Assembly (NCBI RefSeq): GCF_019145355.1
Contig: NZ_JAHSTY010000002.1
Location: 1,116,001-1,180,000, forward strand
Reading direction: 5' to 3'
DNA from: Pseudomonas azadiae
GTDB lineage: Bacteria; Pseudomonadota; Gammaproteobacteria; Pseudomonadales; Pseudomonadaceae
DNA: 64,000 bases
Made by a program: the position numbers and the translations under genes. Shown one piece after another: positions 1-64,000 of the stretch. Numbering within the stretch: the first letter of the stretch is position 1; every line of letters starts with the position of its first letter. The notes beneath the pieces were generated by a model that made no database searches, was not told the DNA's origin, and saw only the letters and a list, made by a program, of their open reading frames with translations.

Positions 1-2
1 GC

Positions 3-254
3 GCCGGCTCCTGGCAGGCGTTCATCATGCCAGTGGCGTTGATGTGCTTTGCCGGGCTCTGCCTGTTGGGCGCTTATTGGCTGGGGTACAGGGCGGTGGG
101 TGACATCTGGGTGGTCACGGTAGTGTCGGTCACCTCGTTGCTGCTGTTGGAACCGGTCGTGATCTGGGCGCTGTTCCATGAGTTTCCTGGGCGAGGCGCC
201 TTGATCGGGTTTTGCCTGGGCGCCCTCGGCATGCTGTCCACGGTCTTGCTGTAG
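3..254 (+). CDS. Small integral membrane protein, 3' part
   Basis: The reading frame is already open at the first full codon of the window, before the ATG at 27, so the true start is probably upstream. The visible 84 residues contain three hydrophobic segments (roughly residues 10-29, 34-55 and 62-82) separated by very short loops, so it sits in the inner membrane. The compact helix packing resembles small multidrug-resistance or EamA-half transporters, but no diagnostic motif is visible. A hairpin followed by T residues lies 10 bases after the stop. I do not recognise a specific function. Confidence 0.6.
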   Translation, partial: AGSWQAFIMPVALMCFAGLCLLGAYWLGYRAVGDIWVVTVVSVTSLLLLEPVVIWALFHEFPGRGALIGFCLGALGMLSTVLL

Positions 255-263
255 CGGCACATT

Positions 264-294
264 CTGGCCCGGCAATCGAATGTCGGGCCAGTTT
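264..294 (+). terminator. Hairpin terminator after the membrane protein
   Basis: CTGGCCCG at 264-271 pairs perfectly with CGGGCCAG at 284-291, followed by TTT. It is placed as expected for the terminator of the preceding gene. The T-run is short. Confidence 0.55.
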
Positions 295-363
295 ACGGCT
301 TTCAGGTGGCAATAGCCCGCACCGCCGCAACGGCGGCTGAAGGTGCAAGCCGTGACGCACAGC

Positions 364-438
364 TCAGCAGAAGAGCTGAGCCACCGACAGCAGGCAAATA
401 ATCTGCACAACCATTTGCGCTCGAATTGGATGGTTCAT
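364..438 (-). CDS. Possible 24-residue hydrophobic small protein
   Basis: A minus-strand frame begins ATG at 438 and stops at TGA 364-366. A GAGG sequence lies about nine bases upstream of the ATG, a reasonable ribosome site. The product starts MNHPIRAQ and continues with a short hydrophobic stretch (about residues 9-23, VVQIICLLSVAQLF), the size of a single-span membrane peptide. It lies in the 480-base gap between two plus-strand genes, which otherwise holds only a terminator hairpin and short inverted repeats. No family is recognised, and it could be chance. Conservation of the frame in related genomes would decide. Confidence 0.3.
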   Translation of the reverse strand: MNHPIRAQMVVQIICLLSVAQLFC

Positions 439-736
439 TGCCGTCACCCTCATATGAAGCTGCTGGTGAGTAGGCTGCGAGCGATGTCGACAAACGCGCC
501 AAGCCAACAACGCACACAGCAGTCGCTACCAGTATAGAGCGTTAACCGAATTCTTCCCGCTTGAGCCCCTTTACCGGCCCGACGGTCTCTGGTTACAACT
601 ATCTGCCTGCGTCCACTGCACTTTTTTGGATTTCTCCGCTCTATCCTTGTCCAAGCTCCGCCGATTCCGCGCGTGGGCAGATGAATCAGATCGGGTGCCG
701 ATGGATCGCACGTTTGCTTGCTCCACCCTTCTACGA

Positions 737-1450
737 ATGCGCCAGCCGTTGCTGCTGGCAGCCGTGCTGATGCTCTGTGTCGGCGGTTGCACCCAGCAAC
801 AAGGCCAGGATATCGCCAAGCAGTTCAGCAATGGCAAACCTGATGAGTTCTTCCAGACCAGTGTCGATCGTATGGCGACGCTGGGCATGCGCGATAATCT
901 GCAAAGCCTGTACTTACTCATGAACAAGCTCTATCTGCGTAATCCCAGCCAGTGGCGCCAGTCGGGTTATCCGGATGCCGTGAGCGCTGCGCGGGAGATT
1001 CGCCAGGCCATCGAGCAACGTCGAGCGCTGCCTGCGCTGGGTGACCGCCGCGATCTGGTGGCGCTGAGCTATTCCTTGAGCCCGGAGTTCAAGGGTGATC
1101 GGGTCGGCGCCTTCATTTATGCCATCGGCAGCATGATAGTGACCGCTCACGGTGGGCGCACCGAGTTCTACATCACCGATTCGATCAACCCGCAGTTTGT
1201 CAGTAATGCCGCGCGCAATATCGAAAAGGCCACCTGGCTGCTGAGCAAGCGTCAGGACGCCAATGGCGCGCTGCTGCTGTTTTCCAATGAGATCTCGGAG
1301 GAGGGCAGCAACCTCAGTTTCGCGGTGGAGTTCGGCAAGATTGTCGCGCGCCTCGACTTGCTGACGCAGATGCTCGATGAGCGCTACCGGCGCATCGGGC
1401 TCAACTATGCGCAGAGTCTGTTGCTGATGAATTTTCTGCCGGTGCAGTGA
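737..1450 (+). CDS. Predicted lipoprotein, 237 aa
   Basis: The start at 737 gives MRQPLLL followed by a hydrophobic stretch and the lipobox VGGC (Cys at about residue 16), a classic type II signal. Upstream in-frame starts would bury this signal, so they were rejected. The mature part is helical and polar, and one weak hydrophobic stretch (GAFIYAIGSMIVTA) lies mid-protein. It is probably an outer-membrane-anchored lipoprotein facing the periplasm. No catalytic motif is visible and the function is unknown. It stands alone, with a small hypothetical gene about 115 bases downstream. Confidence 0.75.
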   Translation: MRQPLLLAAVLMLCVGGCTQQQGQDIAKQFSNGKPDEFFQTSVDRMATLGMRDNLQSLYLLMNKLYLRNPSQWRQSGYPDAVSAAREIRQAIEQRRALPALGDRRDLVALSYSLSPEFKGDRVGAFIYAIGSMIVTAHGGRTEFYITDSINPQFVSNAARNIEKATWLLSKRQDANGALLLFSNEISEEGSNLSFAVEFGKIVARLDLLTQMLDERYRRIGLNYAQSLLLMNFLPVQ

Positions 1451-1567
1451 GTTAGGTACGGTGTTTCTCTTTCCTATGTAGGACGTGGCCTATCTCGCTC
1501 CCGGGTGCTTGAAACACGCCTCGGTCATCAATAGCCTCGGATTTTTCCGAAAGTTGAGGCCTGCACC

Positions 1568-1837
1568 ATGGGTAAGCGAAAAACGGTTTGGCCTACTGAT
1601 CGCGAAATACGTTTGCGCTTCATCCTCTTCGCCGTGATCGATGCGGCAAGTGTCCAGGGGGTTTCTTCCGAACTGTTGTTGCCGGCGCACAAGCTGCTGC
1701 GCGACTCACCGACCGAGGCGCAATTGCTCGCGGCCTTGGACGAGATCCTGGCCGTCGATGAAATGTACGGTTTCAGGCTTCCTCCGGGGTCGGAAGCGCA
1801 GGAGTTGATGCAAACGTTGAAGCAGCCTGAAAGCTAG
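1568..1837 (+). CDS. Conserved small hypothetical protein, 89 aa
   Basis: The ATG at 1568 is preceded by TTGAGG at a good distance. The product begins MGKRKTVWPTDREIRLRF and is mixed helical, soluble, without signal peptide or membrane span. Its even composition and normal Pseudomonas codon use argue that it is a real gene. I recognise no domain. The TonB receptor gene starts 130 bases downstream, but nothing links the two functionally. Confidence 0.6.
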   Translation: MGKRKTVWPTDREIRLRFILFAVIDAASVQGVSSELLLPAHKLLRDSPTEAQLLAALDEILAVDEMYGFRLPPGSEAQELMQTLKQPES

Positions 1838-1966
1838 GCGCAGTCTTGCCGCGTGTTGATGGCCTTGGAAAGGGCCCAGAGCACTGGCCCGTGGATAAGG
1901 AGTGACCTGGCGGGTGTCCACGACTTCCCACCACGTGCCCCCCCGAATTCCAAGGACCTGCCCCCG

Positions 1967-4078
1967 ATGCTGCTGCGCCCACCACCACTCCTTTTTGCCG
2001 CCCTGACGTTCAGCTCGCTGGCGCATGCCGAAGATCTGCAATTGGCCCCGGTCGAAGTCACCAGCAGTGAAGCCAGCGCCGGTGAGGTGGCCCAGGCGCA
2101 GCTCAAGAGCGTGCCCGGCGGCACCAATTACATCGACATGGGCAGCGTGCAGCAGGGGCGGGTGAGTACCAACGAGGATGTGTTCAAGTACCAGGCCGGC
2201 GTGTACGCCAAGGCGGCAAACAACGAAGGGGTGAAACTCTCGATTCGCGGTTCGGGCCTGAACCGTAGCCCCGGTTCCCATGCCTCCGGCTTGTACGAAA
2301 TGTTCGATGGCCTGCCGTTGACCGGGCCCGGCGGCACCCCCTACGAATTGAAAGATCCGCTGTGGCAAAGCCGCGTCGAAGTGCTGCGCGGCGCCAACGG
2401 GTTTGACCAGGGTGCCTTGGCCCTGGGCGGCGCGGTCAACTACGTGACCCACACGGGCTACGACGCGCCCAGGTTGCAGGTGCGCTACGAAGCGGGCAGC
2501 AAAGGCTATGCCCAGCGCGAGATCAGCTCGGGCCAGGTGCTGGGAGATGCCGACTACTACATCAGCCTCACTGACTCCGAGTCCGACGGCTACCAGCGCC
2601 AAAGCGCGGCCACCGGCAAGGGGGTGGCGGCCAACTTCGGCTACCGTTTCAACCCGGACCTGGAAACGCGCTTCTACTTGCGCTACCGCGAAACCACCAA
2701 CGACACTCCCGGCAAACTCACGCGCGCGCAGATCAGCCATGACCCGCGCGCGGCCAACAGCCTCAATGCCGCCCGCGACGCCAAGCGTCTGCAACCAGGC
2801 TCCACCTGGATCGCCAACAAGACCACCCTGCAGTTGGATGACACGTCACGGCTTGAAGTCGGGCTTGCCTACCACGACTACCCCATGGACCTGCGCGAAG
2901 GCACCAACCGTCTGAAAGTCGCCTACACCGACATCAGCAGCACCCTCAGGTACATTCGTCAGGACACGCTGTTCGGCCACGACAGCCAGACCACCATTGG
3001 CCTGCGCACCACCCAGGCGATGCCCAATAACGGCGCCTCGGAATACGTGCGCACGCCTGCGGGTAACACCGTTTCCTACGCACCCGGCACCAAGACCCGC
3101 GACTACAGCTACCTGGGTTCCGACACCGTGTTGCAGATCGGCAACGACCTGGAACTGGTCCCAGACCTTTGGTTGACCACCGGCCTTGCGGCGATCTACA
3201 CCCGCCGCGAAACAGCGGTCAGCTACCCCGACGGCCAGGCGCCGCTCAGCCAGCACGACTGGGACTACGCGCCGCGCGTCGGCCTGCGTTACGACTTCAC
3301 CCCGCAGTTGCAGGTGTACGGCAACCTGAGCCGTTCGGTGGAGCCGCCGCACGCCTGGTCGATGATCTGGGGGTCCAACAAATATTTCACCAGCGGCCCG
3401 GCCAAAGGCTTGGCGCGCGAAGGGGTGAGCCTGAAAAACCAGACCGCCACCACCCTCGAAATCGGCGGCCGCGGCGAACAGTGGTTCGGCCAGTGGGACC
3501 TGGCGCTTTACCGTTCCGAAGTGCGTCACGAATTGCTCAGCGTGGAAACCCAGGCGCAAACCGCCACCAGCAGTGCCATCGTCGCCGAAGCCAATGCCAG
3601 CCCCACCGTGCACCAGGGCGTGGAACTGAGCCTGCTCAGCCCCTTGTGGGACGGCGGCGGCAACGGCCAGCTCGCCCTGCGCCAGGCCTACACCTTCAGC
3701 GACTTCCACTACCGCGACGATGATCGCTTCGGCGACAACACCTTGCCCGGCATCCCCAGGCATTACTATCAGGCACAACTGCGCTACAGCCACCCGACGG
3801 GTTTCTACACCAGTTTCAACACGGAGTATTCATCCAAAGTGGCGGTGGATTACGCCAATTCCTACTACGCCGCGTCCTACAGCATTTTCGGCGCCACGCT
3901 TGGCTACGACGCGCCAGGGCAGGACTGGCAGGCCTGGGTCGACCTGCGCAACCTGGCCAACCGGCGTTACGCCAACACCGTCACACCAGGCTATGACGAT
4001 AAGGGCCTGGATGCCGCACGTTCGACACCGGCGGATGGCCGTGGCATCTACACCGGGGTGTCGTGGCGCTGGCGTTAA
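1967..4078 (+). CDS. TonB-dependent outer-membrane receptor, 703 aa
   Basis: This is an outer-membrane ligand-gated channel, probably for a ferric siderophore. The start at 1967 is chosen because it opens a signal peptide (MLLRPPPLLFAALTF, cleavage after AHA) and follows AAGGAC; the longer frame from 1853 would add about 38 non-secretory residues. After cleavage comes a TonB-box-like APVEVTS, then the plug with NNEGVKLSIRGSG and VEVLRGANG, then repeated beta strands. The C-terminus is a VSWRWR aromatic end. The mature N-terminus enters the plug within about 30 residues, so the roughly 80-residue STN signalling domain of FecA-type transducers is absent, although fecI/fecR-type genes follow. 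The ligand is unknown. Confidence 0.85.
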   Translation: MLLRPPPLLFAALTFSSLAHAEDLQLAPVEVTSSEASAGEVAQAQLKSVPGGTNYIDMGSVQQGRVSTNEDVFKYQAGVYAKAANNEGVKLSIRGSGLNRSPGSHASGLYEMFDGLPLTGPGGTPYELKDPLWQSRVEVLRGANGFDQGALALGGAVNYVTHTGYDAPRLQVRYEAGSKGYAQREISSGQVLGDADYYISLTDSESDGYQRQSAATGKGVAANFGYRFNPDLETRFYLRYRETTNDTPGKLTRAQISHDPRAANSLNAARDAKRLQPGSTWIANKTTLQLDDTSRLEVGLAYHDYPMDLREGTNRLKVAYTDISSTLRYIRQDTLFGHDSQTTIGLRTTQAMPNNGASEYVRTPAGNTVSYAPGTKTRDYSYLGSDTVLQIGNDLELVPDLWLTTGLAAIYTRRETAVSYPDGQAPLSQHDWDYAPRVGLRYDFTPQLQVYGNLSRSVEPPHAWSMIWGSNKYFTSGPAKGLAREGVSLKNQTATTLEIGGRGEQWFGQWDLALYRSEVRHELLSVETQAQTATSSAIVAEANASPTVHQGVELSLLSPLWDGGGNGQLALRQAYTFSDFHYRDDDRFGDNTLPGIPRHYYQAQLRYSHPTGFYTSFNTEYSSKVAVDYANSYYAASYSIFGATLGYDAPGQDWQAWVDLRNLANRRYANTVTPGYDDKGLDAARSTPADGRGIYTGVSWRWR

Positions 4079-4106
4079 CGTAGGCACTGGCTTGCCTGCG
4101 ATACTT

Positions 4107-4241
4107 GTAGTGAGCGGGCTCGCCCCGCGCTGGGTGGCGAAGCCGCCCCAAAACCAGGTGCCTTAGTTATATCTGGAAGAATGCGTTGGCCCAAATTGGG
4201 GCGGCTTCGCCCCCCCAGCGCGGGGCAAGCCCGCTCACTAC
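4107..4241 (+). repeat. REP doublet, family A copy 1
   Basis: A large imperfect palindrome begins GTAGTGAGCGGGCTCGCC and ends with its complement GCAAGCCCGCTCACTAC. The inner arms read TGGCGAAGCCGCCCC and GGGGCGGCTTCGCC. Seven further copies of this family occur in the window at about 19.2, 24.1, 27.9, 38.1, 43.4, 49.4 and 59.4 kb. Confidence 0.9.
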
Positions 4242-4266
4242 AGTTCATGTACCTGCAATCACTGAC

Positions 4267-4296
4267 AACGGGAGCCCCTTGCTCCTACACCGTTTT
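4267..4296 (+). terminator. Possible hairpin terminator after the receptor gene
   Basis: A nested hairpin is visible: AACGG (4267-4271) with CCGTT (4290-4294), enclosing GGAGC (4271-4275) with GCTCC (4281-4285), followed by TTTT. It could separate receptor transcription from the downstream sigma factor gene. Confidence 0.4.
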
Positions 4297-4349
4297 ACTG
4301 GCATTGTTTGCGCAATTGGTAACCTTTCCCATTTGAGATACTTTTGCGC

Positions 4350-4892
4350 ATGCATGACATTCCGGCCGCGCGGGGCGATTCCGTCCGGCAGCAGACCCTT
4401 ACGGCGATGTACAGCGAGCACCACGGCTGGCTGCACGGCTGGCTGCGCAAAAAACTGGGCTGTTCCCAGCATGCCGCCGACCTGGCGCACGACGCTTTCA
4501 TTCGCGTGCTGATGCTGGCCGAGCCGCAAGCTATCAAGGAACCCCGTGCCTTTCTGGCCACTACGGCGGGGCGGCTGATGATCGACGGTGCCCGGCGTCG
4601 CCGCATCGAAAAAGCCTACATGGAAGCCCTCGTGATCCAGTGCGAAGACGCCGGCATGCCCGACCCGGCCGCGATTCACGTGGCGCTGCAAGCGCTTGAG
4701 CGCATCGCCGAGATGCTTGCCGGCCTGCCGGCCAAAGCCCGTGAAGCCTTCCTGTTGAGTCGCCTCGACGGGCTGACCTACAGCGAAATTGCCATGCGGC
4801 TGGGCGTCTCTTCCAGTACCGTCAAAAACTACATCTCCAGCGCCCTGGTGCACTGCTACCACAGCCTGCACCCGGCAGACCCGCTGGTATGA
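4350..4892 (+). CDS. FecI-type ECF sigma factor, 180 aa
   Basis: This is an extracytoplasmic-function sigma factor expected to direct RNA polymerase to an iron-uptake promoter. Region 2 includes AADLAHDAFIRVL and a following FLATTAGRLMIDGARRRR segment. Region 4 carries LPAKAREAFLLSRLDGLTY and the helix-turn-helix SEIAMRLGVSSSTVKNYI. The length matches FecI homologues. The ATG at 4350 is used; a TTG two codons earlier is possible. Its stop overlaps the start of the anti-sigma gene (ATGA), so the two are translationally coupled. The likely target is the receptor gene upstream, an unusual order because receptors normally follow the sigma/anti-sigma pair. Confidence 0.88.
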   Translation: MHDIPAARGDSVRQQTLTAMYSEHHGWLHGWLRKKLGCSQHAADLAHDAFIRVLMLAEPQAIKEPRAFLATTAGRLMIDGARRRRIEKAYMEALVIQCEDAGMPDPAAIHVALQALERIAEMLAGLPAKAREAFLLSRLDGLTYSEIAMRLGVSSSTVKNYISSALVHCYHSLHPADPLV

Positions 4893-5821
4893 GTTCCGAG
4901 CAGATCATCCAGCAAGCGGCGCAGTGGCTGACGCGCCTGCACGACGAAGACGTCACCGACGCCGACCGCCAAGCGTTCAACGCCTGGTGCCAGGCCGACC
5001 CGCGTCACGCCGTGGCCATCGAACGCATGGGGGCGTTGTGGGGCAGCCTCGATACCTTGCCCGCCAAACCCGCCCGCGTTGCCCTGAACCACGCATTTGC
5101 CCCGCAGCGGCCGCGCGGCGCACAGGTGGTGGGCTTGCTCGGCGTGGTCCTGTGCGGCTGGCTGGGCCTGCAGCACCTGCCGGTCTGGATGGCCGACCAG
5201 CGCACCGGCGTCGGCGAGCGCCGGCACATCGCCCTCGCGGACGGCAGCCAGTTGCAGCTCAACAGCAACTCGGCGGTGGACGTCAAATTCGACGGCCATC
5301 AACGGGTCATCGAACTGCTGCAAGGCGAACTCTGGGTCGACGTGGCCAAGGATGCGCAACGGCCCTTCGTGGTCCGCACCGACCAGGGCACCGCCACTGC
5401 ACTGGGTACGCGTTACCTGGTCAAGCGCGCGGCGGACGGCACCACGGTGGTGACCGTGATTGAGTCCAGCGTAGCGGTCAAAGGCGACGCCAGCGATGGA
5501 GTCAGGGTCTCGGCCGGCCAGCGTTCGGTCCTTGATCACGGCCGCGCCCAGCCACCGCAGACCCTGGCCGATACCGACCCCGATGCCTGGACGCGCGGCC
5601 TGCTCAAGGTCAACGACCAGCCCTTGAGCGACGTACTGCAAACCCTCGCTGGCTACCGCCAGGGCATGCTGCGCTTCGACCCCGAGGCCCTGCAGGACCT
5701 GCGGGTATCGGGTGTGTTCAAGTTGGACGATACGGCGGCGGCGCTGTCGTCCCTGGCGGATAACCTGCCGATCCAGGTGGAGTACTTCACTGACCTGTTG
5801 GTGGTGGTCAAGCCGCGCTAG
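4889..5821 (+). CDS. FecR-type anti-sigma regulator, 310 aa
   Basis: This is an inner-membrane anti-sigma factor that holds or activates the ECF sigma factor encoded just before it. The N-terminal cytoplasmic part (residues 1-70) matches the FecR N-terminal region, with WLTRLHDEDVTDADRQAF and FNAWCQADPRHAVAIERM. A single membrane span follows (about 76-92), then the FecR domain (HIALADGSQLQLNSNSAV, LLQGELWVDV, FVVRTDQGTATALGTRY). The C-terminus (about 245-310) looks like an STN-like fold, known in FecR proteins. It ends one base before the stop of the convergent sigma-54 activator gene. Confidence 0.88.
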   Translation: MSSEQIIQQAAQWLTRLHDEDVTDADRQAFNAWCQADPRHAVAIERMGALWGSLDTLPAKPARVALNHAFAPQRPRGAQVVGLLGVVLCGWLGLQHLPVWMADQRTGVGERRHIALADGSQLQLNSNSAVDVKFDGHQRVIELLQGELWVDVAKDAQRPFVVRTDQGTATALGTRYLVKRAADGTTVVTVIESSVAVKGDASDGVRVSAGQRSVLDHGRAQPPQTLADTDPDAWTRGLLKVNDQPLSDVLQTLAGYRQGMLRFDPEALQDLRVSGVFKLDDTAAALSSLADNLPIQVEYFTDLLVVVKPR

Positions 5822-5822
5822 A

Positions 5823-7640
5823 TCAGCCGTCGTTCTGGCGTAGACGCTTGTACAAGGTATTGCGGCTCACCCCCAGCTCTCGCGCCAGGTGGGAAATGTT
5901 CCCGCCGGCGGCCTTCAAGCGCTGGGTCAGGTCGATGCTGTCGTCCAGGTACTCACTGGCGGGCAGCGGCGGCGCCAGGTTCAAGTCGACAAAAAAGTCA
6001 TCCGGCAGATGCTCAGGGCGGATCGGTTGCTCCTCGGCCATTGCCAGCGCCACCTGCAACACGCTGCTCACCTGACGCAAATTGCCCGGCCACGGGTGCT
6101 GCTCGAACAGCGCCAGCACCTCGCTGCTCAGCCCCGCCCATTGGGTCGGCTCACGGTGTTGCTGCCATAACTGCTGGAACAGCGCCCGCTTGTCGGTGCG
6201 CTCGCGCAAGGGCGGCAGTTCCAGGGTCAGGCCGCCGATGCGGTAGTACAAATCCTCACGAAAACGCCCGGCCTGCACCCGCTCGCGCAACGCGCGGTTG
6301 GTGGCCGAGATGATGCGCAAATCCACCGGGAACAACTCGCTGCTGCCCACCGGCTGCACGCAACGTTCCTGCAACACGCGCAGCAGGCGCGCCTGGGTCG
6401 GTAGCGGCATATCACCGATCTCATCGAGAAACAGCGTGCCCTTGTCCGCCTTGCGGATCAGGCCGATGCTGCCTTTTTGATTGGCGCCGGTGAACGCACC
6501 TTTTTCGTAGCCGAACAGCTCCGACTCCACCAGCTCCGACGGGATTGCCGCGCAGTTCACCGCAATAAACGCCTTCTGGCTGCGCGAACTGGCCTGGTGC
6601 AGGGCCTTGACGAACACTTCTTTGCCCACGCCTGTTTCGCCGTGGATCAGCAGCGGAATGTCCTTTTCCAGCAAGCGCTCGGCCTGGCGCACGGCTTTTT
6701 CCACGCGCACGTCGCCAAAATGCAAGGTCTTGAGGCCAATCGAGCTAGGCTTGACGGGCGCGGGTTCGGTAAACACGCGCGCCTGCACCGGCGTTTGCCA
6801 GGGTCGACGCAACAAACACTGGAACCGATTGCGTCCCGCGGCCTGCAGGGAAAAGGGCAGCCCCTCCGGCTGGTTCAGCAATTCGAGCAACGACACCTTG
6901 AACAAGCTGTCGATCATGACCCGCGACAGGCTGATGCCCAGCAGGTTGTCGGCACGGCGGTTGGCCGACAGCACCTGGCCGCTTTCATCAAAGATCAGCA
7001 GGCCGGCCCACTGGCTATCCAGGTTGCTCAGGCCGGTGTTGAAGGTCAATTGGAAGTGCTCGCCGCGAAACAGGTTGAGGATCAGCCGGTTTTCCACGGT
7101 CTGGCTCATCATCTTGACCATGCCCAGGGTGTGGGAGGGCGGCAAATAGCTGTCGCTGGACACATCCAGCACCGCGATGATCTCGCGCTGCGCATCGAAG
7201 ATCGGCGCCGCCGAGCCGGTCATGAAGCGGTTGGCCTTGAGGAAATGTTCATCATGCTCGATATGCACCGCCTGGGCACAGGCCAGTGCGGTGCCGATGG
7301 CGTTGGTGCCGCTGGAACGCTCCATCCAACTGGCACCGGGGTTGAAACCACGGGCCAGCGTGGGCTCGATGAAGCGCTGGGTGCCCCAACTGGTCAATAC
7401 CTGGCCCTGGTTGTCGGCCAGCATGATCAGGCAATTGGAGTTGCTCAGGATGTTTTCGTAGTAGGGCAGCACTTCCTGGTGGGTGGTCTGCACCAGCGAG
7501 TGCTGGCTTTCCAGCAGTTGGCTGATGCCCTCGGCGGGGAGCTGATCGAAGCTGGGCGTGCTCTGGTGGTCCAGGCCGAAGGCGCGGCAACGGCGCCAGG
7601 ATTCCTGGATAAGGGTGTCGTGAGCCAGTGGTTCGGCCAT
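5823..7640 (-). CDS. AcoR/DhaR-type sigma-54-dependent activator, 605 aa
   Basis: This enhancer-binding protein opens sigma-54 promoters. The start at 7640 (MAEPLAHDTL) fits the family; an upstream extension lacks homologous character. A GAF-type sensor region occupies about residues 50-200. The AAA+ domain carries GETGVGKE (Walker A), the sigma-54 contact loop GAFTGA and LFLDEIGDM (Walker B). A Fis-type helix-turn-helix ends the protein (AAGGNISHLARELGVSRNTLYKRL). AcoR-family members sense small ligands such as acetoin; DhaR controls glycerol use. The divergent importer operon, with TGTTCA repeats and a -24/-12 promoter between them, is the obvious target. The inducer is not readable from sequence. 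Confidence 0.9.
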   Translation of the reverse strand: MAEPLAHDTLIQESWRRCRAFGLDHQSTPSFDQLPAEGISQLLESQHSLVQTTHQEVLPYYENILSNSNCLIMLADNQGQVLTSWGTQRFIEPTLARGFNPGASWMERSSGTNAIGTALACAQAVHIEHDEHFLKANRFMTGSAAPIFDAQREIIAVLDVSSDSYLPPSHTLGMVKMMSQTVENRLILNLFRGEHFQLTFNTGLSNLDSQWAGLLIFDESGQVLSANRRADNLLGISLSRVMIDSLFKVSLLELLNQPEGLPFSLQAAGRNRFQCLLRRPWQTPVQARVFTEPAPVKPSSIGLKTLHFGDVRVEKAVRQAERLLEKDIPLLIHGETGVGKEVFVKALHQASSRSQKAFIAVNCAAIPSELVESELFGYEKGAFTGANQKGSIGLIRKADKGTLFLDEIGDMPLPTQARLLRVLQERCVQPVGSSELFPVDLRIISATNRALRERVQAGRFREDLYYRIGGLTLELPPLRERTDKRALFQQLWQQHREPTQWAGLSSEVLALFEQHPWPGNLRQVSSVLQVALAMAEEQPIRPEHLPDDFFVDLNLAPPLPASEYLDDSIDLTQRLKAAGGNISHLARELGVSRNTLYKRLRQNDG

Positions 7641-7717
7641 GGTGTGACCTGCATTTTTATTGTTATGGGGTCTTGCGCAATCTACCTGGAGAAACCGCTC
7701 CCACATTGGTTCTGCAG

Positions 7718-7825
7718 TGTTCAGTCGATAGGGTTCAAAGAGTGTTGTTCAGTACTGTTCATTGTCAAGCCCAGGATTGTTCAGTTGTTCAGCCAGGTTT
7801 GTTCATTTCTGTTCACTCTTGAACA
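7718..7825. promoter_or_regulatory. Cluster of TGTTCA sites, candidate activator-binding region
   Basis: TGTTCA occurs at 7718, 7746, 7756, 7778, 7786, 7800 and 7810, and its inverse TGAACA at 7820. The last two form a palindrome, TGTTCA-N4-TGAACA (7810-7825). Several spacings are close to ten bases, one helical turn. The cluster lies about 45-180 bases upstream of a sigma-54 promoter, typical for an enhancer region, and next to the activator gene itself. Confidence 0.7.
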
Positions 7826-7868
7826 TCACTTTTGCTGCATTTCCTTGCACATCAAGGCTTTGCGGGTT

Positions 7869-7885
7869 TTGGCACGAAACTCGCT
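7869..7885 (+). promoter_or_regulatory. Sigma-54 (-24/-12) promoter for the glp-type ABC operon
   Basis: The sequence TTGGCACGAAACTCGCT matches the consensus with GG at 7871-7872 and GC at 7883-7884, exactly ten bases apart. Transcription should start near 7896, about 36 bases before the first gene. Confidence 0.75.
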
Positions 7886-7931
7886 CTGACATCTGGCCAG
7901 ATTCATTCCAAATAATAAAAAAGGTCGTGTC

Positions 7932-9025
7932 ATGTCATTGACCCTGGAACATGTCTCCCGTGTTGTCGAAGGCCAAACCTGGATTGACGACGCCAACCTG
8001 CGTTTCGAAGCCGGTTCGTTCAACGTCCTGCTCGGCCGCACCCTGTCCGGCAAGACCAGCCTGATGCGCCTGATGGCCGGGCTGGACAAGCCCGACAGCG
8101 GCCGCATCCTGATGAACGGCGTGGATGTCACGCAAAAACCGGTGCGCCTGCGCAACGTGTCGATGGTGTATCAGCAGTTCATCAACTACCCCACCATGAC
8201 CGTGTTCGAGAACATCGCCTCGCCGCTGCGCCAGGCCGGCGTGTCCAGCGAACTGATCCAGAGTAAGGTGCTGGAAACCGCCAGGATGTTGCGCATCGAG
8301 AAATTCCTGCAGCGCCACCCGCTGGAGCTCTCCGGCGGCCAGCAGCAACGCACGGCCATGGCCCGCGCGTTAGTCAAGGACGCCGAGCTGATCCTGTTCG
8401 ATGAGCCGCTGGTGAACCTGGACTACAAACTGCGCGAAGAGCTGCGTCAGGAAATGCGCGAGCTCTTTGCCGCGCGCCACACCATCGCCATCTACGCCAC
8501 CACCGAGCCCAATGAAGCCCTGGCCCTCGGCGGCACCACCACCATCCTGCACGAAGGCCGAGTGATCCAGAGCGGCAAGGCCGCCGAGGTCTATCACCAG
8601 CCGCAGACCGTGCTGGCCGCCGAGCTGTTTTCCGAGCCGCCGATCAACCTGATGCCGGGGCGCATCAGCGGTAACGAAGTGAGCTTCGCCAATTTCGTGC
8701 ACTTCCCGCTGAACGTCGACCTGCGCCCCATCGGCGAAGGCGAGTTCCGTTTCGGCGTACGCCCCAGCCATATCAGCCTGGTGCCGAGCAACGACGACGA
8801 CCTGGAGCTGGCGGTGACCGTGGAAGTCGCCGAGATCAGCGGCTCGGAAACCTTCCTGCATGTGCGCAGCGAGCACTTCCTGCTGGTGCTGCACCTGTCG
8901 GGGGTGCACGAATACGACGTCGACGCGCCGATCCGCGTGTATATCCCCACCCATAAACTGTTTGTGTTCGATGGCCAGGGCCGTTTGGTCCAGGCCCCTG
9001 GGCGCCGTGTTGCGAGGGTTGCCTG

Positions 9026-9026
<1 letters not shown>
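7932..9026 (+). CDS. glpS: Glycerol-type ABC importer ATPase GlpS-like, 364 aa
   Basis: This is one of two ATPases of a CUT1-like importer. It has a Walker A variant GRTLSGKT, the signature LSGGQQQR, Walker B LILFDEP and a C-terminal regulatory OB-like region. The H-loop histidine is not visible: the usual YVTHDQ region reads YATTEPNEA. The partner ATPase (next gene) has the reverse defect, so the pair probably forms a heterodimer with one canonical ATP site. Its stop overlaps the next start (ATGA-type), showing coupling. Gene order S-T-P-Q-U-V matches the rhizobial glycerol importer; the glycerol substrate is inferred from that. Confidence 0.8.
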
Positions 9027-10986
<1,960 letters not shown>

Positions 10987-10996
10987 GGCCGCCAAC

Positions 10997-11797
10997 ATGA
11001 GCAAACGCAAGCTTATTCCGTTACTCATCTACATCCTGTTCCTGCTGGTTCCGATCTACTGGCTGCTGAACATGTCCTTCAAGAGCAACACCGAAATCCT
11101 TGGCGGGCTGACTCTGTTTCCGCAGCACTTCACGCTGGCCAACTACAAGGTGATCTTCACTGACCCGAGCTGGTACACCGGCTACCTCAACTCGCTGTAC
11201 TACGTCAGCCTGAACACGGTGATCTCCCTGAGCGTGGCGCTGCCGGCGGCCTATGCGTTTTCGCGCTACCGCTTCCTTGGCGACAAGCACCTGTTCTTCT
11301 GGCTGTTGACCAACCGCATGGCGCCGCCGGCGGTGTTTCTGCTGCCGTTCTTCCAGCTGTATTCGTCCATCGGCCTGTTCGACACGCACATCGCCGTGGC
11401 CCTGGCGCACTGCCTTTTCAACGTGCCGTTGGCAGTGTGGATCCTGGAAGGCTTCATGTCCGGGGTGCCCAAGGAAATCGACGAAACCGCCTATATCGAC
11501 GGCTACTCGTTTCCCAAGTTCTTCGTGAAGATATTTATCCCGTTGATCGGCTCCGGCATCGGTGTGACCGCGTTTTTCTGCTTCATGTTTTCCTGGGTCG
11601 AACTGCTGCTGGCGCGCACGCTGACCTCGGTCAACGCCAAGCCCATCGCGGCGGTGATGACGCGCACGGTCTCGGCCTCGGGCATTGATTGGGGCGTGCT
11701 GGCGGCGGCGGGGGTGTTGACTATCCTTCCCGGCATGCTGGTGATCTGGTTTGTTCGCAACCACGTGGCCAAGGGCTTTGCCCTGGGCCGGGTCTGA
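10997..11797 (+). CDS. glpQ: ABC importer permease GlpQ-like, 266 aa
   Basis: This is the second permease subunit. It begins MSKRKLIPLLIYILFLLVP, a membrane anchor typical of MalG-like permeases, and carries the coupling loop IDETAYIDGYSFPKFFVKIFIP. It lies ten bases after the first permease gene. Do not confuse it with the glycerophosphodiesterase GlpQ; the name follows the rhizobial glpSTPQUV naming. Confidence 0.82.
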   Translation: MSKRKLIPLLIYILFLLVPIYWLLNMSFKSNTEILGGLTLFPQHFTLANYKVIFTDPSWYTGYLNSLYYVSLNTVISLSVALPAAYAFSRYRFLGDKHLFFWLLTNRMAPPAVFLLPFFQLYSSIGLFDTHIAVALAHCLFNVPLAVWILEGFMSGVPKEIDETAYIDGYSFPKFFVKIFIPLIGSGIGVTAFFCFMFSWVELLLARTLTSVNAKPIAAVMTRTVSASGIDWGVLAAAGVLTILPGMLVIWFVRNHVAKGFALGRV

Positions 11798-11807
11798 GGA
11801 GTCGATG

Positions 11808-12080
11808 ATGGAATGGATGGCCTGGACCACCCCCACTGCGTTGTTCTTTGGCGGCATCGCCCTGATTCTGGCGGGCATGACCACCTGGGAACTGCGCTCG
11901 CCGAGCATTCCTCGGCGCGGTTTTTTACCGATCAGCACCACCCGTGGTGATCGCCTGTTTATCGGTCTTCTCGGCAGCGCCTACCTGCATTTGCTGGTCA
12001 TCGGCGTTACCGACTGGAGCATCTGGGTGGCGTCCGCGCTCTCCCTGGTATGGCTGTTGAGTGTGATGCGTTGGGGCTAG
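11808..12080 (+). CDS. glpU: Small membrane protein GlpU-like (DUF2160), 90 aa
   Basis: This short protein has three hydrophobic segments (about residues 8-25, 49-66 and 69-85) and a conserved-looking MEWMAWT start, resembling the DUF2160 protein that accompanies glycerol-type importers. Two adjacent ATGs exist (11805, 11808). The GAGGAG at 11796-11801 is better spaced from 11808. Its presence between the permeases and the binding protein is the strongest reason for calling the whole operon glycerol-type. Its molecular role is not known to me. Confidence 0.72.
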   Translation: MEWMAWTTPTALFFGGIALILAGMTTWELRSPSIPRRGFLPISTTRGDRLFIGLLGSAYLHLLVIGVTDWSIWVASALSLVWLLSVMRWG

Positions 12081-12092
12081 GTGTGCACACCC

Positions 12093-12191
12093 TGTAGGAG
12101 CGAGCTTGCTCGCGAAATCGTCAACGATAACGCAGTGTTCCTGGTAGCCCGCGGTGTCTTTGAGTTCTTCGCGAGCAAGCTCGCTCCTACA
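12093..12191. repeat. REP doublet inside the importer operon
   Basis: TGTAGGAGCGAGCTTGCTCGCGAA and its complement face each other across about 50 bases. It lies between glpU and glpV, where a hairpin could separate expression of the membrane subunits from the abundant binding protein. An AGGAGGT ribosome site precedes glpV just downstream. Confidence 0.85.
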
Positions 12192-12240
12192 AGGGAGGTG
12201 ACCGCCGATAGTCCCGTATGAAAATAACCAGGAGGTCTCT

Positions 12241-13983
12241 ATGTTGAATAAGAACAATAAGCTGCGACATAGCATTTCATTGGCCGCCGTACTGGCCCTC
12301 AGCGGTTTGAGCGCCACGGCGTGGGCCGATGCGTATGAAGATGCCGCGAAAAAATGGATCGGCAGCGAGTTCAAACCGTCGACCCTGACGGCCGAACAGC
12401 AGTTGGAGGAGTTGAAGTGGTTTATCAAGGCCGCCGAACCCTTCCGTGGGATGAAGATCAACGTGGTGTCGGAAACCCTCACCACCCACGAGTACGAGTC
12501 CAAGGTACTGGCCAAGGCCTTCAGCGAAATCACCGGGATCAAGCTGACCCACGACCTGCTGCAGGAAGGCGACGTGGTGGAAAAGCTGCAAACCCAGATG
12601 CAGTCCGACAAGAACATCTATGACGGCTGGGTCAACGACTCGGACCTGATCGGTACGCACTTTCGTTACGGCAAGACCGAATCCATCACCGACCTGATGG
12701 CCAACGAAGGCAAGGACTTTACCTCGCCGACCCTCGACCTCAAGGATTTTATCGGCCTGTCCTTCACCACCGCGCCGGACGGCAAGATCTACCAATTGCC
12801 CGACCAGCAGTTCGCCAACCTCTACTGGTTCCGTGCCGACTGGTTCGAACGCCCGGAGCTGAAAGCCAAGTTCAAGGAAAAATACGGCTACGACCTCGGC
12901 GTGCCGGTGAACTGGTCGGCCTATGAAGACATCGCCAAGTTCTTCAGCGAAGACGTCAAGGAAATCGACGGCAAACGCATCTACGGGCACATGGACTACG
13001 GCAAAAAAGACCCGTCCCTGGGCTGGCGCTTCACCGATGCCTGGTTCTCCATGGCCGGTGGCGGCGACAAGGGCCTGCCCAACGGCTTGCCGGTGGACGA
13101 GTGGGGCATTCGCGTGGAGAACTGCCATCCGGTCGGCTCCAGCGTGACCCGTGGCGGCGACACCAATGGTCCGGCGGCGGTATTTGCCACGCAGAAATAC
13201 GTGGACTGGATGAAAGCCTATGCGCCGCCGGAAGCGGCGGGCATGACCTTCTCCGAATCCGGCCCGGTGCCGTCCCAGGGCAATATCGCGCAGCAGATCT
13301 TCTGGTACACCGCGTTTACCGCCGACATGGTCAAACCGGGCTTGCCGGTGGTGAACGCCGACGGTACGCCGAAATGGCGCATGGCGCCGTCGCCCGTCGG
13401 ACCTTACTGGGAAAAGGGCATGAAGAAGGGCTATCAGGACGTAGGTTCCTGGACCTTCCTCAAGTCGACCCCCGAGAAACAGAAACTCGCGGCCTGGCTT
13501 TACGCGCAGTTCGTGACCTCCAAAACCGTCTCGCTGAAGAAGACCATCGTCGGCCTGACGCCGATTCGTGAGTCCGACATCAATTCCCAGGCCATGACTG
13601 ACATGGCGCCCAAACTCGGTGGCCTGGTGGAGTTCTACCGCAGCCCGGCCCGGACCGAATGGTCGCCGACCGGCACCAACGTGCCGGACTACCCACGCCT
13701 GGCACAACTGTGGTGGAGCAACATCGCCGCCGCCGCCAGCGGCGAGAAAACCCCGCAGCAGGCCCTGGACAACCTGGCCAAGGAACAGGACGCGATCATG
13801 ACGCGCCTGGAACGCTCCAAGGTGCAACCGGTGTGCGGCCCGAAAATGAACCCCGAGCGTGACGCGCAATACTGGTTCGATCAGCCGGGCGCGCCAAAAC
13901 CGAAACTGGCGAACGAGAAGCCCAAGGGCGAGACCGTGAACTACAACGACCTGCTCAAATCGTGGGAGGCGGCGCGCAAGTAA
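12241..13983 (+). CDS. glpV: Periplasmic substrate-binding protein GlpV-like, 580 aa
   Basis: This is the extracytoplasmic binding protein of the importer. It has a signal peptide (MLNKNNKLRHSISLAAVLAL, cleavage after TAWA) and begins ADAYEDAAKKWIGSEF. At about 580 residues it is much larger than ordinary sugar-binding proteins, which is characteristic of the GlpV group. A strong AGGAGGT site precedes the ATG. A perfect hairpin terminator follows the stop by 18 bases, so this is the last gene of the operon. The substrate is inferred to be glycerol or a similar small polyol from family and gene order only. Confidence 0.82.
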   Translation: MLNKNNKLRHSISLAAVLALSGLSATAWADAYEDAAKKWIGSEFKPSTLTAEQQLEELKWFIKAAEPFRGMKINVVSETLTTHEYESKVLAKAFSEITGIKLTHDLLQEGDVVEKLQTQMQSDKNIYDGWVNDSDLIGTHFRYGKTESITDLMANEGKDFTSPTLDLKDFIGLSFTTAPDGKIYQLPDQQFANLYWFRADWFERPELKAKFKEKYGYDLGVPVNWSAYEDIAKFFSEDVKEIDGKRIYGHMDYGKKDPSLGWRFTDAWFSMAGGGDKGLPNGLPVDEWGIRVENCHPVGSSVTRGGDTNGPAAVFATQKYVDWMKAYAPPEAAGMTFSESGPVPSQGNIAQQIFWYTAFTADMVKPGLPVVNADGTPKWRMAPSPVGPYWEKGMKKGYQDVGSWTFLKSTPEKQKLAAWLYAQFVTSKTVSLKKTIVGLTPIRESDINSQAMTDMAPKLGGLVEFYRSPARTEWSPTGTNVPDYPRLAQLWWSNIAAAASGEKTPQQALDNLAKEQDAIMTRLERSKVQPVCGPKMNPERDAQYWFDQPGAPKPKLANEKPKGETVNYNDLLKSWEAARK

Positions 13984-14001
13984 TTGCATTGAGGGACGGA
14001 C

Positions 14002-14029
14002 AAAACGGCACTCAGGTGCCGTTTTTTTC
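14002..14029 (+). terminator. Rho-independent terminator of the glp-type operon
   Basis: AAAACGGCAC (14002-14011) pairs perfectly with GTGCCGTTTT (14016-14025) across a four-base loop and runs into seven T residues. Confidence 0.9.
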
Positions 14030-14378
14030 GCTTCAAATACTGAAACACAGATCAATTGTGAACACAGATAAAATGTGGGAGCTGGCTTGCCTGCGAATGC
14101 GCAATATCAGCCAGCACTGCTTTCCCTGACACTCCGCTTTCACGAGCAAGTCGCACCGCCGCATACCCTTGGCGCCGCCTGCTCCCCGCATAAACTCCGC
14201 GCCGTATCCCTCGCCTGTGGCAACCCTTACCCATTGCCGCTGATCTACAGCTTCGCAACCCCGATTGAATTTTTTGCCCACTTCAAGGCTCTTCACTCTA
14301 GAAGCGTGTGGTTGAGCGCTCTTGCGTGGCCTCCTTGTGGTGGGGCCTGGTGTATCGGACTTTGCGGAAACTGCCATC
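14030..14378. other. Intergenic stretch with a half REP
   Basis: About 350 bases without a convincing gene. One TGTGGGAGCTGGCTTGCCTGCGA half-element lies near 14074-14097 with no complementary partner close by. The rest is ordinary composition; the HDO-type gene starts at its end with only a weak ribosome site. Confidence 0.6.
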
Positions 14379-15758
14379 ATGACTCTTTTCACAGCGCTGT
14401 CAGGCCAACCGGCCTCCATCTCCCACGCGGGGCCCGGCCATTATCAACGGCTGTATCAGCAGCTCTATGGCGAGGCGCAGGGTGCGCAAGAGGCTGCGCG
14501 GGATTTCCTGCAGGCGCAGTTGGCCCAGGTCGAGGATGCGACCAACGAATTGCCGGACAAGCCCGAGCAACTGCACGCCTGGGTTGAGCAGCGGTGTGCC
14601 GAGGTGGCCCAGGCGTACGCCGAGTACCTGGAGCAACGCCAGCAAGGCCGGCCACGTCGCTACTTCCAGAACAAGGCTCACGCGTTGTATGTATTGCAAC
14701 GTGTGGCGCCGACCAAGCAAGTCGATGGCGCCTGGCTCTACGGCCTGTTGCGCTATTGGCAAGACCCGCGTTTCGATGGCTTGCTCACCACTTACCTTGA
14801 AGAGCTGGGCGACGGCGAAGCCGCGCAGAATCACGTGGTGATCTACCGCAAGTTGCTCAACCAGCACGATGCCGACAGCGACGCCGGCCTGGAAGACGCG
14901 CATTACCTGCAAGGCGCGTTGCAAATGGCGTTGGGCCTGTGCGGCGAAGAGTTCCTGCCGGAGGTGATCGGTTACAACCTGGGCTACGAGCAATTGCCGC
15001 TGCACCTGTTGATCACCTCATACGAGCTGAGCGAGCTGGGCATCGACCCGTATTACTTCACGCTGCATGTGACCATCGACAACGCCAGCAGCGGCCATGC
15101 GTGCAAAGCCGCGCAGTCGGTGCTCAACCTGCTGCCGCTGGGCGAGGGCAGGGCGGAGTTCTACCGCCGCGTGGCCCAAGGCTATCGCCTCAATGACCTG
15201 GGGCCGGGCACAACCGCCATCATCAAGGATTTCAATTTGCACGATGAACTGGTCGCCCTGCTGGAGCGCAAGCGCTCCTACGGCCAGCACATGCATTCCG
15301 ATTACTGCCGCTTCGAAGGCAAGACGGTCAACCAATGGCTGGCCCAGCCGGGACAAATCGGCGCCTTTCTCCAGGCCCTTGAAGACAAAGGCTGGATCAG
15401 GCGCAACCAGGACCCGGGCGAGAGCCGCTTCTGGCAATTGATCGAGGGCGCGGGCGCCGCCATGTTCGGGGTGTTCAGCGGCTATGAGAAACATGTGCTT
15501 CACGACTGGATTGCGGGTGACTGGATCAGCGACCGACGCGTACCGCCGGCTCGTCCGGGCCGTGGCAAAAGCTTACCCCAGGACCCGCACCCGCCGGCCG
15601 ATCCGGACACCCAGGCGCTGGTGGACTCGCTGCGCGGCTTGCCGGATGAACAACAACTCCAAACGCTGATTGCGTGGATGTCCGCCCGCCGTCATTGCAC
15701 CCCGGCCGGGCTGTACGCCACGCGCCGCTTTATCCAATTGCGCGCGCGCCTGCGCTAA
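14379..15758 (+). CDS. Haem-oxygenase-like diiron oxidase family protein, 459 aa
   Basis: The protein resembles the iron-containing redox enzyme family (haem-oxygenase-like diiron oxidases, HDO). Candidate metal ligands are visible in the expected order: EELGDGEAAQNH (Glu141/142, His152), a Glu in SYELSELG (about 216-219) and HVTIDNASSGHA (His230, Asp234, His240). Family members such as UndA and BesC oxidise fatty-acid or amino-acid substrates with O2. A C-terminal extension of about 150 residues follows the catalytic bundle. The start at 14379 (MTLFTALSG) is chosen because upstream codons lack protein character. The stop is 12 bases before the methyltransferase gene, and a carboxylate-amine ligase follows that. 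The substrate is unknown. Confidence 0.75.
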   Translation: MTLFTALSGQPASISHAGPGHYQRLYQQLYGEAQGAQEAARDFLQAQLAQVEDATNELPDKPEQLHAWVEQRCAEVAQAYAEYLEQRQQGRPRRYFQNKAHALYVLQRVAPTKQVDGAWLYGLLRYWQDPRFDGLLTTYLEELGDGEAAQNHVVIYRKLLNQHDADSDAGLEDAHYLQGALQMALGLCGEEFLPEVIGYNLGYEQLPLHLLITSYELSELGIDPYYFTLHVTIDNASSGHACKAAQSVLNLLPLGEGRAEFYRRVAQGYRLNDLGPGTTAIIKDFNLHDELVALLERKRSYGQHMHSDYCRFEGKTVNQWLAQPGQIGAFLQALEDKGWIRRNQDPGESRFWQLIEGAGAAMFGVFSGYEKHVLHDWIAGDWISDRRVPPARPGRGKSLPQDPHPPADPDTQALVDSLRGLPDEQQLQTLIAWMSARRHCTPAGLYATRRFIQLRARLR

Positions 15759-15770
15759 GGAATGTCGTTC

Positions 15771-16715
15771 ATGTCTGCACAACAACTCGCCGATCGCGCC
15801 TTGATCAACCTGGGCCGGGGCCTCAAGGAGAACGGCTACCGGTTCATCACGCCCACGCCCTTGACCCACGAGCGCGTCTTCGGGCGCCAGGCTTCACCGT
15901 TGGCGAACGACCTGCGCGACGTGTTTGGCTGGTCGATGTCCTTTGATGCCGACCTGCTGCCGGCGGCGTTGCGCGAGGAACTGCTGCAAGCCGATGTCGT
16001 TGAAAAACACGACTCGCTGTGGCGCAGCGCAGTGCGCTGGTCGAGCCTGGAAGATCTGTTGTTCGCGCATTCGGCTTACCCGACCACGCAGTCGGATGCG
16101 GTGTTTTTCGGGCCGGACAGCTATCGGTTCGCCCAGGTGATCGAAGCGCATCTGCAGCAGCGCTTCGAGCCCGTGCGCCGCGCGGTGGATATCGGCTGTG
16201 GCGCCGGTGTCGGTGCGCTGGTCATCGCCCGTGCGCGGCACGACGCGCAGGTGCTGGCGGTGGATATAAACCCGCGCGCCCTGCGCATGACCGCAGTTAA
16301 CGCCGAGCTGGCCGGGCTGGGCAACGTCACGGCCTATCACAGCGACGTGCTGGCGAGCGTGGAAGGCGACTTCGACCTGATCGTGGCGAATCCGCCGTAC
16401 ATGAATGACGACCGCCAACGCGCCTATCGCCATGGCGGCGGAGCCTTGGGTGAACAACTGTCGGTGCGTATCGTCAGCGAGTCCCTGGGCCGCCTGGCCT
16501 TGGGGGGCAGCCTGGTGCTGTACACCGGCGTGGCGATTGTCGCGGGAGAAGATCCCTTCCTCGCGGCGGTCAAGCCATTGGTGGGCAGCGATGCGTTCGG
16601 CTGGACCTACCGTGAGCTTGACCCCGACGTGTTTGGTGAAGAGCTGGCAAAACCCGGCTACGAACGCGTGGAAAGGATTGCCGTCGTCGCGCTCACCGTC
16701 ACGCGCCTGCGCTGA
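15771..16715 (+). CDS. Class I SAM methyltransferase with NPPY motif, 314 aa
   Basis: This is an S-adenosylmethionine-dependent methyltransferase. The SAM loop VDIGCGAGVGALVIAR lies near residue 140 and the catalytic LIVANPPYMND near residue 205. The NPPY tetrapeptide is shared with HemK/PrmC-type glutamine-N methyltransferases and with N6-adenine enzymes, so the methyl acceptor is probably a nitrogen. About 130 N-terminal residues precede the catalytic fold and may bind substrate. The ATG at 15771 is better spaced from AAGGA than the one at 15762. It is tightly coupled to the diiron gene before it and the ligase gene six bases after it. Confidence 0.78.
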   Translation: MSAQQLADRALINLGRGLKENGYRFITPTPLTHERVFGRQASPLANDLRDVFGWSMSFDADLLPAALREELLQADVVEKHDSLWRSAVRWSSLEDLLFAHSAYPTTQSDAVFFGPDSYRFAQVIEAHLQQRFEPVRRAVDIGCGAGVGALVIARARHDAQVLAVDINPRALRMTAVNAELAGLGNVTAYHSDVLASVEGDFDLIVANPPYMNDDRQRAYRHGGGALGEQLSVRIVSESLGRLALGGSLVLYTGVAIVAGEDPFLAAVKPLVGSDAFGWTYRELDPDVFGEELAKPGYERVERIAVVALTVTRLR

Positions 16716-16720
16716 CGGTC

Positions 16721-17839
16721 ATGCTCACGTTTGGCATTGAAGAGGAGTACTTCATTACCGACCTGGGCACACGCAGGATGCTCAGCCAACCGTCAAGGGA
16801 GGTGGTGGCGGCCTGTCGCAGTGCCATTGGGGCAGGCTTTGCCTACGAGATGTTCCAGGGCCAGATCGAGGCGGCCTCGCCGGTGTTCCACACCCGCCGC
16901 GAGGCCGCCGATTACCTGGGTGCCGTGCGCCATAACCTGGCGCGCTCCCTGGGCAAGTTTGGACTGGGCATCGTGTGCGCCGGCAGCCATCCCCTGGCGG
17001 CGTGGCGTGAGCAAGTGCCGACGGAGCGCGTTCATTTCCAGCGGTTGTTCGAGGACACCCAGCGCGTAGCACGACGCAGCGTACTCTGTGGGTTGCACGT
17101 GCATGTCGGGGTGCCCGCCACCGTCGACCGTATCGCGGTGATGAATCAGGTCTCGCCCTGGCTGCCATTATTGCTGCTGCTCAGTTGCTCTTCGCCGTTC
17201 TGGGAGGGGGCGCCCACTGGGTTCATGAGTTACCGTCAGACCGCCTGTGATGAATGGCCGCGCATGGGCGTGCCCGAGCATTTTGCCGATTGGGCCGATT
17301 ACCAGCGCTACCTGGCCTTGCTCCAGCACATCGGCGCGATCAAGGCCGACGGCAACGGGTGGTGGGGTGTGCGTCCGTCGGCGCGCTATCCCACCCTGGA
17401 GCTGCGCATCACCGATGCATGCCCAAGACTTGCTGATGCCTTGGCCCTGGCAAGCTTGTTTCGGGTGATGGTCACGCATGCCTGCGCCCTGGATTGTCCA
17501 GGAGCACTGTTCAGCGCCGAGCGCCGCTGGCTGCTCCATGAAAACCGCTGGCAAGCCAAGCGCTATGGCGCGGACGGCACATTCGCCCTGGACGACCTGG
17601 GCAACCTCGGCACCGCCGAACAGTGGTTGCAAGGTGCCCGGCTGGAATTCGCAGCGACGGCCGAGGCCATGGGCGAACCGCATCTGTTCGACGACCTGCA
17701 CCGCTTGCTGCTGGCCGGCAACAGCGCGGTCGATCAACTGCGTGGATACGCCAGCGACCGCAGCGCCGGTACCGATGAACTGAGCAGTCTGCAAAACGTC
17801 GTCGACAGGCTGCTGGCGCAGAGTCGCAGTGACCATTGA
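16721..17839 (+). CDS. YbdK-type carboxylate-amine ligase, 372 aa
   Basis: This is an ATP-grasp-like ligase of the glutamate-cysteine ligase 2 family, which joins a carboxylate to an amine. The diagnostic start FGIEEEYFI is present, followed by a histidine-rich LCGLHVHVGVP and the C-terminal LELRITDACPRLADALALA segment. Length agrees with the family. It lies five bases after the methyltransferase stop, completing a three-gene set. YbdK has weak glutamate-cysteine ligase activity in E. coli, but many relatives act in small-molecule pathways; here the substrate is open. Confidence 0.82.
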   Translation: MLTFGIEEEYFITDLGTRRMLSQPSREVVAACRSAIGAGFAYEMFQGQIEAASPVFHTRREAADYLGAVRHNLARSLGKFGLGIVCAGSHPLAAWREQVPTERVHFQRLFEDTQRVARRSVLCGLHVHVGVPATVDRIAVMNQVSPWLPLLLLLSCSSPFWEGAPTGFMSYRQTACDEWPRMGVPEHFADWADYQRYLALLQHIGAIKADGNGWWGVRPSARYPTLELRITDACPRLADALALASLFRVMVTHACALDCPGALFSAERRWLLHENRWQAKRYGADGTFALDDLGNLGTAEQWLQGARLEFAATAEAMGEPHLFDDLHRLLLAGNSAVDQLRGYASDRSAGTDELSSLQNVVDRLLAQSRSDH

Positions 17840-17920
17840 TCGGTTGCCCGCCACAGCAACGGAACGCTGGCGTCCACGAGGCCCCTTAATTATTGATCCC
17901 TTCCATCTGGAGTGCAGAGC

Positions 17921-19168
17921 ATGCGAGCGATGACCTTCCAAGGCGCCCACAAAGTGCAGGTCGATACGGTACCTGATCCCATCATCGAGCAACCCGACGA
18001 CATCATCCTGCGCGTGACCGCCACCGCCATCTGCGGCTCGGATTTGCACCTGTATCGGGGCAAGATCCCGACGGTGGAGCATGGCGATATCTTCGGCCAC
18101 GAGTTCATGGGCATCGTCGAAGAAACCGGCCCGGCCGTCACGGCGGTGCAGCGCGGCGACCGTGTGGTGATCCCCTTTGTGATTGCCTGTGGCGACTGCT
18201 TTTTCTGTCAAATGCAGCTGTTTGCCGCCTGCGAAACCACCAACGACGGGCGCGGTGCGATTCTCAACAAAAAGGCGATTCCACCGGGGGCGGCGCTGTT
18301 CGGCTACAGCCGCCTGTACGGCGGCATTCCCGGTGGCCAGGCCGAACTGGTGCGGGTGCCAAAGGCCAACGCCGGGCCGTTCAAGGTGCCCGGCACGCTG
18401 GCGGACGAAAAGGTATTGTTTCTCACCGACATCCTGCCCACCGCCTGGCAGGCGGTCATCAACGCGGGCATCGAAAAAGGCTCCAGCGTCGCGATCTACG
18501 GTGCCGGTCCCGTCGGTCTGCTGAGCGCAGCCTGTGCGCAGATGCTGGGCGCCGAACAGATTTTCATGGTCGACGACCATCCCTATCGGCTGGCCTACGC
18601 GCAAAAAATGTATGGCGTAATCCCGATCAATTTTGAACAAGACGATGACCCTGCCGACACGATCATCCGCCAGACGCGCGGCATGCGTGGCGTCGATGGG
18701 GTGGTGGATGCCGTTGGTTTCGAGGCCAAGGGCAGCACCACCGAAACTATCCTCACCACCCTCAAGATCGAAGGCAGCAGCGGCAAGGCCTTGCGCCAAT
18801 GCATCGCCGCCGTGCGCCGCGGCGGGGTGGTGAGCGTGGCCGGGGTGTATGCCGGGTTTATCCACGGCTTTATGTTCGGCGACGCCTTTGACAAGGGCCT
18901 GACGTTCAAGATGGGCCAGACCCATGTGCATCGCTTCCTGCCGGAACTGCTGGAGCATATCGAACTGGGGCACCTGAACCCCGAGGCGATCATCACCCAT
19001 CGCCTGTCCCTGGAGCAGGCGGCGCGGGGGTATGAACTGTTCGACAAGGCCGAAGAGGACTGCCGCAAGGTGATCCTGCTGCCGGGGATGAGCGACCGCC
19101 CGCTGACCGAGCCGTTTGAGGAAGAACTCACACCTGAGCTGCGCATGCAGGGCGTGCCCGGCTTATAA
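17921..19168 (+). CDS. Zinc-dependent alcohol dehydrogenase (MDR), 415 aa
   Basis: This medium-chain dehydrogenase oxidises an alcohol or glutathione adduct with NAD(P). Catalytic zinc ligands are visible in ICGSDLH and GHEFMG. The structural-zinc region is shortened to CGDCFFCQ plus a later Cys. The Rossmann motif is [13 protein letters not shown]. The overall form, including the inserted [27 protein letters not shown] loop, is close to formaldehyde-dehydrogenase-like MDRs. The ATG at 17921 follows TGGAG; the upstream GTG is less likely. It lies 81 bases after the ligase gene and may be part of the same transcript or independent. A REP doublet follows its stop. Confidence 0.82.
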
Positions 19169-19172
19169 GCCT

Positions 19173-19304
19173 GTGGTGAGCGGGCTTGCCCCGCGCTGGG
19201 TGGCGAAGCCGCCCCAAACCAGGCGACTCGGTTTTGTCTGTAAATCGGCGGCGACTGTATTAGGGCGGCTTCGCCACCCAGCGCGGGGCGAGCCCGCTCA
19301 CTAC
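19173..19304. repeat. REP doublet, family A copy 2
   Basis: Opens GTGGTGAGCGGGCTTGCCCC and closes GGGCGAGCCCGCTCACTAC, with TGGCGAAGCCGCCCC/GGGCGGCTTCGCCA inner arms. It starts four bases after the dehydrogenase stop and can form a large hairpin there. Confidence 0.9.
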
Positions 19305-19319
19305 AATCAGGGCAGGGAA

Positions 19320-19751
19320 TCAGGCCGCAGCTTGCGGCTGAATGTGCAACTGGCCTTCCACCTCCTTGACCAACCCACTGGCCAGGAACAGCGGCGCAAT
19401 ACGGTTATGCAGTTGCGGCTCGACAAAGGCCTTCACGGTATCCATCACCAACACGCCGTTGAGCGGCAACTCGGCCTTGGCGTACGACAACCAGGCCTTC
19501 TTCAGCATCGCGAGCACGTCACTGCCTGCCGTAGAGGCGAAGCGACGGTGGGCGGGTTTGCCGTCAAAAGTAAAGTTATGCTGATAGGCGTAGCCGCTTT
19601 CATCGCCATTGCTGGCGATGCAGCGGATGCAGGTACACGGGCCGTCACCGAAAGCACTGCGCAGGTAGGCGTTGAAGTCCACCACGGGCTTGAGTGACAG
19701 GCGCTTATCGACCTCGAACAAGTCCCCGGTCATTTTTTCGTCAGTGTCCAA
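19320..19751 (-). CDS. Conserved hypothetical protein, 143 aa
   Basis: A soluble protein beginning MDTDEKMTGDLFEVDKRL, without signal peptide. It holds a CTCIRC cysteine cluster (around residues 39-44) that could bind metal, and a central aromatic stretch ESGYAYQHNFTFDGKPAH. The M at residue 7 (19733) is an alternative start; GAGGA lies directly against the first ATG. It stands alone between a REP doublet and an intergenic stretch. I do not recognise a family. Confidence 0.6.
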   Translation of the reverse strand: MDTDEKMTGDLFEVDKRLSLKPVVDFNAYLRSAFGDGPCTCIRCIASNGDESGYAYQHNFTFDGKPAHRRFASTAGSDVLAMLKKAWLSYAKAELPLNGVLVMDTVKAFVEPQLHNRIAPLFLASGLVKEVEGQLHIQPQAAA

Positions 19752-19868
19752 CGTCCATTCCTCGCAGTGTACGGTCAGTCAAAGGGCGGCACCTTACCAG
19801 CCCGCCGCCCGCTTGTGGGCTACTAGCATAACAATAGATCCAGATAGTCTTTTCCTGTCTTAAAAATC

Positions 19869-19967
19869 GTGGCTACCCTCGACAACCCCAACGACAAAAC
19901 CCTCGCTGACTTCAGCGAAAAGGTCCGCAGCGCCGTGCCCGCCACTGGGGAACTCGCCGGCCTTTGA
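19869..19967 (+). pseudogene. Possible short gene remnant
   Basis: A 32-codon open stretch starting at GTG reads ATLDNPNDKTLADFSEKV and onward to TGA at 19965. The composition looks protein-like, but there is no clear ribosome site, and a half REP begins immediately after (about 19973-20020). It may be the 5' end of a gene whose remainder was lost, or a small protein. The rest of the 19752-20040 gap shows nothing else. Confidence 0.25.
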
Positions 19968-20040
19968 AAGTTGTGCAGATACCTATGCTGCGATCCGACA
20001 AGCCAGCTCCCACAATTGGATTTGCTGCGTGTCAGTGATA

Positions 20041-20829
20041 TCAGCGGAAAAACTCCCCCGGCGTCGCATCGAACTGCTGGCGAAACGCATTGATAAACGC
20101 CGACGTCGATTCATACCCACACCCCAACGCCACATCGGTTACCCGCTCGCCTTGCTCCAAAGCGGGCAGGGCGCTCAGCAGCCTCAGGCGCTGGCGCCAC
20201 GCCCGGAAGGTGAGCCCGGTATCACTGAAAAACAACCGGCTGAGCGTCTTCTCACTCACCCCCAGTTTCTGGCTCCACTGCCCCAAGGTCGTCTGCTGCT
20301 CCGGACGCAGGTTCAAGCTGCGATAGATCTGCCGCAGCCGCGGGTCCAGCGGCAGCGGCAGCATCAAGTCGACCTGCGGCGCCGCCGCCAACTGGTCCAG
20401 TAGCACCTGAGCCAGGCGTCCATCCGGCCCGTCCTCGACATATTCGACCGGCAGTTCGCTGAAGCGGCGGATCAACTCGCGCAGCAAACTGCTCACCTCC
20501 AACACATGGCAGCGTTGGACCGCCCAGGCCGTGACGCTGCAGTCGAGGTACAGGCTGCGCATTTCCGTATGGGGCGAGCTGAACACGCGGTGCGGCATGC
20601 CCGCCGGAATCCAGACGGCCCGCTGCGGCGGCGCCACGAAGCGGCCGACACTGGTCTGGATCTCCAGCACGCCGGAAATGGCGTACGACAATTGCACCCA
20701 TGGGTGGCTGTGTCGGCGGGTGAGTGCGCGATTCGGCAGGGATTCGGTGCGCCCATACACCGGTCGTGGCAGGCTGGAAAGCCCGGGCACACTGCGGCGG
20801 ACGGTTTTTTCATGTCCTTTAGGCGGCAT
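20041..20829 (-). CDS. AraC-family regulator with cupin sensor, 262 aa
   Basis: This transcription factor has an N-terminal cupin-like effector domain (HSHPWVQLSYAISGVLEI, PPQRAVWIPAGMPH) and a C-terminal pair of helix-turn-helix motifs (TLGQWSQKLGVSEKTLSRLF and RVTDVALGCGYESTSAFINAFR). It is divergent from the carrier gene at 20916, with 86 bases between starts, and is its most likely target. Such short cupin-AraC proteins usually activate an adjacent transporter or catabolic gene. The effector is unknown. Confidence 0.85.
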   Translation of the reverse strand: MPPKGHEKTVRRSVPGLSSLPRPVYGRTESLPNRALTRRHSHPWVQLSYAISGVLEIQTSVGRFVAPPQRAVWIPAGMPHRVFSSPHTEMRSLYLDCSVTAWAVQRCHVLEVSSLLRELIRRFSELPVEYVEDGPDGRLAQVLLDQLAAAPQVDLMLPLPLDPRLRQIYRSLNLRPEQQTTLGQWSQKLGVSEKTLSRLFFSDTGLTFRAWRQRLRLLSALPALEQGERVTDVALGCGYESTSAFINAFRQQFDATPGEFFR

Positions 20830-20915
20830 TTACTGGCTCATTGGCGTTAGTCGGTAACAAGCCATTACGTTAGAGTCGCCGTGACGCTCTTGGCAACCCC
20901 CGGAAGATCCTGCTG

Positions 20916-21914
20916 ATGACTCGCCCCCGTTTCCTGCCCGACAACTTCACCCTGACGCTGATCGCTACGGTGATCCTCGCCTCCCTGCTGCCCGCCAGCG
21001 GCCAGACCGCCGTGGCGTTCGGTTGGGTCACCAACCTGGCCATCGCGTTGCTGTTTTTCCTGCACGGCGCCAAGCTGTCGCGCCAGGCCATCGTCGCCGG
21101 CGCCGGTCACTGGCGCTTGCACCTGCTGGTGTTCAGCCTGACCTTCGTGCTGTTTCCGCTGCTGGGCCTGGCGCTCAAGCCGGTGCTCTCGCCGCTGATC
21201 GGCAAAGACCTGTACATGGGCATGCTTTACCTCTGCGCGTTGCCGGCCACGGTGCAATCGGCGATTGCCTTCACCTCGCTGGCGCGCGGCAACATCCCGG
21301 CGGCGATTTGCAGCGCGGCGGCGTCGAGCCTGTTCGGGATTTTCCTGACCCCGTTGCTGGTGACCTTGCTGATGAATGTTCACGGTGAAGGCGGTTCAAC
21401 CGTCGACGCCATTCTCAAAATCAGCGTGCAACTGCTGCTTCCATTTGTCGCAGGGCAAATTGCCCGGCGCTGGATCGGCGCATGGGTGGGGCGCAATAAA
21501 TCCTGGCTCAAATTCGTCGACCAGGGTTCGATCCTGCTGGTGGTCTACGGTGCATTCAGCCAAGCGGTGAACGAAGGTATCTGGCACCAGATTCCACTCT
21601 GGGAACTGGGCGGCCTGGTGGTGGCCTGCTGCGTGTTGCTGGCCTTGGTACTGGTGGCTGCGACCTTGCTGGGCAAGGCTTTTGGCTTCAGTCAGGAAGA
21701 CCGCATCACCATTTTGTTCTGTGGTTCGAAGAAAAGCCTGGCGACCGGTGTGCCGATGGCTCAGGTGCTGTTTGCCGCCTCGACCATGGGCGTTCTGATC
21801 CTGCCGTTGATGTTGTTTCACCAGATCCAGTTGATGGTGTGCGCGGCGCTGGCCCAGCGTTACGCCAAGCGTCCGGAATCGATCCCGGAGCTGATGGCGC
21901 AAGTCGATCCTTGA
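20916..21914 (+). CDS. Bile acid:sodium symporter-type carrier (YfeH-like), 332 aa
   Basis: This inner-membrane protein has about nine or ten hydrophobic segments, of the SBF/BASS type. Recognisable parts are FFLHGAKLS early, LPATVQSAIAFTSLARGN in the middle and CGSKKSLATGVPMA late, all typical of the YfeH/DUF4137 branch. The substrate of this branch is not established; organic anions are likely. It is divergent from the AraC regulator. A GCCGGC repeat hairpin lies just after the stop. Confidence 0.82.
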   Translation: MTRPRFLPDNFTLTLIATVILASLLPASGQTAVAFGWVTNLAIALLFFLHGAKLSRQAIVAGAGHWRLHLLVFSLTFVLFPLLGLALKPVLSPLIGKDLYMGMLYLCALPATVQSAIAFTSLARGNIPAAICSAAASSLFGIFLTPLLVTLLMNVHGEGGSTVDAILKISVQLLLPFVAGQIARRWIGAWVGRNKSWLKFVDQGSILLVVYGAFSQAVNEGIWHQIPLWELGGLVVACCVLLALVLVAATLLGKAFGFSQEDRITILFCGSKKSLATGVPMAQVLFAASTMGVLILPLMLFHQIQLMVCAALAQRYAKRPESIPELMAQVDP

Positions 21915-22002
21915 GGCGTCGTGTTACTATTTTTCCGCGCTGCTCAAGGGCCGGCACTGGGCCGGCTTGATCAACGCGGAAACTGAGTAGACCGACCCGT
22001 CA

Positions 22003-23187
22003 ATGAGCATTTCAGCCGCAACCCCCCAAGCCAATTGGCAACCGGTCATCGCCCTCGCGTTGGCTGCGTTTGTGTTCAATACCACCGAATTCGTGCCCGT
22101 CGGGCTGCTCAGCGCCATTGGCGCCAGCTTCGACATGCCGGTTGCAAGCGTCGGGCTGATGCTCACCATCTACGCCTGGATCGTGTCCCTGACCTCGTTG
22201 CCGGTGATGCTGCTGACCCGCAACATCGAACGGCGCAAGCTGCTGATCGTGCTGTTCTGCCTGTTTATTGTCAGCCACATCCTGTCCAGCGTCGCCGTAA
22301 GTTTCGGCCTGCTGATGATCAGTCGCATCGGCATTGCCTTGGCCCACGCCTTGTTCTGGTCGATCACCGCTTCGCTGGCGGTACGCCTGGCGCCTGAAGG
22401 CAAGCAGGTGCAAGCCCTCGGCCTGCTGGCCACCGGCACTTCGCTGGCGATGGTCCTGGGTATCCCGCTGGGCCGCCTGTTGGGCGAAGCCATGGGCTGG
22501 CGCACCACCTTCCTGGTCATCGGCGCGTTCGCCGCCGCGCTGGTGTTCTGGCTGGCGCGCACCTTGCCGTTGCTGCCGAGCCAGAACTCCGGCTCACTGC
22601 GCAGCCTGCCGCTGCTGTTCAAGCGCCCCGCGCTGGTGGCGCTCTACGTGCTCACCGCCATGACCGTGACCGCGCAATTCACCGCCTACAGCTACATCGA
22701 ACCCTTCGTCGAAGGCGTGGCCGGCATGAGCGGCAGCGCCGTGACCCTGATCCTGCTGGTATTTGGCGGCGCAGGCATTATCGGCTCGCTGTTGTTCAGC
22801 CTGGTGCACCGCTTCAATCCTCACCTGTTCGTGGTCGGCGCAGTGTTCATCCTGGCCGCGTGCCTGGCACTGCTGTTGCCGTTGAGCGGTGCGCAGTCCT
22901 ACCTGGTGGTGCTGAGCGTTTTCTGGGGCATCGCGATCATGGGCTTCGGCCTGGCCATGCAATCGAAGGTGCTGGTGCTGGCACCGGACGCGACCGACGT
23001 GGCCATGGCGATGTTCTCCGGCATCTACAACATCGGCATTGGCGGCGGCGCCCTGATGGGCAGTTGGGTCGGCAGCCAGTTCGGCTTCGCCTGGATCGGC
23101 GCGGCGGGCGGGTTGCTGGCGGCGCTGGCGTTGGTGGGGTATTGCCTGGCGATTCGCAGGTTTGGGCAGGGTGTCGTGAACCGTTAA
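22003..23187 (+). CDS. sotB: SotB-type sugar efflux MFS transporter, 394 aa
   Basis: This twelve-span major facilitator begins with [18 protein letters not shown], a signature of the SotB/YdeA branch, and has ERRKLL after the third span. The family exports arabinose, IPTG or similar sugars and some drugs. Length matches homologues of about 395 residues. It follows the symporter by 88 bases on the same strand and may or may not be co-transcribed. The substrate is inferred by family only. Confidence 0.83.
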
Positions 23188-23289
23188 AACAGGATAAAAC
23201 CTACACAGAATTTTAATACCCATTGCTACCGTCGCCGACGACCGCCCATGTCCTGTGGTGACGGCACTTGAGCAGCAATGGAGTCGATT

Positions 23290-23982
23290 GTGCAAAAGCG
23301 TTTGATCGCCGAGTTTATCGGTACTTTCTGGTTGACGTTCGGCGGCTGTGGCAGCGCCATTCTGGCGGCGGCCTTTCCGGGGTTGGGCATCGGTTTCGTG
23401 GGCGTTTCGCTGGCGTTTGGCCTCACTGTACTGACCATGGCCTACGCGGTCGGGGGCATTTCCGGCGGGCACTTCAACCCGGCGGTGACCATTGGCCTGT
23501 GGGCAGGGCGGCGCGTTGCTGCCGGTGATGTGCTGCCGTATATCGTGGTGCAGGTGGCCGGGGCGATCGCTGCCGCGGCGGCGTTGTACCTGATTGCCAA
23601 CGGGCAGCCTGGTTTCACCGTGGGTGGTTTTGCCGCCAACGGCTACGGCCCCTTGAGCCCAGGCCTCTTTGATCTGAAGGCCGCACTGTTGGGCGAGCTG
23701 ATTGCCACGTTCTTCTTCGTATTCATCATTATGCGTGTGACTGCACCGGGGGCTGCTCCGGGCTTAGCGCCGATTGCCATTGGCCTGGCGCTGACCTTGA
23801 TTCACCTGGTCCTGATCCCGGTGACCAATACCTCGGTCAACCCGGCACGCAGTACCGGGCCTGCCGTGTTTGCCGGGGCTGAGTACCTTTCGCAGCTTTG
23901 GGTGTTCTGGCTGGCGCCGATTGTCGGCGGGGTGTTGGGGGCGTTGGCAGCGCGCACATTGGGTGAGCAAAAGCCGGCTTGA
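23290..23982 (+). CDS. aqpZ: Aquaporin Z, 230 aa
   Basis: This water channel of the inner membrane has two NPA boxes ([10 protein letters not shown] near residue 63 and [12 protein letters not shown] near residue 184), six spans and the selectivity Arg after the second NPA. The GTG at 23290 is chosen because GGAG at 23280-23283 is ideally spaced before it and it gives the usual [13 protein letters not shown] start. An ATG four codons upstream has no ribosome site. A palindrome AAGCCGGCTT surrounds the stop. Confidence 0.9.
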
Positions 23983-24109
23983 TGCCTTGTACGCTTGATA
24001 AAATCGCTACTGCCTGTTCCGGCCAGCTTGGTTGACGGGGCGATTCGAGGTCAAGAGCAAGAGCGCGGCGGCCTTGGAGCCGACTGCTACTTCATGCCGA
24101 CCTGGGTCA

Positions 24110-24300
24110 AAACTGTGGGAGCGGGCTCGCGAAGGCAGTCTGTAGTGAGCGGGCTTGCCCCGCGCTGGGTGGCGAAGCCGCCCCCGATAGAGACATCTAC
24201 GACCTTCAGGTAGAACCGAGCCGCCTGGTTTGGGGCGGCTTCGCCACCCAGCGCGGGGCAAGCCCGCTCACTACAGACTGCCTTCGCGGGCAAGCCCACA
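24110..24300. repeat. Family A REP doublet (copy 3) nested in another REP
   Basis: Family A runs from GTAGTGAG at 24142 to CTCACTAC at 24274. It is flanked by the two halves of a TGTGGGAGCGGG-type element: GAAGGCAGTC on the left and GACTGCCTTCGCGGGCAAGCCC on the right. The flanks are complementary, so the whole forms one long arm. The remainder of the 23983-24389 gap shows nothing else. Confidence 0.85.
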
Positions 24301-24389
24301 CAGTTTGATCGATTTACACCTGATAGGACGCTGGCGACTATCAGGCCGCCAGGGACCGTGCAACACCGAAGCCTATGGCGATAGGGGCA

Positions 24390-25313
24390 TCACAGCGCAG
24401 CCAGTACCGCTTCGAGTTTTTCCTGGTCTCGCGCAAACTGGCGGATGCCTTCGGCGAGCTTTTCGGTGGCCATCGCATCTTCGTTGGAGGCCCAGCGAAA
24501 TTGCGCTTCGTTGATGGATTGGCGCGCTTCGCCGGCGGCGCCCGGCAGCAGTTTGCGTTCCAGGGTGCCTTGGTCTTCATCGAGCTTTTGCAGCAACTCG
24601 GGGCTGATGGTCAAGCGGTCACAGCCCGCCAGCTGTTCGATCTGGCTGAGGGTGCGGAAGCTGGCACCCATGACCACCGTCTTAATGCCGTTGGCCTTGT
24701 AGTAGTTGTAGATGCGCGTCACCGACTGCACGCCCGGGTCATCCGCGCCGGTGTAATCCAAGCCTGTGCTCTTGCGGTACCAGTCGTAGATGCGACCGAC
24801 GAAAGGGGAGATCAGGAACACACCCGCATCGGCGCATGCCTGGGCCTGGGCGAAGGAGAACAGCAGGGTCAGGTTGGTCTGGATACCGGCCTTTTCCAGG
24901 CGCTCGGCGGTGCGGATGCCTTCCCAGGTGGACGCCAGCTTGATCAGCACGCGATCGCGGCCGACGCCGGCCTTGTCATACAGCTCGATAAGCTGGTTGG
25001 CCTTGGCCCACAGCGCGTCTTCGTCGAACGACAGGCGCGCATCGACCTCGGTGGAGATGCGACCGGGGATGACCTTGAGAATCCCGCAACCGACCGCCAC
25101 TGAAAACTGGTCGCAGGCCAGGCCGAGATCGCCCTTGGACAGGTCGAGCGCTTCGCGCAGGATGTCGCCGTAGTGTGCGATCGCCGAGGCTTTGAGCAGC
25201 AGCGACGGGTTGGTGGTGGCGTCGACCGGTTTCAGGCGGCTGATGGCCTCCAGGTCGCCGGTGTCGCAAACCACGGTGGTGAATTGCTTGAGTTGTTCGA
25301 GCTTGGATGTCAT
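24390..25313 (-). CDS. tal: Transaldolase, 307 aa
   Basis: This cytosolic enzyme of the non-oxidative pentose-phosphate pathway moves a dihydroxyacetone unit between sugar phosphates. The N-terminal catalytic Asp region ([14 protein letters not shown]) and the Schiff-base lysine ([13 protein letters not shown]) are visible, as is the C-terminal [19 protein letters not shown]. Length fits the class I TalB type. It lies at the end of a minus-strand cluster with a SorC regulator and two dehydrogenases, and together with the split transketolase at 32 kb suggests a pathway feeding pentose-phosphate intermediates. It may also be the housekeeping copy. Confidence 0.92.
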
Positions 25314-25337
25314 GAGCGTCGTTCTCCAGAAATGGGT

Positions 25338-26291
25338 TTACTGATTCAGCGCCTGAGCCGTGTCCAGGTCGGTGATCAGGATGTCCAGGTAGCCGCCCTT
25401 GAGCGCGCCGCGGATCGCCTGGACCTTGTTCAACCCGCCGGCCAGGCCAAGCACGCGCTGGATATTGCGCAATTTGGGCAGCGCCACCGAGACGACGAAT
25501 TCTTCATCTTCTTCCAGCACCGGCTGGCCCTGGGCATCGAAGTAGCGCAGGCAGATATCACCCACGGCACCGCGCTCGGCCAACAGGCGCAGCATGTCCT
25601 CAGTGTAGTAGTTGCCGCTGTTGCGCAGCAGTTGCGAGGGCTCCAGCTCGCCGATCCCGACAATCGCCAGGGTGATGCTGTCAAAGCGCTGCAGCACTTC
25701 CTTGACCTCTTCCATCTGCACGATGCGCTGCTTGCTCTGCACCGATTGCTCGATGCTCTGCGACGGCAGCAGATACGCCGGGCAGTTGAGCAGGGTGGCC
25801 AGGCGCTGGGTGAGCAGGGTGGCTTCAAACGCGCCCTTGTGACCAACGCCGCCCAACAGCTGCACCACTTCCTGGGCGGCCTGTTTGCCCGGTTGCGCGT
25901 GCAAGTGGCCGACCATCGCGCGAATGGTGCTGCTCCACGACGAGATGCCGATATGGTCCTGCGGCGACAGGCTGGTTTCCAGGTAGTGCGCGGCCGCCGA
26001 ACCAATGGCCTGCTTGATGCTTTCATCACTGCCGGGCTCGGTGGCTTCCACCACGATCACCCGGCGTACGCCGTAGCGGCGTTGCAATTGGGTTTCCAGC
26101 TCCAGGTGCAGGCCTTGCAGGCGCATTACGCTGATCTTCACCACGCCGTCCTGCAGCGCCCGGCGCAGGGCGCGGCTGATAAAGGACTGGGACAAGTCCA
26201 GTTGCGCGGAAATTTCGGACTGCTTGAGCCCTTCTTCGTAATAGAGGCTCGCGATCTTGGTGATCAGGCGCTGTTCTTCGATCTGGCTCAT
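25338..26291 (-). CDS. SorC/DeoR-type sugar-binding regulator, 317 aa
   Basis: This transcription factor has an N-terminal helix-turn-helix (LYYEEGLKQSEISAQLDLSQSFISRALRRAL) and a C-terminal sugar-phosphate-binding domain related to glucosamine-6-phosphate isomerases (GVGHKGAFEAT, VGIGELEPSQLL, LAGGLNKVQAIRGAL). SorC proteins such as EryD and SorC control polyol and sugar operons and respond to a phosphorylated intermediate. It lies between transaldolase and the two SDR genes. The TGAATA palindromes at 31.6 and 31.9 kb are its best candidate sites. Confidence 0.85.
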   Translation of the reverse strand: MSQIEEQRLITKIASLYYEEGLKQSEISAQLDLSQSFISRALRRALQDGVVKISVMRLQGLHLELETQLQRRYGVRRVIVVEATEPGSDESIKQAIGSAAAHYLETSLSPQDHIGISSWSSTIRAMVGHLHAQPGKQAAQEVVQLLGGVGHKGAFEATLLTQRLATLLNCPAYLLPSQSIEQSVQSKQRIVQMEEVKEVLQRFDSITLAIVGIGELEPSQLLRNSGNYYTEDMLRLLAERGAVGDICLRYFDAQGQPVLEEDEEFVVSVALPKLRNIQRVLGLAGGLNKVQAIRGALKGGYLDILITDLDTAQALNQ

Positions 26292-26336
26292 GAAGGCCTC
26301 AGTGATGACATCAATGCGGGTGAGGATACCAAACCC

Positions 26337-27137
26337 TCACGACATGATCAGGCCGCCGTCGATATTGATCGCCTGCCCGGTCAGGTAGGCCGCGTCGTCG
26401 GAGGCCAGGAATGCCACCAGCCCCGCGACATCCGCAGGTTTGCCGGCGCGGCGCAGGGGGATGTTCCTGACCCATTCGGCCATCAGTTCACCCTTGCCGT
26501 AGCGTTTTTCGTCGGTGCTGAGGATCTCGCCCCATACGCGGTCGTTGTAGTCCCACATTTCGCTTTCGATGATGCCGGGGCAGAACGCATTCACGGTGAT
26601 GTTATGCCGCGCCAGCTCCAGCGCCAGGCTCTGGGTGATGCCGATCACGCCCATTTTGCTCGCGGCGTAGTGGGGCGTGTAGATGAAACCCTGGCGGCCC
26701 TGGCCCGACGAGGTGTTGATCAAGCGGCCGCTGCCTTGTTTGACCATGTACTTGGCCGCTTCCCGGCAACCCAGCCACACGCCGGTGGTGTTGACTTGCA
26801 GCACCTTGTCGAAGTCGGCGCGGGGCATTTTGTCGTAGTGGTCGATGGTGATGATACCGGCGTTCTGTACCGACACGTCGATGCTGCCAAAGCGCGCGTG
26901 GCCTTCGCGGTAGAGTTTTTCAATATCACTTTCGTTCGTGACGTCGATGCCCAGGGCCAGCACCTCGACTTTGTATTCCTGAGCCAGTTGATCGGCAGTG
27001 AACGTCACCCGCTCCAGGTCGTTGGAGGCCAGTACCAGGTTGGCGCCTTCCTGGGCGAAACGCTCGGCAATGCCGGCGCCGATGCCACGGCAGGCGCCGG
27101 TGATGACTACGGTTTTACCGCTGAAACGTTGCGACAT
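26337..27137 (-). CDS. Short-chain dehydrogenase/reductase, 266 aa
   Basis: This classical SDR has the cofactor motif TGACRGIGAGIA, the NAG motif QNAGII and the catalytic YAASK with the upstream Ser in NTSSGQGRQG. The C-terminal INIDGGLIMS is typical of polyol dehydrogenases. It would oxidise a secondary alcohol of a polyol or reduce a ketose with NAD(P). It is nine bases downstream of the second SDR gene, which precedes it in transcription. The two SDRs are different enough to act at different steps. The substrate is not readable from sequence. Confidence 0.85.
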   Translation of the reverse strand: MSQRFSGKTVVITGACRGIGAGIAERFAQEGANLVLASNDLERVTFTADQLAQEYKVEVLALGIDVTNESDIEKLYREGHARFGSIDVSVQNAGIITIDHYDKMPRADFDKVLQVNTTGVWLGCREAAKYMVKQGSGRLINTSSGQGRQGFIYTPHYAASKMGVIGITQSLALELARHNITVNAFCPGIIESEMWDYNDRVWGEILSTDEKRYGKGELMAEWVRNIPLRRAGKPADVAGLVAFLASDDAAYLTGQAINIDGGLIMS

Positions 27138-27146
27138 GAGTAACTC

Positions 27147-27911
27147 CTACCAGCACACGAAGCCGCCATCGACCAACAGGTCGACACCGGTGCAAAAGGA
27201 TGACGCCTGGCTGACCAGGAAGATCGCCGGGCCGACCATTTCTTCCACGCTGGCCATGCGGCCCATGGGCGTGGTCTGTTCAAAGATCTTCACCTGGTCG
27301 GCCACTTCCGGCCGTGAGTTCATCGGCGTGGCGGTGTAGCCGGGGCTGATGCAATTGACGCGCAGGCCCTTGTCGGCCCATTCCATCGCCAGGCTTTTGC
27401 TCAGGTGGATCACCCCGGCCTTGGAGGTGTTGTAGTGCGCCTGCAACAGGCCACGGTTGACGATGCTGCCGGACATGGAGGCGATATTGACGATGGCGCC
27501 CTTGCCACGCGGCAGCATTACCGCAGCCTGCGCCTGGCAGCTGAGGAAGATGCCGGTGAGGTTGATGTCCAGCGTGGTCTGCCAGCGTTGCAGCTCCAGG
27601 TCCTCGGCAGCCTGTGCGTTGGCGATGCCGGCGCAGTTGACCGCCACGCTGAGCTCGCCCAGTTCTGCCTCGGTGCGGGCGACGGCGGCGTCCAGGGCGG
27701 CGCGTTCGGTGACCGTGCCGCTGAGGGCCAGGGCGCGACGGCCGAGGGCCTGGATGCGTTCGACGGTGCTGCCAATGCCCGGACTACCGGGCAAATCAAA
27801 ACACGCCACATCCGCGCCGGCTTCGGCCAGGCCAACGGCGATGGCCTGGCCAATGCCGCTGCCGGCACCGGTGACGAAGGCCACTTGGCCTTGAAGACTG
27901 AAAAGTTGCAT
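27147..27911 (-). CDS. Short-chain dehydrogenase, polyol type, 254 aa
   Basis: This classical SDR has TGAGSGIGQAIA, the Asp of ACFDLPG (which suggests NAD preference), NCAGIA and catalytic YNTSK. The C-terminal end VDLLVDGGFVCW resembles sugar-alcohol dehydrogenases. A GGAG precedes the ATG at good spacing. A REP doublet separates it from the ABC transporter genes upstream, but strand and theme suggest one regulon. It could supply the ketose that the FGGY kinase phosphorylates. Confidence 0.85.
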   Translation of the reverse strand: MQLFSLQGQVAFVTGAGSGIGQAIAVGLAEAGADVACFDLPGSPGIGSTVERIQALGRRALALSGTVTERAALDAAVARTEAELGELSVAVNCAGIANAQAAEDLELQRWQTTLDINLTGIFLSCQAQAAVMLPRGKGAIVNIASMSGSIVNRGLLQAHYNTSKAGVIHLSKSLAMEWADKGLRVNCISPGYTATPMNSRPEVADQVKIFEQTTPMGRMASVEEMVGPAIFLVSQASSFCTGVDLLVDGGFVCW

Positions 27912-27945
27912 GCATTACTCCATTCTTGAAATCACAGTGAACCCT

Positions 27946-28074
27946 GTAGTGAGCGGGCTTGCCCCGCGCTGGGCTGCGAAGCCGCCCCAATAAAGACACC
28001 GCAGGCCTTCAGATAGAACCGAGTCGTCTGGTTTGGGGCCGCTTCAGCCCAGCGCGGGACAAGCCCGCTCACTA
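27946..28074. repeat. REP doublet, family A copy 4
   Basis: GTAGTGAGCGGGCTTGCCCC at the left and GGGACAAGCCCGCTCACTAC at the right, with AATAAAGACACCGCAGG in the spacer as in copies 5 and 6. It lies between the importer ATPase gene and the downstream SDR gene of the same transcription unit. Confidence 0.9.
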
Positions 28075-28098
28075 CAAAAAGATCTTCATTGTTTGCGG

Positions 28099-29607
28099 TT
28101 ACGCCGTAGCCATTTCCATCACCGAAACCGGCGTCGCCTCGCCACGCTCCAGAATCCCCATCTGCCGACCCCGGCTCATCACCATCACCCGATGGGACAA
28201 ACCCAGCACTTCATCCAGGTCCGAACTCACCACGATCACCGCCATGCCCTTGGCCGCGAGGTCCGCGATCACCTCATAAATCGCCGCCCGCGCGCCCACG
28301 TCGATGCCGCGTGTTGGCTCATCGAGGATGAACACCTTGGGGTTGCGCGCCAGCCATTTGGCAATGATCACTTTTTGCTGGTTACCGCCGGACAAGCTGG
28401 AAATCCGCGACTGTGGTGCGCCTTTGACCCCCAGGCGCGCCACCGCCGTGCGTGCGAATTCACGCAGCGGGGCAGGGAACACCCAGCCGCGTTTATCCAG
28501 CAGGTCGGTGTTGCCGTAGATCAGGTTGTCTTCGATGCGATGTTCCACCACCACGCCTTGCTGCTTGCGGTCCTCGGGCACCAGCACCACACCGGCCTGG
28601 ATGGCCTCGAACGGCGAGCGCAGTTGACGCACCTCGCCATCGAGCATCATCTGCCCGCGAATGTCCTGGGCTGCGCCGGCAATGGTGCGCACCAGTTCGG
28701 TCCGCCCGGCGCCGACGACACCGGCAATGCCGAACACTTCACCGGCGCGCACGCTGAAGTCGATGCCGTGCAGGGCGAATTCGCGGCAACTCAGATCCTT
28801 GACCTGCAGCATCACCTGGGCCTGGGGAGGCGCCAGCGCGGGGAAAATCCGCTCCAGGCTGCGTCCGACCATCTGCTCGACCAATTCGCGCACCGGCACT
28901 TGCGCCGTGGCGTGCAGGGCGATCTGGCGACCGTCGCGCAGCACCAGCACGCGGTCGGCGATGCGTGCGATTTCTTCCAGGCGATGGCTGATGTAGATAA
29001 ACGACACGCCCTCGGCCTTGAGCCGTTCCACCTGCTTGAACAGCAACTCGGTTTCGTCCCCGCCCAACGCAGCGGTGGGTTCATCGAGAATCAACAGGCT
29101 GGCCTTCAGGGTCAGTGCCTTGGCGATTTCCACCAGTTGCTGGGCCGCCACGCTGAGGCCTTCGACCTTGCGCGACGCCGGCACCTTGAGCCCCAGGCGT
29201 TCCAGCTGGATCTGCGCCTGGGCCTCCATGTACTCGCGGTCCACCCGCCCGTAACGCATGGGCAGGCGACCGACGAAGATATTCTCGGCGATCGACAATT
29301 GCGGCAGCAGGCGGATTTCCTGGTGGATCAGGCCGATCCCGGCGCTCAACGCGGCCCCCGGCGAACCCGGGGCGTAAGGCTCGCCGAGCCAGGTCATGCT
29401 GCCCCCGGCCTCCGGTTGCACCAGGCCGGCGATGATTGACGACAAAGTCGACTTGCCCGCGCCGTTTTCACCGAGCAGGGCCAACACTTCGCCGGGGCGA
29501 ATGTCGACGTTGACCTGCGACAGTACCTGCACCGGCCCGTAGGCCTTGCTGATATTGCGCAGGCACAACACCGCGTCCGTGGACGTCTGCAACGCTGCTG
29601 CTTTCAT
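28099..29607 (-). CDS. Sugar ABC importer ATPase (RbsA type), 502 aa
   Basis: This double ATPase serves a CUT2 sugar importer. Domain 1 carries GENGAGKST, the signature LSVAAQQLVEIAKAL and LILDEPT. Domain 2 carries a modified Walker A VVGAGRTE, the signature LSGGNQQK and FILDEPTRGIDVG, the usual asymmetric pattern of RbsA/AraG. The ATG at 29607 follows TTGGAG with good spacing; four earlier codons were excluded. It lies 15 bases after the binding-protein gene. The substrate is probably a polyol or sugar used by the dehydrogenase, kinase and transketolase genes around it. Confidence 0.9.
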   Translation of the reverse strand: MKAAALQTSTDAVLCLRNISKAYGPVQVLSQVNVDIRPGEVLALLGENGAGKSTLSSIIAGLVQPEAGGSMTWLGEPYAPGSPGAALSAGIGLIHQEIRLLPQLSIAENIFVGRLPMRYGRVDREYMEAQAQIQLERLGLKVPASRKVEGLSVAAQQLVEIAKALTLKASLLILDEPTAALGGDETELLFKQVERLKAEGVSFIYISHRLEEIARIADRVLVLRDGRQIALHATAQVPVRELVEQMVGRSLERIFPALAPPQAQVMLQVKDLSCREFALHGIDFSVRAGEVFGIAGVVGAGRTELVRTIAGAAQDIRGQMMLDGEVRQLRSPFEAIQAGVVLVPEDRKQQGVVVEHRIEDNLIYGNTDLLDKRGWVFPAPLREFARTAVARLGVKGAPQSRISSLSGGNQQKVIIAKWLARNPKVFILDEPTRGIDVGARAAIYEVIADLAAKGMAVIVVSSDLDEVLGLSHRVMVMSRGRQMGILERGEATPVSVMEMATA

Positions 29608-29622
29608 CACGATCTCCAAGGC

Positions 29623-30555
29623 TTACGGGTGCTGTTGCAGGAACGGCGCGACGTTGTCTTTGGTGGTCAGCACGGTGGGCAGCAGTTGTTCCTTGGGCAC
29701 GTCTTTGCCGGCTTTGAGGTCGATGGCGGAGGCCACGGCCAGGCGCCCCATTTTCTGCGTCTGCTGGGTCATGGTTGCGTTCAGCACACCACTTTGCACG
29801 GCCTTGAGCCCGGCGATGTCACCGTCAAAACCGACCACTACGACCTTGTGATCGAGGTTGCCGATTTTCACCGCCTGCGCGGCACCCAAGGCCATGGCAT
29901 CGGCACGGCCGAAGAACACAGTGATGTTCGGGTCACGCTGGAGCAGGTCCTGGGCCACGGCGAAACCTTTGTCCTGGGCCCATTCGGCTGGTTGCTGGGC
30001 GACCACCTTGAGGTCAGGGAAGGCTTTCAAGCCCTCTTCGAAACCCTTGGCACGGTCATTTTCCGGCGTGGTACCGATCTGGCCTTGCAGGATCGCGATG
30101 CGGCCCTTGCCGTCGGTGATCTTGCCGACGTATTCGGCCAGGGTCTTGGCGCCGGCCACGCTGTCGCTGGCGATGAAGGTATCGCCGGGTGCGTCGGGGG
30201 CATTGCGGTCGACGGCGATCACCGGGATGCCGGCGGCCTTGGCGGCTTTTACCGGTACGCCGGCGGCGGTGGCGCCGGCCGGGATGTAGATCAGCACGTC
30301 GATCTGGCGGGTGATCAGGTCTTCAATCTGGCTGACCTGGGTCGAGGAGTTGCCCTGGGCATCCACGGTGATCACCTTGATCCCCTTGGCCTTGCCCTCG
30401 GCTTCCACCGATTGCTTGATCTGGTTGAAGAAGTCGGCCTGCAGGTTGGCCACGGCCAGGCCGATGGTCAGGTCCTTGGCCCAGGTGGTGCCAGCGGCAG
30501 AGAGGGTAGCGGCCGCCAGAGCGGTGGCGATGAGCAGTTTCTTGGGGCTGAACAT
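29623..30555 (-). CDS. Periplasmic sugar-binding protein (RbsB type), 310 aa
   Basis: This is the binding protein of the importer. It has a signal peptide ending TTWA-KDLTIG and the peripla-BP4 core: AVANLQADFFNQI, LITRQIDVLIYIPAG, GIPVIAVDRNAP and VVVVGFDGD. The Asn, Asp and Arg residues that contact sugar hydroxyls in RbsB are at expected places (VDRNAP). An AGGAG precedes the ATG. Gene order permease-binding protein-ATPase differs from the usual rbsACB order. Confidence 0.9.
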   Translation of the reverse strand: MFSPKKLLIATALAAATLSAAGTTWAKDLTIGLAVANLQADFFNQIKQSVEAEGKAKGIKVITVDAQGNSSTQVSQIEDLITRQIDVLIYIPAGATAAGVPVKAAKAAGIPVIAVDRNAPDAPGDTFIASDSVAGAKTLAEYVGKITDGKGRIAILQGQIGTTPENDRAKGFEEGLKAFPDLKVVAQQPAEWAQDKGFAVAQDLLQRDPNITVFFGRADAMALGAAQAVKIGNLDHKVVVVGFDGDIAGLKAVQSGVLNATMTQQTQKMGRLAVASAIDLKAGKDVPKEQLLPTVLTTKDNVAPFLQQHP

Positions 30556-30605
30556 GTCGGTGACTCCTGGTTTTATTTTTGGAGGGTGTCAACTGTCGAA
30601 CAGGT

Positions 30606-31613
30606 TTAACGGGCAGTGCTGGAGCGGCGTCGCAGGGTGTCGATGGTGACGGCGAGGGCGATGACCACGCCGATCACCACTTGTTGGATAAAGGGCGAGA
30701 CGCCCAGCAGGTTGAGGCCATTGCGCAACACGCCAATGATCAACACGCCGACCAGGGTGCCGCCGATGCTGCCGACGCCACCGTTGAGGCTGGCGCCGCC
30801 GATCACCACGGCGGCGATGGCGTCCAGTTCCAGGCTCAGGCCGGCGCTGGGCTGGGAAGAGTCGAGGCGCGCGGCCAGGGTGACGGCAGCGATACCGGCA
30901 AGGGCGCCGCTGATGGCGTACACCCACAAGGTGATCGCGCGCACCTTGATGCCGGATAGGCGCGCCACTTCCGGGCTGCCGCCCATGGCATACAGGTTGC
31001 GCCCACCGGCCCGAAAGCGCAGGAACACCCAGGCCAGCACCAGCATCACCAGGAACAGCCCGACGGTGGCCGAGAGAAAGCCGAAATGCCGCACCGTGGC
31101 CAGGCTGGTGAACCATTCCGGGTAGCCGACGACCTGCCTGCCTTCGGTGAGGATATTCGCCAGACCGCGCGCCACCGACATCATGGTCAGCGTTGCAATG
31201 AAGGGGGGCAGCTTGGCGTAGGTGATCAGCCCGCCCGATACCAGCCCGGCAAGCATGCCGGTGGCGATCGAGATTGGAATCGCCAGGCCCAGCGGCACGG
31301 CCTGATCCTGATAGAGCCAGCCGAGCATCATCATCGAGAACGCCAGCACCGACCCCACCGACAGGTCGATGCCGCCGATCACGATCACAGCCGTCATGCC
31401 AATCGCCAGGATGCCCAGCACCGTGACCTGATCAAGAATGTTCAGGCCATTGCGCAAGGAAAAGAAGAATTCGGAACTGAAGGAGAAGACCAGCACCAGC
31501 AATACCAGCCCGATCAACGGGCCGCCGATGTTGCTGGGCAGCAGTTTCACCAGGCGTGGGCGGGGCGGCGGCTTGAGTTCGGCCGGGTGCTGGACAATAG
31601 CTTTGGCGTCCAC
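30606..31613 (-). CDS. Sugar ABC importer permease (RbsC type), 335 aa
   Basis: This inner-membrane permease has about nine spans and the typical motifs IVIGGIDLSVGSVLAF and the C-terminal VVIGGASLNGGVGSIGGTLVG. The GTG at 31613 is preferred because CAGGAG lies seven bases before it; the ATG at 31658 would add 15 charged residues and overlaps a candidate operator. It is the first gene of the minus-strand operon, divergent from the transketolase genes across 372 bases. Confidence 0.88.
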   Translation of the reverse strand: MDAKAIVQHPAELKPPPRPRLVKLLPSNIGGPLIGLVLLVLVFSFSSEFFFSLRNGLNILDQVTVLGILAIGMTAVIVIGGIDLSVGSVLAFSMMMLGWLYQDQAVPLGLAIPISIATGMLAGLVSGGLITYAKLPPFIATLTMMSVARGLANILTEGRQVVGYPEWFTSLATVRHFGFLSATVGLFLVMLVLAWVFLRFRAGGRNLYAMGGSPEVARLSGIKVRAITLWVYAISGALAGIAAVTLAARLDSSQPSAGLSLELDAIAAVVIGGASLNGGVGSIGGTLVGVLIIGVLRNGLNLLGVSPFIQQVVIGVVIALAVTIDTLRRRSSTAR

Positions 31614-31657
31614 AGTGTTCTCCTGAGTTGTTTTTTTTGGAGTGCTTTCAGGTCGCA

Positions 31658-31670
31658 TGAATATTTATGC
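31658..31670. promoter_or_regulatory. Candidate operator 1 in the divergent region
   Basis: TGAATATTTATGC is an imperfect inverted repeat with a two-base centre. It lies 45 bases upstream of the permease GTG and resembles the perfect palindrome at 31908, so both may bind one regulator, most simply the SorC protein. Confidence 0.45.
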
Positions 31671-31907
31671 GTGCCTGACTGTTAATTCAGATTCCAGTGA
31701 CACCGTGGCAAAGTCAAGCGCTTAATTTTTCCGGCAGCCCTCTAAAACACTCTTTTCACTGCGCGCAAAGCCTCGGGATAGACACGCCCGTGTGGGATTT
31801 TGCCCGTTTGTCCGAGGGATATTTCGCCTATTTATTTGGTTTTTCCGTCGATCGCTCACTTGACCGCGGGAGTGATCGGCGTCTAAATAGAAATATATTG
31901 TCAGCGC

Positions 31908-31921
31908 TGAATAAATATTCA
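31908..31921. promoter_or_regulatory. Candidate operator 2 in the divergent region
   Basis: TGAATAAATATTCA is a perfect inverted repeat (TGAATA-AA-TATTCA) in an AT-rich stretch about 65 bases before the transketolase N-subunit gene. The rest of 31614-31985 holds no gene; it must contain both divergent promoters. Confidence 0.5.
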
Positions 31922-31985
31922 AAACAGCTTTGACACGTTTACCGCAAATGCCTCACCTCGCGTGGTCACCCACAGGAGCCGCTGC

Positions 31986-32822
31986 ATGAATGCCTTCCAG
32001 TACGACGCCCACCAGATCAAAGAACAGGCCCGCCTGATCCGACGCCACGTGATCCGCCTGAACGCCGACTCACCGGCCGGCGGTCACACCGGGGCGGACC
32101 TGTCGGAAACCGACATCCTCGCCACCCTGTATTTCCGTATCCTCAATACCGGACCGGAGCGTACCGATGACCCGGAGCGCGATATCTATATCCAGAGCAA
32201 AGGCCACGGCGTCGGCGGCTTGTATTGCTGCCTGGCGCAGGCGGGCTACATTCCAACCGAATGGCTGGCGACCTATCAACATTTCAATTCCCACTTGCCT
32301 GGCCACCCGGTGCGCCAGAAAACCCCCGGCATCGAACTCAACACCGGTGCCCTCGGCCACGGCTTGCCGGTGGCGGTGGGGCTGGCATTGGCGGCAAAAA
32401 TGTCCGGCAGCAAAAAACGCATTTATGTCTTGACCGGCGACGGCGAACTGGCCGAAGGCTCCAATTGGGAAGCGGCAATGGCGGCGGCCAAGTACGGCCT
32501 GGATAACCTGTTCGTGATCGTCGACAAGAACAAGCTGCAGCTGGCGGGGTTGACGGCCGACATCATGCCGCTCGACCCGCTGGACGTGAAATGGGCCGCC
32601 TTCGGCTTCAGCGTCAGCGAATGCGACGGCAACGACGTGGGCCAATTGATCCAGGCCCTGGAAAGCATGCAGACCAAGAGCGGCACGCCCCAGGTGCTGA
32701 TCGCCCACACGATCAAAGGCAAGGGCGTGTCGTTTATCGAAGCCCGTCCCGAATGGCACCACCGCGTGCCCAAGGGTGACGAAATCAACGCGGCACTGGA
32801 GGAGTTGAACCATGGCGAGTGA
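31986..32822 (+). CDS. Transketolase N-terminal subunit, 278 aa
   Basis: This is the thiamine-diphosphate-binding half of a split transketolase. Visible parts are GGHTGADLSETDILATLYF, the histidine-containing GALGHGLPVAVGLA and the ThDP motif GDGELAEGSNWEAAM with Asn in DKNKLQLAG. Length fits stand-alone N-subunits such as apulose-4-phosphate transketolase AptA. The ATG at 31986 follows CAGGAG. The C-subunit gene overlaps its end by 11 bases, ensuring equal synthesis. Confidence 0.88.
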   Translation: MNAFQYDAHQIKEQARLIRRHVIRLNADSPAGGHTGADLSETDILATLYFRILNTGPERTDDPERDIYIQSKGHGVGGLYCCLAQAGYIPTEWLATYQHFNSHLPGHPVRQKTPGIELNTGALGHGLPVAVGLALAAKMSGSKKRIYVLTGDGELAEGSNWEAAMAAAKYGLDNLFVIVDKNKLQLAGLTADIMPLDPLDVKWAAFGFSVSECDGNDVGQLIQALESMQTKSGTPQVLIAHTIKGKGVSFIEARPEWHHRVPKGDEINAALEELNHGE

Positions 32823-33744
32823 ACATTTGGCGAGCGTCATGGTGCAGGCTTTCATCGACGCGGTCGACGCCGGGCTCGATGTGGTGCCGGTGGTCAGCGA
32901 CTCCACGTCCACGGCCAAGATCGGGCCATTCGTCCAGCGTTTTCCCGAGCGGCTGATCAACGTCGGCATTGCCGAGCAGTCGCTGGTCAGTGTGGCGGCG
33001 GGGTTGGCCCTGGGCGGCAAGATCGCTGCCACCTGCAATGCCGCGCCGTTCCTGATTTCGCGGGCCAACGAGCAGATCAAGGTCGATGTTTGCTACAACC
33101 AGGCCAACGTCAAGATGTTCGGCCTGAACGCCGGCACCAGCTACGGCCCGTTGGCGAGCACCCACCACAGCCTCGACGATATTTCGGTGATGCGTGGCTT
33201 TGGCCACGTGCAGATCTTCGCCCCGGCCGATGCCACTGAGTGCCGGCAAATCGTCGATTACGCCCTGCGGCATGAAGGGCCGGTGTACATCCGTCTCGAC
33301 GGCAAGGCGCTGCCCGACGTGCATGGTGCTGGCTACCAGTTCAAACCCGGCCAGGTGGATATCCTGCGCCAGGGCGCGGACGTGAGCATCGTGGCCCTGG
33401 GCTCAGTGGTGCACGAAGCGGTCGACGCGGCGGCGTTGCTGGCGGAGCAGGGCATCCAGGCCCAGGTGATCAACCTGTCGTCCATCCGGCCATTGCAGCG
33501 TGACGTGTTGCTCAGCGCCTTGAGCGGTACGCGCGCGGTGATCACCGTCGAAGAACACAACATCAATGGTGGCGTCGGCAGCCTGGTCGCCGAAGTGCTC
33601 GCCGAAGCCGGCCTGGGCATCGGGTTGACGCGCCTGGGCATCGGCGATGGCGAATACGCCGCCGCCGGTGCACGCGAGCCGACGCGCGCCTTGCATAACA
33701 TCGACGCGGCTGGGATCGTGGCGGCTGCCACTCGGTTGCGGTGA
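32812..33744 (+). CDS. Transketolase C-terminal subunit, 310 aa
   Basis: This is the pyrimidine-binding and C-terminal half of the split enzyme. The catalytic Glu is in NVGIAEQSLVSVAAGLALGG. The substrate-phosphate part STHHSLDDISVMRGFG and the C-terminal domain with ITVEEHNINGGVGSLVAEVLAEAG follow. The subunit boundary matches other two-gene transketolases. It overlaps the N-subunit gene before it. The FGGY kinase begins at its stop, so kinase and transketolase products likely act consecutively. Confidence 0.88.
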   Translation: MASEHLASVMVQAFIDAVDAGLDVVPVVSDSTSTAKIGPFVQRFPERLINVGIAEQSLVSVAAGLALGGKIAATCNAAPFLISRANEQIKVDVCYNQANVKMFGLNAGTSYGPLASTHHSLDDISVMRGFGHVQIFAPADATECRQIVDYALRHEGPVYIRLDGKALPDVHGAGYQFKPGQVDILRQGADVSIVALGSVVHEAVDAAALLAEQGIQAQVINLSSIRPLQRDVLLSALSGTRAVITVEEHNINGGVGSLVAEVLAEAGLGIGLTRLGIGDGEYAAAGAREPTRALHNIDAAGIVAAATRLR

Positions 33745-33749
33745 ACCCC

Positions 33750-35225
33750 ATGAACAACAACACGCCGCTGATCCTGGCGATAGACGAAGGCACCAGCAAC
33801 GCCAAGGCGGTGCTGGTCAACGAACTCGGGCAAGTGATTGCACGCGGTTCACGCGCCTTGAGCATCACCCACCCGGCGCCCGGGTTTTCCGAACAGGACC
33901 CGCTGTCGATCTGGCACAACACCCTGGCCGCCATTGAGGAATGCCTGGCCCAGGTGGATCGGCCGATCACTGCGTTGGCCATCAGCAACCAGCGTGAATC
34001 GGTCGTGGCCTGGGACCGGCAGACCGGCGAGGCGCTGTCGCCGTGCATCAGTTGGCAATGCCGGCGCTCCACTGCGTTATGTGCCGAGCTGCATGCACAA
34101 GGTCATGAAGCGCTGGTCCTGGAAAAAACCGGATTGGCCCTCGACCCGATGTTCTCCGCCGGCAAGTTCCGCTGGATTCTCGATCACCTGGATAACGGCC
34201 ACGCCCGCGCGGCGGCCGGGGACATCTGCCTGGGGACGGTCGATAGCTGGCTGCTGTGGAAACTCAGCGGTGGCCAGGTGTTTGCCACCGATTACTCCAA
34301 TGCGGCGCGCACGCAACTGTTCAACCTGCACACCTGCGCCTGGGACCCGCAGCTGTTGGCGCTGTTCCAGATTCCACTGGTCGCATTGGCGCCGATCCAG
34401 CCCAGCGCCGGCTTTTTTGCCGAAACCGTCGCGGTGGGCGGTGTGCCCGCCGGCATCCCGGTGATGTCGATGATCGGCGACTCCCACGCCGCGCTCTACG
34501 GGCAGGGCGGGTTCGCACCGGGGCTGGTCAAGGCCACCCTTGGCACCGGTTCATCGCTGATGACCCCGATGAGCGGCCCGATTGCTTCCACCCATGGATT
34601 GTCGACCACCCTGGCCTGGCATGACGGCGTCAACCCCACCTTCGGCATGGAAGGCAACATTGTTCACACCGGCGCCGCCGTGCAGTGGGCCTCGCGCCTG
34701 GTGGCCGGGGAATCCCTGGATGCCTTGACCGAACAGGCCGCGCAACTGCCGGATAACGGCGGCGTGTACTTTGTGCCCGCGTTGTCCGGGCTGGGGGCGC
34801 CGCATTGGCAAGCCGACGCGCGCGGGTTGATCTGCGGGCTGACGGAAGCCACTTCCGGCGCGCATATCCTGCGGGCTTCGCTGGAGTCCATCGGGTACCA
34901 GATCCGCGATGTGTTCGACGCGATGCAGCAGGATATCGGCAACCCGCTCAAGGAGCTGTGGGTGGATGGCGGCGCCACGCGCAACCGCTGGCTGATGCAG
35001 TTCCTGGCCAACCTGCTGCAGCGCCCGGTGGTGCGCAGCCTGTCGCCGGAGGTGTCGGCGCTGGGCGCGGCGCACCTGGCGGGGCGGGCGTTGGGGGTAT
35101 GGGCGAGTGATGAGGCGCTGGGGGCGCTGGAGCGGCAGCGCGAGCGGTTTGAGCCGCACGCTGATCCGATGATGGCGGGACGTTATTCAGAATGGAAAAA
35201 GGCCCTGGCCCGCACACTTCTCTAA
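33750..35225 (+). CDS. FGGY-family carbohydrate kinase, 491 aa
   Basis: This ATP-dependent sugar or polyol kinase is close to glycerol kinase in form. The phosphate-1 motif is LAIDEGTSNAKAVL, the sugar contact ISNQRESVVAWDR, and the FGGY signature region appears as ATLGTGSSLMTP and LWVDGGATRNRWLMQFLANLL. ATG 33750 is chosen; GTG 33741, overlapping the previous stop (GTGA), is an alternative. In apiose catabolism an FGGY apulose kinase feeds a split transketolase, which makes a ketose such as apulose a reasonable but unproved substrate. REP elements with terminator-like ends follow. Confidence 0.88.
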   Translation: MNNNTPLILAIDEGTSNAKAVLVNELGQVIARGSRALSITHPAPGFSEQDPLSIWHNTLAAIEECLAQVDRPITALAISNQRESVVAWDRQTGEALSPCISWQCRRSTALCAELHAQGHEALVLEKTGLALDPMFSAGKFRWILDHLDNGHARAAAGDICLGTVDSWLLWKLSGGQVFATDYSNAARTQLFNLHTCAWDPQLLALFQIPLVALAPIQPSAGFFAETVAVGGVPAGIPVMSMIGDSHAALYGQGGFAPGLVKATLGTGSSLMTPMSGPIASTHGLSTTLAWHDGVNPTFGMEGNIVHTGAAVQWASRLVAGESLDALTEQAAQLPDNGGVYFVPALSGLGAPHWQADARGLICGLTEATSGAHILRASLESIGYQIRDVFDAMQQDIGNPLKELWVDGGATRNRWLMQFLANLLQRPVVRSLSPEVSALGAAHLAGRALGVWASDEALGALERQRERFEPHADPMMAGRYSEWKKALARTLL

Positions 35226-35245
35226 CGGCTTATGAAAGTCAAACA

Positions 35246-35341
35246 TGTGGGAGCGGGCTTGCTCGCGAAGGCGTTGGGTCAGGTACAAATTCTGTAACTG
35301 ACCCACCGCCTTCGCGAGCAAGCCCGCTCCCACAGTTTTTT
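35246..35341 (+). terminator. REP doublet acting as terminator-like hairpin after the kinase
   Basis: TGTGGGAGCGGGCTTGCTCGCGAAGGCG pairs with its almost perfect complement, including the inner TTGGGTCAG/CTGACCCA arms, and is followed by GTTTTTTC. It can terminate the transketolase-kinase transcript. Confidence 0.65.
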
Positions 35342-35976
35342 CGGTGCCAGGCACAGAACAGGCGAACAGCATCAATCCCCTGTGGGAGCTGGCTTGCCTG
35401 CGAAAGCGGCGTGTCAGCCACCGGATCTATCCACTGACACACCGTCATCGCGGGCAAGCCCGCTCCCACATTTTTTTCGGTGCCCGGCACAGAACAGGCG
35501 AACAGCATCAATCCCCTGTGGGAGCTGGCTTGCCTGCGAAAGCGGTGTGCCAGCCATCGGATTTATTCATTGACCCACCGCCTTCGCGAGCAAGCCCGCT
35601 CCCACATTTTTTTCGGTGCCCGGTACAGAACAGGCGAACAGCATCAATCCCCTGTGGGAGCTGGCTTGCCTGCGAAAGCGGCGTGCCAGCCACCGGATCT
35701 ATCCACTGACACACCGTCATCGCGGGCAAGCCCGCTCCCACATTTTTTTCGGTGCCCGGCACAGAACAGGCGAACAGCATCAATCCCCTGTGGGAGCTGG
35801 CCTGCCTGCGAAAGCGGTGTGCCAGCCACCGGATTTATCACTGACACACCGCCATCGCGGGCAAGCCCGCTCCCACAGTTTTTTCGGTGCCAGGCACAGG
35901 ACTGGTGAACAGCATCAATCCCCTGTGGGAGCTGGCTTGCCTGCGAAGGCGGCGTGTCAGCCAGCGGCGAAGGGAC
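35342..35976. repeat. Tandem array of five REP-doublet units, period about 136 bp
   Basis: The linker CGGTGCC(A/C)GGCACAGAACAG recurs at 35342, 35478, 35614 and 35750 (exactly 136 apart) and at 35885 (one base shorter). Each unit holds a TGTGGGAGCTGGCTTGCCTGCGA arm and a CGCGGGCAAGCCCGCTCCCACA arm that pair with two mismatches, followed in full units by six or seven T residues. Unit 5 is truncated after its left arm. Open frames across it are repeat artefacts. The following 35977-36100 shows nothing identifiable. Confidence 0.92.
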
Positions 35977-36093
35977 ATGATGGGCTCGATCTTCAACTGA
36001 ATAGCGCTGAGCTTAAAGTTCTTAAAATCCCTACGTTAAATACTGTTTTAGTCTGAGCTTAGGCGCCTCTCTTCCCCATCCGATGAATCGGGC

Positions 36094-36144
36094 ATAACCA
36101 TAGAGTTATAGGGTTCTTTCATTATTACCCGTCGTTAATATAAT
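36094..36144 (+). promoter_or_regulatory. Candidate promoter and inverted repeat ahead of the sulfonate-type genes
   Basis: A perfect -10 hexamer TATAAT lies at 36139-36144 within an AT-rich stretch; the -35 region (about 36116-36122) is poor. Upstream, ATAAC (36094-36098) and GTTAT (36105-36109) form a short inverted repeat of the kind bound by LysR-type activators. It would drive the broken binding-protein gene and the monooxygenase. Confidence 0.4.
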
Positions 36145-36224
36145 CGAATTGACTTTTCTGCCAGCCCCCGTGCGGCTTTTTGGCATATGCAGCGCTCCCC
36201 GTTCCTCTCACGCCAAGGCCTTAC

Positions 36225-36605
36225 ATGACCTTCAAAAAACTTATTGTCGCCGCCAGTTTGCTGCCTGCCACGGCGGCGGCCCATGCCGAACAAACCCTGG
36301 ACATCAGCTACCCACGTTCTTCCACCTTGTGGATCCTGCTCAAGCAAAATGCCCAATTGGAACAACGGCTCAAACCCCTGGGGTTCACGGTGAACTGGCA
36401 CGAGTTCAGCACCGGCCCGCTCTGGGGCAATATCGCCCCGGCTACGGTGGAGCGTGCCAATAGCCGCCGCAGCTACGACATCATCCCGGTCAAGCTGGAA
36501 AACCTTGCCGAGCAACAGCGTATCGCCGACATTTATTACACCGCCAAGCTGATCCCCAAGCCTTTGAAGGCCAGCAACATCAACCTGTGGACGCCAAAAC
36601 CATGA
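36225..36605 (+). pseudogene. Internally deleted sulfonate-type ABC binding protein gene
   Basis: The 126-residue frame has a signal peptide (MTFKKLIVAASLLPA, cleavage after HA) and the N-terminal strand-helix of SsuA/TauA-like binding proteins (LDISYPRSSTLWILLKQNAQL, then a second strand VNWHEFSTGP). It then jumps to the C-terminal end of the same family (ATVERANSRRSYDI, LAEQQRIADIYYTAKLIPKPL). Homologues are about 320 residues, so roughly 190-200 residues of the central ligand-binding region are missing with the frame preserved. The junction lies near GPLWGN. It cannot form the two-lobed fold. Its ATGA overlap with the monooxygenase gene is intact, so it may persist for translational coupling. 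Confidence 0.75.
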
Positions 36606-37927
36606 GCCGCCAGATCCATTTATCCGCGTTCCTGTTGAGTGGTCCGGTGGTGCACAGCCACGCGGTGTGGCGCCACCCGGAGACGGTCGGCAATTACCTC
36701 GACCCCGATTACTACGTGCGGGTGGCCAAGGTGGTGGAGGAGGGGCTGTTCGATTTCCTGTTCTTCGCCGATCGCCTGGCCGTGGGCGACCAGATGGGCG
36801 GCTTCCGCGAGTTTGCCCTGCGCTACGGCGCGCAGGACGCCACGCGCCTGGACCCGTTGCCGATCCTCTCCTATCTGGTCGGCAAGACCACCCGGCTGGG
36901 CCTGGGCGCCACCCGTTCCACCACCTATTACGAACCGGCGCATATCGCCCGCGAATTCGCCACCCTCGACCACCTGTCCAAAGGCCGCGCGGCGTGGAAT
37001 ATCGTCACCTCGATGAACGACAGCGAAGGGCGTCTGTTCGGCAAGGACAAGCACCTTGAGCATGACCTGCGCTACGACCGCGCCGATGAGTTCGTCGAAG
37101 TCGCGCTCAAGCTCTGGAACAGTTGGGGCAAGGACGCGCTGAAGCTGGATCGCGAAAGCGGGGTGCTGGCGGACCCTGAGTTGATCCGTTCGGTGCAGCA
37201 TCAAGGCGAGTGGTTCAAGGTCGAAGGCCCGCTGAATATTCCGCGTACACCCCAAGGCCGGCCGGTGCTGATCCAGGCCGGCTCTTCCGGACGGGGCCGG
37301 CGTTTCGGCGCGCGTTGGGCCGAGGCGATTTTTACCATCCACCCGCACTTGGCGGCGATGCGTGCGTTTCGCGATGACGTGCGCGCGCAGGTGGTGCAGC
37401 AAGGCCGCGACGCCGACAGTTGCAAAGTGCTCACGGCGGTGATGCCGTTCATTGGCGGCAGCGAGGCCGAAGCCCGTGCCAAGCGCGACCAGCACAACGC
37501 GCTGGCGCGCCCGGAATTGGGGTTGGTGACCCTGGCTTCGCAGCTGAATGTCGACCTGTCGCCATTTCCGCTGTCGGCGACGCTGGCCGAAGTCGCCCAG
37601 TCGCCGCTGATCCACCCGGCCGCCGCTGAAAAACTGCTGATGCAGGGCCCCGAAATCACCCTGGAACAACTCGGGCGCATCTTCGCCAGTAGCGTACGCG
37701 TGCCGCAGTTAGTGGGCACCGGGGCGCAGGTGGCCGACCAGTTGGCCGAGCTGTTCGAACAGGGTGGTTGCGATGGGTTTGTGATTTCGCCGGGGTATCT
37801 GCCGGGCTCGTTCACCGAGTTTGTCGAGAGCGTGATTCCGCATTTGCAGCGCAAAGGGTTGTTCCGCACGGCGTATGAAGGGTCGACGCTGCGCGAGCAT
37901 TTGGGGCTTGCCGATCTCACAGGCTGA
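36602..37927 (+). CDS. FMN-dependent monooxygenase, NtaA/SnaA/DszA family, 441 aa
   Basis: This flavin-dependent two-component monooxygenase of the bacterial luciferase-like superfamily uses reduced flavin and O2 to attack an organosulfur, amine or similar substrate. Typical segments are FDFLFFADRLAVGDQ, LDPLPILSYLVGKTTRLGLGATRSTTYYEPAHIAREFATLDHLS, AAWNIVTSMND and PQGRPVLIQAGSSGRG (quoted in parts; shared by DszA and SnaA). Length matches the family. It directly follows the broken sulfonate-binding gene, which supports a sulfur-scavenging role. No flavin reductase gene is adjacent, so reductant must come from elsewhere. Confidence 0.85.
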   Translation: MSRQIHLSAFLLSGPVVHSHAVWRHPETVGNYLDPDYYVRVAKVVEEGLFDFLFFADRLAVGDQMGGFREFALRYGAQDATRLDPLPILSYLVGKTTRLGLGATRSTTYYEPAHIAREFATLDHLSKGRAAWNIVTSMNDSEGRLFGKDKHLEHDLRYDRADEFVEVALKLWNSWGKDALKLDRESGVLADPELIRSVQHQGEWFKVEGPLNIPRTPQGRPVLIQAGSSGRGRRFGARWAEAIFTIHPHLAAMRAFRDDVRAQVVQQGRDADSCKVLTAVMPFIGGSEAEARAKRDQHNALARPELGLVTLASQLNVDLSPFPLSATLAEVAQSPLIHPAAAEKLLMQGPEITLEQLGRIFASSVRVPQLVGTGAQVADQLAELFEQGGCDGFVISPGYLPGSFTEFVESVIPHLQRKGLFRTAYEGSTLREHLGLADLTG

Positions 37928-37935
37928 ACGCGGTC

Positions 37936-38243
37936 AATGTGGGCGCTCGCTTGCCTGCGATTGCGCAGTTTCAGCCAACAGTGATGCAAGCTGACCCACC
38001 GCCCGCGCAGCATGGGTATCTACACAACTCTCACAGGCTGACGGATCTCTCTGTAGTGAGCGGGCTTGTCCCGCGCTGGGCTGCGAAGCAGCCCCAATAA
38101 AGACACCGCCGATCACAGGTAGCATCAGGTCGCCCGGTTTGGGGCGGCTTCGCCACCCAGCGCGGGACAAGCCCGCTCACTACAGGGTGCTTCTGCGTGC
38201 TCAGAATTTTATGTTCATTGCAGGCAAGCCAGCTCCGACAGGT
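37936..38243. repeat. Family A REP doublet (copy 5) inside a split TGTGGGAGC-type element
   Basis: Family A spans 38053-38183. A degenerate left half (ATGTGGGCGCTCGCTTGCCTGCG, near 37937) and a right half (GCAGGCAAGCCAGCTCCGAC, near 38220) flank it; the left side also carries GGTATCTACACA, as at 43.4 kb. This fills most of the 37928-38258 gap. Confidence 0.8.
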
Positions 38244-38258
38244 GCTCGGTGCCGAGCC

Positions 38259-38597
38259 TCAGTCCACGCAAATCGCCCGGCCCAGTTGGCCTTTCTCCAC
38301 CGTCGCCGAGCAGCCGAAGTGGCTGTTATCCACCTGACATGTGCCTGCCACCGGGCCGTTGCCGGATTGGGTGGTGACGCTGGTCTGGCACTCGCCTTCA
38401 CACTGGCTCGAGTCGGTGCACGCCTTGCCCGCATCCCGGTACGGCGTGATGCACTTCCAGCTCTGCAACTTGCCCACTTGCTTCATGGTCCCGCCGCCTG
38501 CCAGGCATGTGGACGCCGCCGAGTCCTGGGCGGGCGGTTTGTGGGTGGAGCACGCCGATACCAGCAGCAGGGCGGCCAGGCCGATCATCAATTTCAT
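38259..38597 (-). CDS. Cysteine-rich predicted lipoprotein, 112 aa
   Basis: The signal MKLMIGLAALLLVSAC ends in a good lipobox (VSAC). The mature part carries about eight further cysteines (TCLAGG, WKCITPY, ACTDSSQCEGECQTS, TCQVD, FGCSA, ICVD), suggesting a disulfide-bonded periplasmic or surface domain. An AGGA lies eight bases before the ATG. It stands alone after a REP region. I recognise no family; the spaced cysteines resemble small secreted binding or inhibitor modules, which is only an impression. Confidence 0.7.
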   Translation of the reverse strand: MKLMIGLAALLLVSACSTHKPPAQDSAASTCLAGGGTMKQVGKLQSWKCITPYRDAGKACTDSSQCEGECQTSVTTQSGNGPVAGTCQVDNSHFGCSATVEKGQLGRAICVD

Positions 38598-38688
38598 GCA
38601 AAAGTCCTCATGGAGTAAGCGCAGCGGTGCAGTGTACGGGCATATGGACTACTTTGATTGACGAGTGATCCCTATCCGGTAACGACCC

Positions 38689-39033
38689 ATGCGCACATTA
38701 TGGAAGCGATACGTGGTCCTGTTGGAGCATGACCTGAGCACGCAGGTCTTCGACAACGTGAAAAACCTGCTGGTGTGCGCGCTGCTGTTTGCAGCCGGCA
38801 CCAATGCACTGCTGGGCGAGCGTGATCTGTTTATTGGTGTGTTTGCGTCGAGTGTGGCGGGGTGGGGGCTGATTGTGCTGTCGGCGGTATTGATGCTGCT
38901 GAACGTGAGCGACGGCATTCGCCGGCTGGCCAAGTTGCGCTATCACCTGGCGCTGCAGCTGTTGTTGATCCTGGTTTACCTGGTGGTGGCCGAGCGGGTG
39001 GTGGAGATTGTGTGGGGGTTCCGGGCCCTTTGA
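38689..39033 (+). CDS. Small conserved membrane protein, 114 aa
   Basis: Three hydrophobic segments are visible (about residues 27-46, 50-71 and 84-105) after a polar N-terminal helix that contains VVLLEHDLSTQVFDNVKN. It sits in the inner membrane. No transport or catalytic motif is seen. It precedes the glutaminase gene by 55 bases on the same strand and might be co-transcribed. The function is unknown. Confidence 0.65.
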   Translation: MRTLWKRYVVLLEHDLSTQVFDNVKNLLVCALLFAAGTNALLGERDLFIGVFASSVAGWGLIVLSAVLMLLNVSDGIRRLAKLRYHLALQLLLILVYLVVAERVVEIVWGFRAL

Positions 39034-39088
39034 AGTATCCTGCGCGCCCCGCTAACCACTGATCCAAACCAAGATGACAGGACAAGAC

Positions 39089-39997
39089 ATGCAGGCGATG
39101 CTTTCGTCGATCCTTGACGAAGTGCGCCCATTGATCGGCCTCGGCAAAGTCGCCGACTACATCCCGGCGCTGGCCGATGTACCCGCCAACCAACTCGGCA
39201 TCGCGGTGTATGGCAACGACGGTTCGGCCTACCGCGCCGGCGACGCCGATACGTTGTTCTCGGTGCAAAGCATTTCCAAGGTGTTCAGCCTGGTGCAGGC
39301 CATCGACCATGGCGGCGAAACCATCTGGGAACGCCTGGGCCATGAGCCGTCCGGGCAGCCGTTCAACTCCCTGGTGCAATTGGAATTCGAACGCGGCCGC
39401 CCGCGCAATCCCTTTATCAATGCCGGCGCGCTGGTGATCTGCGACATCAACCAATCGCGCTTCGCCGTGCCGATCCTGTCGATGCGCGACTTCGTACGGC
39501 GCCTGTCGGGCAACCCGCAGATCCTGGTCAACAGCGTGGTCGCCGACTCCGAAGCCCAACACGGCGCGCGCAACGCGGCCATGGCTTACCTGATGAAATC
39601 CTTCGGCAATTTCCACAACGATGTGGATGCCGTGCTGCACAGCTACTTCAACTACTGCGCCCTGCAGATGAGCTGCATGGACCTGGCCAAGGCCTTCAGC
39701 TTCCTCGCCAACGAGGGCACGAGCGCCCACAGCGGCGAGCAGATATTGACGGCGCGCCAGACCAAACAAGTCAACTCGATCATGGCCACCAGCGGGCTGT
39801 ATGACGAAGCGGGCAACTTTGCCTACCGGGTGGGCTTGCCGGGCAAGAGCGGAGTCGGCGGCGGGATTGTCGCAGTGGTGCCGGGGCAGTTTACGGTGTG
39901 CGTGTGGTCGCCGGAGTTGAACGCGGCGGGGAACTCGCTGGCGGGGATCAAGGCGTTGGAATTGCTGAGTGAGCGGATTGGGTGGTCGGTGTTTTGA
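39089..39997 (+). CDS. glsB: Glutaminase, 302 aa
   Basis: This enzyme hydrolyses glutamine to glutamate and ammonia and belongs to the serine beta-lactamase-like fold. The catalytic Ser-x-x-Lys is in [16 protein letters not shown]. Other family segments are [33 protein letters not shown] and [17 protein letters not shown]. The ATG at 39089 gives the usual [17 protein letters not shown] start and follows AGGACAAGAC; the ATG at 39074 would add five residues. A REP-like GTTCCCACGC element follows. Confidence 0.92.
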
Positions 39998-40007
39998 CCG
40001 GCAGGAT

Positions 40008-40141
40008 CGATCGTTCCCACGCTCCGCGTGGGAATGCCGCCTCGGACGCTCCGCGTCCTTTCCAGTGATGAACTCAAGTCTTGCGCGAGGTGACGCGGAG
40101 CGTCACGGTATGCGTTCCCACGCAGAGCGTGGGAACGATCG
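40008..40141. repeat. REP doublet, family C (GTTCCCACGCTCCGCGTGGG)
   Basis: CGATCGTTCCCACGCTCCGC at the left is mirrored by GCAGAGCGTGGGAACGATCG at the right; internal arms GACGCTCCGCGTCC and GACGCGGAGCGTCA form further hairpins. It separates glutaminase from the convergent DUF3077-like gene. Only one copy of this family is in the window. Confidence 0.85.
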
Positions 40142-40144
40142 GAT

Positions 40145-40384
40145 TCAAGTGGCTGGATAGGCTTCGTCCAAGGCCTTGTTCACTAGCAATTGCACGCCTT
40201 CGAGCATGCGGCAGATGCCGAGTGCGACGTTACGTTGAGCGCCATCGACTTCGAAGGCCAGGTGAACGGCGATATCACTGATGGAGGCTAAATCCTGGGA
40301 GGCGTTGACCAGCAGGGTTTCCGTGTCCAGGTTGGGGCGTACGGCGAAGAGGTGTTCTGGGGGATTGGGGCTGTCTTTAATCAT
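40145..40384 (-). CDS. Small DUF3077/DUF6124-like protein, 79 aa
   Basis: A short soluble protein beginning MIKDSPNPPEHLFAVRPNLDTETLLVNASQDLASISDIA (quoted only for recognition of its parts: an N-terminal PNPP-F-V-P segment, then a helix TETLLVNASQDL). This pattern recalls the Pseudomonas-specific DUF3077-type family of unknown function. A GGAG lies seven bases before the ATG but is locked in a hairpin, and a long structured leader precedes it. Regulation at translation is therefore likely. Its stop abuts the family C REP. Confidence 0.7.
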   Translation of the reverse strand: MIKDSPNPPEHLFAVRPNLDTETLLVNASQDLASISDIAVHLAFEVDGAQRNVALGICRMLEGVQLLVNKALDEAYPAT

Positions 40385-40517
40385 GGTGAGGCTCCTTTAT
40401 AAATGGAGCTGCCACGATCCGCGGTCAAACGAATCTGGGTGGCAGCTGTACGCGGGTTGACCGACCGGCTGAAGGAGCAAAACCGGCATACCCGAAGGTA
40501 TCCCGCGTACAGCTGCC
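40385..40517 (-). promoter_or_regulatory. Structured leader RNA candidate with mutually exclusive stems
   Basis: Read on the minus strand, three pairings are visible. Outer stem: 40502-40517 with 40441-40456, 16 perfect pairs, enclosing a small hairpin AUACC-UUCG-GGUAU (40488-40501). Alternative stem: 40439-40447 with 40407-40415, nine perfect pairs, which uses part of the outer stem. Third: GCUCC (40405-40409) with GGAGC (40391-40395), which covers the ribosome site. The first two cannot both form in full, so this may be a riboswitch-like or protein- or sRNA-controlled switch. Confidence 0.55.
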
Positions 40518-40697
40518 GCGACACGATACATCAGACGTAAAAAAACGCCTAAGGTCGGTGTTGGCGCAATTGCTCTTTCTAAATCGGACGGTCAAATCCG
40601 GCCGCTGAATTGGCAGCGACGGCAGGGAGGTTAGCCAGCGAAGTTCCGAGCGACAACCTGAAACCCTTGTAGGAAATATCCTGACGCCGCCGACTCC
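40518..40697. other. Intergenic stretch without a clear gene
   Basis: About 180 bases upstream of the leader. It should contain the minus-strand promoter of the DUF3077-like gene, but no good -35/-10 pair stands out. No credible open frame was found. Confidence 0.5.
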
Positions 40698-40784
40698 TGT
40701 GGGAGCTGGCTTGCCTGCGATAGCGGTGGGTCAGCAGCCCATCCGGTACTGGAAGACCGCTATCGCAGGCAAGCCAGCTCCCAC
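40698..40784. repeat. REP doublet, TGTGGGAGCTGG type
   Basis: TGTGGGAGCTGGCTTGCCTG with CGATAGCGGT is mirrored by ACCGCTATCGCAGGCAAGCC and AGCTCCCAC. A clean complete doublet. Confidence 0.9.
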
Positions 40785-40829
40785 CTTTGATCTTCATTGG
40801 TCTCTGGGATTGGTATTAGCCCAATAAAA

Positions 40830-40851
40830 AATGCGCCCCTGAGGGCGCATT
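40830..40851 (-). terminator. Terminator of the carboxynorspermidine operon
   Basis: AATGCGCCC (40830-40838) pairs with GGGCGCATT (40843-40851) across four bases. On the minus strand the stem is followed by a run of T residues (TTTTTTATTGG). It lies 26 bases after the dehydrogenase stop. Confidence 0.88.
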
Positions 40852-40876
40852 CTTTTGTTCGGTCAGCTACGGCCTA

Positions 40877-42121
40877 TCAGGCCTTCGCATCCCAGGCCCG
40901 ATCACCGTGCTCGTCCTTGATCCGAGTCGGCAAGCCCATCACATCCAGCGCTTTAAGGAACGGCTCAGCCGGCAGTTCCTCGACGTTGGCCATGTGCTTC
41001 ACATCCCACTCGCCACGCGCCACCAGCAGCGCAGCGGCGACCGGCGGAACGCCTGCGGTGTAGGAGATGCCCTGGCTGTCGGTCTCGGCGAAGGCTTCTT
41101 CGTGATCCGCCACGTTGTAGATGAACATCTCGCGCGGCTGGCCATCCTTGGTGCCTTTGACCAGGTCGCCGATGCAGGTCTTGCCGGTGTAGCCCGGTGC
41201 GAGCGACGACGGGTCGGGCAGGACGGCCTTGACCACTTTCAACGGCACCACTTCCAGGCCTTCGGCGGTGGTGACCGGCTTCTCGGAGAGCAGGCCGAGG
41301 TTTTTCAGCACGGTGAACACGTTGATGTAGTGTTCGCCGAAGCTCATCCAGAACCGCACGTTGGGCACGTCGAGGTTTTTCGACAGCGAGTGCACTTCAT
41401 CGTGGCCGGTGAGGTAGAGGTTCTGCGAACCCACGACCGGCAGGTCGTCGGTGCGTTTGACTTCGAACATGGTGTTGCTGGTCCACTGGCTGTTCTGCCA
41501 GCTCCACACCTGTCCGGTGAATTCGCGGAAGTTGATTTCCGGGTCGAAATTGGTGGCGAAGTATTTGCCATGGGAGCCGGCATTGACGTCGAGAATGTCG
41601 ATCGAATCAATGCGGTCGAAATGCTGTTGCTGCGCCAGCGCGGCGTACGCGTTGACGACACCCGGGTCGAAGCCCACGCCAAGGATGGCCGTGATGTTCT
41701 TCTGTTTGCATTCTTCCAGGTGGTTCCACTCGTAGTTGCCGTACCACGGCGGGGTCTCGCAGACCTTGCCCGGCTCTTCGTGGATGGCGGTGTCGAGGTA
41801 GGCCACGCCGGTGTCGATGCAGGCCCGCAGGACCGACATATTGAGGAACGCGGAACCGACGTTGATGACGATCTGCGACTCGGTCTCGCGGATCAGCGCC
41901 TTGGTCGCTTCCACGTCCAGGGCGTTCAGCGCGAAGGCCTGGATGTCGGCGGGCACCTTGAGGCTACCCTTGGCCTTGACGCTGTCGATGATGGCCTGGC
42001 ATTTGGAGATGTTGCGCGACGCGATAGCAATACGACCGAGTTCGTCGTTGTGCTGCGCGCACTTGTGGGCCACCACCTTGGCGACACCTCCTGCACCAAT
42101 GATAAGAACGTTCTTTTTCAA
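40877..42121 (-). CDS. Carboxynorspermidine dehydrogenase (saccharopine dehydrogenase family), 414 aa
   Basis: This enzyme reductively joins aspartate semialdehyde to a diamine (putrescine or diaminopropane) to give carboxy(nor)spermidine, an alternative route to spermidine-type polyamines. The Rossmann start KKNVLIIGAGGVAKVVAHK, the middle SAFLNMSVLRACIDTG and the HEEPGKVCE region fit the family. The start is taken as TTG at 42121, after AAGGAG, because it begins exactly at the Rossmann strand; upstream ATG 42190 lies within the untranslated gap. The decarboxylase gene is upstream in the same operon, and a terminator follows. Confidence 0.87.
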   Translation of the reverse strand: MKKNVLIIGAGGVAKVVAHKCAQHNDELGRIAIASRNISKCQAIIDSVKAKGSLKVPADIQAFALNALDVEATKALIRETESQIVINVGSAFLNMSVLRACIDTGVAYLDTAIHEEPGKVCETPPWYGNYEWNHLEECKQKNITAILGVGFDPGVVNAYAALAQQQHFDRIDSIDILDVNAGSHGKYFATNFDPEINFREFTGQVWSWQNSQWTSNTMFEVKRTDDLPVVGSQNLYLTGHDEVHSLSKNLDVPNVRFWMSFGEHYINVFTVLKNLGLLSEKPVTTAEGLEVVPLKVVKAVLPDPSSLAPGYTGKTCIGDLVKGTKDGQPREMFIYNVADHEEAFAETDSQGISYTAGVPPVAAALLVARGEWDVKHMANVEELPAEPFLKALDVMGLPTRIKDEHGDRAWDAKA

Positions 42122-42149
42122 TTGCTTTATCTCTCCTTTATCCGCCAGC

Positions 42150-43247
42150 TTACGAAAGGCTGGACAGGTAGTCGTCGTAACCAAATTCACGAACCACTTC
42201 GACTGTACCGTCGAGTTGTTTCACTACGATGGACGGCATTTTCAGGCCGTTGAACCAGTTTTTCTTGACCATGGTGTAGCCTGCGGTGTCGATGAACGAC
42301 AGCCGATCGCCGATGGCCAGCGGACGATCAAATTGATACTCGCCGAAAATGTCGCCGGCCAGGCAGGATTTGCCGCACACCATGACGGTGTGTTCACCCT
42401 CGCTCGGCGCCAGCTTGGCGTTGAGGCGGTAGATCAGCAGGTCCAGCAGGTGGGCTTCGATGGAGCTGTCGACCACGGCGAGGTTTTTGCCGTTGTAGAG
42501 GGTGTCGAGCACGGTGACTTCCAGCGAAGCGCTATTGGTGATCGCCGCTTCGCCGGGTTCCAGATACACCTGCACGCCGTACTTCTCGGAGAAGGCCTTC
42601 AAGCGCGCGCAGAACGCGTCCAGCGCATAGCCTTCACCGGTGAAGTGGATGCCGCCGCCGAGGCTGACCCACTCGACCTTGTGCAGCAACGCGCCGAAGC
42701 GTTCTTCGATGGTGCCGAGCATCTTGTCGAACAGGCTGAAGTCGCCGTTCTCGCAGTTGTTGTGGAACATGAAGCCGGAGATCTGCTCGATCACGCCTTC
42801 GATCTTCACCGGGTCCCACTCGCCCAGGCGGCTGAACGGGCGCGCCGGGTCGGCCAGCAGGTAGTCGGAGCTGCTCACCTGCGGGTTGACGCGCAGGCCG
42901 CGGGTCTTGCCCTCGCTGCGTTCGGCAAAGCGCTGCAGTTGGCTGATGGAGTTGAAGATGATCTTGTCGCAGTTCTCCAGCATCTCTTCGATTTCATCGT
43001 CGGCCCAGGCCACGCTGTAGGCATGCGCCTCGCCTTCGAACTTCTGGCGGCCGAGCTTCAACTCATACAGCGACGAGGAGGTGGTGCCGTCCATGTATTG
43101 CTGCATCAGGTCGAACACCGACCAGGTGGCAAAGCACTTGAGCGCCAGCAACGCCTTGGCGCCGGACTGCTCGCGCACGTAAGCAATCTTCTGCATGTTC
43201 ACCAGAAGCTTCTGTTTATCGATGAGGTAGTACGGCGTTTTGATCAT
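42150..43247 (-). CDS. nspC: Carboxynorspermidine decarboxylase, 365 aa
   Basis: This is a PLP-dependent alanine-racemase-fold decarboxylase that removes the carboxyl group from carboxyspermidine or carboxynorspermidine. The PLP lysine is in ALLALKCFATW. SLGGGIHFTGEGY, LEPGEAAITN and the cysteine-containing MVCGKSCLAGDIFGEY are characteristic of NspC. The ATG at 43247 (MIKTPYYLIDKQKL) matches homologues; the longer frame to 43301 is untranslated. It is the first gene of the two-gene operon, with 28 bases to the dehydrogenase. Confidence 0.9.
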   Translation of the reverse strand: MIKTPYYLIDKQKLLVNMQKIAYVREQSGAKALLALKCFATWSVFDLMQQYMDGTTSSSLYELKLGRQKFEGEAHAYSVAWADDEIEEMLENCDKIIFNSISQLQRFAERSEGKTRGLRVNPQVSSSDYLLADPARPFSRLGEWDPVKIEGVIEQISGFMFHNNCENGDFSLFDKMLGTIEERFGALLHKVEWVSLGGGIHFTGEGYALDAFCARLKAFSEKYGVQVYLEPGEAAITNSASLEVTVLDTLYNGKNLAVVDSSIEAHLLDLLIYRLNAKLAPSEGEHTVMVCGKSCLAGDIFGEYQFDRPLAIGDRLSFIDTAGYTMVKKNWFNGLKMPSIVVKQLDGTVEVVREFGYDDYLSSLS

Positions 43248-43395
43248 TTTTGAGAGCCTGGGGTGGTGCCTGCCAAAAAAGGACACGCATTGTGCCCGCA
43301 CTTGGATCGAATCGAAAGGTTAGCGGGCGGATTTTGCGCGCCGGGTTTTCAAGCATAGCGATGGAGTATGACTATCTAAAGGTACACGCCGGCCC

Positions 43396-43652
43396 ACTGT
43401 GGGAGCTGGCTTGCCTGCGATAGCCATAGGTATCTACACATTTTTGTAGTGAGCGGGCTTGTCCCGCGCTGGGCTGAAGCGGCCCCGATAAGGACACCGC
43501 AGTGTTCCAGATGAAACCAGATCGTCTGGTTTGGGGCGGCTTCGCCACCCAGCGCGGGACAAGCCCGCTCACTACAGGGAGATTTTTCAGCCTTTGAATG
43601 TTGTGTAGATACCTATGGTCATCGCAGGCAAGCCAGCTCCCATAGGTTGATC
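43396..43652. repeat. Family A REP doublet (copy 6) inserted within a TGTGGGAGCTGG doublet
   Basis: The outer element reads TGTGGGAGCTGGCTTGCCTG...CCATAGGTATCTACACA on the left and TGTGTAGATACCTATGG...GCAGGCAAGCCAGCTCCCA on the right. Family A (43446-43574) sits between the halves. The 43248-43759 gap contains this mosaic; the bases before it include the nspC promoter region. Confidence 0.9.
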
Positions 43653-43759
43653 GCTGTACATCCGGCTTGCTGACATCAAACCGTCATCTCCCCACCACCG
43701 TCCTGCCACATTCCATCGCTACTGTCCTCGCCAATGAGATCGATCTCAAGCGAGTAACG

Positions 43760-44779
43760 ATGACTGACCTGAAAGACGTCGCACGGCTGGCTGGCGTATC
43801 CCGCGCCACCGCCGCCCGCACCTTTGCTTCCCCGGAACAGGTGCGCCCGCTCACCCGTGAACAGGTGTTCGCCGCCGCCCGTGAGTTGGGCTTTCGGCCA
43901 AACCTGCTGGGCCGCCAGTTGCGCCTGCAAACCACCCGACTGATCGGTGTAGTGGTGCCCAACCTGCTCAACCCGGTGTTCGCCGAACAGTTCCAGGCCA
44001 TGGAACGCGCCGCGCGGTTACGCGGCTACAGCCTGGTGCTGGCCACCACCGATTACAGCAGCGAGCGCGAAAGCACGGTGGTCGAAGAGCTGCTGCGCCA
44101 GCGCGTCGACGGTCTGGTGCTGACGGTCACCGATGCCGAAAGCAACGCGGTGCTCAGCAGCCTGAACACCGAGAAGACGCCCTTCGTGCTGGCCTACCAT
44201 CAGCCGAGCAACCCCAACTACAGCGCCGTGTCGGTCGACAACCGCGCGGGCATGGCCCTGGCCACGCGTTACCTGCTGGAAGCCGGGCACCAACGGATCA
44301 GCATGGTCGCCGGCCCCGCGTTGCAGTCCGACCGTGCCCGCCTGCGCTATGCCGGCTACTGCGATGCCATGAAGGAATACGGCCTCAAGAGCCGCCCGGT
44401 GATCGAAATGCCGGCCCACACCCAGGCTGAATTCACGGCCATCGCGCCGTTTCTGCAGAACCCCGAGGCGCCCACCGCGCTGGTGTGTTCCAACGACTTT
44501 CTGGCGATCAGCCTGATCGCCGAACTGCGCCGCAACGCCTGGAACGTACCCGGGCAACTGTCAGTGATGGGTTTTGATGGCATCAGCCTCGGCACCCAGA
44601 TGCACCCGACCCTGTGCAGCGTGGTGCAGCCCATCGCGCTGCTGGCCAGCACCGTGATCGACCAACTGCTGGCGCAAATCGCCGGCAACGCCCCGACGTC
44701 CCATTGCCTGCCTTGCCATATCCGGCCAGGCGAAAGTACCCAGCCCCATGAGGAGATCCTTGATGCGCGCACTCAGTAA
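43760..44779 (+). CDS. LacI-family transcriptional regulator, 339 aa
   Basis: This repressor-type protein has an N-terminal LacI helix-turn-helix (TDLKDVARLAGVSRATAARTF) and hinge (LGRQLRLQTTRLIGVVVPNLLNPVF), followed by a periplasmic-binding-like sensor (DGLVLTVTDAES, SVDNRAGMALATRYLLEAGH, TALVCSNDFLAISLIAEL). The ATG at 43760 is chosen as the family start. Its end overlaps the binding-protein gene by 17 bases, so it is the first gene of the ABC/phosphodiesterase operon and most likely controls it, including itself. The effector is unknown. Confidence 0.88.
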   Translation: MTDLKDVARLAGVSRATAARTFASPEQVRPLTREQVFAAARELGFRPNLLGRQLRLQTTRLIGVVVPNLLNPVFAEQFQAMERAARLRGYSLVLATTDYSSERESTVVEELLRQRVDGLVLTVTDAESNAVLSSLNTEKTPFVLAYHQPSNPNYSAVSVDNRAGMALATRYLLEAGHQRISMVAGPALQSDRARLRYAGYCDAMKEYGLKSRPVIEMPAHTQAEFTAIAPFLQNPEAPTALVCSNDFLAISLIAELRRNAWNVPGQLSVMGFDGISLGTQMHPTLCSVVQPIALLASTVIDQLLAQIAGNAPTSHCLPCHIRPGESTQPHEEILDARTQ

Positions 44780-45767
44780 AACCCTGGCAGCCGTGCTGCT
44801 GTGCGGTGCCGCGAGCCTGGCCCAGGCCGCCGACACCGCGATTTGCTACAACTGCCCGCCGGACTGGGCCGATTGGGGCTCCCAGCTCAAGGCCATCGCC
44901 GCCAGCACCGGCGTGCAGGTGCCGCTGGACAACAAAAACTCCGGCCAGTCCCTGGCGCAGTTGGTGGCGGAAAAAGCCGCCCCGGTGGCCGACGTCGTTT
45001 ACTACGGCGTGACCTTCGGCCTGCAGGCGCAAAAAGCCGACGTGGTCGACACCTACAAACCCAAGGCCTGGGAGCAGATTCCCGCCGGCTTGAAAGACCC
45101 CGACGGCCATTGGTTCGCGATCCATTCCGGGACCTTGGGCATCATGGTCAACGTCGACGCGCTCGGTGGCTTGCCGGTGCCGCAAAGCTGGGCTGATCTG
45201 CTCAAGCCCGAATACAAAGGCATGGTCGGTTACCTAGACCCGTCCAGCGCCTTTGTCGGCTACGTGTCGGCGGTGGCGATCAACCGCGCCATGGGCGGTG
45301 ATCTGGACAACTTCGCCCCGGCCATCGACTACTTCCGCAAACTGGCGAAAAACAGCCCCATCGTGCCCAAGCAGACCGCCTACGCACGGGTGCTTTCCGG
45401 CGAGTTGCCGATCCTGGTGGACTACGACTTCAACGCCTACCGCGCCCGCTACAAGGACCAGGCCAACGTCGCCTTCGTGATCCCGCAAGAAGGCAGTATC
45501 AGCGTGCCCTATGTCATGAGCCTGGTCGCCAACGCGCCGCACCGCGCCAACGCGGAAAAAGTCCTCGACTTCGTGCTCTCGGACGAGGGCCAGTCACTCT
45601 GGGCCAAAGCCTATCTGCGCCCGGTGCGGCCGATGAAAATGCCGGCGGACGTGGCCGCGCAGTTCCTGCCCGACAGCGACTACGCCCGTGCCGGTGTCGT
45701 GGACTACGAAAAAATGGCCGCTGTACAGGAAGCCTTCGCCGCCCGTTACCTGAACGAGGTCAAGTAA
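44763..45767 (+). CDS. ABC importer substrate-binding protein, 334 aa
   Basis: This periplasmic binding protein has a signal peptide (MRALSKTLAAVLLCGAASL, cleavage after AQA) and the fold of iron(III)/spermidine/aminoethylphosphonate-type class F proteins (GTLGIMVNVDALGG, SWADLLKPEYKGMVGYLDPSSA, SVPYVMSLVANAPH). A short CYNC pair starts the mature protein. ATG 44763 follows GAGGAGATCC; the ATG at 44748 is within that site. The GpdQ-like enzyme in the operon suggests a phosphodiester or phosphonate-like substrate. Confidence 0.85.
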   Translation: MRALSKTLAAVLLCGAASLAQAADTAICYNCPPDWADWGSQLKAIAASTGVQVPLDNKNSGQSLAQLVAEKAAPVADVVYYGVTFGLQAQKADVVDTYKPKAWEQIPAGLKDPDGHWFAIHSGTLGIMVNVDALGGLPVPQSWADLLKPEYKGMVGYLDPSSAFVGYVSAVAINRAMGGDLDNFAPAIDYFRKLAKNSPIVPKQTAYARVLSGELPILVDYDFNAYRARYKDQANVAFVIPQEGSISVPYVMSLVANAPHRANAEKVLDFVLSDEGQSLWAKAYLRPVRPMKMPADVAAQFLPDSDYARAGVVDYEKMAAVQEAFAARYLNEVK

Positions 45768-46586
45768 GTGGCAACATCGGCAAGACATGCCGCCTGGGCA
45801 CTGGCCCCGGCCTTTGCGGTGCTGCTCGCGTTCTGGCTGTTGCCGCTGGCGCACCTGATGCTGCTCGGCGCCGAGAGCCGCGACGGCAGCGGCAGCGGCT
45901 ACTGGCAGGTGCTCAGCAGCGCGCAATACCTGGGCAGCCTGGGGCAAACCTTGATCCTGGCAGTGGTGGTGACGCTGGTCGCATTGCTGATCGGCGGCAT
46001 CAGCGGCGTGTTCCTCGCCCGGCAACAGTTCTTCGGGCGCTCGGCGCTGGTGGCCTTGCTCACGTTTCCGCTGGCCTTTCCCGGTGTGGTGGTGGGGTTC
46101 CTGGTGATCCTGCTCGCCGGGCGCCAGGGCCTGTTTGCCGCGCTGGGCCTGCAGTTGGCCGGTGAGCGTTGGATCTTTGCCTACTCGCTGGCGGGGCTGT
46201 TCGTGGGCTACCTGTACTTCTCGATTCCGCGGGTGATTCTCACGGTGATGGCGGCCTGCGAAAGCCTCGACCGCAGCCTGGAGGAGGCCGCGCATTCGCT
46301 GGGGGCAGGGCACTGGCGCGTGGTCTGCGATGTGATCGTGCCGGGCCTGGCGCCGGCGCTGGCGTCGTGCGGATCGATCTGTTTTGCCACGTCCATGGGC
46401 GCCTTTGGCACAGCGTTTACCTTGGGGACGCGGCTCAATGTCACGCCGGTGGCGATCTACAACGTATTCACCAATTACGCCAACTTTGCCGTCGCCGCTG
46501 CGCTGTCGGTGGTGCTTGGCGCGGTGACCTGGGCCGTGCTGCTGCTCACGCGGCGCCTGGTGAAAAATGCGGGGACTGTGCTATGA
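45768..46586 (+). CDS. ABC importer permease, 272 aa
   Basis: This inner-membrane permease has six spans and the coupling loop LEEAAHSLGAGHWRVVCDVIVPGL, the EAA motif. It starts with GTG directly after the TAA of the binding-protein gene, with zero spacing. Its end overlaps the second permease start (ATGA at 46583). It resembles PotB/PhnU-like permeases. Confidence 0.86.
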   Translation: MATSARHAAWALAPAFAVLLAFWLLPLAHLMLLGAESRDGSGSGYWQVLSSAQYLGSLGQTLILAVVVTLVALLIGGISGVFLARQQFFGRSALVALLTFPLAFPGVVVGFLVILLAGRQGLFAALGLQLAGERWIFAYSLAGLFVGYLYFSIPRVILTVMAACESLDRSLEEAAHSLGAGHWRVVCDVIVPGLAPALASCGSICFATSMGAFGTAFTLGTRLNVTPVAIYNVFTNYANFAVAAALSVVLGAVTWAVLLLTRRLVKNAGTVL

Positions 46587-47377
46587 AGCGCTCATCGCTG
46601 TTTGTGCCGCAACTGCTGTTTACGCTGCTGGTGTGCGCCTTCATGTTGGTGCCGGTGCTGCTGTCGCTGCTGGCCGGGCTGACGCGCAACTTCTTTGTCG
46701 GCGTTTCCAGCGGCTTGACCTTCGACTGGTTGATCCAGGTGTGGCAGGCCTATTCGCCCACCGTGTGGTTGTCGCTGCAACTGGCCCTGGCCTGCGCGGT
46801 GTGCGTCTGCGTGATCGGCGTGCCGGCGGCCTATGCCCTGGTGCGCATGAACAACCGCTTCAGCCGTGCCTTCGAAGAGTTGATGGTGCTGCCGGTGGCG
46901 ATGCCAGGGTTGGCCAGTGCGCTGGCGCTGCTGCTCACGTACGGCCAGTTCGGCAGTTTTCGCAGCAGTTGGCTGTTCATCCTGGTCGGCCACGTGCTGT
47001 TCACCTTGCCGTTCCTGGTGCGCCCGGTGATGGCGGTGATGCAGCGCCAGCAACTGCCGGTGCTGGAGGAGGCGGCGGCAAGCCTGGGCGCGGGTCCCGT
47101 CAAACGCTTTTTCAGCGTGGTGGTGCCCAACTGTCGCGCGGGCATCCTGGCCGGCGTGTTGATGGTGGTCACCCTGAGCCTGGGTGAATTCAACCTGACC
47201 TGGATGCTTCACACGCCGATGACCAAGACCCTGCCGGTGGGCCTGGCCGACAGCTACGCCTCGGCGCGCCTGGAAATCGCCAGTGCCTACACCCTGATCT
47301 TTTTGCTGATGATCGTGCCGCTGCTGATTGCGCTGCAGGCCATCAGTGCCCGTCTGTCCCGTGGAGAGCGTCGATGA
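46583..47377 (+). CDS. ABC importer permease, 264 aa
   Basis: This is the second permease, PotC/PhnV-like. The coupling loop is VLEEAAASLGAGPVKRFFSVVVPN. The ATG at 46583 overlaps the previous stop and its own stop overlaps the ATPase start at 47374, so the operon is translated as a chain. A longer open frame from 46169 is only an artefact of the permease 1 sequence. Confidence 0.87.
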   Translation: MKRSSLFVPQLLFTLLVCAFMLVPVLLSLLAGLTRNFFVGVSSGLTFDWLIQVWQAYSPTVWLSLQLALACAVCVCVIGVPAAYALVRMNNRFSRAFEELMVLPVAMPGLASALALLLTYGQFGSFRSSWLFILVGHVLFTLPFLVRPVMAVMQRQQLPVLEEAAASLGAGPVKRFFSVVVPNCRAGILAGVLMVVTLSLGEFNLTWMLHTPMTKTLPVGLADSYASARLEIASAYTLIFLLMIVPLLIALQAISARLSRGERR

Positions 47378-48405
47378 CCGCTATCACTATCCGCCTGCAA
47401 GGCTGTCGCAAGGCGTTCGCCGACGGCACCGTGGCCGTGCATGACTTGAACCTGACCGTCGAAGGCGGCGAAACCCTGGCGATCCTCGGCCCCTCCGGCT
47501 GCGGTAAAACCACCACCTTGCGCCTGATCGCCGGCCTGGAACGCCCGGATGTGGGCCAGGTGTTTTTCGGTGACCAGGACGTGACCCGCCTGCCCATCGA
47601 ACGCCGCGATGTGGGCATGGTGTTCCAGAATTACGCGCTGTTTCCCAACCTGGATGTGGCCGGCAACATTGTCTACGGCTTGAAGGTTCGCGGCATGGCG
47701 CCGCGGGAACGCAACAAGCGCTGCGAAGAGCTGCTGGAGTTGGTGGGCTTGCAGCAGCATGGCAAGCGCAGCATCCATGAACTCTCCGGCGGCCAGCGCC
47801 AGCGCGTCGCTTTGGCCCGCGCCCTTGCGCCACGTCCTAAAGTGCTGCTGCTGGACGAACCCCTGGCGGCCCTTGACGCGCAACTGCGCGAACGCCTGCG
47901 CAGTGAGCTGAGCGAACTGCTGCGCGGCCTGGGCATCACCTCGGTGTTCGTCACCCACGACCAGGGCGAAGCCATGGCCCTGGGCGACCGCATCCTGGTG
48001 ATGGAACACGGGCGGATCGCGCAACTGGCCAGCCCCCGGGACATCTACCAGAAACCAGCCAACGCCTTCGTCGCAGGCTTTGTCGGCAACCTCAACGCCT
48101 TTGCGGTGAGCGGGGCGTCGCCCACGGGCTTGAAAGTCTGCGGCGGTGAACTGCCGTGGCAGGGCACCGACCGGCCCGAGACCCTGTATTGCCGCCCCGA
48201 ACATCTGCGCGTGACGCAGAGCGAAGGGCACTTGCACGGGCGTCTGCTGGCGCAGTTCTTCCAGGGCGCGCAAAGCCGTTTGCTGGTGGACGTAGGCGGC
48301 CCGCAACCGTTGCTGGTCGACAGCAGCGACAACGAGCTGTACGCCATCGGCGCGCCGATCGCCCTGGCGATTGCGCCGCACCTGTTGTTCACCCTGAATG
48401 CGTGA
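47374..48405 (+). CDS. ABC importer ATPase, 343 aa
   Basis: This is a PotA/FbpC-like ATPase. Walker A GPSGCGKTT, Q-loop MVFQNYALFPNLDV, signature LSGGQRQRVALARAL, Walker B LLLDEPLAALD and H-loop VFVTHDQGEAMAL are all intact. A C-terminal TOBE-like regulatory domain follows (residues about 240-343). Nine bases separate it from the phosphodiesterase gene. Confidence 0.92.
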   Translation: MTAITIRLQGCRKAFADGTVAVHDLNLTVEGGETLAILGPSGCGKTTTLRLIAGLERPDVGQVFFGDQDVTRLPIERRDVGMVFQNYALFPNLDVAGNIVYGLKVRGMAPRERNKRCEELLELVGLQQHGKRSIHELSGGQRQRVALARALAPRPKVLLLDEPLAALDAQLRERLRSELSELLRGLGITSVFVTHDQGEAMALGDRILVMEHGRIAQLASPRDIYQKPANAFVAGFVGNLNAFAVSGASPTGLKVCGGELPWQGTDRPETLYCRPEHLRVTQSEGHLHGRLLAQFFQGAQSRLLVDVGGPQPLLVDSSDNELYAIGAPIALAIAPHLLFTLNA

Positions 48406-48414
48406 GAATCCACT

Positions 48415-49248
48415 GTGAATCGTCCGTTCCTCGTCGCCCAGATCAGCGACCTGCACCTCAAAGCCGGCCAGCGTCTCACCTATGGCGTGGTGGACACCCT
48501 GGGCGCGCTGCGCCGCGCCGTCGACCATCTGAACGCCAGCCACCCACGGCCTGACATCGTGGTGATCAGCGGCGACCTCGTGGACTTCGGCCGTGCCGAT
48601 GAATACGCCGTGTTGCACCCTGAACTCGCGCGCCTGCACATGCCGTGCTACCTGGTGCCCGGCAACCACGACACGCGCGGACCATTGCTGGAGGCGTTCC
48701 GCGATCATGCCTACCTGCCGTTATCGGCAGAGGGCCCGTTGGACTGGGTGGTAGACACGCATCCGCTGCGCCTGATCGGCCTCGACTCCACCATTCCCGG
48801 CGGCCACGGCGGGCAGTTGCTGGACAGCCAATTGCAGTGGCTCGATGACCAGCTGGCGCTGCGCCCGCAGGCCCCGACTCTGCTGATCCTGCATCACCCG
48901 CCGTTCATCAGCGGCATCGGCCATATGGACCGCGAACCCTTCATCAACGCCGCCGCCCTGGAGCGCGTGGTTGCGCGTCATCCGCAAGTGGAGCGCCTGT
49001 TGTGCGGGCATCTGCACCGGCCGATGCAGCGCCGTTTCGGCGGCAGCCTCAGTTGTGTCTGCCCCGGCACGTCCCACCAGATCGTGCTGGATTTGCAAGA
49101 CGCGGCGCCCGCGCATTTCAACCTGGAGCCGGCGGGCTATTTGTTGCATCGCTGGCAAGCGCAACAAGGTTTGATCAGCCACAACGGCGTGTTCGGGGAG
49201 TACCCGGGGCCGTACCCGTTTTATGACGCCCGGGGGTTGATTGACTGA
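48415..49248 (+). CDS. GpdQ-like metallophosphodiesterase, 277 aa
   Basis: This is a binuclear metal phosphodiesterase. Metal-ligand motifs appear in order: AQISDLHL (D-x-H), VISGDLVDFG (GD), VPGNHDTRG (GNHD), LHHPPF and CGHLHRP (GH-x-H). Length, LTYGVVD near the start and the C-terminal AGYLLHRW resemble the glycerophosphodiesterase GpdQ of Enterobacter more than the cAMP enzyme CpdA. It lacks a signal peptide, so it acts on a phosphodiester after import. The start is GTG 48415. It closes the LacI/ABC operon; a REP doublet follows. Confidence 0.83.
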   Translation: MNRPFLVAQISDLHLKAGQRLTYGVVDTLGALRRAVDHLNASHPRPDIVVISGDLVDFGRADEYAVLHPELARLHMPCYLVPGNHDTRGPLLEAFRDHAYLPLSAEGPLDWVVDTHPLRLIGLDSTIPGGHGGQLLDSQLQWLDDQLALRPQAPTLLILHHPPFISGIGHMDREPFINAAALERVVARHPQVERLLCGHLHRPMQRRFGGSLSCVCPGTSHQIVLDLQDAAPAHFNLEPAGYLLHRWQAQQGLISHNGVFGEYPGPYPFYDARGLID

Positions 49249-49370
49249 GCGAGGCTCAGATGGCGGCGGCGCTGCTGGAAGAGAAGTTATCTGGAGCACC
49301 GCCTTGCATGCGTTGCAGTCTTATCAACGACCTGATGAAAACCACAGCGAAAGTTGCAGGCCCGATACGT

Positions 49371-49502
49371 GTAGTGAGCGGGCTTGCCCCGCGCTGGGCT
49401 GCGGAGCGGCCCCAAACCACGCGCCTCGTTCTATCTGGAGCAACTGCGGTGTCTTTATTGGGGCGGCTTCGCCACCCAGCGCGGGACAAGCCCGCTCACT
49501 AC
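49371..49502. repeat. REP doublet, family A copy 7
   Basis: GTAGTGAGCGGGCTTGCCCC at the left and GGGACAAGCCCGCTCACTAC at the right. It lies in the 49249-49613 gap between the phosphodiesterase gene and metE. The last 110 bases of the gap must hold the metE promoter; I saw no convincing MetR site. Confidence 0.9.
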
Positions 49503-49613
49503 GGTATTCAACATGAATGGATCTTGTGATCATCTGGAATAGAATGAGTTTGTCTCATCATGTGCGTCTACCCACAATGCCTGCCATTCATATCAACATT
49601 GGAGTTGTAAGTC

Positions 49614-51902
49614 ATGGCAGTCGCTCATTCCCTCGGATTCCCGCGCATCGGACGCGATCGTGAACTGAAAAAAGCGCAGGAAGCGTTCTGGAAGGGTGAG
49701 CTTGACGAAGCCGGCCTGCGCGCCGTCGGCCGTGACTTGCGCAAGACCCATTGGGACCTGCAGAAACAGGCTGGCATCGAGCTGCTGCCGGCCGGCGATT
49801 TCGCCTGGTACGACCAGGTGCTGACCCACTCGCTGATGTTCGGCGTGATCCCGGAGCGTTTCCGCCCGGCCGATGGCAAAGCCACCCTGCACACGTTGTT
49901 CGGCATGGCCCGCGGCGTCAGCGACAGCTGCTGCGGCGGCGCCCACGCTCAGGAAATGACCAAGTGGTTCGACACCAACTACCATTACCTGGTACCCGAA
50001 TTCAGCGCCGACCAGCACTTCCACCTGGGGTGGGGTCAGTTGTTCGAAGAGGTGCAGGAAGCCCGGGACCTGGGCCACGCGGTCAAGCCGGTGGTGATCG
50101 GCCCGCTGACTTATCTGTGGCTGGGCAAGGCCAAGGGCGGCGACTTCGACAAGCTCGACCTGCTCGACCGCCTGTTGCCGCTGTACGGCCAGATCTTCCA
50201 GCGCCTGGCGGAACTGGGCGTGGAATGGGTGCAGATCGACGAGCCCATCCTGGTGCTGGACCTGCCCCAGGACTGGAGAAACGCCTTTGAGCGTGCCTAC
50301 AACCAGATCCAGCGCGACCCGCTGAAAAAGCTGCTGGCCACGTATTTCGGTGGCCTGGAAGAGAACCTGGGCCTGGCCGCCAACCTGCCGGTGGATGGCC
50401 TGCACATTGACCTGGTGCGAGCGCCGGACCAGTACCCCACGATCCTCGACCGCCTGCCGGCGTATAAGGTGCTGTCCCTGGGCGTGGTCAACGGCCGTAA
50501 CGTGTGGCGTTGCGACCTGGAAAACGCCCTGGCGACCTTGCAGCACGCCCATGAAAAACTGGGTGAGCGCCTGTGGGTGGCGCCGTCCTGTTCCTTGCTG
50601 CACAGCCCGGTCGACCTGGGCCGTGAAGACGCACTGGATGCCGAGCTGAAAAGCTGGCTGGCATTTGCGGTACAGAAGTGCACTGAAGTCGCCGTGCTGG
50701 CGCAAGCAGTCAACGCGCCAGAGGCGCCTGACGTACTCGCCGCCCTGGCGCAAAGCCGTGCCGTACAAACCGCCCGTGCCGCTTCGCCGCGCATCCACAA
50801 ACCTGCGGTGCAGGCCCGTGTCGCGGCCATCACTGCCAAGGACAGCCAGCGCCAGTCTCCATTTGCTCAACGCATCGCAAAGCAACGTGCCGGCCTCAAC
50901 CTGCCGTTGTTTCCGACCACCACCATCGGTTCGTTCCCGCAGACCGCGTCGATCCGCCTGGCGCGTCAGTCCTACAAAGCGGGCAAGTTGAGCGAAGCCG
51001 AATACGTCGAAGCCATGCACAGCGAGATCAGGCACGCCGTAGAAGTTCAGGAGAACCTCGGCCTGGATGTGCTGGTGCACGGCGAGGCCGAACGCAACGA
51101 CATGGTCGAGTACTTTGCCGAACAGTTGGACGGTTACGCGTTCACCCGTTTCGGTTGGGTGCAGAGCTACGGTTCGCGTTGCGTGAAACCGGCGGTGATC
51201 TTTGGCGACCTGAGCCGCCCGAAAGCCATGACGGTGGAGTGGATCCGCTACGCCCAAGGCCTCACCAACAAAGTCATGAAAGGCATGCTGACCGGCCCCG
51301 TAACGATGCTGATGTGGTCATTCCCCCGCGAAGACCTGAGCCGTGAAGCGCAGGCCCGTCAACTGGCCCTGGCGATTCGTGATGAAGTGGTGGATTTGGA
51401 AGCCGCCGGCATCAAGATCGTGCAGATCGACGAAGCCGCCTTCCGCGAAGGTCTGCCGTTGCGCCAGGCGCAGTGGCAACCCTACCTCGACTGGGCCACC
51501 GAGGTGTTCCGCCTGTGCGCCTCGGGCGTGCGCGATGAAACCCAGATCCACACCCACATGTGCTACAGCGAATTCAATGATGTGATCGAGTCCATCGCGG
51601 CCATGGATGCCGACGTGATCACTATCGAGACGTCACGTTCGGACATGGAGCTGCTTGAAGCGTTTGAGGCCTTCGCTTACCCGAATGACATTGGGCCGGG
51701 GGTCTACGATATTCACTCGCCGCGTGTGCCGCAGGCGTCGGAAATGGCCAACCTGCTGCGCAAGGCGGCCAAGCGGATACCGGCCGAGCGGTTGTGGGTG
51801 AACCCCGATTGTGGGTTGAAGACACGGGGGTGGCCGGAGACGGAAGCGGCGTTGGTACACATGGTGACGGCCGCGCGGCAACTGCGGGCCGAACTGGCCT
51901 GA
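49614..51902 (+). CDS. metE: Cobalamin-independent methionine synthase, 762 aa
   Basis: This enzyme makes methionine by moving a methyl group from methyltetrahydropteroyl-triglutamate to homocysteine. The N-terminal half begins [22 protein letters not shown]. The C-terminal catalytic barrel carries [28 protein letters not shown] and the zinc ligands in THMCYSEF (His, Cys), a Glu in the [11 protein letters not shown] region and the final [11 protein letters not shown] (Cys). Length is typical. TTGGAG precedes the ATG by eight bases. It stands alone; a REP doublet follows 27 bases after the stop. Confidence 0.96.
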
Positions 51903-51929
51903 CGCAATCCAGATGTAGGAACGGGTTCC

Positions 51930-52018
51930 TGTGGGAGCTGGCTTGCCTGCGATAGCGGACTGTCAGCCAATACATGTGGAGCTGACCCGCTGCAATCGCA
52001 GGCAAGCCAGCTCCCACA
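51930..52018. repeat. REP doublet, TGTGGGAGCTGG type
   Basis: TGTGGGAGCTGGCTTGCCTG and CAGGCAAGCCAGCTCCCACA are exact complements, with GTCAGC/GCTGAC in the spacer. It lies between the convergent metE and the DUF1624-type gene. Confidence 0.9.
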
Positions 52019-52035
52019 GAAAAGCCACCTAGTGT

Positions 52036-53190
52036 CTACAGGTATTTGAGCCAGGCCAAATTGCGGCGCCGTGCCTTGAGCCCGGCAAACCAGCGCACTG
52101 GCAGGTAGAGCGCCAAGGGCAACAACAGCGACACCAGCCAAATGGCGCCGATGGTGTCGAAGCCGAAGTAGTTGCCGTGATTGAGACCAAACAGTGCCAC
52201 ACAGGCGACATACAGCATTTTCAGCACATACAAATGCAGCAGGTAAAAGAACATCGGCGCCGCGCCGAACGTGGCCAGGATGCCAATCCAGCGCTTGTGC
52301 CCGGCCCGTTCAAACGCCAGCAACAGCAGCAAGCCAATCCCCAAAGTCAACGCCAGGAACAACAGCGAAGGCGGGTACTTGGTGACGTTGAAAAAGCTCA
52401 TTAACGTCTGCGCGCCGTCGGCATACGCCTGCCACGGCTTCTCGCCATAGCCATTGGCCGCCCGTAACAACACAAACCCCACCAACGCGCCCGCGCCACC
52501 GAGCAACAGGTAACGCTGGCGCAGCGTCGGTTCCAGGCTATTGGCGAACCACGGACCGAGGCCGTAGCCCAGGGCAATCACGCCGATCCACGGCAACACC
52601 GGGTAGGTCACGCGCAGGCGCAGGGCGTCGCCCACTTCGATCCAACTGCGTTCGTGCAGGATCGACCACGGAACCTGCAACGCCGACCCCGCATCGACGT
52701 GCAGCCCATCCAGCAGGTTATGCCCGCCAATGATCACCAGCGCCAAGGCGATCAACAGCGGACGCGGCAGCCACACCAGCGCGGCGAGGGCGATCATGCT
52801 CACGCCAATGGCCCAGATCACCTGCATGTAGATCACGCTGGGCGGCAACTGGAAGGTCCAGGCGAAATTGACCAAGGTGAATTCCAGCACCACCAGGAAC
52901 AGCCCGCGCTTGAACAGGAACGCCGACACATCGCGCCGGCCCTGGTATTTCTGGCCGTACAGCCAGGCCGACAAACCCGTGAGCAACACAAACACTGGCG
53001 CACACAAGTGGGCGAGGGTACGGCTGATAAACAGCGCCGGCTCGGTGCTGTCGATGTTCATCGGGTCGCTGACCTGGCGGTGCAGCAGGAAGGTTTCACG
53101 CACGTGGTCCAGTAGCATGAACAGGATCACCAGGCCGCGCAGGGCGTCGATGGAAAGCAGGCGTTGGCGCAAGGGAACAGCGTCGGTCAT
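52036..53190 (-). CDS. DUF1624 / heparan-glucosaminide acetyltransferase-like membrane protein, 384 aa
   Basis: This inner-membrane protein has about ten spans. The N-terminal RLLSIDALRGLVILFMLLDHVRET carries the Arg, Asp and His pattern of the acyltransferase-like DUF1624/DUF5009 group, and ISRTLAHLCAPVFVLLTGLSAWLYG follows. The C-terminal APMFFYLLHLYVLKM fits the same group. Members may transfer acetyl groups across the membrane to a sugar; the substrate here is unknown. It stands alone, convergent to metE. Confidence 0.78.
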   Translation of the reverse strand: MTDAVPLRQRLLSIDALRGLVILFMLLDHVRETFLLHRQVSDPMNIDSTEPALFISRTLAHLCAPVFVLLTGLSAWLYGQKYQGRRDVSAFLFKRGLFLVVLEFTLVNFAWTFQLPPSVIYMQVIWAIGVSMIALAALVWLPRPLLIALALVIIGGHNLLDGLHVDAGSALQVPWSILHERSWIEVGDALRLRVTYPVLPWIGVIALGYGLGPWFANSLEPTLRQRYLLLGGAGALVGFVLLRAANGYGEKPWQAYADGAQTLMSFFNVTKYPPSLLFLALTLGIGLLLLLAFERAGHKRWIGILATFGAAPMFFYLLHLYVLKMLYVACVALFGLNHGNYFGFDTIGAIWLVSLLLPLALYLPVRWFAGLKARRRNLAWLKYL

Positions 53191-53373
53191 GGGCGAGGTT
53201 CGCAGGGCAGGGTGGAAGTGGGGCGTTATCCTATAACATTAATGTGCGCGTTGCCGCGATTCGTTGCCATGCCTGAGAGCGCCGCGTACGGTCAAGCCAG
53301 CTCCCACATCTGATCCTCGCCGTGCCCTGGATTCTGATACGGTCAGACCAAATCGTCTGCGCAGGCCTTGACC

Positions 53374-53910
53374 ATGACTACCCCACACGCCGTCATCGAC
53401 TTCTGGAAACAAGCCGGCCCCAAACGCTGGTTCGCCAAGAACGCAACCTTCGACGCCACGTTCCGCGACACCTTCCACACCGCCCATCTGCAAGCCGCCC
53501 GGCGTGAGCTGGAAAGCTGGCTGGACTCGGCGCAAGGGGCCCTGGCGCTACTGATCCTGCTCGACCAATACCCGCGCAATGCATTTCGTGGCACCGCCCA
53601 TATGTTCGCCACCGACCCGCTGGCACGCCTGTACGCCCAGCGCATGGTCGACGCCGGCCTGGACCAGCAGATCGAGCCGGCCTTGCGCGCGTTTTGCTAC
53701 CTGCCGTTCGAACATTCGGAAGACCCGGCCGATCAGCAACGCTCGCTGACCCTCAACCAGACATTGGACGCCAACACCTACCGCTGGGCGAAGCAACATG
53801 CCGAGATTATCCAGCGGTTCGGGCGTTTCCCCCATCGTAATGACGTGCTGGCCAGGGCCACCACCGCTGACGAGCAAACGTTCCTGGACGAGGGCGGGTT
53901 CGCCGGTTAA
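53374..53910 (+). CDS. DUF924 family protein, 178 aa
   Basis: This small helical soluble protein starts TTPHAVIDFWKQAGPKRWFAKNATFDATF, carries LILLDQYPRNAFRGT in the centre and FCYLPFEHSEDPADQQRS later, all characteristic of DUF924 (a TPR-like bacterial family). The role is unknown. ATG 53374 gives the usual start; TTG two codons earlier is an alternative. A half REP (CAAGCCAGCTCCCACA, 53295-53310) lies upstream. Confidence 0.82.
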   Translation: MTTPHAVIDFWKQAGPKRWFAKNATFDATFRDTFHTAHLQAARRELESWLDSAQGALALLILLDQYPRNAFRGTAHMFATDPLARLYAQRMVDAGLDQQIEPALRAFCYLPFEHSEDPADQQRSLTLNQTLDANTYRWAKQHAEIIQRFGRFPHRNDVLARATTADEQTFLDEGGFAG

Positions 53911-54005
53911 CCGGTATTCCATCGAGGAATGGCCCCATAAAAACAGCGCATTGTCATTCTCATCGCACATCTCGTAGCGTAGGGCTTCATTCAAGGAGCC
54001 CCGCT

Positions 54006-54638
54006 ATGAACCAGCCTCTGTTGCGCCTCTACGTCGATGCGCTGTACACCAGCCCCTACGCCCTGTCAGTGTTCGTCGTCCTGCGCGAAAAAGGCCTGGC
54101 TTTCGACACGCTCACCCTGGACCTGGACGCCGCGCAGCAGCAAGCGCCTGACTTCGCCCAACTGTCCCTGACCCGGCGCGTACCAACCCTGGTGGACGGT
54201 GACTTTGCACTGTCGGAGTCCTCGGCGATTACCGAGTACCTGGAGCAGGCTTACCCCGCGATCCCGGTGTACCCGGCCGACATCCGGCAGCGCGCGAGGG
54301 CGCGGCAGGTGCAGGCGTGGCTGCGCAGCGATTTGCTGCCGATCCGCCAGGAGCGCTCGACGCTGGTGGTGTTCTACGGGCAGAAAATGCCGCCGTTGTC
54401 ACCCGTGGCCGAAGCGGCTGCCGCCAAGTTGATCAGCGCAGCGCAGACGCTGTTGGCGGGCAATGCGGCGTACCTGTTTGGCGAGTGGTCGATTGTCGAC
54501 GTGGACCTGGCCGTCATGCTCAACCGCCTGATCCTCAATGGCGACCAGGTGCCCGCCGAACTGGTGGCTTACGCGCAACGCCAGTGGCAGCGGCCTTCCG
54601 TGCAGGCGTGGGTCAACCTGCAACGCCCTGCGCTGTAG
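54006..54638 (+). CDS. yfcF: Glutathione S-transferase, YfcF type, 210 aa
   Basis: This cytosolic thiol transferase has an N-terminal thioredoxin-like domain (LYVDALYTSPYALSVFVVLREKGLAF, RRVPTLVDGDFALSESSAITEYL) and a C-terminal helical domain (ARQVQAWLRSDLLPIRQER, LFGEWSIVDVDLAVML). TSPY in the first helix and the RSTLVVFYG segment fit YfcF, which has glutathione-dependent peroxidase activity. An AAGGAG precedes the ATG. Its last 26 bases overlap the end of a convergent small gene. Confidence 0.85.
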   Translation: MNQPLLRLYVDALYTSPYALSVFVVLREKGLAFDTLTLDLDAAQQQAPDFAQLSLTRRVPTLVDGDFALSESSAITEYLEQAYPAIPVYPADIRQRARARQVQAWLRSDLLPIRQERSTLVVFYGQKMPPLSPVAEAAAAKLISAAQTLLAGNAAYLFGEWSIVDVDLAVMLNRLILNGDQVPAELVAYAQRQWQRPSVQAWVNLQRPAL

Positions 54639-54885
54639 GGCTTTGAGCCATTTGCGCGACGCGCCGGTCAAGGTCTTCCCAATCCGCCATGCCCAGCACT
54701 CGTGTGGTATTCAAGCCGCGCAGGTAACCGCGCAACTGCTGGGCACTGGCCTGGAACCGGGCAGCGTCAACGGCGGTGTCTTGCAGCACGCCTTCATAGT
54801 CGGCCAGATAATCGGCGACCCGCTCACGAAATTCCGGCAGGACGGCTTCGCGGATGCGGTCGAAGGTTTTCTGGTGGGGCTTCAT
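54613..54885 (-). CDS. Small hypothetical protein, 90 aa
   Basis: A helical, charged soluble protein beginning MKPHQKTFDRIREAVLPEF. A strong AAGGA lies seven bases before the ATG, which argues for expression. The 3' end overlaps the convergent GST gene by 26 bases. No family recognised. An AT-rich promoter-like stretch with TATAGGTTTTATAGG lies just upstream. Confidence 0.6.
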   Translation of the reverse strand: MKPHQKTFDRIREAVLPEFRERVADYLADYEGVLQDTAVDAARFQASAQQLRGYLRGLNTTRVLGMADWEDLDRRVAQMAQSPTAQGVAG

Positions 54886-55016
54886 GGCGTGGTCCTTATA
54901 GGTTTTATAGGTGCACTATCGGTTCAGATAATAGTCACCATCACGGATCGCAAGTTCTGTTTTTGCAGCAAAAGCGCAAAATCGCCCCATCGAGACGCTG
55001 TTCAAGGAAATGCGCG

Positions 55017-55673
55017 ATGAGGACGTTTATTCAGCTGGCTTTAATGATGGTGATGCTGGGCACTGTCGTGATCAACAACGCGGCGATCGCCGATGATTTG
55101 CATGCAGGCCATTTGCTACCTATCGTCGGTAGCGTAAACTCCCTGCAGCACGCGCAATCGGTGGGTGTGTTGTTGAGCGATAATACCCGCGACAACCTCA
55201 GCTACCTTGAACGCTACCACGACATGGCCTTGAATGGCGCCAAGGATGCCCTCGACGGGCGTATCCGCCAGGCGTTCGTCAACAGCTCCGACCCGGAACT
55301 GGCCATCGATTGGTTGATGAGCTCGCTGCAAGGCACTTTTTTGTCGGTCACTGTGTACGACAACCTGGACGCCCTGGTGCAGGCTCATCCCGATGTGGTG
55401 GTGATGCTCGATACCCATAACCAACTGCTGACCCAGCGTAACGATCAGGTCGAGGCACGGTTCATTGCGCGGTTCTATGACGCGAACCTGCAATACATCG
55501 CCAAGGCTGAAGGCGCGGTGCACAAGCAGGTGCCGTCGGTGTGGGTGCATGACAAGGCCGCGCCGGAAATTGCCGCGCAGATTGAGCAGCAGCGGGGTGT
55601 GCAGCTCGACGCCTTGAAGCAGTTCGACGCGTCGCTCAAGGCACTGCTTCGTGCTGGGCAACGTGCGGGTTGA
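55017..55673 (+). CDS. Secreted hypothetical protein, 218 aa
   Basis: A signal peptide is visible (MRTFIQLALMMVMLGTVV, cleavage after AIA), so the protein is periplasmic. The mature part is mostly helical without cysteines, and includes NSSDPELAIDWLMSSLQGT and VVVMLDTHNQLLTQRND. AAGGAA lies upstream of the ATG. A lipoprotein gene follows after 34 bases and may be co-transcribed. I do not recognise the family. Confidence 0.62.
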   Translation: MRTFIQLALMMVMLGTVVINNAAIADDLHAGHLLPIVGSVNSLQHAQSVGVLLSDNTRDNLSYLERYHDMALNGAKDALDGRIRQAFVNSSDPELAIDWLMSSLQGTFLSVTVYDNLDALVQAHPDVVVMLDTHNQLLTQRNDQVEARFIARFYDANLQYIAKAEGAVHKQVPSVWVHDKAAPEIAAQIEQQRGVQLDALKQFDASLKALLRAGQRAG

Positions 55674-55707
55674 TGTGAACTTTTATTTTTATCGTCAGGA
55701 ATTTTTC

Positions 55708-56049
55708 ATGCGCGCTTTTTTCGCCCCGGGCTTGGCCTTTGGTTCCCTGTTGCTGGCAGGGTGTGTGTCCGCCCCCAACGCTCCGACGCTGACCCTGCAG
55801 ACCGCCAAGGACCCCGAGGCCTATGTGAAATGTGTGCTGCCCAAGCTGGAAAAGCATGGCATCACCTCCACTGTGACGCAGAACTCGCGCCACGCCAAAG
55901 TGCTGTTGACCAGCAAGTTTGCGGCCGATGATGTACTGGAAGCCTACAAGTCCCAGGAGGGCGGCAAGGTGTTCCTGTATGAGCGCAAGCCATTGGCGTC
56001 GGCGATCAAGCCGTCGCGGCTTGAGCTGGCTGCGCAGGAATGCAAATAG
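55708..56049 (+). CDS. Predicted lipoprotein, 113 aa
   Basis: The signal MRAFFAPGLAFGSLLLAGC has a strong lipobox (LAGC). The mature domain has a strand-helix pattern (AYVKCVLPKLEKHG, AKVLLTSKFAADDVLEAY, VFLYERKPL) and two further cysteines (VKCVL, QECK) that could pair. A CAGGA precedes the ATG. It is the second gene of a probable two-gene unit with the preceding secreted protein. The function is unknown. Confidence 0.7.
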   Translation: MRAFFAPGLAFGSLLLAGCVSAPNAPTLTLQTAKDPEAYVKCVLPKLEKHGITSTVTQNSRHAKVLLTSKFAADDVLEAYKSQEGGKVFLYERKPLASAIKPSRLELAAQECK

Positions 56050-56096
56050 CGGGAGGCACCGCATAACCCAACATGTGGGAGCGGTTTTCCCTGTGG

Positions 56097-56195
56097 GAGC
56101 TGGCTTGCCTGCGATGGCATCACCTGGGTATGCCTGATGTATCCAGGTGTCTGCATCGCAGCGGTGCGGCGATCCGACAAGCCAGCTCCCACAGT
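56097..56195. repeat. REP doublet, TGTGGGAGCTGG type, imperfect
   Basis: TGTGGGAGCTGGCTTGCCTGCGA is mirrored by GACAAGCCAGCTCCCACA, with the right arm reading ATCCGACAAG rather than GCAGGCAAG. A further partial element (TGTGGGAGCGG) precedes it at 56073. Confidence 0.8.
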
Positions 56196-56211
56196 TGGAT
56201 GGGTGTGGGGC

Positions 56212-56958
56212 TCAGGGTTTTGTTTCGTTGCTGAACGCGTTGACCGTTTTGATCAGGCCTTGAGCCGCCAGCGCCACCAACTCCCCACCTTTCTCCACCG
56301 TTGCCAGCGCCGGGTCCGAGCCCATACGCCCATCAGGAAACCGTGCGCGAAAGTCCAGCGCTTCACGGATCGGCCCGGTGTTGGCGATTCGCGGCGAGTA
56401 GTCGGCTGTCTTGATCGAATCCGGGTACGCCCACTGCGTCACCGCAATCTCCGACGGCGTGGCGTGGCTGCCATGGCCGACCGGGAATTGGCGCTGGGCC
56501 AGGTCGGTCACGCCTTCCAGGTCCCACCAGTTCACCAGTTTCAGCGCAAACCCGGCCGGGCGGCGCGCGAAGCTCGCTTCGGCGTACAGCTCGGAGAACG
56601 CCGCTTCGATGGTGGCGATATTGCCGCCGTGGCCGTTCAGAAACAGGATCTTGTCGAAACCATGCCCGGCCAGCGAGCGCACCCAATCACCAATGGCGGC
56701 GATAAAGGTGGAAGGGCGCAGCGAAATGGTGCCGGGAAAGCCCAGGTGATGCTGGGCCATGCCGATATTGAAGGTGGGGCCGATCAGGATGTCGGCGTTC
56801 TTCTGCGCCGCATGGGCGATGATCTCCGGGCACATCCAGTCGGTGCCCAACAGGCCGGTGGGGCCGTGCTGTTCGTTGGAACCGATGGGAATCACCACCG
56901 TGCGGCTGCGCTCCAGGAACTGACCGATCTCAACCCAGGTAGACGTGTGTAGAAGCAT
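56212..56958 (-). CDS. Creatininase-family amidohydrolase, 248 aa
   Basis: This metal-dependent hydrolase shares the creatininase fold, which opens cyclic amides or related bonds. Metal-ligand motifs are PIGSNEQHGPTG (Glu, His), LLGTDW (Asp) and LFLNGHGGNIATIEAAF (His), with HGSHATPSE later. Length is usual. Substrates in this family range from creatinine to formyl or guanidino compounds, and no neighbour narrows this. It is separated from the L,D-transpeptidase gene by 30 bases on the same strand. Confidence 0.85.
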   Translation of the reverse strand: MLLHTSTWVEIGQFLERSRTVVIPIGSNEQHGPTGLLGTDWMCPEIIAHAAQKNADILIGPTFNIGMAQHHLGFPGTISLRPSTFIAAIGDWVRSLAGHGFDKILFLNGHGGNIATIEAAFSELYAEASFARRPAGFALKLVNWWDLEGVTDLAQRQFPVGHGSHATPSEIAVTQWAYPDSIKTADYSPRIANTGPIREALDFRARFPDGRMGSDPALATVEKGGELVALAAQGLIKTVNAFSNETKP

Positions 56959-56988
56959 TCGACGCTCTCTTTTATCGATGGGGACAGG

Positions 56989-57717
56989 CTAACCGCCACG
57001 GATTGTACGACTACTCGCCACCTGCTGGGGTTTGCAATTGAGGTAAGTCGACGACTTCAGCCAGCGCTGGTCCGGGTACCACGAGAACATGAACTGCCCG
57101 TCCTTGAGCTTGTCCACCACTTGGCGCGCGACTTGCGGACGCACGGCCGGGCAACCCTGGCTGCGGCCGATACGGCCTTCGCGCTTGCTCCACAGGGGGC
57201 TGACGTAGTGGGCGGCGTGGATCACAATCGCGCGGTCGCGGGCCAGGTCGTTGAAGCCAGGTTCCAGGCCGTCCATGCGCAGCGAGTAACCGTGGGTGCC
57301 CAAGTAACTTTCCTGGGTGCGGAACAGGCCGAGGCTGGACTGGTGGCTGCCTTCGAGGTTGGAGAACTGGGTGGCGAAGTTTTCCCCGGACTTGGCGCCA
57401 TGAGCCACCAGGTCGCGCAGCACCAGGGTCTTCTTGCGCAAGTCGAAGATCCACAGCCGACGGGCGGTCGAAGGCTGGGAATAATCGATCACGGCCAGGC
57501 GCTCGGAGCGTTCTTCGCCGTTGTTGACCGCGCATTGCACCGCATTCAGTGCGCTTTTGAGCACCGTGGGATTGAGTTCTGGAGCCGAGCGCGCCAGGCT
57601 GCTATACAAGGAAGGAGGGGTGCCATTGGCGGCGAGCGCAGAAGTGCTCAACATCGCCAGGCTCAGGGTGATCAGGCCCAGGGCGGACACCGCGACCCGG
57701 CACATAAAAGTCAGCAT
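56989..57717 (-). CDS. YkuD_2-type murein L,D-transpeptidase family protein, 242 aa
   Basis: This periplasmic protein has a signal peptide (VAVSALGLITLSLAMLS, cleavage after ALA). The catalytic part holds HAAHYVSPLWSKREGRIGRS and the cysteine motif SQGCPAVRP (S-x-GC), typical of the YkuD_2 group. It could form or trim 3-3 cross-links in peptidoglycan. Its start is 35 bases from the start of a divergent YcbB-type enzyme, so the two share a control region. Confidence 0.83.
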   Translation of the reverse strand: MLTFMCRVAVSALGLITLSLAMLSTSALAANGTPPSLYSSLARSAPELNPTVLKSALNAVQCAVNNGEERSERLAVIDYSQPSTARRLWIFDLRKKTLVLRDLVAHGAKSGENFATQFSNLEGSHQSSLGLFRTQESYLGTHGYSLRMDGLEPGFNDLARDRAIVIHAAHYVSPLWSKREGRIGRSQGCPAVRPQVARQVVDKLKDGQFMFSWYPDQRWLKSSTYLNCKPQQVASSRTIRGG

Positions 57718-57752
57718 CTACAGTACAACCCCACTGTGGATTGGAGCAAGTC

Positions 57753-59348
57753 TTGTTCAAAAAACACGCATGTTACTTGAGCATTTGCCTGCTCGTTGCA
57801 CCATTGGTCGCCACAGCCGAAACGCTGCCGGCAGAACCGTTGCCAGTCGCCATGCCAGCCCCGGTGGACCTGGCCCCGGTGCAACAGGCCCTGGCGCAAC
57901 TGCCCAGTGTCTGCCCCGGCCTGGCGCCGCAGATCGACGCCGCCGGGCAATTGCGCCTGCAAGCGTTCTACCAGCAGCAGGGCAATGCGCCGCTGTGGTC
58001 TGCCGATGAGCGCCGCCAAGCCCTGCAACCTCAGTTGCTGATGCTTGCCGACGACGGCCTGGACCCCACCCACTATAGCCTGCCCACCGTGGATGCCGCG
58101 GCCAATGTGCTGTGCAGCGATATCGCCACCAGTCAGCGCTACCTGCAGGCCCTGCACGACTTGCATTACGGGCGCCTGCAGCAATCGCGCTTCGAACCGC
58201 TGTGGCATTCGCGGCCGCCGGACCGCGACCCCGACACCGAGGTGCTGGCCTTTGCCGCGCTGGGTCTGCAGGACATGGCCCAGGCGTTCGACCAGGCGCG
58301 ACCCAGCGCCGATTTGTACCGCAGCCTGCGTAATGCCTATTCCAGTGTGCGGCAGCAGCCGTTGCCGCATTGGGGCCCGGTCGCCAGCGGCCCGCTGTTG
58401 CGCCCCGGCATGGAAGACCCACGCGTGCCGGAACTGGCACAGCGCCTGGTCAGCGGCGGTTACCTGGCCGAGGCCCCGAGCGGCACGCAATACCGCGACG
58501 AGCTGGTCAAGGCGGTCAAGGCCTTCCAGCTCAGCCACTCGTTACAGGCCGACGGCGTGATCGGTGCCGGCACCGTGGCCGAACTCAACATCAGCCCGTC
58601 GATTCGCCGCGAGCAGTTGCGTATCAACCTGGAACGCTTCCGCTGGCTGGCTCAGGACCTGGAACCCGAAGGCGTGCTGGTCAACGTGGCCGCCGCGCAA
58701 CTGAGCGTCTACCAGAGCGGCATCCCGGTGTGGCAAACCCGCCTGCAAGTCGGCCGCGCCGAACGCCAGACACCGCTGCTCAAGTCGCGCATCACGCGGC
58801 TGACGCTCAACCCGACCTGGACCATCCCGCCCACCATCATGCGCGAGGACAAGCTCCCGGCCATTCGTCTTAACCCCGAATACCTGCGCCAGCAGAACCT
58901 GCAAGTGCTCGACGCCGAAGGCCACCCGCTGGCGCCCGAACTGATCGACTGGGCGCACCCCGGTAACATCCTGCTGCGCCAGGAAGCCGGCCCACGCAAC
59001 CCGCTGGGCAAGATCGTGATGCGCTTCCCCAACCCGTATTCGGTGTACCTGCACGACACGCCGAGCCAGCCGCTGTTCACCAAAGGCCCCCGGGCGTTCA
59101 GCTCCGGCTGTGTGCGGGTCGAGCAACCTTTGTTATTAAGGGATTTGCTGGTGAGCCCGGCCGAGCGCGCGCGCACCGATGAACTGCTGGCTACCGGCGT
59201 GACCCATGAATTCAGGCTGGCGACCCCGGTGCCGGTGTTGTTGGGTTACTGGACGGTGGAGGTCGATCGCCAAGGCGGTTTGGTGTACGCGCCGGATATT
59301 TATGCGCGGGACCTGGTGTTGATGAAGGCGATGGGCAGTGTGCTCTGA
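57753..59348 (+). CDS. ycbB: YcbB/LdtD-type L,D-transpeptidase, 531 aa
   Basis: This periplasmic enzyme makes 3-3 cross-links in peptidoglycan. A signal peptide (KKHACYLSICLLVAPLV, cleavage after ATA) is followed by an N-terminal domain, a peptidoglycan-binding domain (RLVSGGYLAEA, KAVKAFQLSHSLQADGVIGAGTV) and the YkuD domain with YLHDTPSQPLF and the nucleophile motif SSGCVRVEQP. The TTG at 57753 is chosen since GGAG at 57743 is six to seven bases upstream. A REP doublet follows the stop. Confidence 0.9.
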   Translation: MFKKHACYLSICLLVAPLVATAETLPAEPLPVAMPAPVDLAPVQQALAQLPSVCPGLAPQIDAAGQLRLQAFYQQQGNAPLWSADERRQALQPQLLMLADDGLDPTHYSLPTVDAAANVLCSDIATSQRYLQALHDLHYGRLQQSRFEPLWHSRPPDRDPDTEVLAFAALGLQDMAQAFDQARPSADLYRSLRNAYSSVRQQPLPHWGPVASGPLLRPGMEDPRVPELAQRLVSGGYLAEAPSGTQYRDELVKAVKAFQLSHSLQADGVIGAGTVAELNISPSIRREQLRINLERFRWLAQDLEPEGVLVNVAAAQLSVYQSGIPVWQTRLQVGRAERQTPLLKSRITRLTLNPTWTIPPTIMREDKLPAIRLNPEYLRQQNLQVLDAEGHPLAPELIDWAHPGNILLRQEAGPRNPLGKIVMRFPNPYSVYLHDTPSQPLFTKGPRAFSSGCVRVEQPLLLRDLLVSPAERARTDELLATGVTHEFRLATPVPVLLGYWTVEVDRQGGLVYAPDIYARDLVLMKAMGSVL

Positions 59349-59353
59349 CTCTT

Positions 59354-59485
59354 GTAGTGAGCGGGCTTGCCCCGCGCTGGGTGGCGAAGCCGCCCCAATA
59401 GAGACTCCGCCGAGTTCCAGACAAAACCGAGTCGCCTGGTCTGGGGCGGCTTCGCCACCCAGCGCGGGACAAGCCCGCTCACTAC
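59354..59485. repeat. REP doublet, family A copy 8
   Basis: GTAGTGAGCGGGCTTGCCCC to GGGACAAGCCCGCTCACTAC, filling the space between two convergent genes. Its last four bases supply the stop codon (TAG on the minus strand, 59482-59484) of the adjacent kinase gene. Confidence 0.9.
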
Positions 59486-59979
59486 AGAAGCTTCTTCAGG
59501 ATTAGTGCGACAGCCTGGTCCGGTGTGAGCAGGGCGGTATCGAGCGTGACCGGCACCTCATCCCATTCCTCATACTCATGCGCCAGAACGGACGGCCACG
59601 TGGGCGGGACCAGGCCGGGAATGTCGCCCGTGCGGCTCTCGACCCGCCGTTGATGCGCCTGCCGGTCCGAGCAAATCACCTGGACATCCAGCAACGCCAC
59701 GCCTGCCGTCGCAGCCACGCCCTTCCACGCTTCGCGGCTTTCCCTGACCGGGTTTACGCAATCGGCGACCACCGTATGGCCCAAACGCAGGTTACTCAGC
59801 GCCAGCGCATTCGCCACGCCGTAGCCGCTGGCACCCACATCACCCGCCAGCACGCAGGCATCGCGAATGGCCTGTTCGATCACGTCGATACGCAGGTAAA
59901 CGGCGCTGATCTGCTGTGCCAGTTTGCGCGCAATCGTGGTTTTGCCGGTGCCGGGCAGGCCGCTGAAAACGATGAGCAT
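59482..59979 (-). CDS. Small P-loop kinase (AAA), 165 aa
   Basis: This soluble nucleotide-binding protein has Walker A FSGLPGTGKTTIARKLA, a Walker-B-like HTVVADCVNP and the lid-like QAHQRRVESRTGDIPGL, similar to adenylylsulfate-kinase or gluconate-kinase-like proteins and to small phosphotransferases of antibiotic type. Substrate unknown. GGAG precedes the ATG. The stop codon is formed by the edge of a REP doublet, so the present C-terminus (ILKKLL) may have been set by the repeat. Confidence 0.75.
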   Translation of the reverse strand: MLIVFSGLPGTGKTTIARKLAQQISAVYLRIDVIEQAIRDACVLAGDVGASGYGVANALALSNLRLGHTVVADCVNPVRESREAWKGVAATAGVALLDVQVICSDRQAHQRRVESRTGDIPGLVPPTWPSVLAHEYEEWDEVPVTLDTALLTPDQAVALILKKLL

Positions 59980-60059
59980 GAGGGCACTCCGGGTGCGTGT
60001 TCAATTGAGTCTGAGCAGGTGGCAGTGTCAACGCAGCGGTGGAATTGTGGCGTGTTTGG

Positions 60060-61244
60060 TCATGCTTCATCAATGGCGGCAGTCAGGGTTGGGGTGCGGC
60101 GACCCGGCTCGAACTGCGGGATGCGCCCATTCAGTGAGGGCCTGTATTGCCACTGATAGAGGCGGGCGGAAGAGGTCGGCTGTCGATGCAGCCATGCCAG
60201 AATGGCCTCGGCGGCGATGGCCATTGCCAGTTGCCGGCCGGGACATTCATGTCTTCCCGAGCCGAAACCGAAGGTGCGCCGTCCAGGGCGATTGAGCAAG
60301 AAACTGTCGGGGTCCGGGTTCGCGCCGGGGTCTCTGTTGGCTGATGCGAGCAACACAAGCACGCTGTCGCCCGCCTCCAGGACGCGGCCCTCGACGGTGC
60401 AGCGCTTGGCCACGAACCGCCGCGTGTTCTGCACCGACGGGTCGAAACGCGCCACCTCTGCCACTAACCGCGCAGCCACCAGTGGCGTGGCTCGCAGGGT
60501 TCCCTGCAGGTCAGGCTGACGTTGGAGCGCCACCAGGCTATTGCCGATCAGGCCGGCGGTGGCCTCGCAGGTCTGTGACAACAGGCCAATCAGGTTAGCG
60601 ATCAACGCATCGGGATCTTCCCAGGCACGGGTTTCACCGCTGTTGCGCAGCGCGCTCAACAAGTGGCTACCTTCAGCCTCGTTATTGAGCAGCTCACTGA
60701 ATACCTGGCTGAGCCGAGTGGCCGCGTCATTGGCCTTGCCGAGCTGAACGTCGTCGCTCAGCGGCGACAGGCAGGCGACGAAATCCCGGGTCAGCTTGGC
60801 AACCTCGCGTAGCTGGCAAACCGGAACGCCGACCAAGGATGCAATGACGCAAACCGGTAACGTGAACATCAATTCATCGAAGTTATCGCCCGGATCATCA
60901 AGGCTCTCGACCACACGTGCGACGATGCCGGCAAGGCCTTGTCGGTCGACGGCGGCCAAAGCCGGTTCGATTGCCATTCTGGGGCACAGGTGCCGCGCGC
61001 CCTCGTTCATGCGCATCAACCGACCGAAGACCCTGCCAGCGGCGCTTTGCGCAATGGCCGCTGGCACAGGCTCGTTCAAGGGGCGTACCCGGCAGTCGGG
61101 ATGCCTCAGCACGGCTTCGACCGCGTTGGCACTGCTCGCAATCCATAAGCGCAGAGACGTATCGAATAGCAGACCGTTCTGCTGCCTGAGACCCGCGTAA
61201 TAAACGTAGGGATCAGCCAGTGTAACCGCTTCAAAAGGCGTCAT
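60060..61244 (-). CDS. Cytochrome P450, 394 aa
   Basis: This soluble bacterial P450 has the haem-ligand motif FGFGSGRHECPGRQLA, the K-helix EVAR (E-x-x-R) and an I-helix that reads SQTCEATAGLIGN. The usual A-G-x-(D/E)-T is altered: the acid is kept but the threonine after it is alanine, as in EryF-type P450s, where the substrate helps with oxygen activation. ATG 61244 (MTPFEAVTLADPYVYYAG) follows AGGA; an upstream GTG is less likely. No ferredoxin or reductase gene is near. It is divergent from an ArsR regulator, its likely repressor. Confidence 0.88.
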   Translation of the reverse strand: MTPFEAVTLADPYVYYAGLRQQNGLLFDTSLRLWIASSANAVEAVLRHPDCRVRPLNEPVPAAIAQSAAGRVFGRLMRMNEGARHLCPRMAIEPALAAVDRQGLAGIVARVVESLDDPGDNFDELMFTLPVCVIASLVGVPVCQLREVAKLTRDFVACLSPLSDDVQLGKANDAATRLSQVFSELLNNEAEGSHLLSALRNSGETRAWEDPDALIANLIGLLSQTCEATAGLIGNSLVALQRQPDLQGTLRATPLVAARLVAEVARFDPSVQNTRRFVAKRCTVEGRVLEAGDSVLVLLASANRDPGANPDPDSFLLNRPGRRTFGFGSGRHECPGRQLAMAIAAEAILAWLHRQPTSSARLYQWQYRPSLNGRIPQFEPGRRTPTLTAAIDEA

Positions 61245-61318
61245 TGCGTAGGTCCTGTCCACGAAGAACCGCTACTATCGAACATCTTTGACCCCGATGA
61301 TTCGCTCAGGAACGAAAT

Positions 61319-62071
61319 ATGGATGCCCTCGGCAACGACAGCGCGATTGCTCGGGTAGCCGGCGCCATCGCCGAACCCGCAAGAACGAAAATGCTGTGTG
61401 CGCTGATGGACGGCCACGCCCGTACCAGTACCGAAATGGCCGTGATCGCCGAGGTCAGTGCCTCCACGGCCAGCGCGCACCTGGCAAGGCTCAAAGAGGA
61501 TGGGTTGATCAGGCTGCATTCGCAGGGCCGGCATCGCTACTACAGCCTGGCGGACGCGCAGGTGGCCCAGGCTATCGAGGCGCTGATGGTCATCGGCCAA
61601 AACGCGGACCCACGGTTTGTGTGCGCAACACCCACCCGGTTGCAGTTCGCACGTACCTGTTATGACCACATGGCAGGCACCTTGGCGGTGCGGCTTCACG
61701 ACCATTTCATGGCCTCGGGTTGGTTGGCGCCGACCGTTGCCGGGGAGGGCGCCTACACACTGACGGTGGCCGGCGAAACAGCCATGGCCGAACTGGGTAT
61801 CGACACAGACAAGGTCAGGGCGCAGCGACGTCGTTTCGCCTGCTCGTGCCTGGACTGGAGCATGCGGCGCCCCCATCTTGCCGGCGCGCTCGGCGCGGCT
61901 GTTCTGCAGGCCGTCATCCGCCGCGGCTGGGTTATCCAGGACCTTGACAGTCGGGCGCTTGCATTGACCTCCACGGGCCGCAAGGCGCTGGCTGAGCGAT
62001 TCGGCATCCTGCTTGAAAACGCCGAACGGGAGGGGCCTTCTCATTCGACGAGAGCGCCCAGCTACTACTGA
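61319..62071 (+). CDS. ArsR-family regulator with C-terminal extension, 250 aa
   Basis: The N-terminal winged helix (VAGAIAEPARTKMLCALMDG, TSTEMAVIAEVSASTASAHLARLKEDGLI, GRHRYYSLAD) is of ArsR type; the usual metal-binding cysteines of ArsR are not in the helix. About 140 extra residues follow and include a Cys-rich FACSCLDWSMRRPHLAGALGA segment and YTLTVAGETAMAELG, likely a sensing domain. Seventy-four bases separate its start from the P450 start. It probably controls the P450 and itself. Confidence 0.83.
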   Translation: MDALGNDSAIARVAGAIAEPARTKMLCALMDGHARTSTEMAVIAEVSASTASAHLARLKEDGLIRLHSQGRHRYYSLADAQVAQAIEALMVIGQNADPRFVCATPTRLQFARTCYDHMAGTLAVRLHDHFMASGWLAPTVAGEGAYTLTVAGETAMAELGIDTDKVRAQRRRFACSCLDWSMRRPHLAGALGAAVLQAVIRRGWVIQDLDSRALALTSTGRKALAERFGILLENAEREGPSHSTRAPSYY

Positions 62072-62128
62072 AACCGCCCGGACGGTCTCAAGGCCGACAG
62101 ATACCAAACTGGCGAAACTGGGGCCAAA

Positions 62129-62216
62129 TGTGGGAGCGGGCTTGCTCGCGAATACGGTGTGTCAGTAAGTACATCTGCAACTGAACCTGCGCATTCGCGA
62201 GCAAGCCCGCTCCCAC
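62129..62216. repeat. REP doublet, TGTGGGAGCGGGCTTGCTCGCG type
   Basis: TGTGGGAGCGGGCTTGCTCG with CGAATACG is mirrored by GCATTCGCGAGCAAGCCCGC and TCCCACA, a near-perfect palindrome between the ArsR gene and the next convergent feature. Confidence 0.9.
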
Positions 62217-62317
62217 AATTAAATCGCACGGTCACCGTGCATTGGGCGGGCGAGGGTGGGGTCGTATTGCCCGGCAGTGTCGAGCCGGTCATGCAAGGTA
62301 GCGCCTACGTGCTCTGA
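62217..62317 (+). pseudogene. Possible 3' remnant of a gene cut by a REP
   Basis: A plus-strand frame, open from the REP edge, reads NRTVTVHWAGEGGVVLPGSV and continues to TGA at 62315. It has no start codon with a ribosome site, and its end overlaps the convergent histidine-kinase stop by 13 bases. The codon pattern looks protein-like. It may be what is left of a gene whose 5' part was lost. A perfect GCACGGT-C-ACCGTGC palindrome lies at 62226-62240. Confidence 0.25.
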
Positions 62318-63447
62318 AACGTCACGGTAAACGTAGTGCCCTCGCTGGCACAGGACGTCACCGCCACATCGCCGCCATGCACCTTGGCCAGCTCGCGCAC
62401 GATATACAGGCCCAGGCCCACGCTGCGTACATCGCGGCCCTCGGCGGTGCCGCGGGTCATGGGTTCGAACAGCCCGCCCAGCAGCGTTTCGGGAATCGTC
62501 TGGCCATGGTTGTGCACGCTGACTTCAACCGCGCCGTCGCCCAGCCGCGATGTCACGGTGATCGGCCGCTGCAGGTCGCCATAGGCCACGCTGTTCGCCA
62601 CCAGGTTGCCGATGATCTGCTGTACGCGGTCGCCGTCCAGGCAGGCATCGCCCTGGCCTTCGGCCCGATGTTCGAGGATGGCTTCGGGGAAGGCCACGCG
62701 CAGTTCGTCCACGGCGCGGTGGATGACCGCATGCAAGTCCAGCGGCATCACTTTGATGCTGATGCCTTGGCCCACCCGTGCCTGGGTGAAGTCCAGCAGG
62801 TCGGCGATCATGCGTTGGGCGCGTTCGGACGACTGGCCGATGTGCCCCAACAGTTGCTGTTCCCTGGGCGAGCGTTGGCCGCGGCTGAGAAAGTCCGAGG
62901 CCATGCGAATCGCCGTCAGCGGGTTTTTCAAGTCATGGCTGACGATCGCCACCATCTGCTCGGCAAACAGCGCGCGGCGCTGCGCGATCGCGTAGGCCTC
63001 GTTCAGTTCGGCCTGGGCTTGCTTGAGAGCGAGCTCAGTGGCGGTCTTTTCCTGCAACAGCGCTTCGGCCAGGTGCCTCGCGTTGAGCAGCTCGCGTTCG
63101 TATTTGTCGCGGTCGGTGGTGCCGAACAGCGCCAGGTCGTACACCACAGCGTCGGCCTGCTCCCGCTTATTGCCGTTGAGCAGCACGGTCAGCTTGTGGC
63201 CGTCACGGTGCAGCATGTCGAGTTTGACCTCGGTAATGCTGCCATGCATGCGCAACATCGGCGCCAGGTGGGTCTGGTGAAAGATGCGCCCGCCCATGGT
63301 CAGCAGATCCTGGAAACGCTTGCCGCAGAGTTCGGTCGTGCTGAACCCCAGCCATTCGCTGAAGCGCGCGTTGACTTTGAGGAGGGTGCCGTCCTGCGCG
63401 GTGACGGCCAGGGCGCAGGCGGCGCTGTCGAACACGTCAGCGGGCAC
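62305..63447 (-). CDS. PAS-sensor histidine kinase, 380 aa
   Basis: This cytosolic sensor kinase lacks membrane spans. A PAS domain (DSAACALAVTAQDGTLLKVNARF, WLGFSTTELCGKRFQDLL) is followed by a coiled coil (about residues 120-165), the phospho-acceptor helix VSHDLKNPLTAIRMASDFL and the ATPase domain with IIGNLVANSVAYGD, GLGLYIVRELA and GGDVAVTSCASEGTTFTV. The start is taken as GTG 63447, overlapping the hydrolase stop by 11 bases; ATG 63492 is an alternative. The hydrolase just upstream is likely its signalling partner. No response regulator gene is visible in the window. Confidence 0.87.
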   Translation of the reverse strand: MPADVFDSAACALAVTAQDGTLLKVNARFSEWLGFSTTELCGKRFQDLLTMGGRIFHQTHLAPMLRMHGSITEVKLDMLHRDGHKLTVLLNGNKREQADAVVYDLALFGTTDRDKYERELLNARHLAEALLQEKTATELALKQAQAELNEAYAIAQRRALFAEQMVAIVSHDLKNPLTAIRMASDFLSRGQRSPREQQLLGHIGQSSERAQRMIADLLDFTQARVGQGISIKVMPLDLHAVIHRAVDELRVAFPEAILEHRAEGQGDACLDGDRVQQIIGNLVANSVAYGDLQRPITVTSRLGDGAVEVSVHNHGQTIPETLLGGLFEPMTRGTAEGRDVRSVGLGLYIVRELAKVHGGDVAVTSCASEGTTFTVTFQST

Positions 63448-64000
63448 GCGCGGTCGCCCAGGGTGCCAGAAAACGCTGCATGGCCGCGGCACAGGCCTGC
63501 GGCGCGCTCATGTGCGGGCAATGGCCGACATTGTCCACCAGGCAATACGTGCTGTTGGGAAATACGCTGTGCAGGTATTCACCCACGGCCACGGGGGCGA
63601 TCAGGTCGTCGCTCGATTGCAGGATCAAAACGGGCGTGGTCAGGCCGATCACGTCCTGGCGGTTGTCCGACAGGAACGTCACGCGTGCAAAATGCTTGGC
63701 GATGTCCGGCTCGGTGCGGCAGAAACTCTTGGTCAGCTCCTCGCTCAGCGCCGGTTGACCGGGCGCGCCCATGATCACCGGGGCCATGCTGCTGGACCAG
63801 CCCAGGTAGTTACTGTCGAGGGTGTCGAGCAGGTCGTCGATATCGCCGCGCTGGAAGCCGCCCACGTAGCCGTCGGCATCGATGTAGCGCGGCGACGGGC
63901 CAATCATCACATGGGCGCTGATACGCCCGGGCGCCAGGCGGTCGGCGAGGGTGCCGATCATCGCGCTGACCGAGTGGCCCACCAGGATCACCGGGCCTTC
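63437..64000 (-). CDS. RsbQ-like alpha/beta hydrolase, C-terminal part
   Basis: The gene runs past the right edge of the window; about 187 residues are visible. The nucleophile elbow ILVGHSVSAMIG, the lid region (YIDADGYVGGFQRGDIDDLL), the Asp region LILQSSDDLIAPVAVGEYL and the catalytic His in LVDNVGHCPHMSAP identify an RsbQ/KAI2/D14-type hydrolase. In Bacillus RsbQ is required for the PAS phosphatase RsbP to respond to energy stress. Here it precedes and overlaps a PAS histidine kinase, which suggests that it makes or delivers the ligand sensed by that PAS domain. Confidence 0.85.
   Translation of the reverse strand, partial: EGPVILVGHSVSAMIGTLADRLAPGRISAHVMIGPSPRYIDADGYVGGFQRGDIDDLLDTLDSNYLGWSSSMAPVIMGAPGQPALSEELTKSFCRTEPDIAKHFARVTFLSDNRQDVIGLTTPVLILQSSDDLIAPVAVGEYLHSVFPNSTYCLVDNVGHCPHMSAPQACAAAMQRFLAPWATARAR

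Follow-up and report, generated by a model that had tools for sequence, protein, structure and literature searches.

The core of a gene cassette in Pseudomonas azadiae was shown to be a two-gene module, comprising a DtpC-type HDO and a dedicated NPPY methyltransferase, to which a YbdK ligase is accessory. In a survey of 149 Pseudomonas genomes, the methyltransferase (counted at E <= 1e-20) was located within 3 kb of the HDO in all 92 HDO genomes and was confined to these genomes. Co-location of the two genes is beyond chance. The makeup of the cassette suggests that a protein associated with survival of drying makes a small protective molecule.

Conservation of the gene pair and arrangement of the locus

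The set of 92 genomes was obtained from 94 HDO matches by removal of two genomes with only a long paralogue (i.e. G079 and G083), and includes one genome with a single internal stop (G134) and another with the HDO in two pieces (G034). In all 55 fetched loci where both genes could be called, these were on one strand, and they overlapped by 4 bases in 10 of these loci. Clustering of the neighbourhoods detected no further gene family fixed next to the pair. The ligase was present in 45 of the 149 genomes, every one of which carried the HDO, and was within 5 kb of the HDO in 37. On a tree of the HDO, the ligase label switched at least 16 times and the methyltransferase label at least twice; absence in these labels means none within the fetched stretch (the L095 genome has a methyltransferase elsewhere), and the methyltransferase labels of L097 and L111 were assigned by hand, as these two genes had been missed by the ORF caller. 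As only 45 of the 92 HDO genomes carry the ligase and its label changes so often, core membership of the ligase was ruled out. The initial annotation had expected co-conservation of a fixed three-gene cassette, an expectation borne out for the HDO and methyltransferase and contradicted for the ligase.

An ORF check of the window (i.e. the whole 64,000-nucleotide stretch of P. azadiae DNA that was analysed) found three intact ORFs on one strand where the initial annotation had placed them (Table 1). The tight spacing was confirmed, with gaps of 12 bases between the HDO and methyltransferase genes and 5 bases between the methyltransferase and ligase genes, and the assignments were supported by Pfam and NF010039 matches. 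PADLOC anti-phage models gave no match for the HDO, ligase or dehydrogenase, whilst the methyltransferase gave partial matches to methyltransferase models, the strongest being mad2 with 77.3 bits over residues 107-261. A role in anti-phage defence was dropped, as PADLOC gives no support.

Table 1. Features of the cassette and its flanks, by position in the window
Feature	Position	Strand	Basis
ECF-like promoter element GAATTTT-N15-CTCT, 5' of HDO (function inferred)	14267..14292	+	Whole-genome pattern match
HDO, DtpC type, 459 aa; predicted dimetal oxidase, perhaps N-oxygenase	14379..15758	+	ATG 14379; PF14518
NPPY class I SAM-dependent methyltransferase, 314 aa; probably N-methylating	15771..16715	+	ATG 15771; PF05175
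YbdK-type (GCS2) carboxylate-amine ligase, 372 aa; optional third gene	16721..17839	+	NF010039, TIGR02050
Zn-dependent alcohol/formaldehyde-dehydrogenase-like enzyme; neighbour, membership uncertain	17921..19168	+	PF08240, PF00107

Enzyme families and relatives of known function

The HDO matched PF14518 with 90.6 bits (cut-off 28.9). Residues E142, H152, E204, H230, D234 and H240 were invariant in chosen alignments of 34/34 and 69/69 rows, providing at sequence level the full candidate set of six metal ligands that the initial annotation had called for; E204 and H240 are inferred to be ligands. The last metal motif is HxxxDx5H rather than HxxxDxxH, and in the predicted model (pLDDT 86.7) a helix of residues 225-233 stops before D234 whilst another of residues 240-251 begins at H240. 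The best solved-structure matches of this model were RohS, HrmI and SznF, mostly over residues 10-300 and at 11-15% identity, indicating a common fold of an N-terminal helical part and an HDO core. The HDO differs from these enzymes in its low identity, its HxxxDx5H motif and a C-terminal part (from ~300) that is mostly unaligned. SznF carries a C-terminal cupin domain. As Pfam gave no cupin match in the HDO, this protein may be said to work like SznF but not to be SznF.

A closer relative is DtpC of Acinetobacter baumannii, with 40% identity over 422 aa (residues 37-454), including the region after residue 300. Residues E143, H153 and H232 of DtpC, which were mutated in A. baumannii, correspond to E142, H152 and H230 of the HDO and are all conserved. 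The initial annotation had overlooked this homology to a desiccation and oxidative stress protein, along with the frequent DNA-repair and stress neighbourhoods. DtpC was described in 2026 as curbing peroxide and cell death after drying, a role in which it is redundant with the catalase KatE, whose gene is co-transcribed with dtpC, and its effect emerged only in a catalase-minus background; its discoverers left the mechanism open between iron sequestration, scavenging and small-molecule synthesis, and the words methyltransferase and ligase are absent from the main text of their paper (PMC13232832). A literature search found no second paper on DtpC. In a 4.09-Mb A. baumannii record, methyltransferase matches were short and partial (best 58.9 bits, 125/316 positions), and no ligase match was obtained in a search run without a positive control. 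The two proteins have in common their HDO type, metal-site residues and stress-gene neighbourhood but differ in gene partners, with dtpC accompanying katE, and the protection phenotype is known from A. baumannii only. A DtpC-like paralogue (27-34% identity) was also observed, which in locus L073 is accompanied by a carbamoyltransferase, an ATP-grasp enzyme with an L-amino-acid-ligase C-terminal domain and a TauD-like enzyme, and in L074 by similar neighbours as judged by clustering.

The methyltransferase matched PF05175 with 64.9 bits (ORF scanned from 15762) and contains the motif ANPPY. The top matches of its model were AerE (aeronamide; peptide substrate) and GenN (gentamicin; aminoglycoside substrate) over residues 4-314 at 15-24% identity, so that the predicted structure resembles natural-product N-methyltransferases along its whole length; likeness of substrate is not implied. 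The ligase begins with MLTFGIEEEY, matched PF04107 with 213 bits and exceeded both curated cut-offs of the YbdK family, namely NF010039 'carboxylate-amine ligase' (PRK13515; 403.9 versus 371 bits) and TIGR02050 (321.1 versus 176.4 bits). The YbdK of solved structure itself reached only 112.7 bits, and we know of no characterised YbdK-family member in this gene context. Ergothioneine synthesis follows a logic of ligase, iron oxidase and N-methyltransferase. The cassette has the same three enzyme classes but differs in that the ligase falls far below the EgtA cut-off (TIGR03444, 15.6 versus 370.8) and Pfam identifies neither the HDO nor the methyltransferase as EgtB or EgtD. As in the initial annotation, no named pathway or paper on the three-gene set was found in a literature search at the level of titles and abstract openings.

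Genomic context and the upstream element

Outside Pseudomonas, the methyltransferase was often next to an HrmI-like HDO and once next to a GntA-type N-hydroxylase. A Legionella plasmid carries it as a fusion with an arginine-deiminase-family domain, with LigD and Ku nearby, and in L129 an EgtD-type enzyme adjoins the methyltransferase homologue. Ku was present in 91 of the 92 HDO-pair genomes, a raw co-occurrence that ignores kinship, and was within 10 kb of the HDO in 15 genomes, counting only same-contig pairs in a set with many drafts. LigD, Ku or Mn-catalase occurred at 10 of 32 HDO loci that were chosen for diversity ahead of the Ku search, loci partly selected for Ku proximity being left out. 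In the P. azadiae genome, Ku is ~280 kb from the cassette.

An ECF-like element, which we take to resemble AlgU/RpoE sites, was present upstream of 28 of 60 HDO loci as compared to 2 of 934 other genes. The GAATYTT pattern arose from a k-mer comparison and was picked post hoc, and these counts are therefore descriptive. The element in the window is the whole-genome match G000:C2:1130267-1130292, one of only 4 exact matches in the entire genome; inspection by eye of ORFs at the other 3 sites revealed no coherent regulon. An RpoS promoter was rejected, since the RpoS-type -10 (CTA[TC][AG]CT) occurred in 2 of 60 HDO upstream regions, without enrichment and below the mean of 3.7 for shuffles.

Proposed function and alternative explanations

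Our best reading, to which we give about an even chance of being correct, is that the pair works under stress, as a module for the N-oxygenation and N-methylation of a small basic molecule, perhaps one derived from arginine. An ECF-type sigma factor would switch on the module under envelope, drying or osmotic stress. With O2 and a site of two irons (or Fe/Mn), the HDO would add oxygen to a nitrogen in a basic compound derived from an amino acid, with a guanidine or amine (i.e. arginine or a relative) as the likeliest candidate. The methyltransferase would N-methylate the same compound before or after this step. Where present, the ligase may attach the compound to an amino acid through an amide bond, and the product would shield cells under stress or after drying against damage by peroxide and iron, beside catalases and NHEJ repair. 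The fixed methyltransferase partner in Pseudomonas, together with its pairing with other N-oxygenases, favours small-molecule synthesis for DtpC. From the initial annotation, this reading keeps the HDO-methyltransferase unit and small-molecule tailoring, consistent with the N-methyltransferase-like model, and gives up the fixed three-gene set. Several observations count against it: A. baumannii DtpC protects without a full-length methyltransferase or ligase match in the searched record and, by its authors' alternatives (PMC13232832), may be an iron sequestrant or a direct scavenger of peroxide; no methyltransferase match was obtained in two HDO-bearing genomes of family f10 or in 7 of 17 plasmid records with the HrmI-like HDO; 5 of the 13 loci with the methyltransferase from beyond Pseudomonadaceae have no N-oxygenase in the fetched flank; and the unenriched RpoS-type -10, distant Ku and HxxxDx5H motif also fit poorly. 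More tentatively, and as less likely than not, we envisage an unrecognised, widespread pathway in which DtpC-type HDOs and the methyltransferase would produce, under drying and oxidative stress, an N-oxygenated, N-methylated, arginine- or guanidine-derived protective metabolite that works as an ergothioneine-like antioxidant, with an N-oxygenase that differs between bacteria (DtpC-, HrmI- or GntA-type) and an optional YbdK ligase. Small-molecule synthesis by DtpC, if correct, would add a class of protective metabolite and give HDO chemistry a biological role that is new. The pairing names genes with which the mechanism of DtpC can be tested.

An unlikely competitor is that the HDO protects alone, as an iron sink, slow peroxide or superoxide scavenger or CADD-like self-modifier, with the methyltransferase modifying the HDO or another protein (HemK/PrmC-like N-methylation of Gln or Asn) and the ligase a hitch-hiker. 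DtpC lowers peroxide in dried cells, with sequestration and scavenging named by its authors (PMC13232832), and it protects A. baumannii without a full-length methyltransferase or ligase match in the searched record, so that protection there does not require this methylation. Protein N5-glutamine methyltransferases are among the NPPY enzymes, and the best fold match, AerE, has a peptide as its substrate. However, the PrmC and HemK cut-offs were missed (TIGR03534, 77.2 versus 199.1; TIGR00536, 63.9 versus 115.5), and pairing with HrmI-like HDOs and a GntA-type enzyme would be unexpected for a DtpC-modifying enzyme. We consider it improbable that the genes form a conventional secondary-metabolite cassette (for a signal, antibiotic or siderophore-like product) with stress protection not the main role. 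All three enzymes (HDO, N-methyltransferase and ligase) are of kinds typical of tailoring, and the neighbours of the paralogue in L073 and L074 fit such a role, but presence in 92 of 149 genomes, the lack of any other fixed family beside the pair, the Ku, LigD or catalase neighbours at part of the loci and the DtpC phenotype (PMC13232832) argue against it.

Finally, we regard as very improbable a role in damage control, in which the enzymes would mend or detoxify amino acids that have been oxidised or methylated and the downstream dehydrogenase would clear formaldehyde. The dehydrogenase resembles glutathione-independent formaldehyde dehydrogenase (TIGR02819, 193.1 bits) and recurs near the pair in 14 fetched loci (window counted), but misses the cut-off of 636.95; its suggested membership of the cassette holds as far as a recurrent neighbour and not as a fixed member. 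Additionally, the HDOs covered in a review serve biosynthesis (PMC13108848), contrary to a damage-control role. In favour of such a role, Zn-dehydrogenases, not compared with the enzyme in the window, also occur in L081 and L132.

Cassette genes and their conservation

The three closely spaced enzyme genes described in the initial annotation were borne out as intact ORFs with Pfam family assignments, separated by gaps of 12 bases (HDO/methyltransferase) and 5 bases (methyltransferase/ligase). The ligase scored above the cut-off of its NCBIfam model (403.9 versus 371); no NCBIfam model matched the HDO at E <= 0.1. Among seven relatives found in the searched genome contigs, the closest named match to the HDO came from Pseudomonas cedrina (98%).

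Features of the cassette and its flanks (window coordinates)
Feature	Position	Strand	Remarks
ABC-transporter-like operon	7932-13983		upstream of cassette
Promoter-like element	14267-14292		upstream of HDO; match to GAAYYTT-N13-17-CTCY
HDO-family protein, 459 aa	14379-15758	+	intact; PF14518
NPPY methyltransferase, 314 aa	ATG 15771, end 16715	+	intact; PF05175
GIEEEY ligase	16721-17839	+	intact; PF04107; NF010039 'carboxylate-amine ligase'
Dehydrogenase	17921-19168
143-aa protein	19320-19751	opposite	past dehydrogenase

Of 149 Pseudomonas genomes, 92 had the HDO; these 92 and no others had the methyltransferase (E <= 1e-20), which in every case lay within 3 kb of the HDO. The ligase was found in 45 of the 149, every one HDO-bearing (37 within 5 kb of the HDO and 8 elsewhere). 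The HDO and methyltransferase shared a strand in all 55 fetched loci with both called, and 10 of these showed a 4-base overlap; start-codon miscalls by the ORF caller used probably account for some of the larger gaps. Depending on the locus, the ligase lay downstream of the pair, lay beside it on the opposite strand or was missing from the stretch. Mapping presence labels on an HDO tree of 63 rows required at least 16 changes for the ligase and at least 2 for the methyltransferase. Six rows had no methyltransferase in their stretch, and the methyltransferase search gave no match in two HDO-bearing genomes of family f10. The suggested co-conservation of all three genes thus held for the HDO and methyltransferase and failed for the ligase, the co-occurrence, locus layout and tree label changes indicating that the pair is the core of the cassette and the ligase an accessory.

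The promoter-like pattern, which was selected after looking at the data, occurred upstream of 28 of 60 HDO genes versus 2 of 934 other genes of the same loci, and in 18 of 48 HDO upstreams outside the window's own synteny group. We take this element to be like ECF (AlgU/RpoE-like) sites.

Neighbourhoods and association with Ku

The flanks of the HDO pair varied by clade. Recurrent neighbours were LigD, Ku, Mn-catalase, hemerythrin, DUF421, DUF4142 and short-chain dehydrogenase proteins (each verified in a single representative), as well as Zn-dehydrogenases resembling the window dehydrogenase. LigD, Ku or Mn-catalase occurred in 10 of 32 HDO loci, picked prior to the Ku search, and were absent from 22. 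Ku was present in 91 of 92 HDO genomes versus 19 of 57 other Pseudomonas genomes (Fisher p = 5e-20, a statistic that ignores kinship). The HDO-Ku distance was <10 kb in 15 of the 91 genomes, with ~0.3 expected from length alone (91 x 20 kb / 6 Mb), and was ~280 kb in the P. azadiae genome. Three plasmids carrying HDO relatives were opened, two from Acinetobacter and one from Comamonadaceae; on these the HDO gene lay near catalase and trehalose-synthesis genes, or near YsnF-like and ferritin-like genes.

The operon upstream of the window cassette encodes two ATPases, two permeases and a 91-aa protein (roles assigned by eye), followed by a 580-aa solute-binding-like protein without a match in a Pfam search; its synteny with the cassette was retained in close relatives. 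Counting the window, 12 loci of its group conserve the 143-aa protein on the opposite strand past the dehydrogenase; it too had no Pfam match.

Relationship to DtpC

By sequence, the window HDO is a homologue of Acinetobacter baumannii DtpC, with 40% identity across 422 residues. Using the start codon that fits the published numbering, window E142, H152 and H230 aligned with DtpC E143, H153 and H232, any one of which disrupts protection when replaced by alanine (PMC13232832). In the A. baumannii record the HDO gene stops 54 bases before a catalase-like ORF, matching the dtpC-katE spacing of 54 bases given by Farrow, Wells and Pesci (PMC13232832). Either dtpC or katE is reported to be enough for drying survival, a dtpC single deletion having no effect, and hydrogen peroxide builds up in dried double mutants; iron sequestration, scavenging and synthesis of a protective small molecule are listed there as alternative possible mechanisms (PMC13232832). 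The main text of that paper names neither a methyltransferase nor a ligase (PMC13232832).

A ligase search of the A. baumannii record, run without a positive control, gave no match, and methyltransferase matches were short only (best 58.9 bits across 125 of 316 positions). With only these short matches in the record, this methylation cannot be required for DtpC protection in A. baumannii: the product must be adequate without it, or else protection by the HDO must take a different route. DtpC itself is already known. For pairing of the HDO with a methyltransferase and, optionally, a ligase, N-oxygenase partner exchange, the Ku/LigD link and the shared promoter-like element, no report was found among the open-licence papers searched, mostly by title and start of abstract.

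Putative N-oxygenase partners and the candidate substrate

Across 299 genomes drawn from the phylum, the HDO (E <= 1e-30) was found in 12, the methyltransferase (E <= 1e-20) in 13 and both in 10. Thirteen methyltransferase loci outside Pseudomonadaceae were examined (L129-L132, L134, L136-L143). An HDO adjoined the methyltransferase in seven, one DtpC-type and six of a second type (that of L142 split across two frames); five had neither an HDO nor a GntA-type enzyme in the fetched flank. Among these five, the L132 genome carries a DtpC-type HDO elsewhere, and the L140 strain an HrmI-like HDO on another plasmid. In the remaining locus, L129, the methyltransferase was flanked by a GntA-type N-hydroxylase (NF041366, 236.1 versus 145 bits) and an EgtD-type histidine methyltransferase (TIGR03438, 307.2 versus 290.9), and a DtpC-type HDO search of this genome at E <= 1e-30 gave no match. 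These three genes (L129:7017-9893), near Mn-catalase, form a likely operon.

Two second-type HDOs matched HrmI among solved structures (E = 6e-29 and 4.3e-29; a likeness of fold, function not implied), and the remainder were 46-65% identical to these or to each other. BLASTP of four against the window HDO gave no match at E 1e-3. In plasmid records, methyltransferase and HrmI-like HDO lay <3 kb apart in 10 of 22 methyltransferase records and 10 of 17 HDO records; seven had the HDO and no methyltransferase match, and in the three of these that were opened none lay beside the HDO. The recurrent theme is that the N-methyltransferase partners an N-oxygenase whose family varies, often in stress/repair neighbourhoods.

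A Legionella sainthelensi plasmid encodes a fusion protein with the methyltransferase as its C-terminal half; the N-terminal half is a member of the arginine deiminase/dimethylargininase superfamily (PF02274, 34 bits against a cut-off of 22.8; NF045659, 107.9, below the cut-off of 300), and genes for the HDO, LigD and Ku follow. In Sphingobium yanoikuyae (L143:1493-9232), genes for cyanophycin synthetase, an isoaspartyl-peptidase-like protein and cyanophycinase are followed directly by those for the methyltransferase, the HrmI-like HDO and a dicarboxylate symporter, making a cyanophycin-derived metabolite possible. The fusion and the cyanophycin genes point to arginine. Guanidines are the substrates of SznF (methylarginine), RohS and GntA. 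HrmI acts on lysine (title of structure 9nh9). Because of these substrates, the pairing theme, the fusion and the cyanophycin genes, our preferred reading is that the HDO/methyltransferase pair would N-oxygenate and N-methylate a small basic molecule, probably derived from arginine; in roughly half of the Pseudomonas strains, the ligase would add an amide bond. Counting against this reading are DtpC protection in A. baumannii, where only short methyltransferase matches were found, and the HDO-bearing f10 genomes and tree rows that gave no methyltransferase. Ergothioneine, with its ligase, iron oxidase, N-methyltransferase and antioxidant role, may parallel the cassette by analogy, not membership.

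Other arrangements were observed. On two other Sphingobium plasmids (L138:5962-8153, L139:5905-8150), overlapping genes encode the methyltransferase and an amino-acid/glutamate symporter, with no HDO detected within 6 kb. At L145:4974-6208, the gene for an HrmI-like HDO overlaps that of a response regulator, with an SDR and small stress-type proteins alongside. In L072, L073 (3611-12326), L074 (4000-12623) and L075, a long paralogue resembling DtpC (681-734 aa; HNTIDNVSTGH in the L072 copy) lies in a cluster of biosynthetic appearance. All four have a carbamoyltransferase-cluster gene, and L073 (L074 by clustering) also has a TauD-like oxygenase and an ATP-grasp enzyme whose C-terminal domain is of the L-amino-acid-ligase kind. 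In Paraburkholderia (L135:3192-6602), an HDO-like part lies inside a gene annotated as LodA/GoxA CTQ-dependent oxidase, with flavin oxidoreductase and octopine/nopaline dehydrogenase-like genes downstream.
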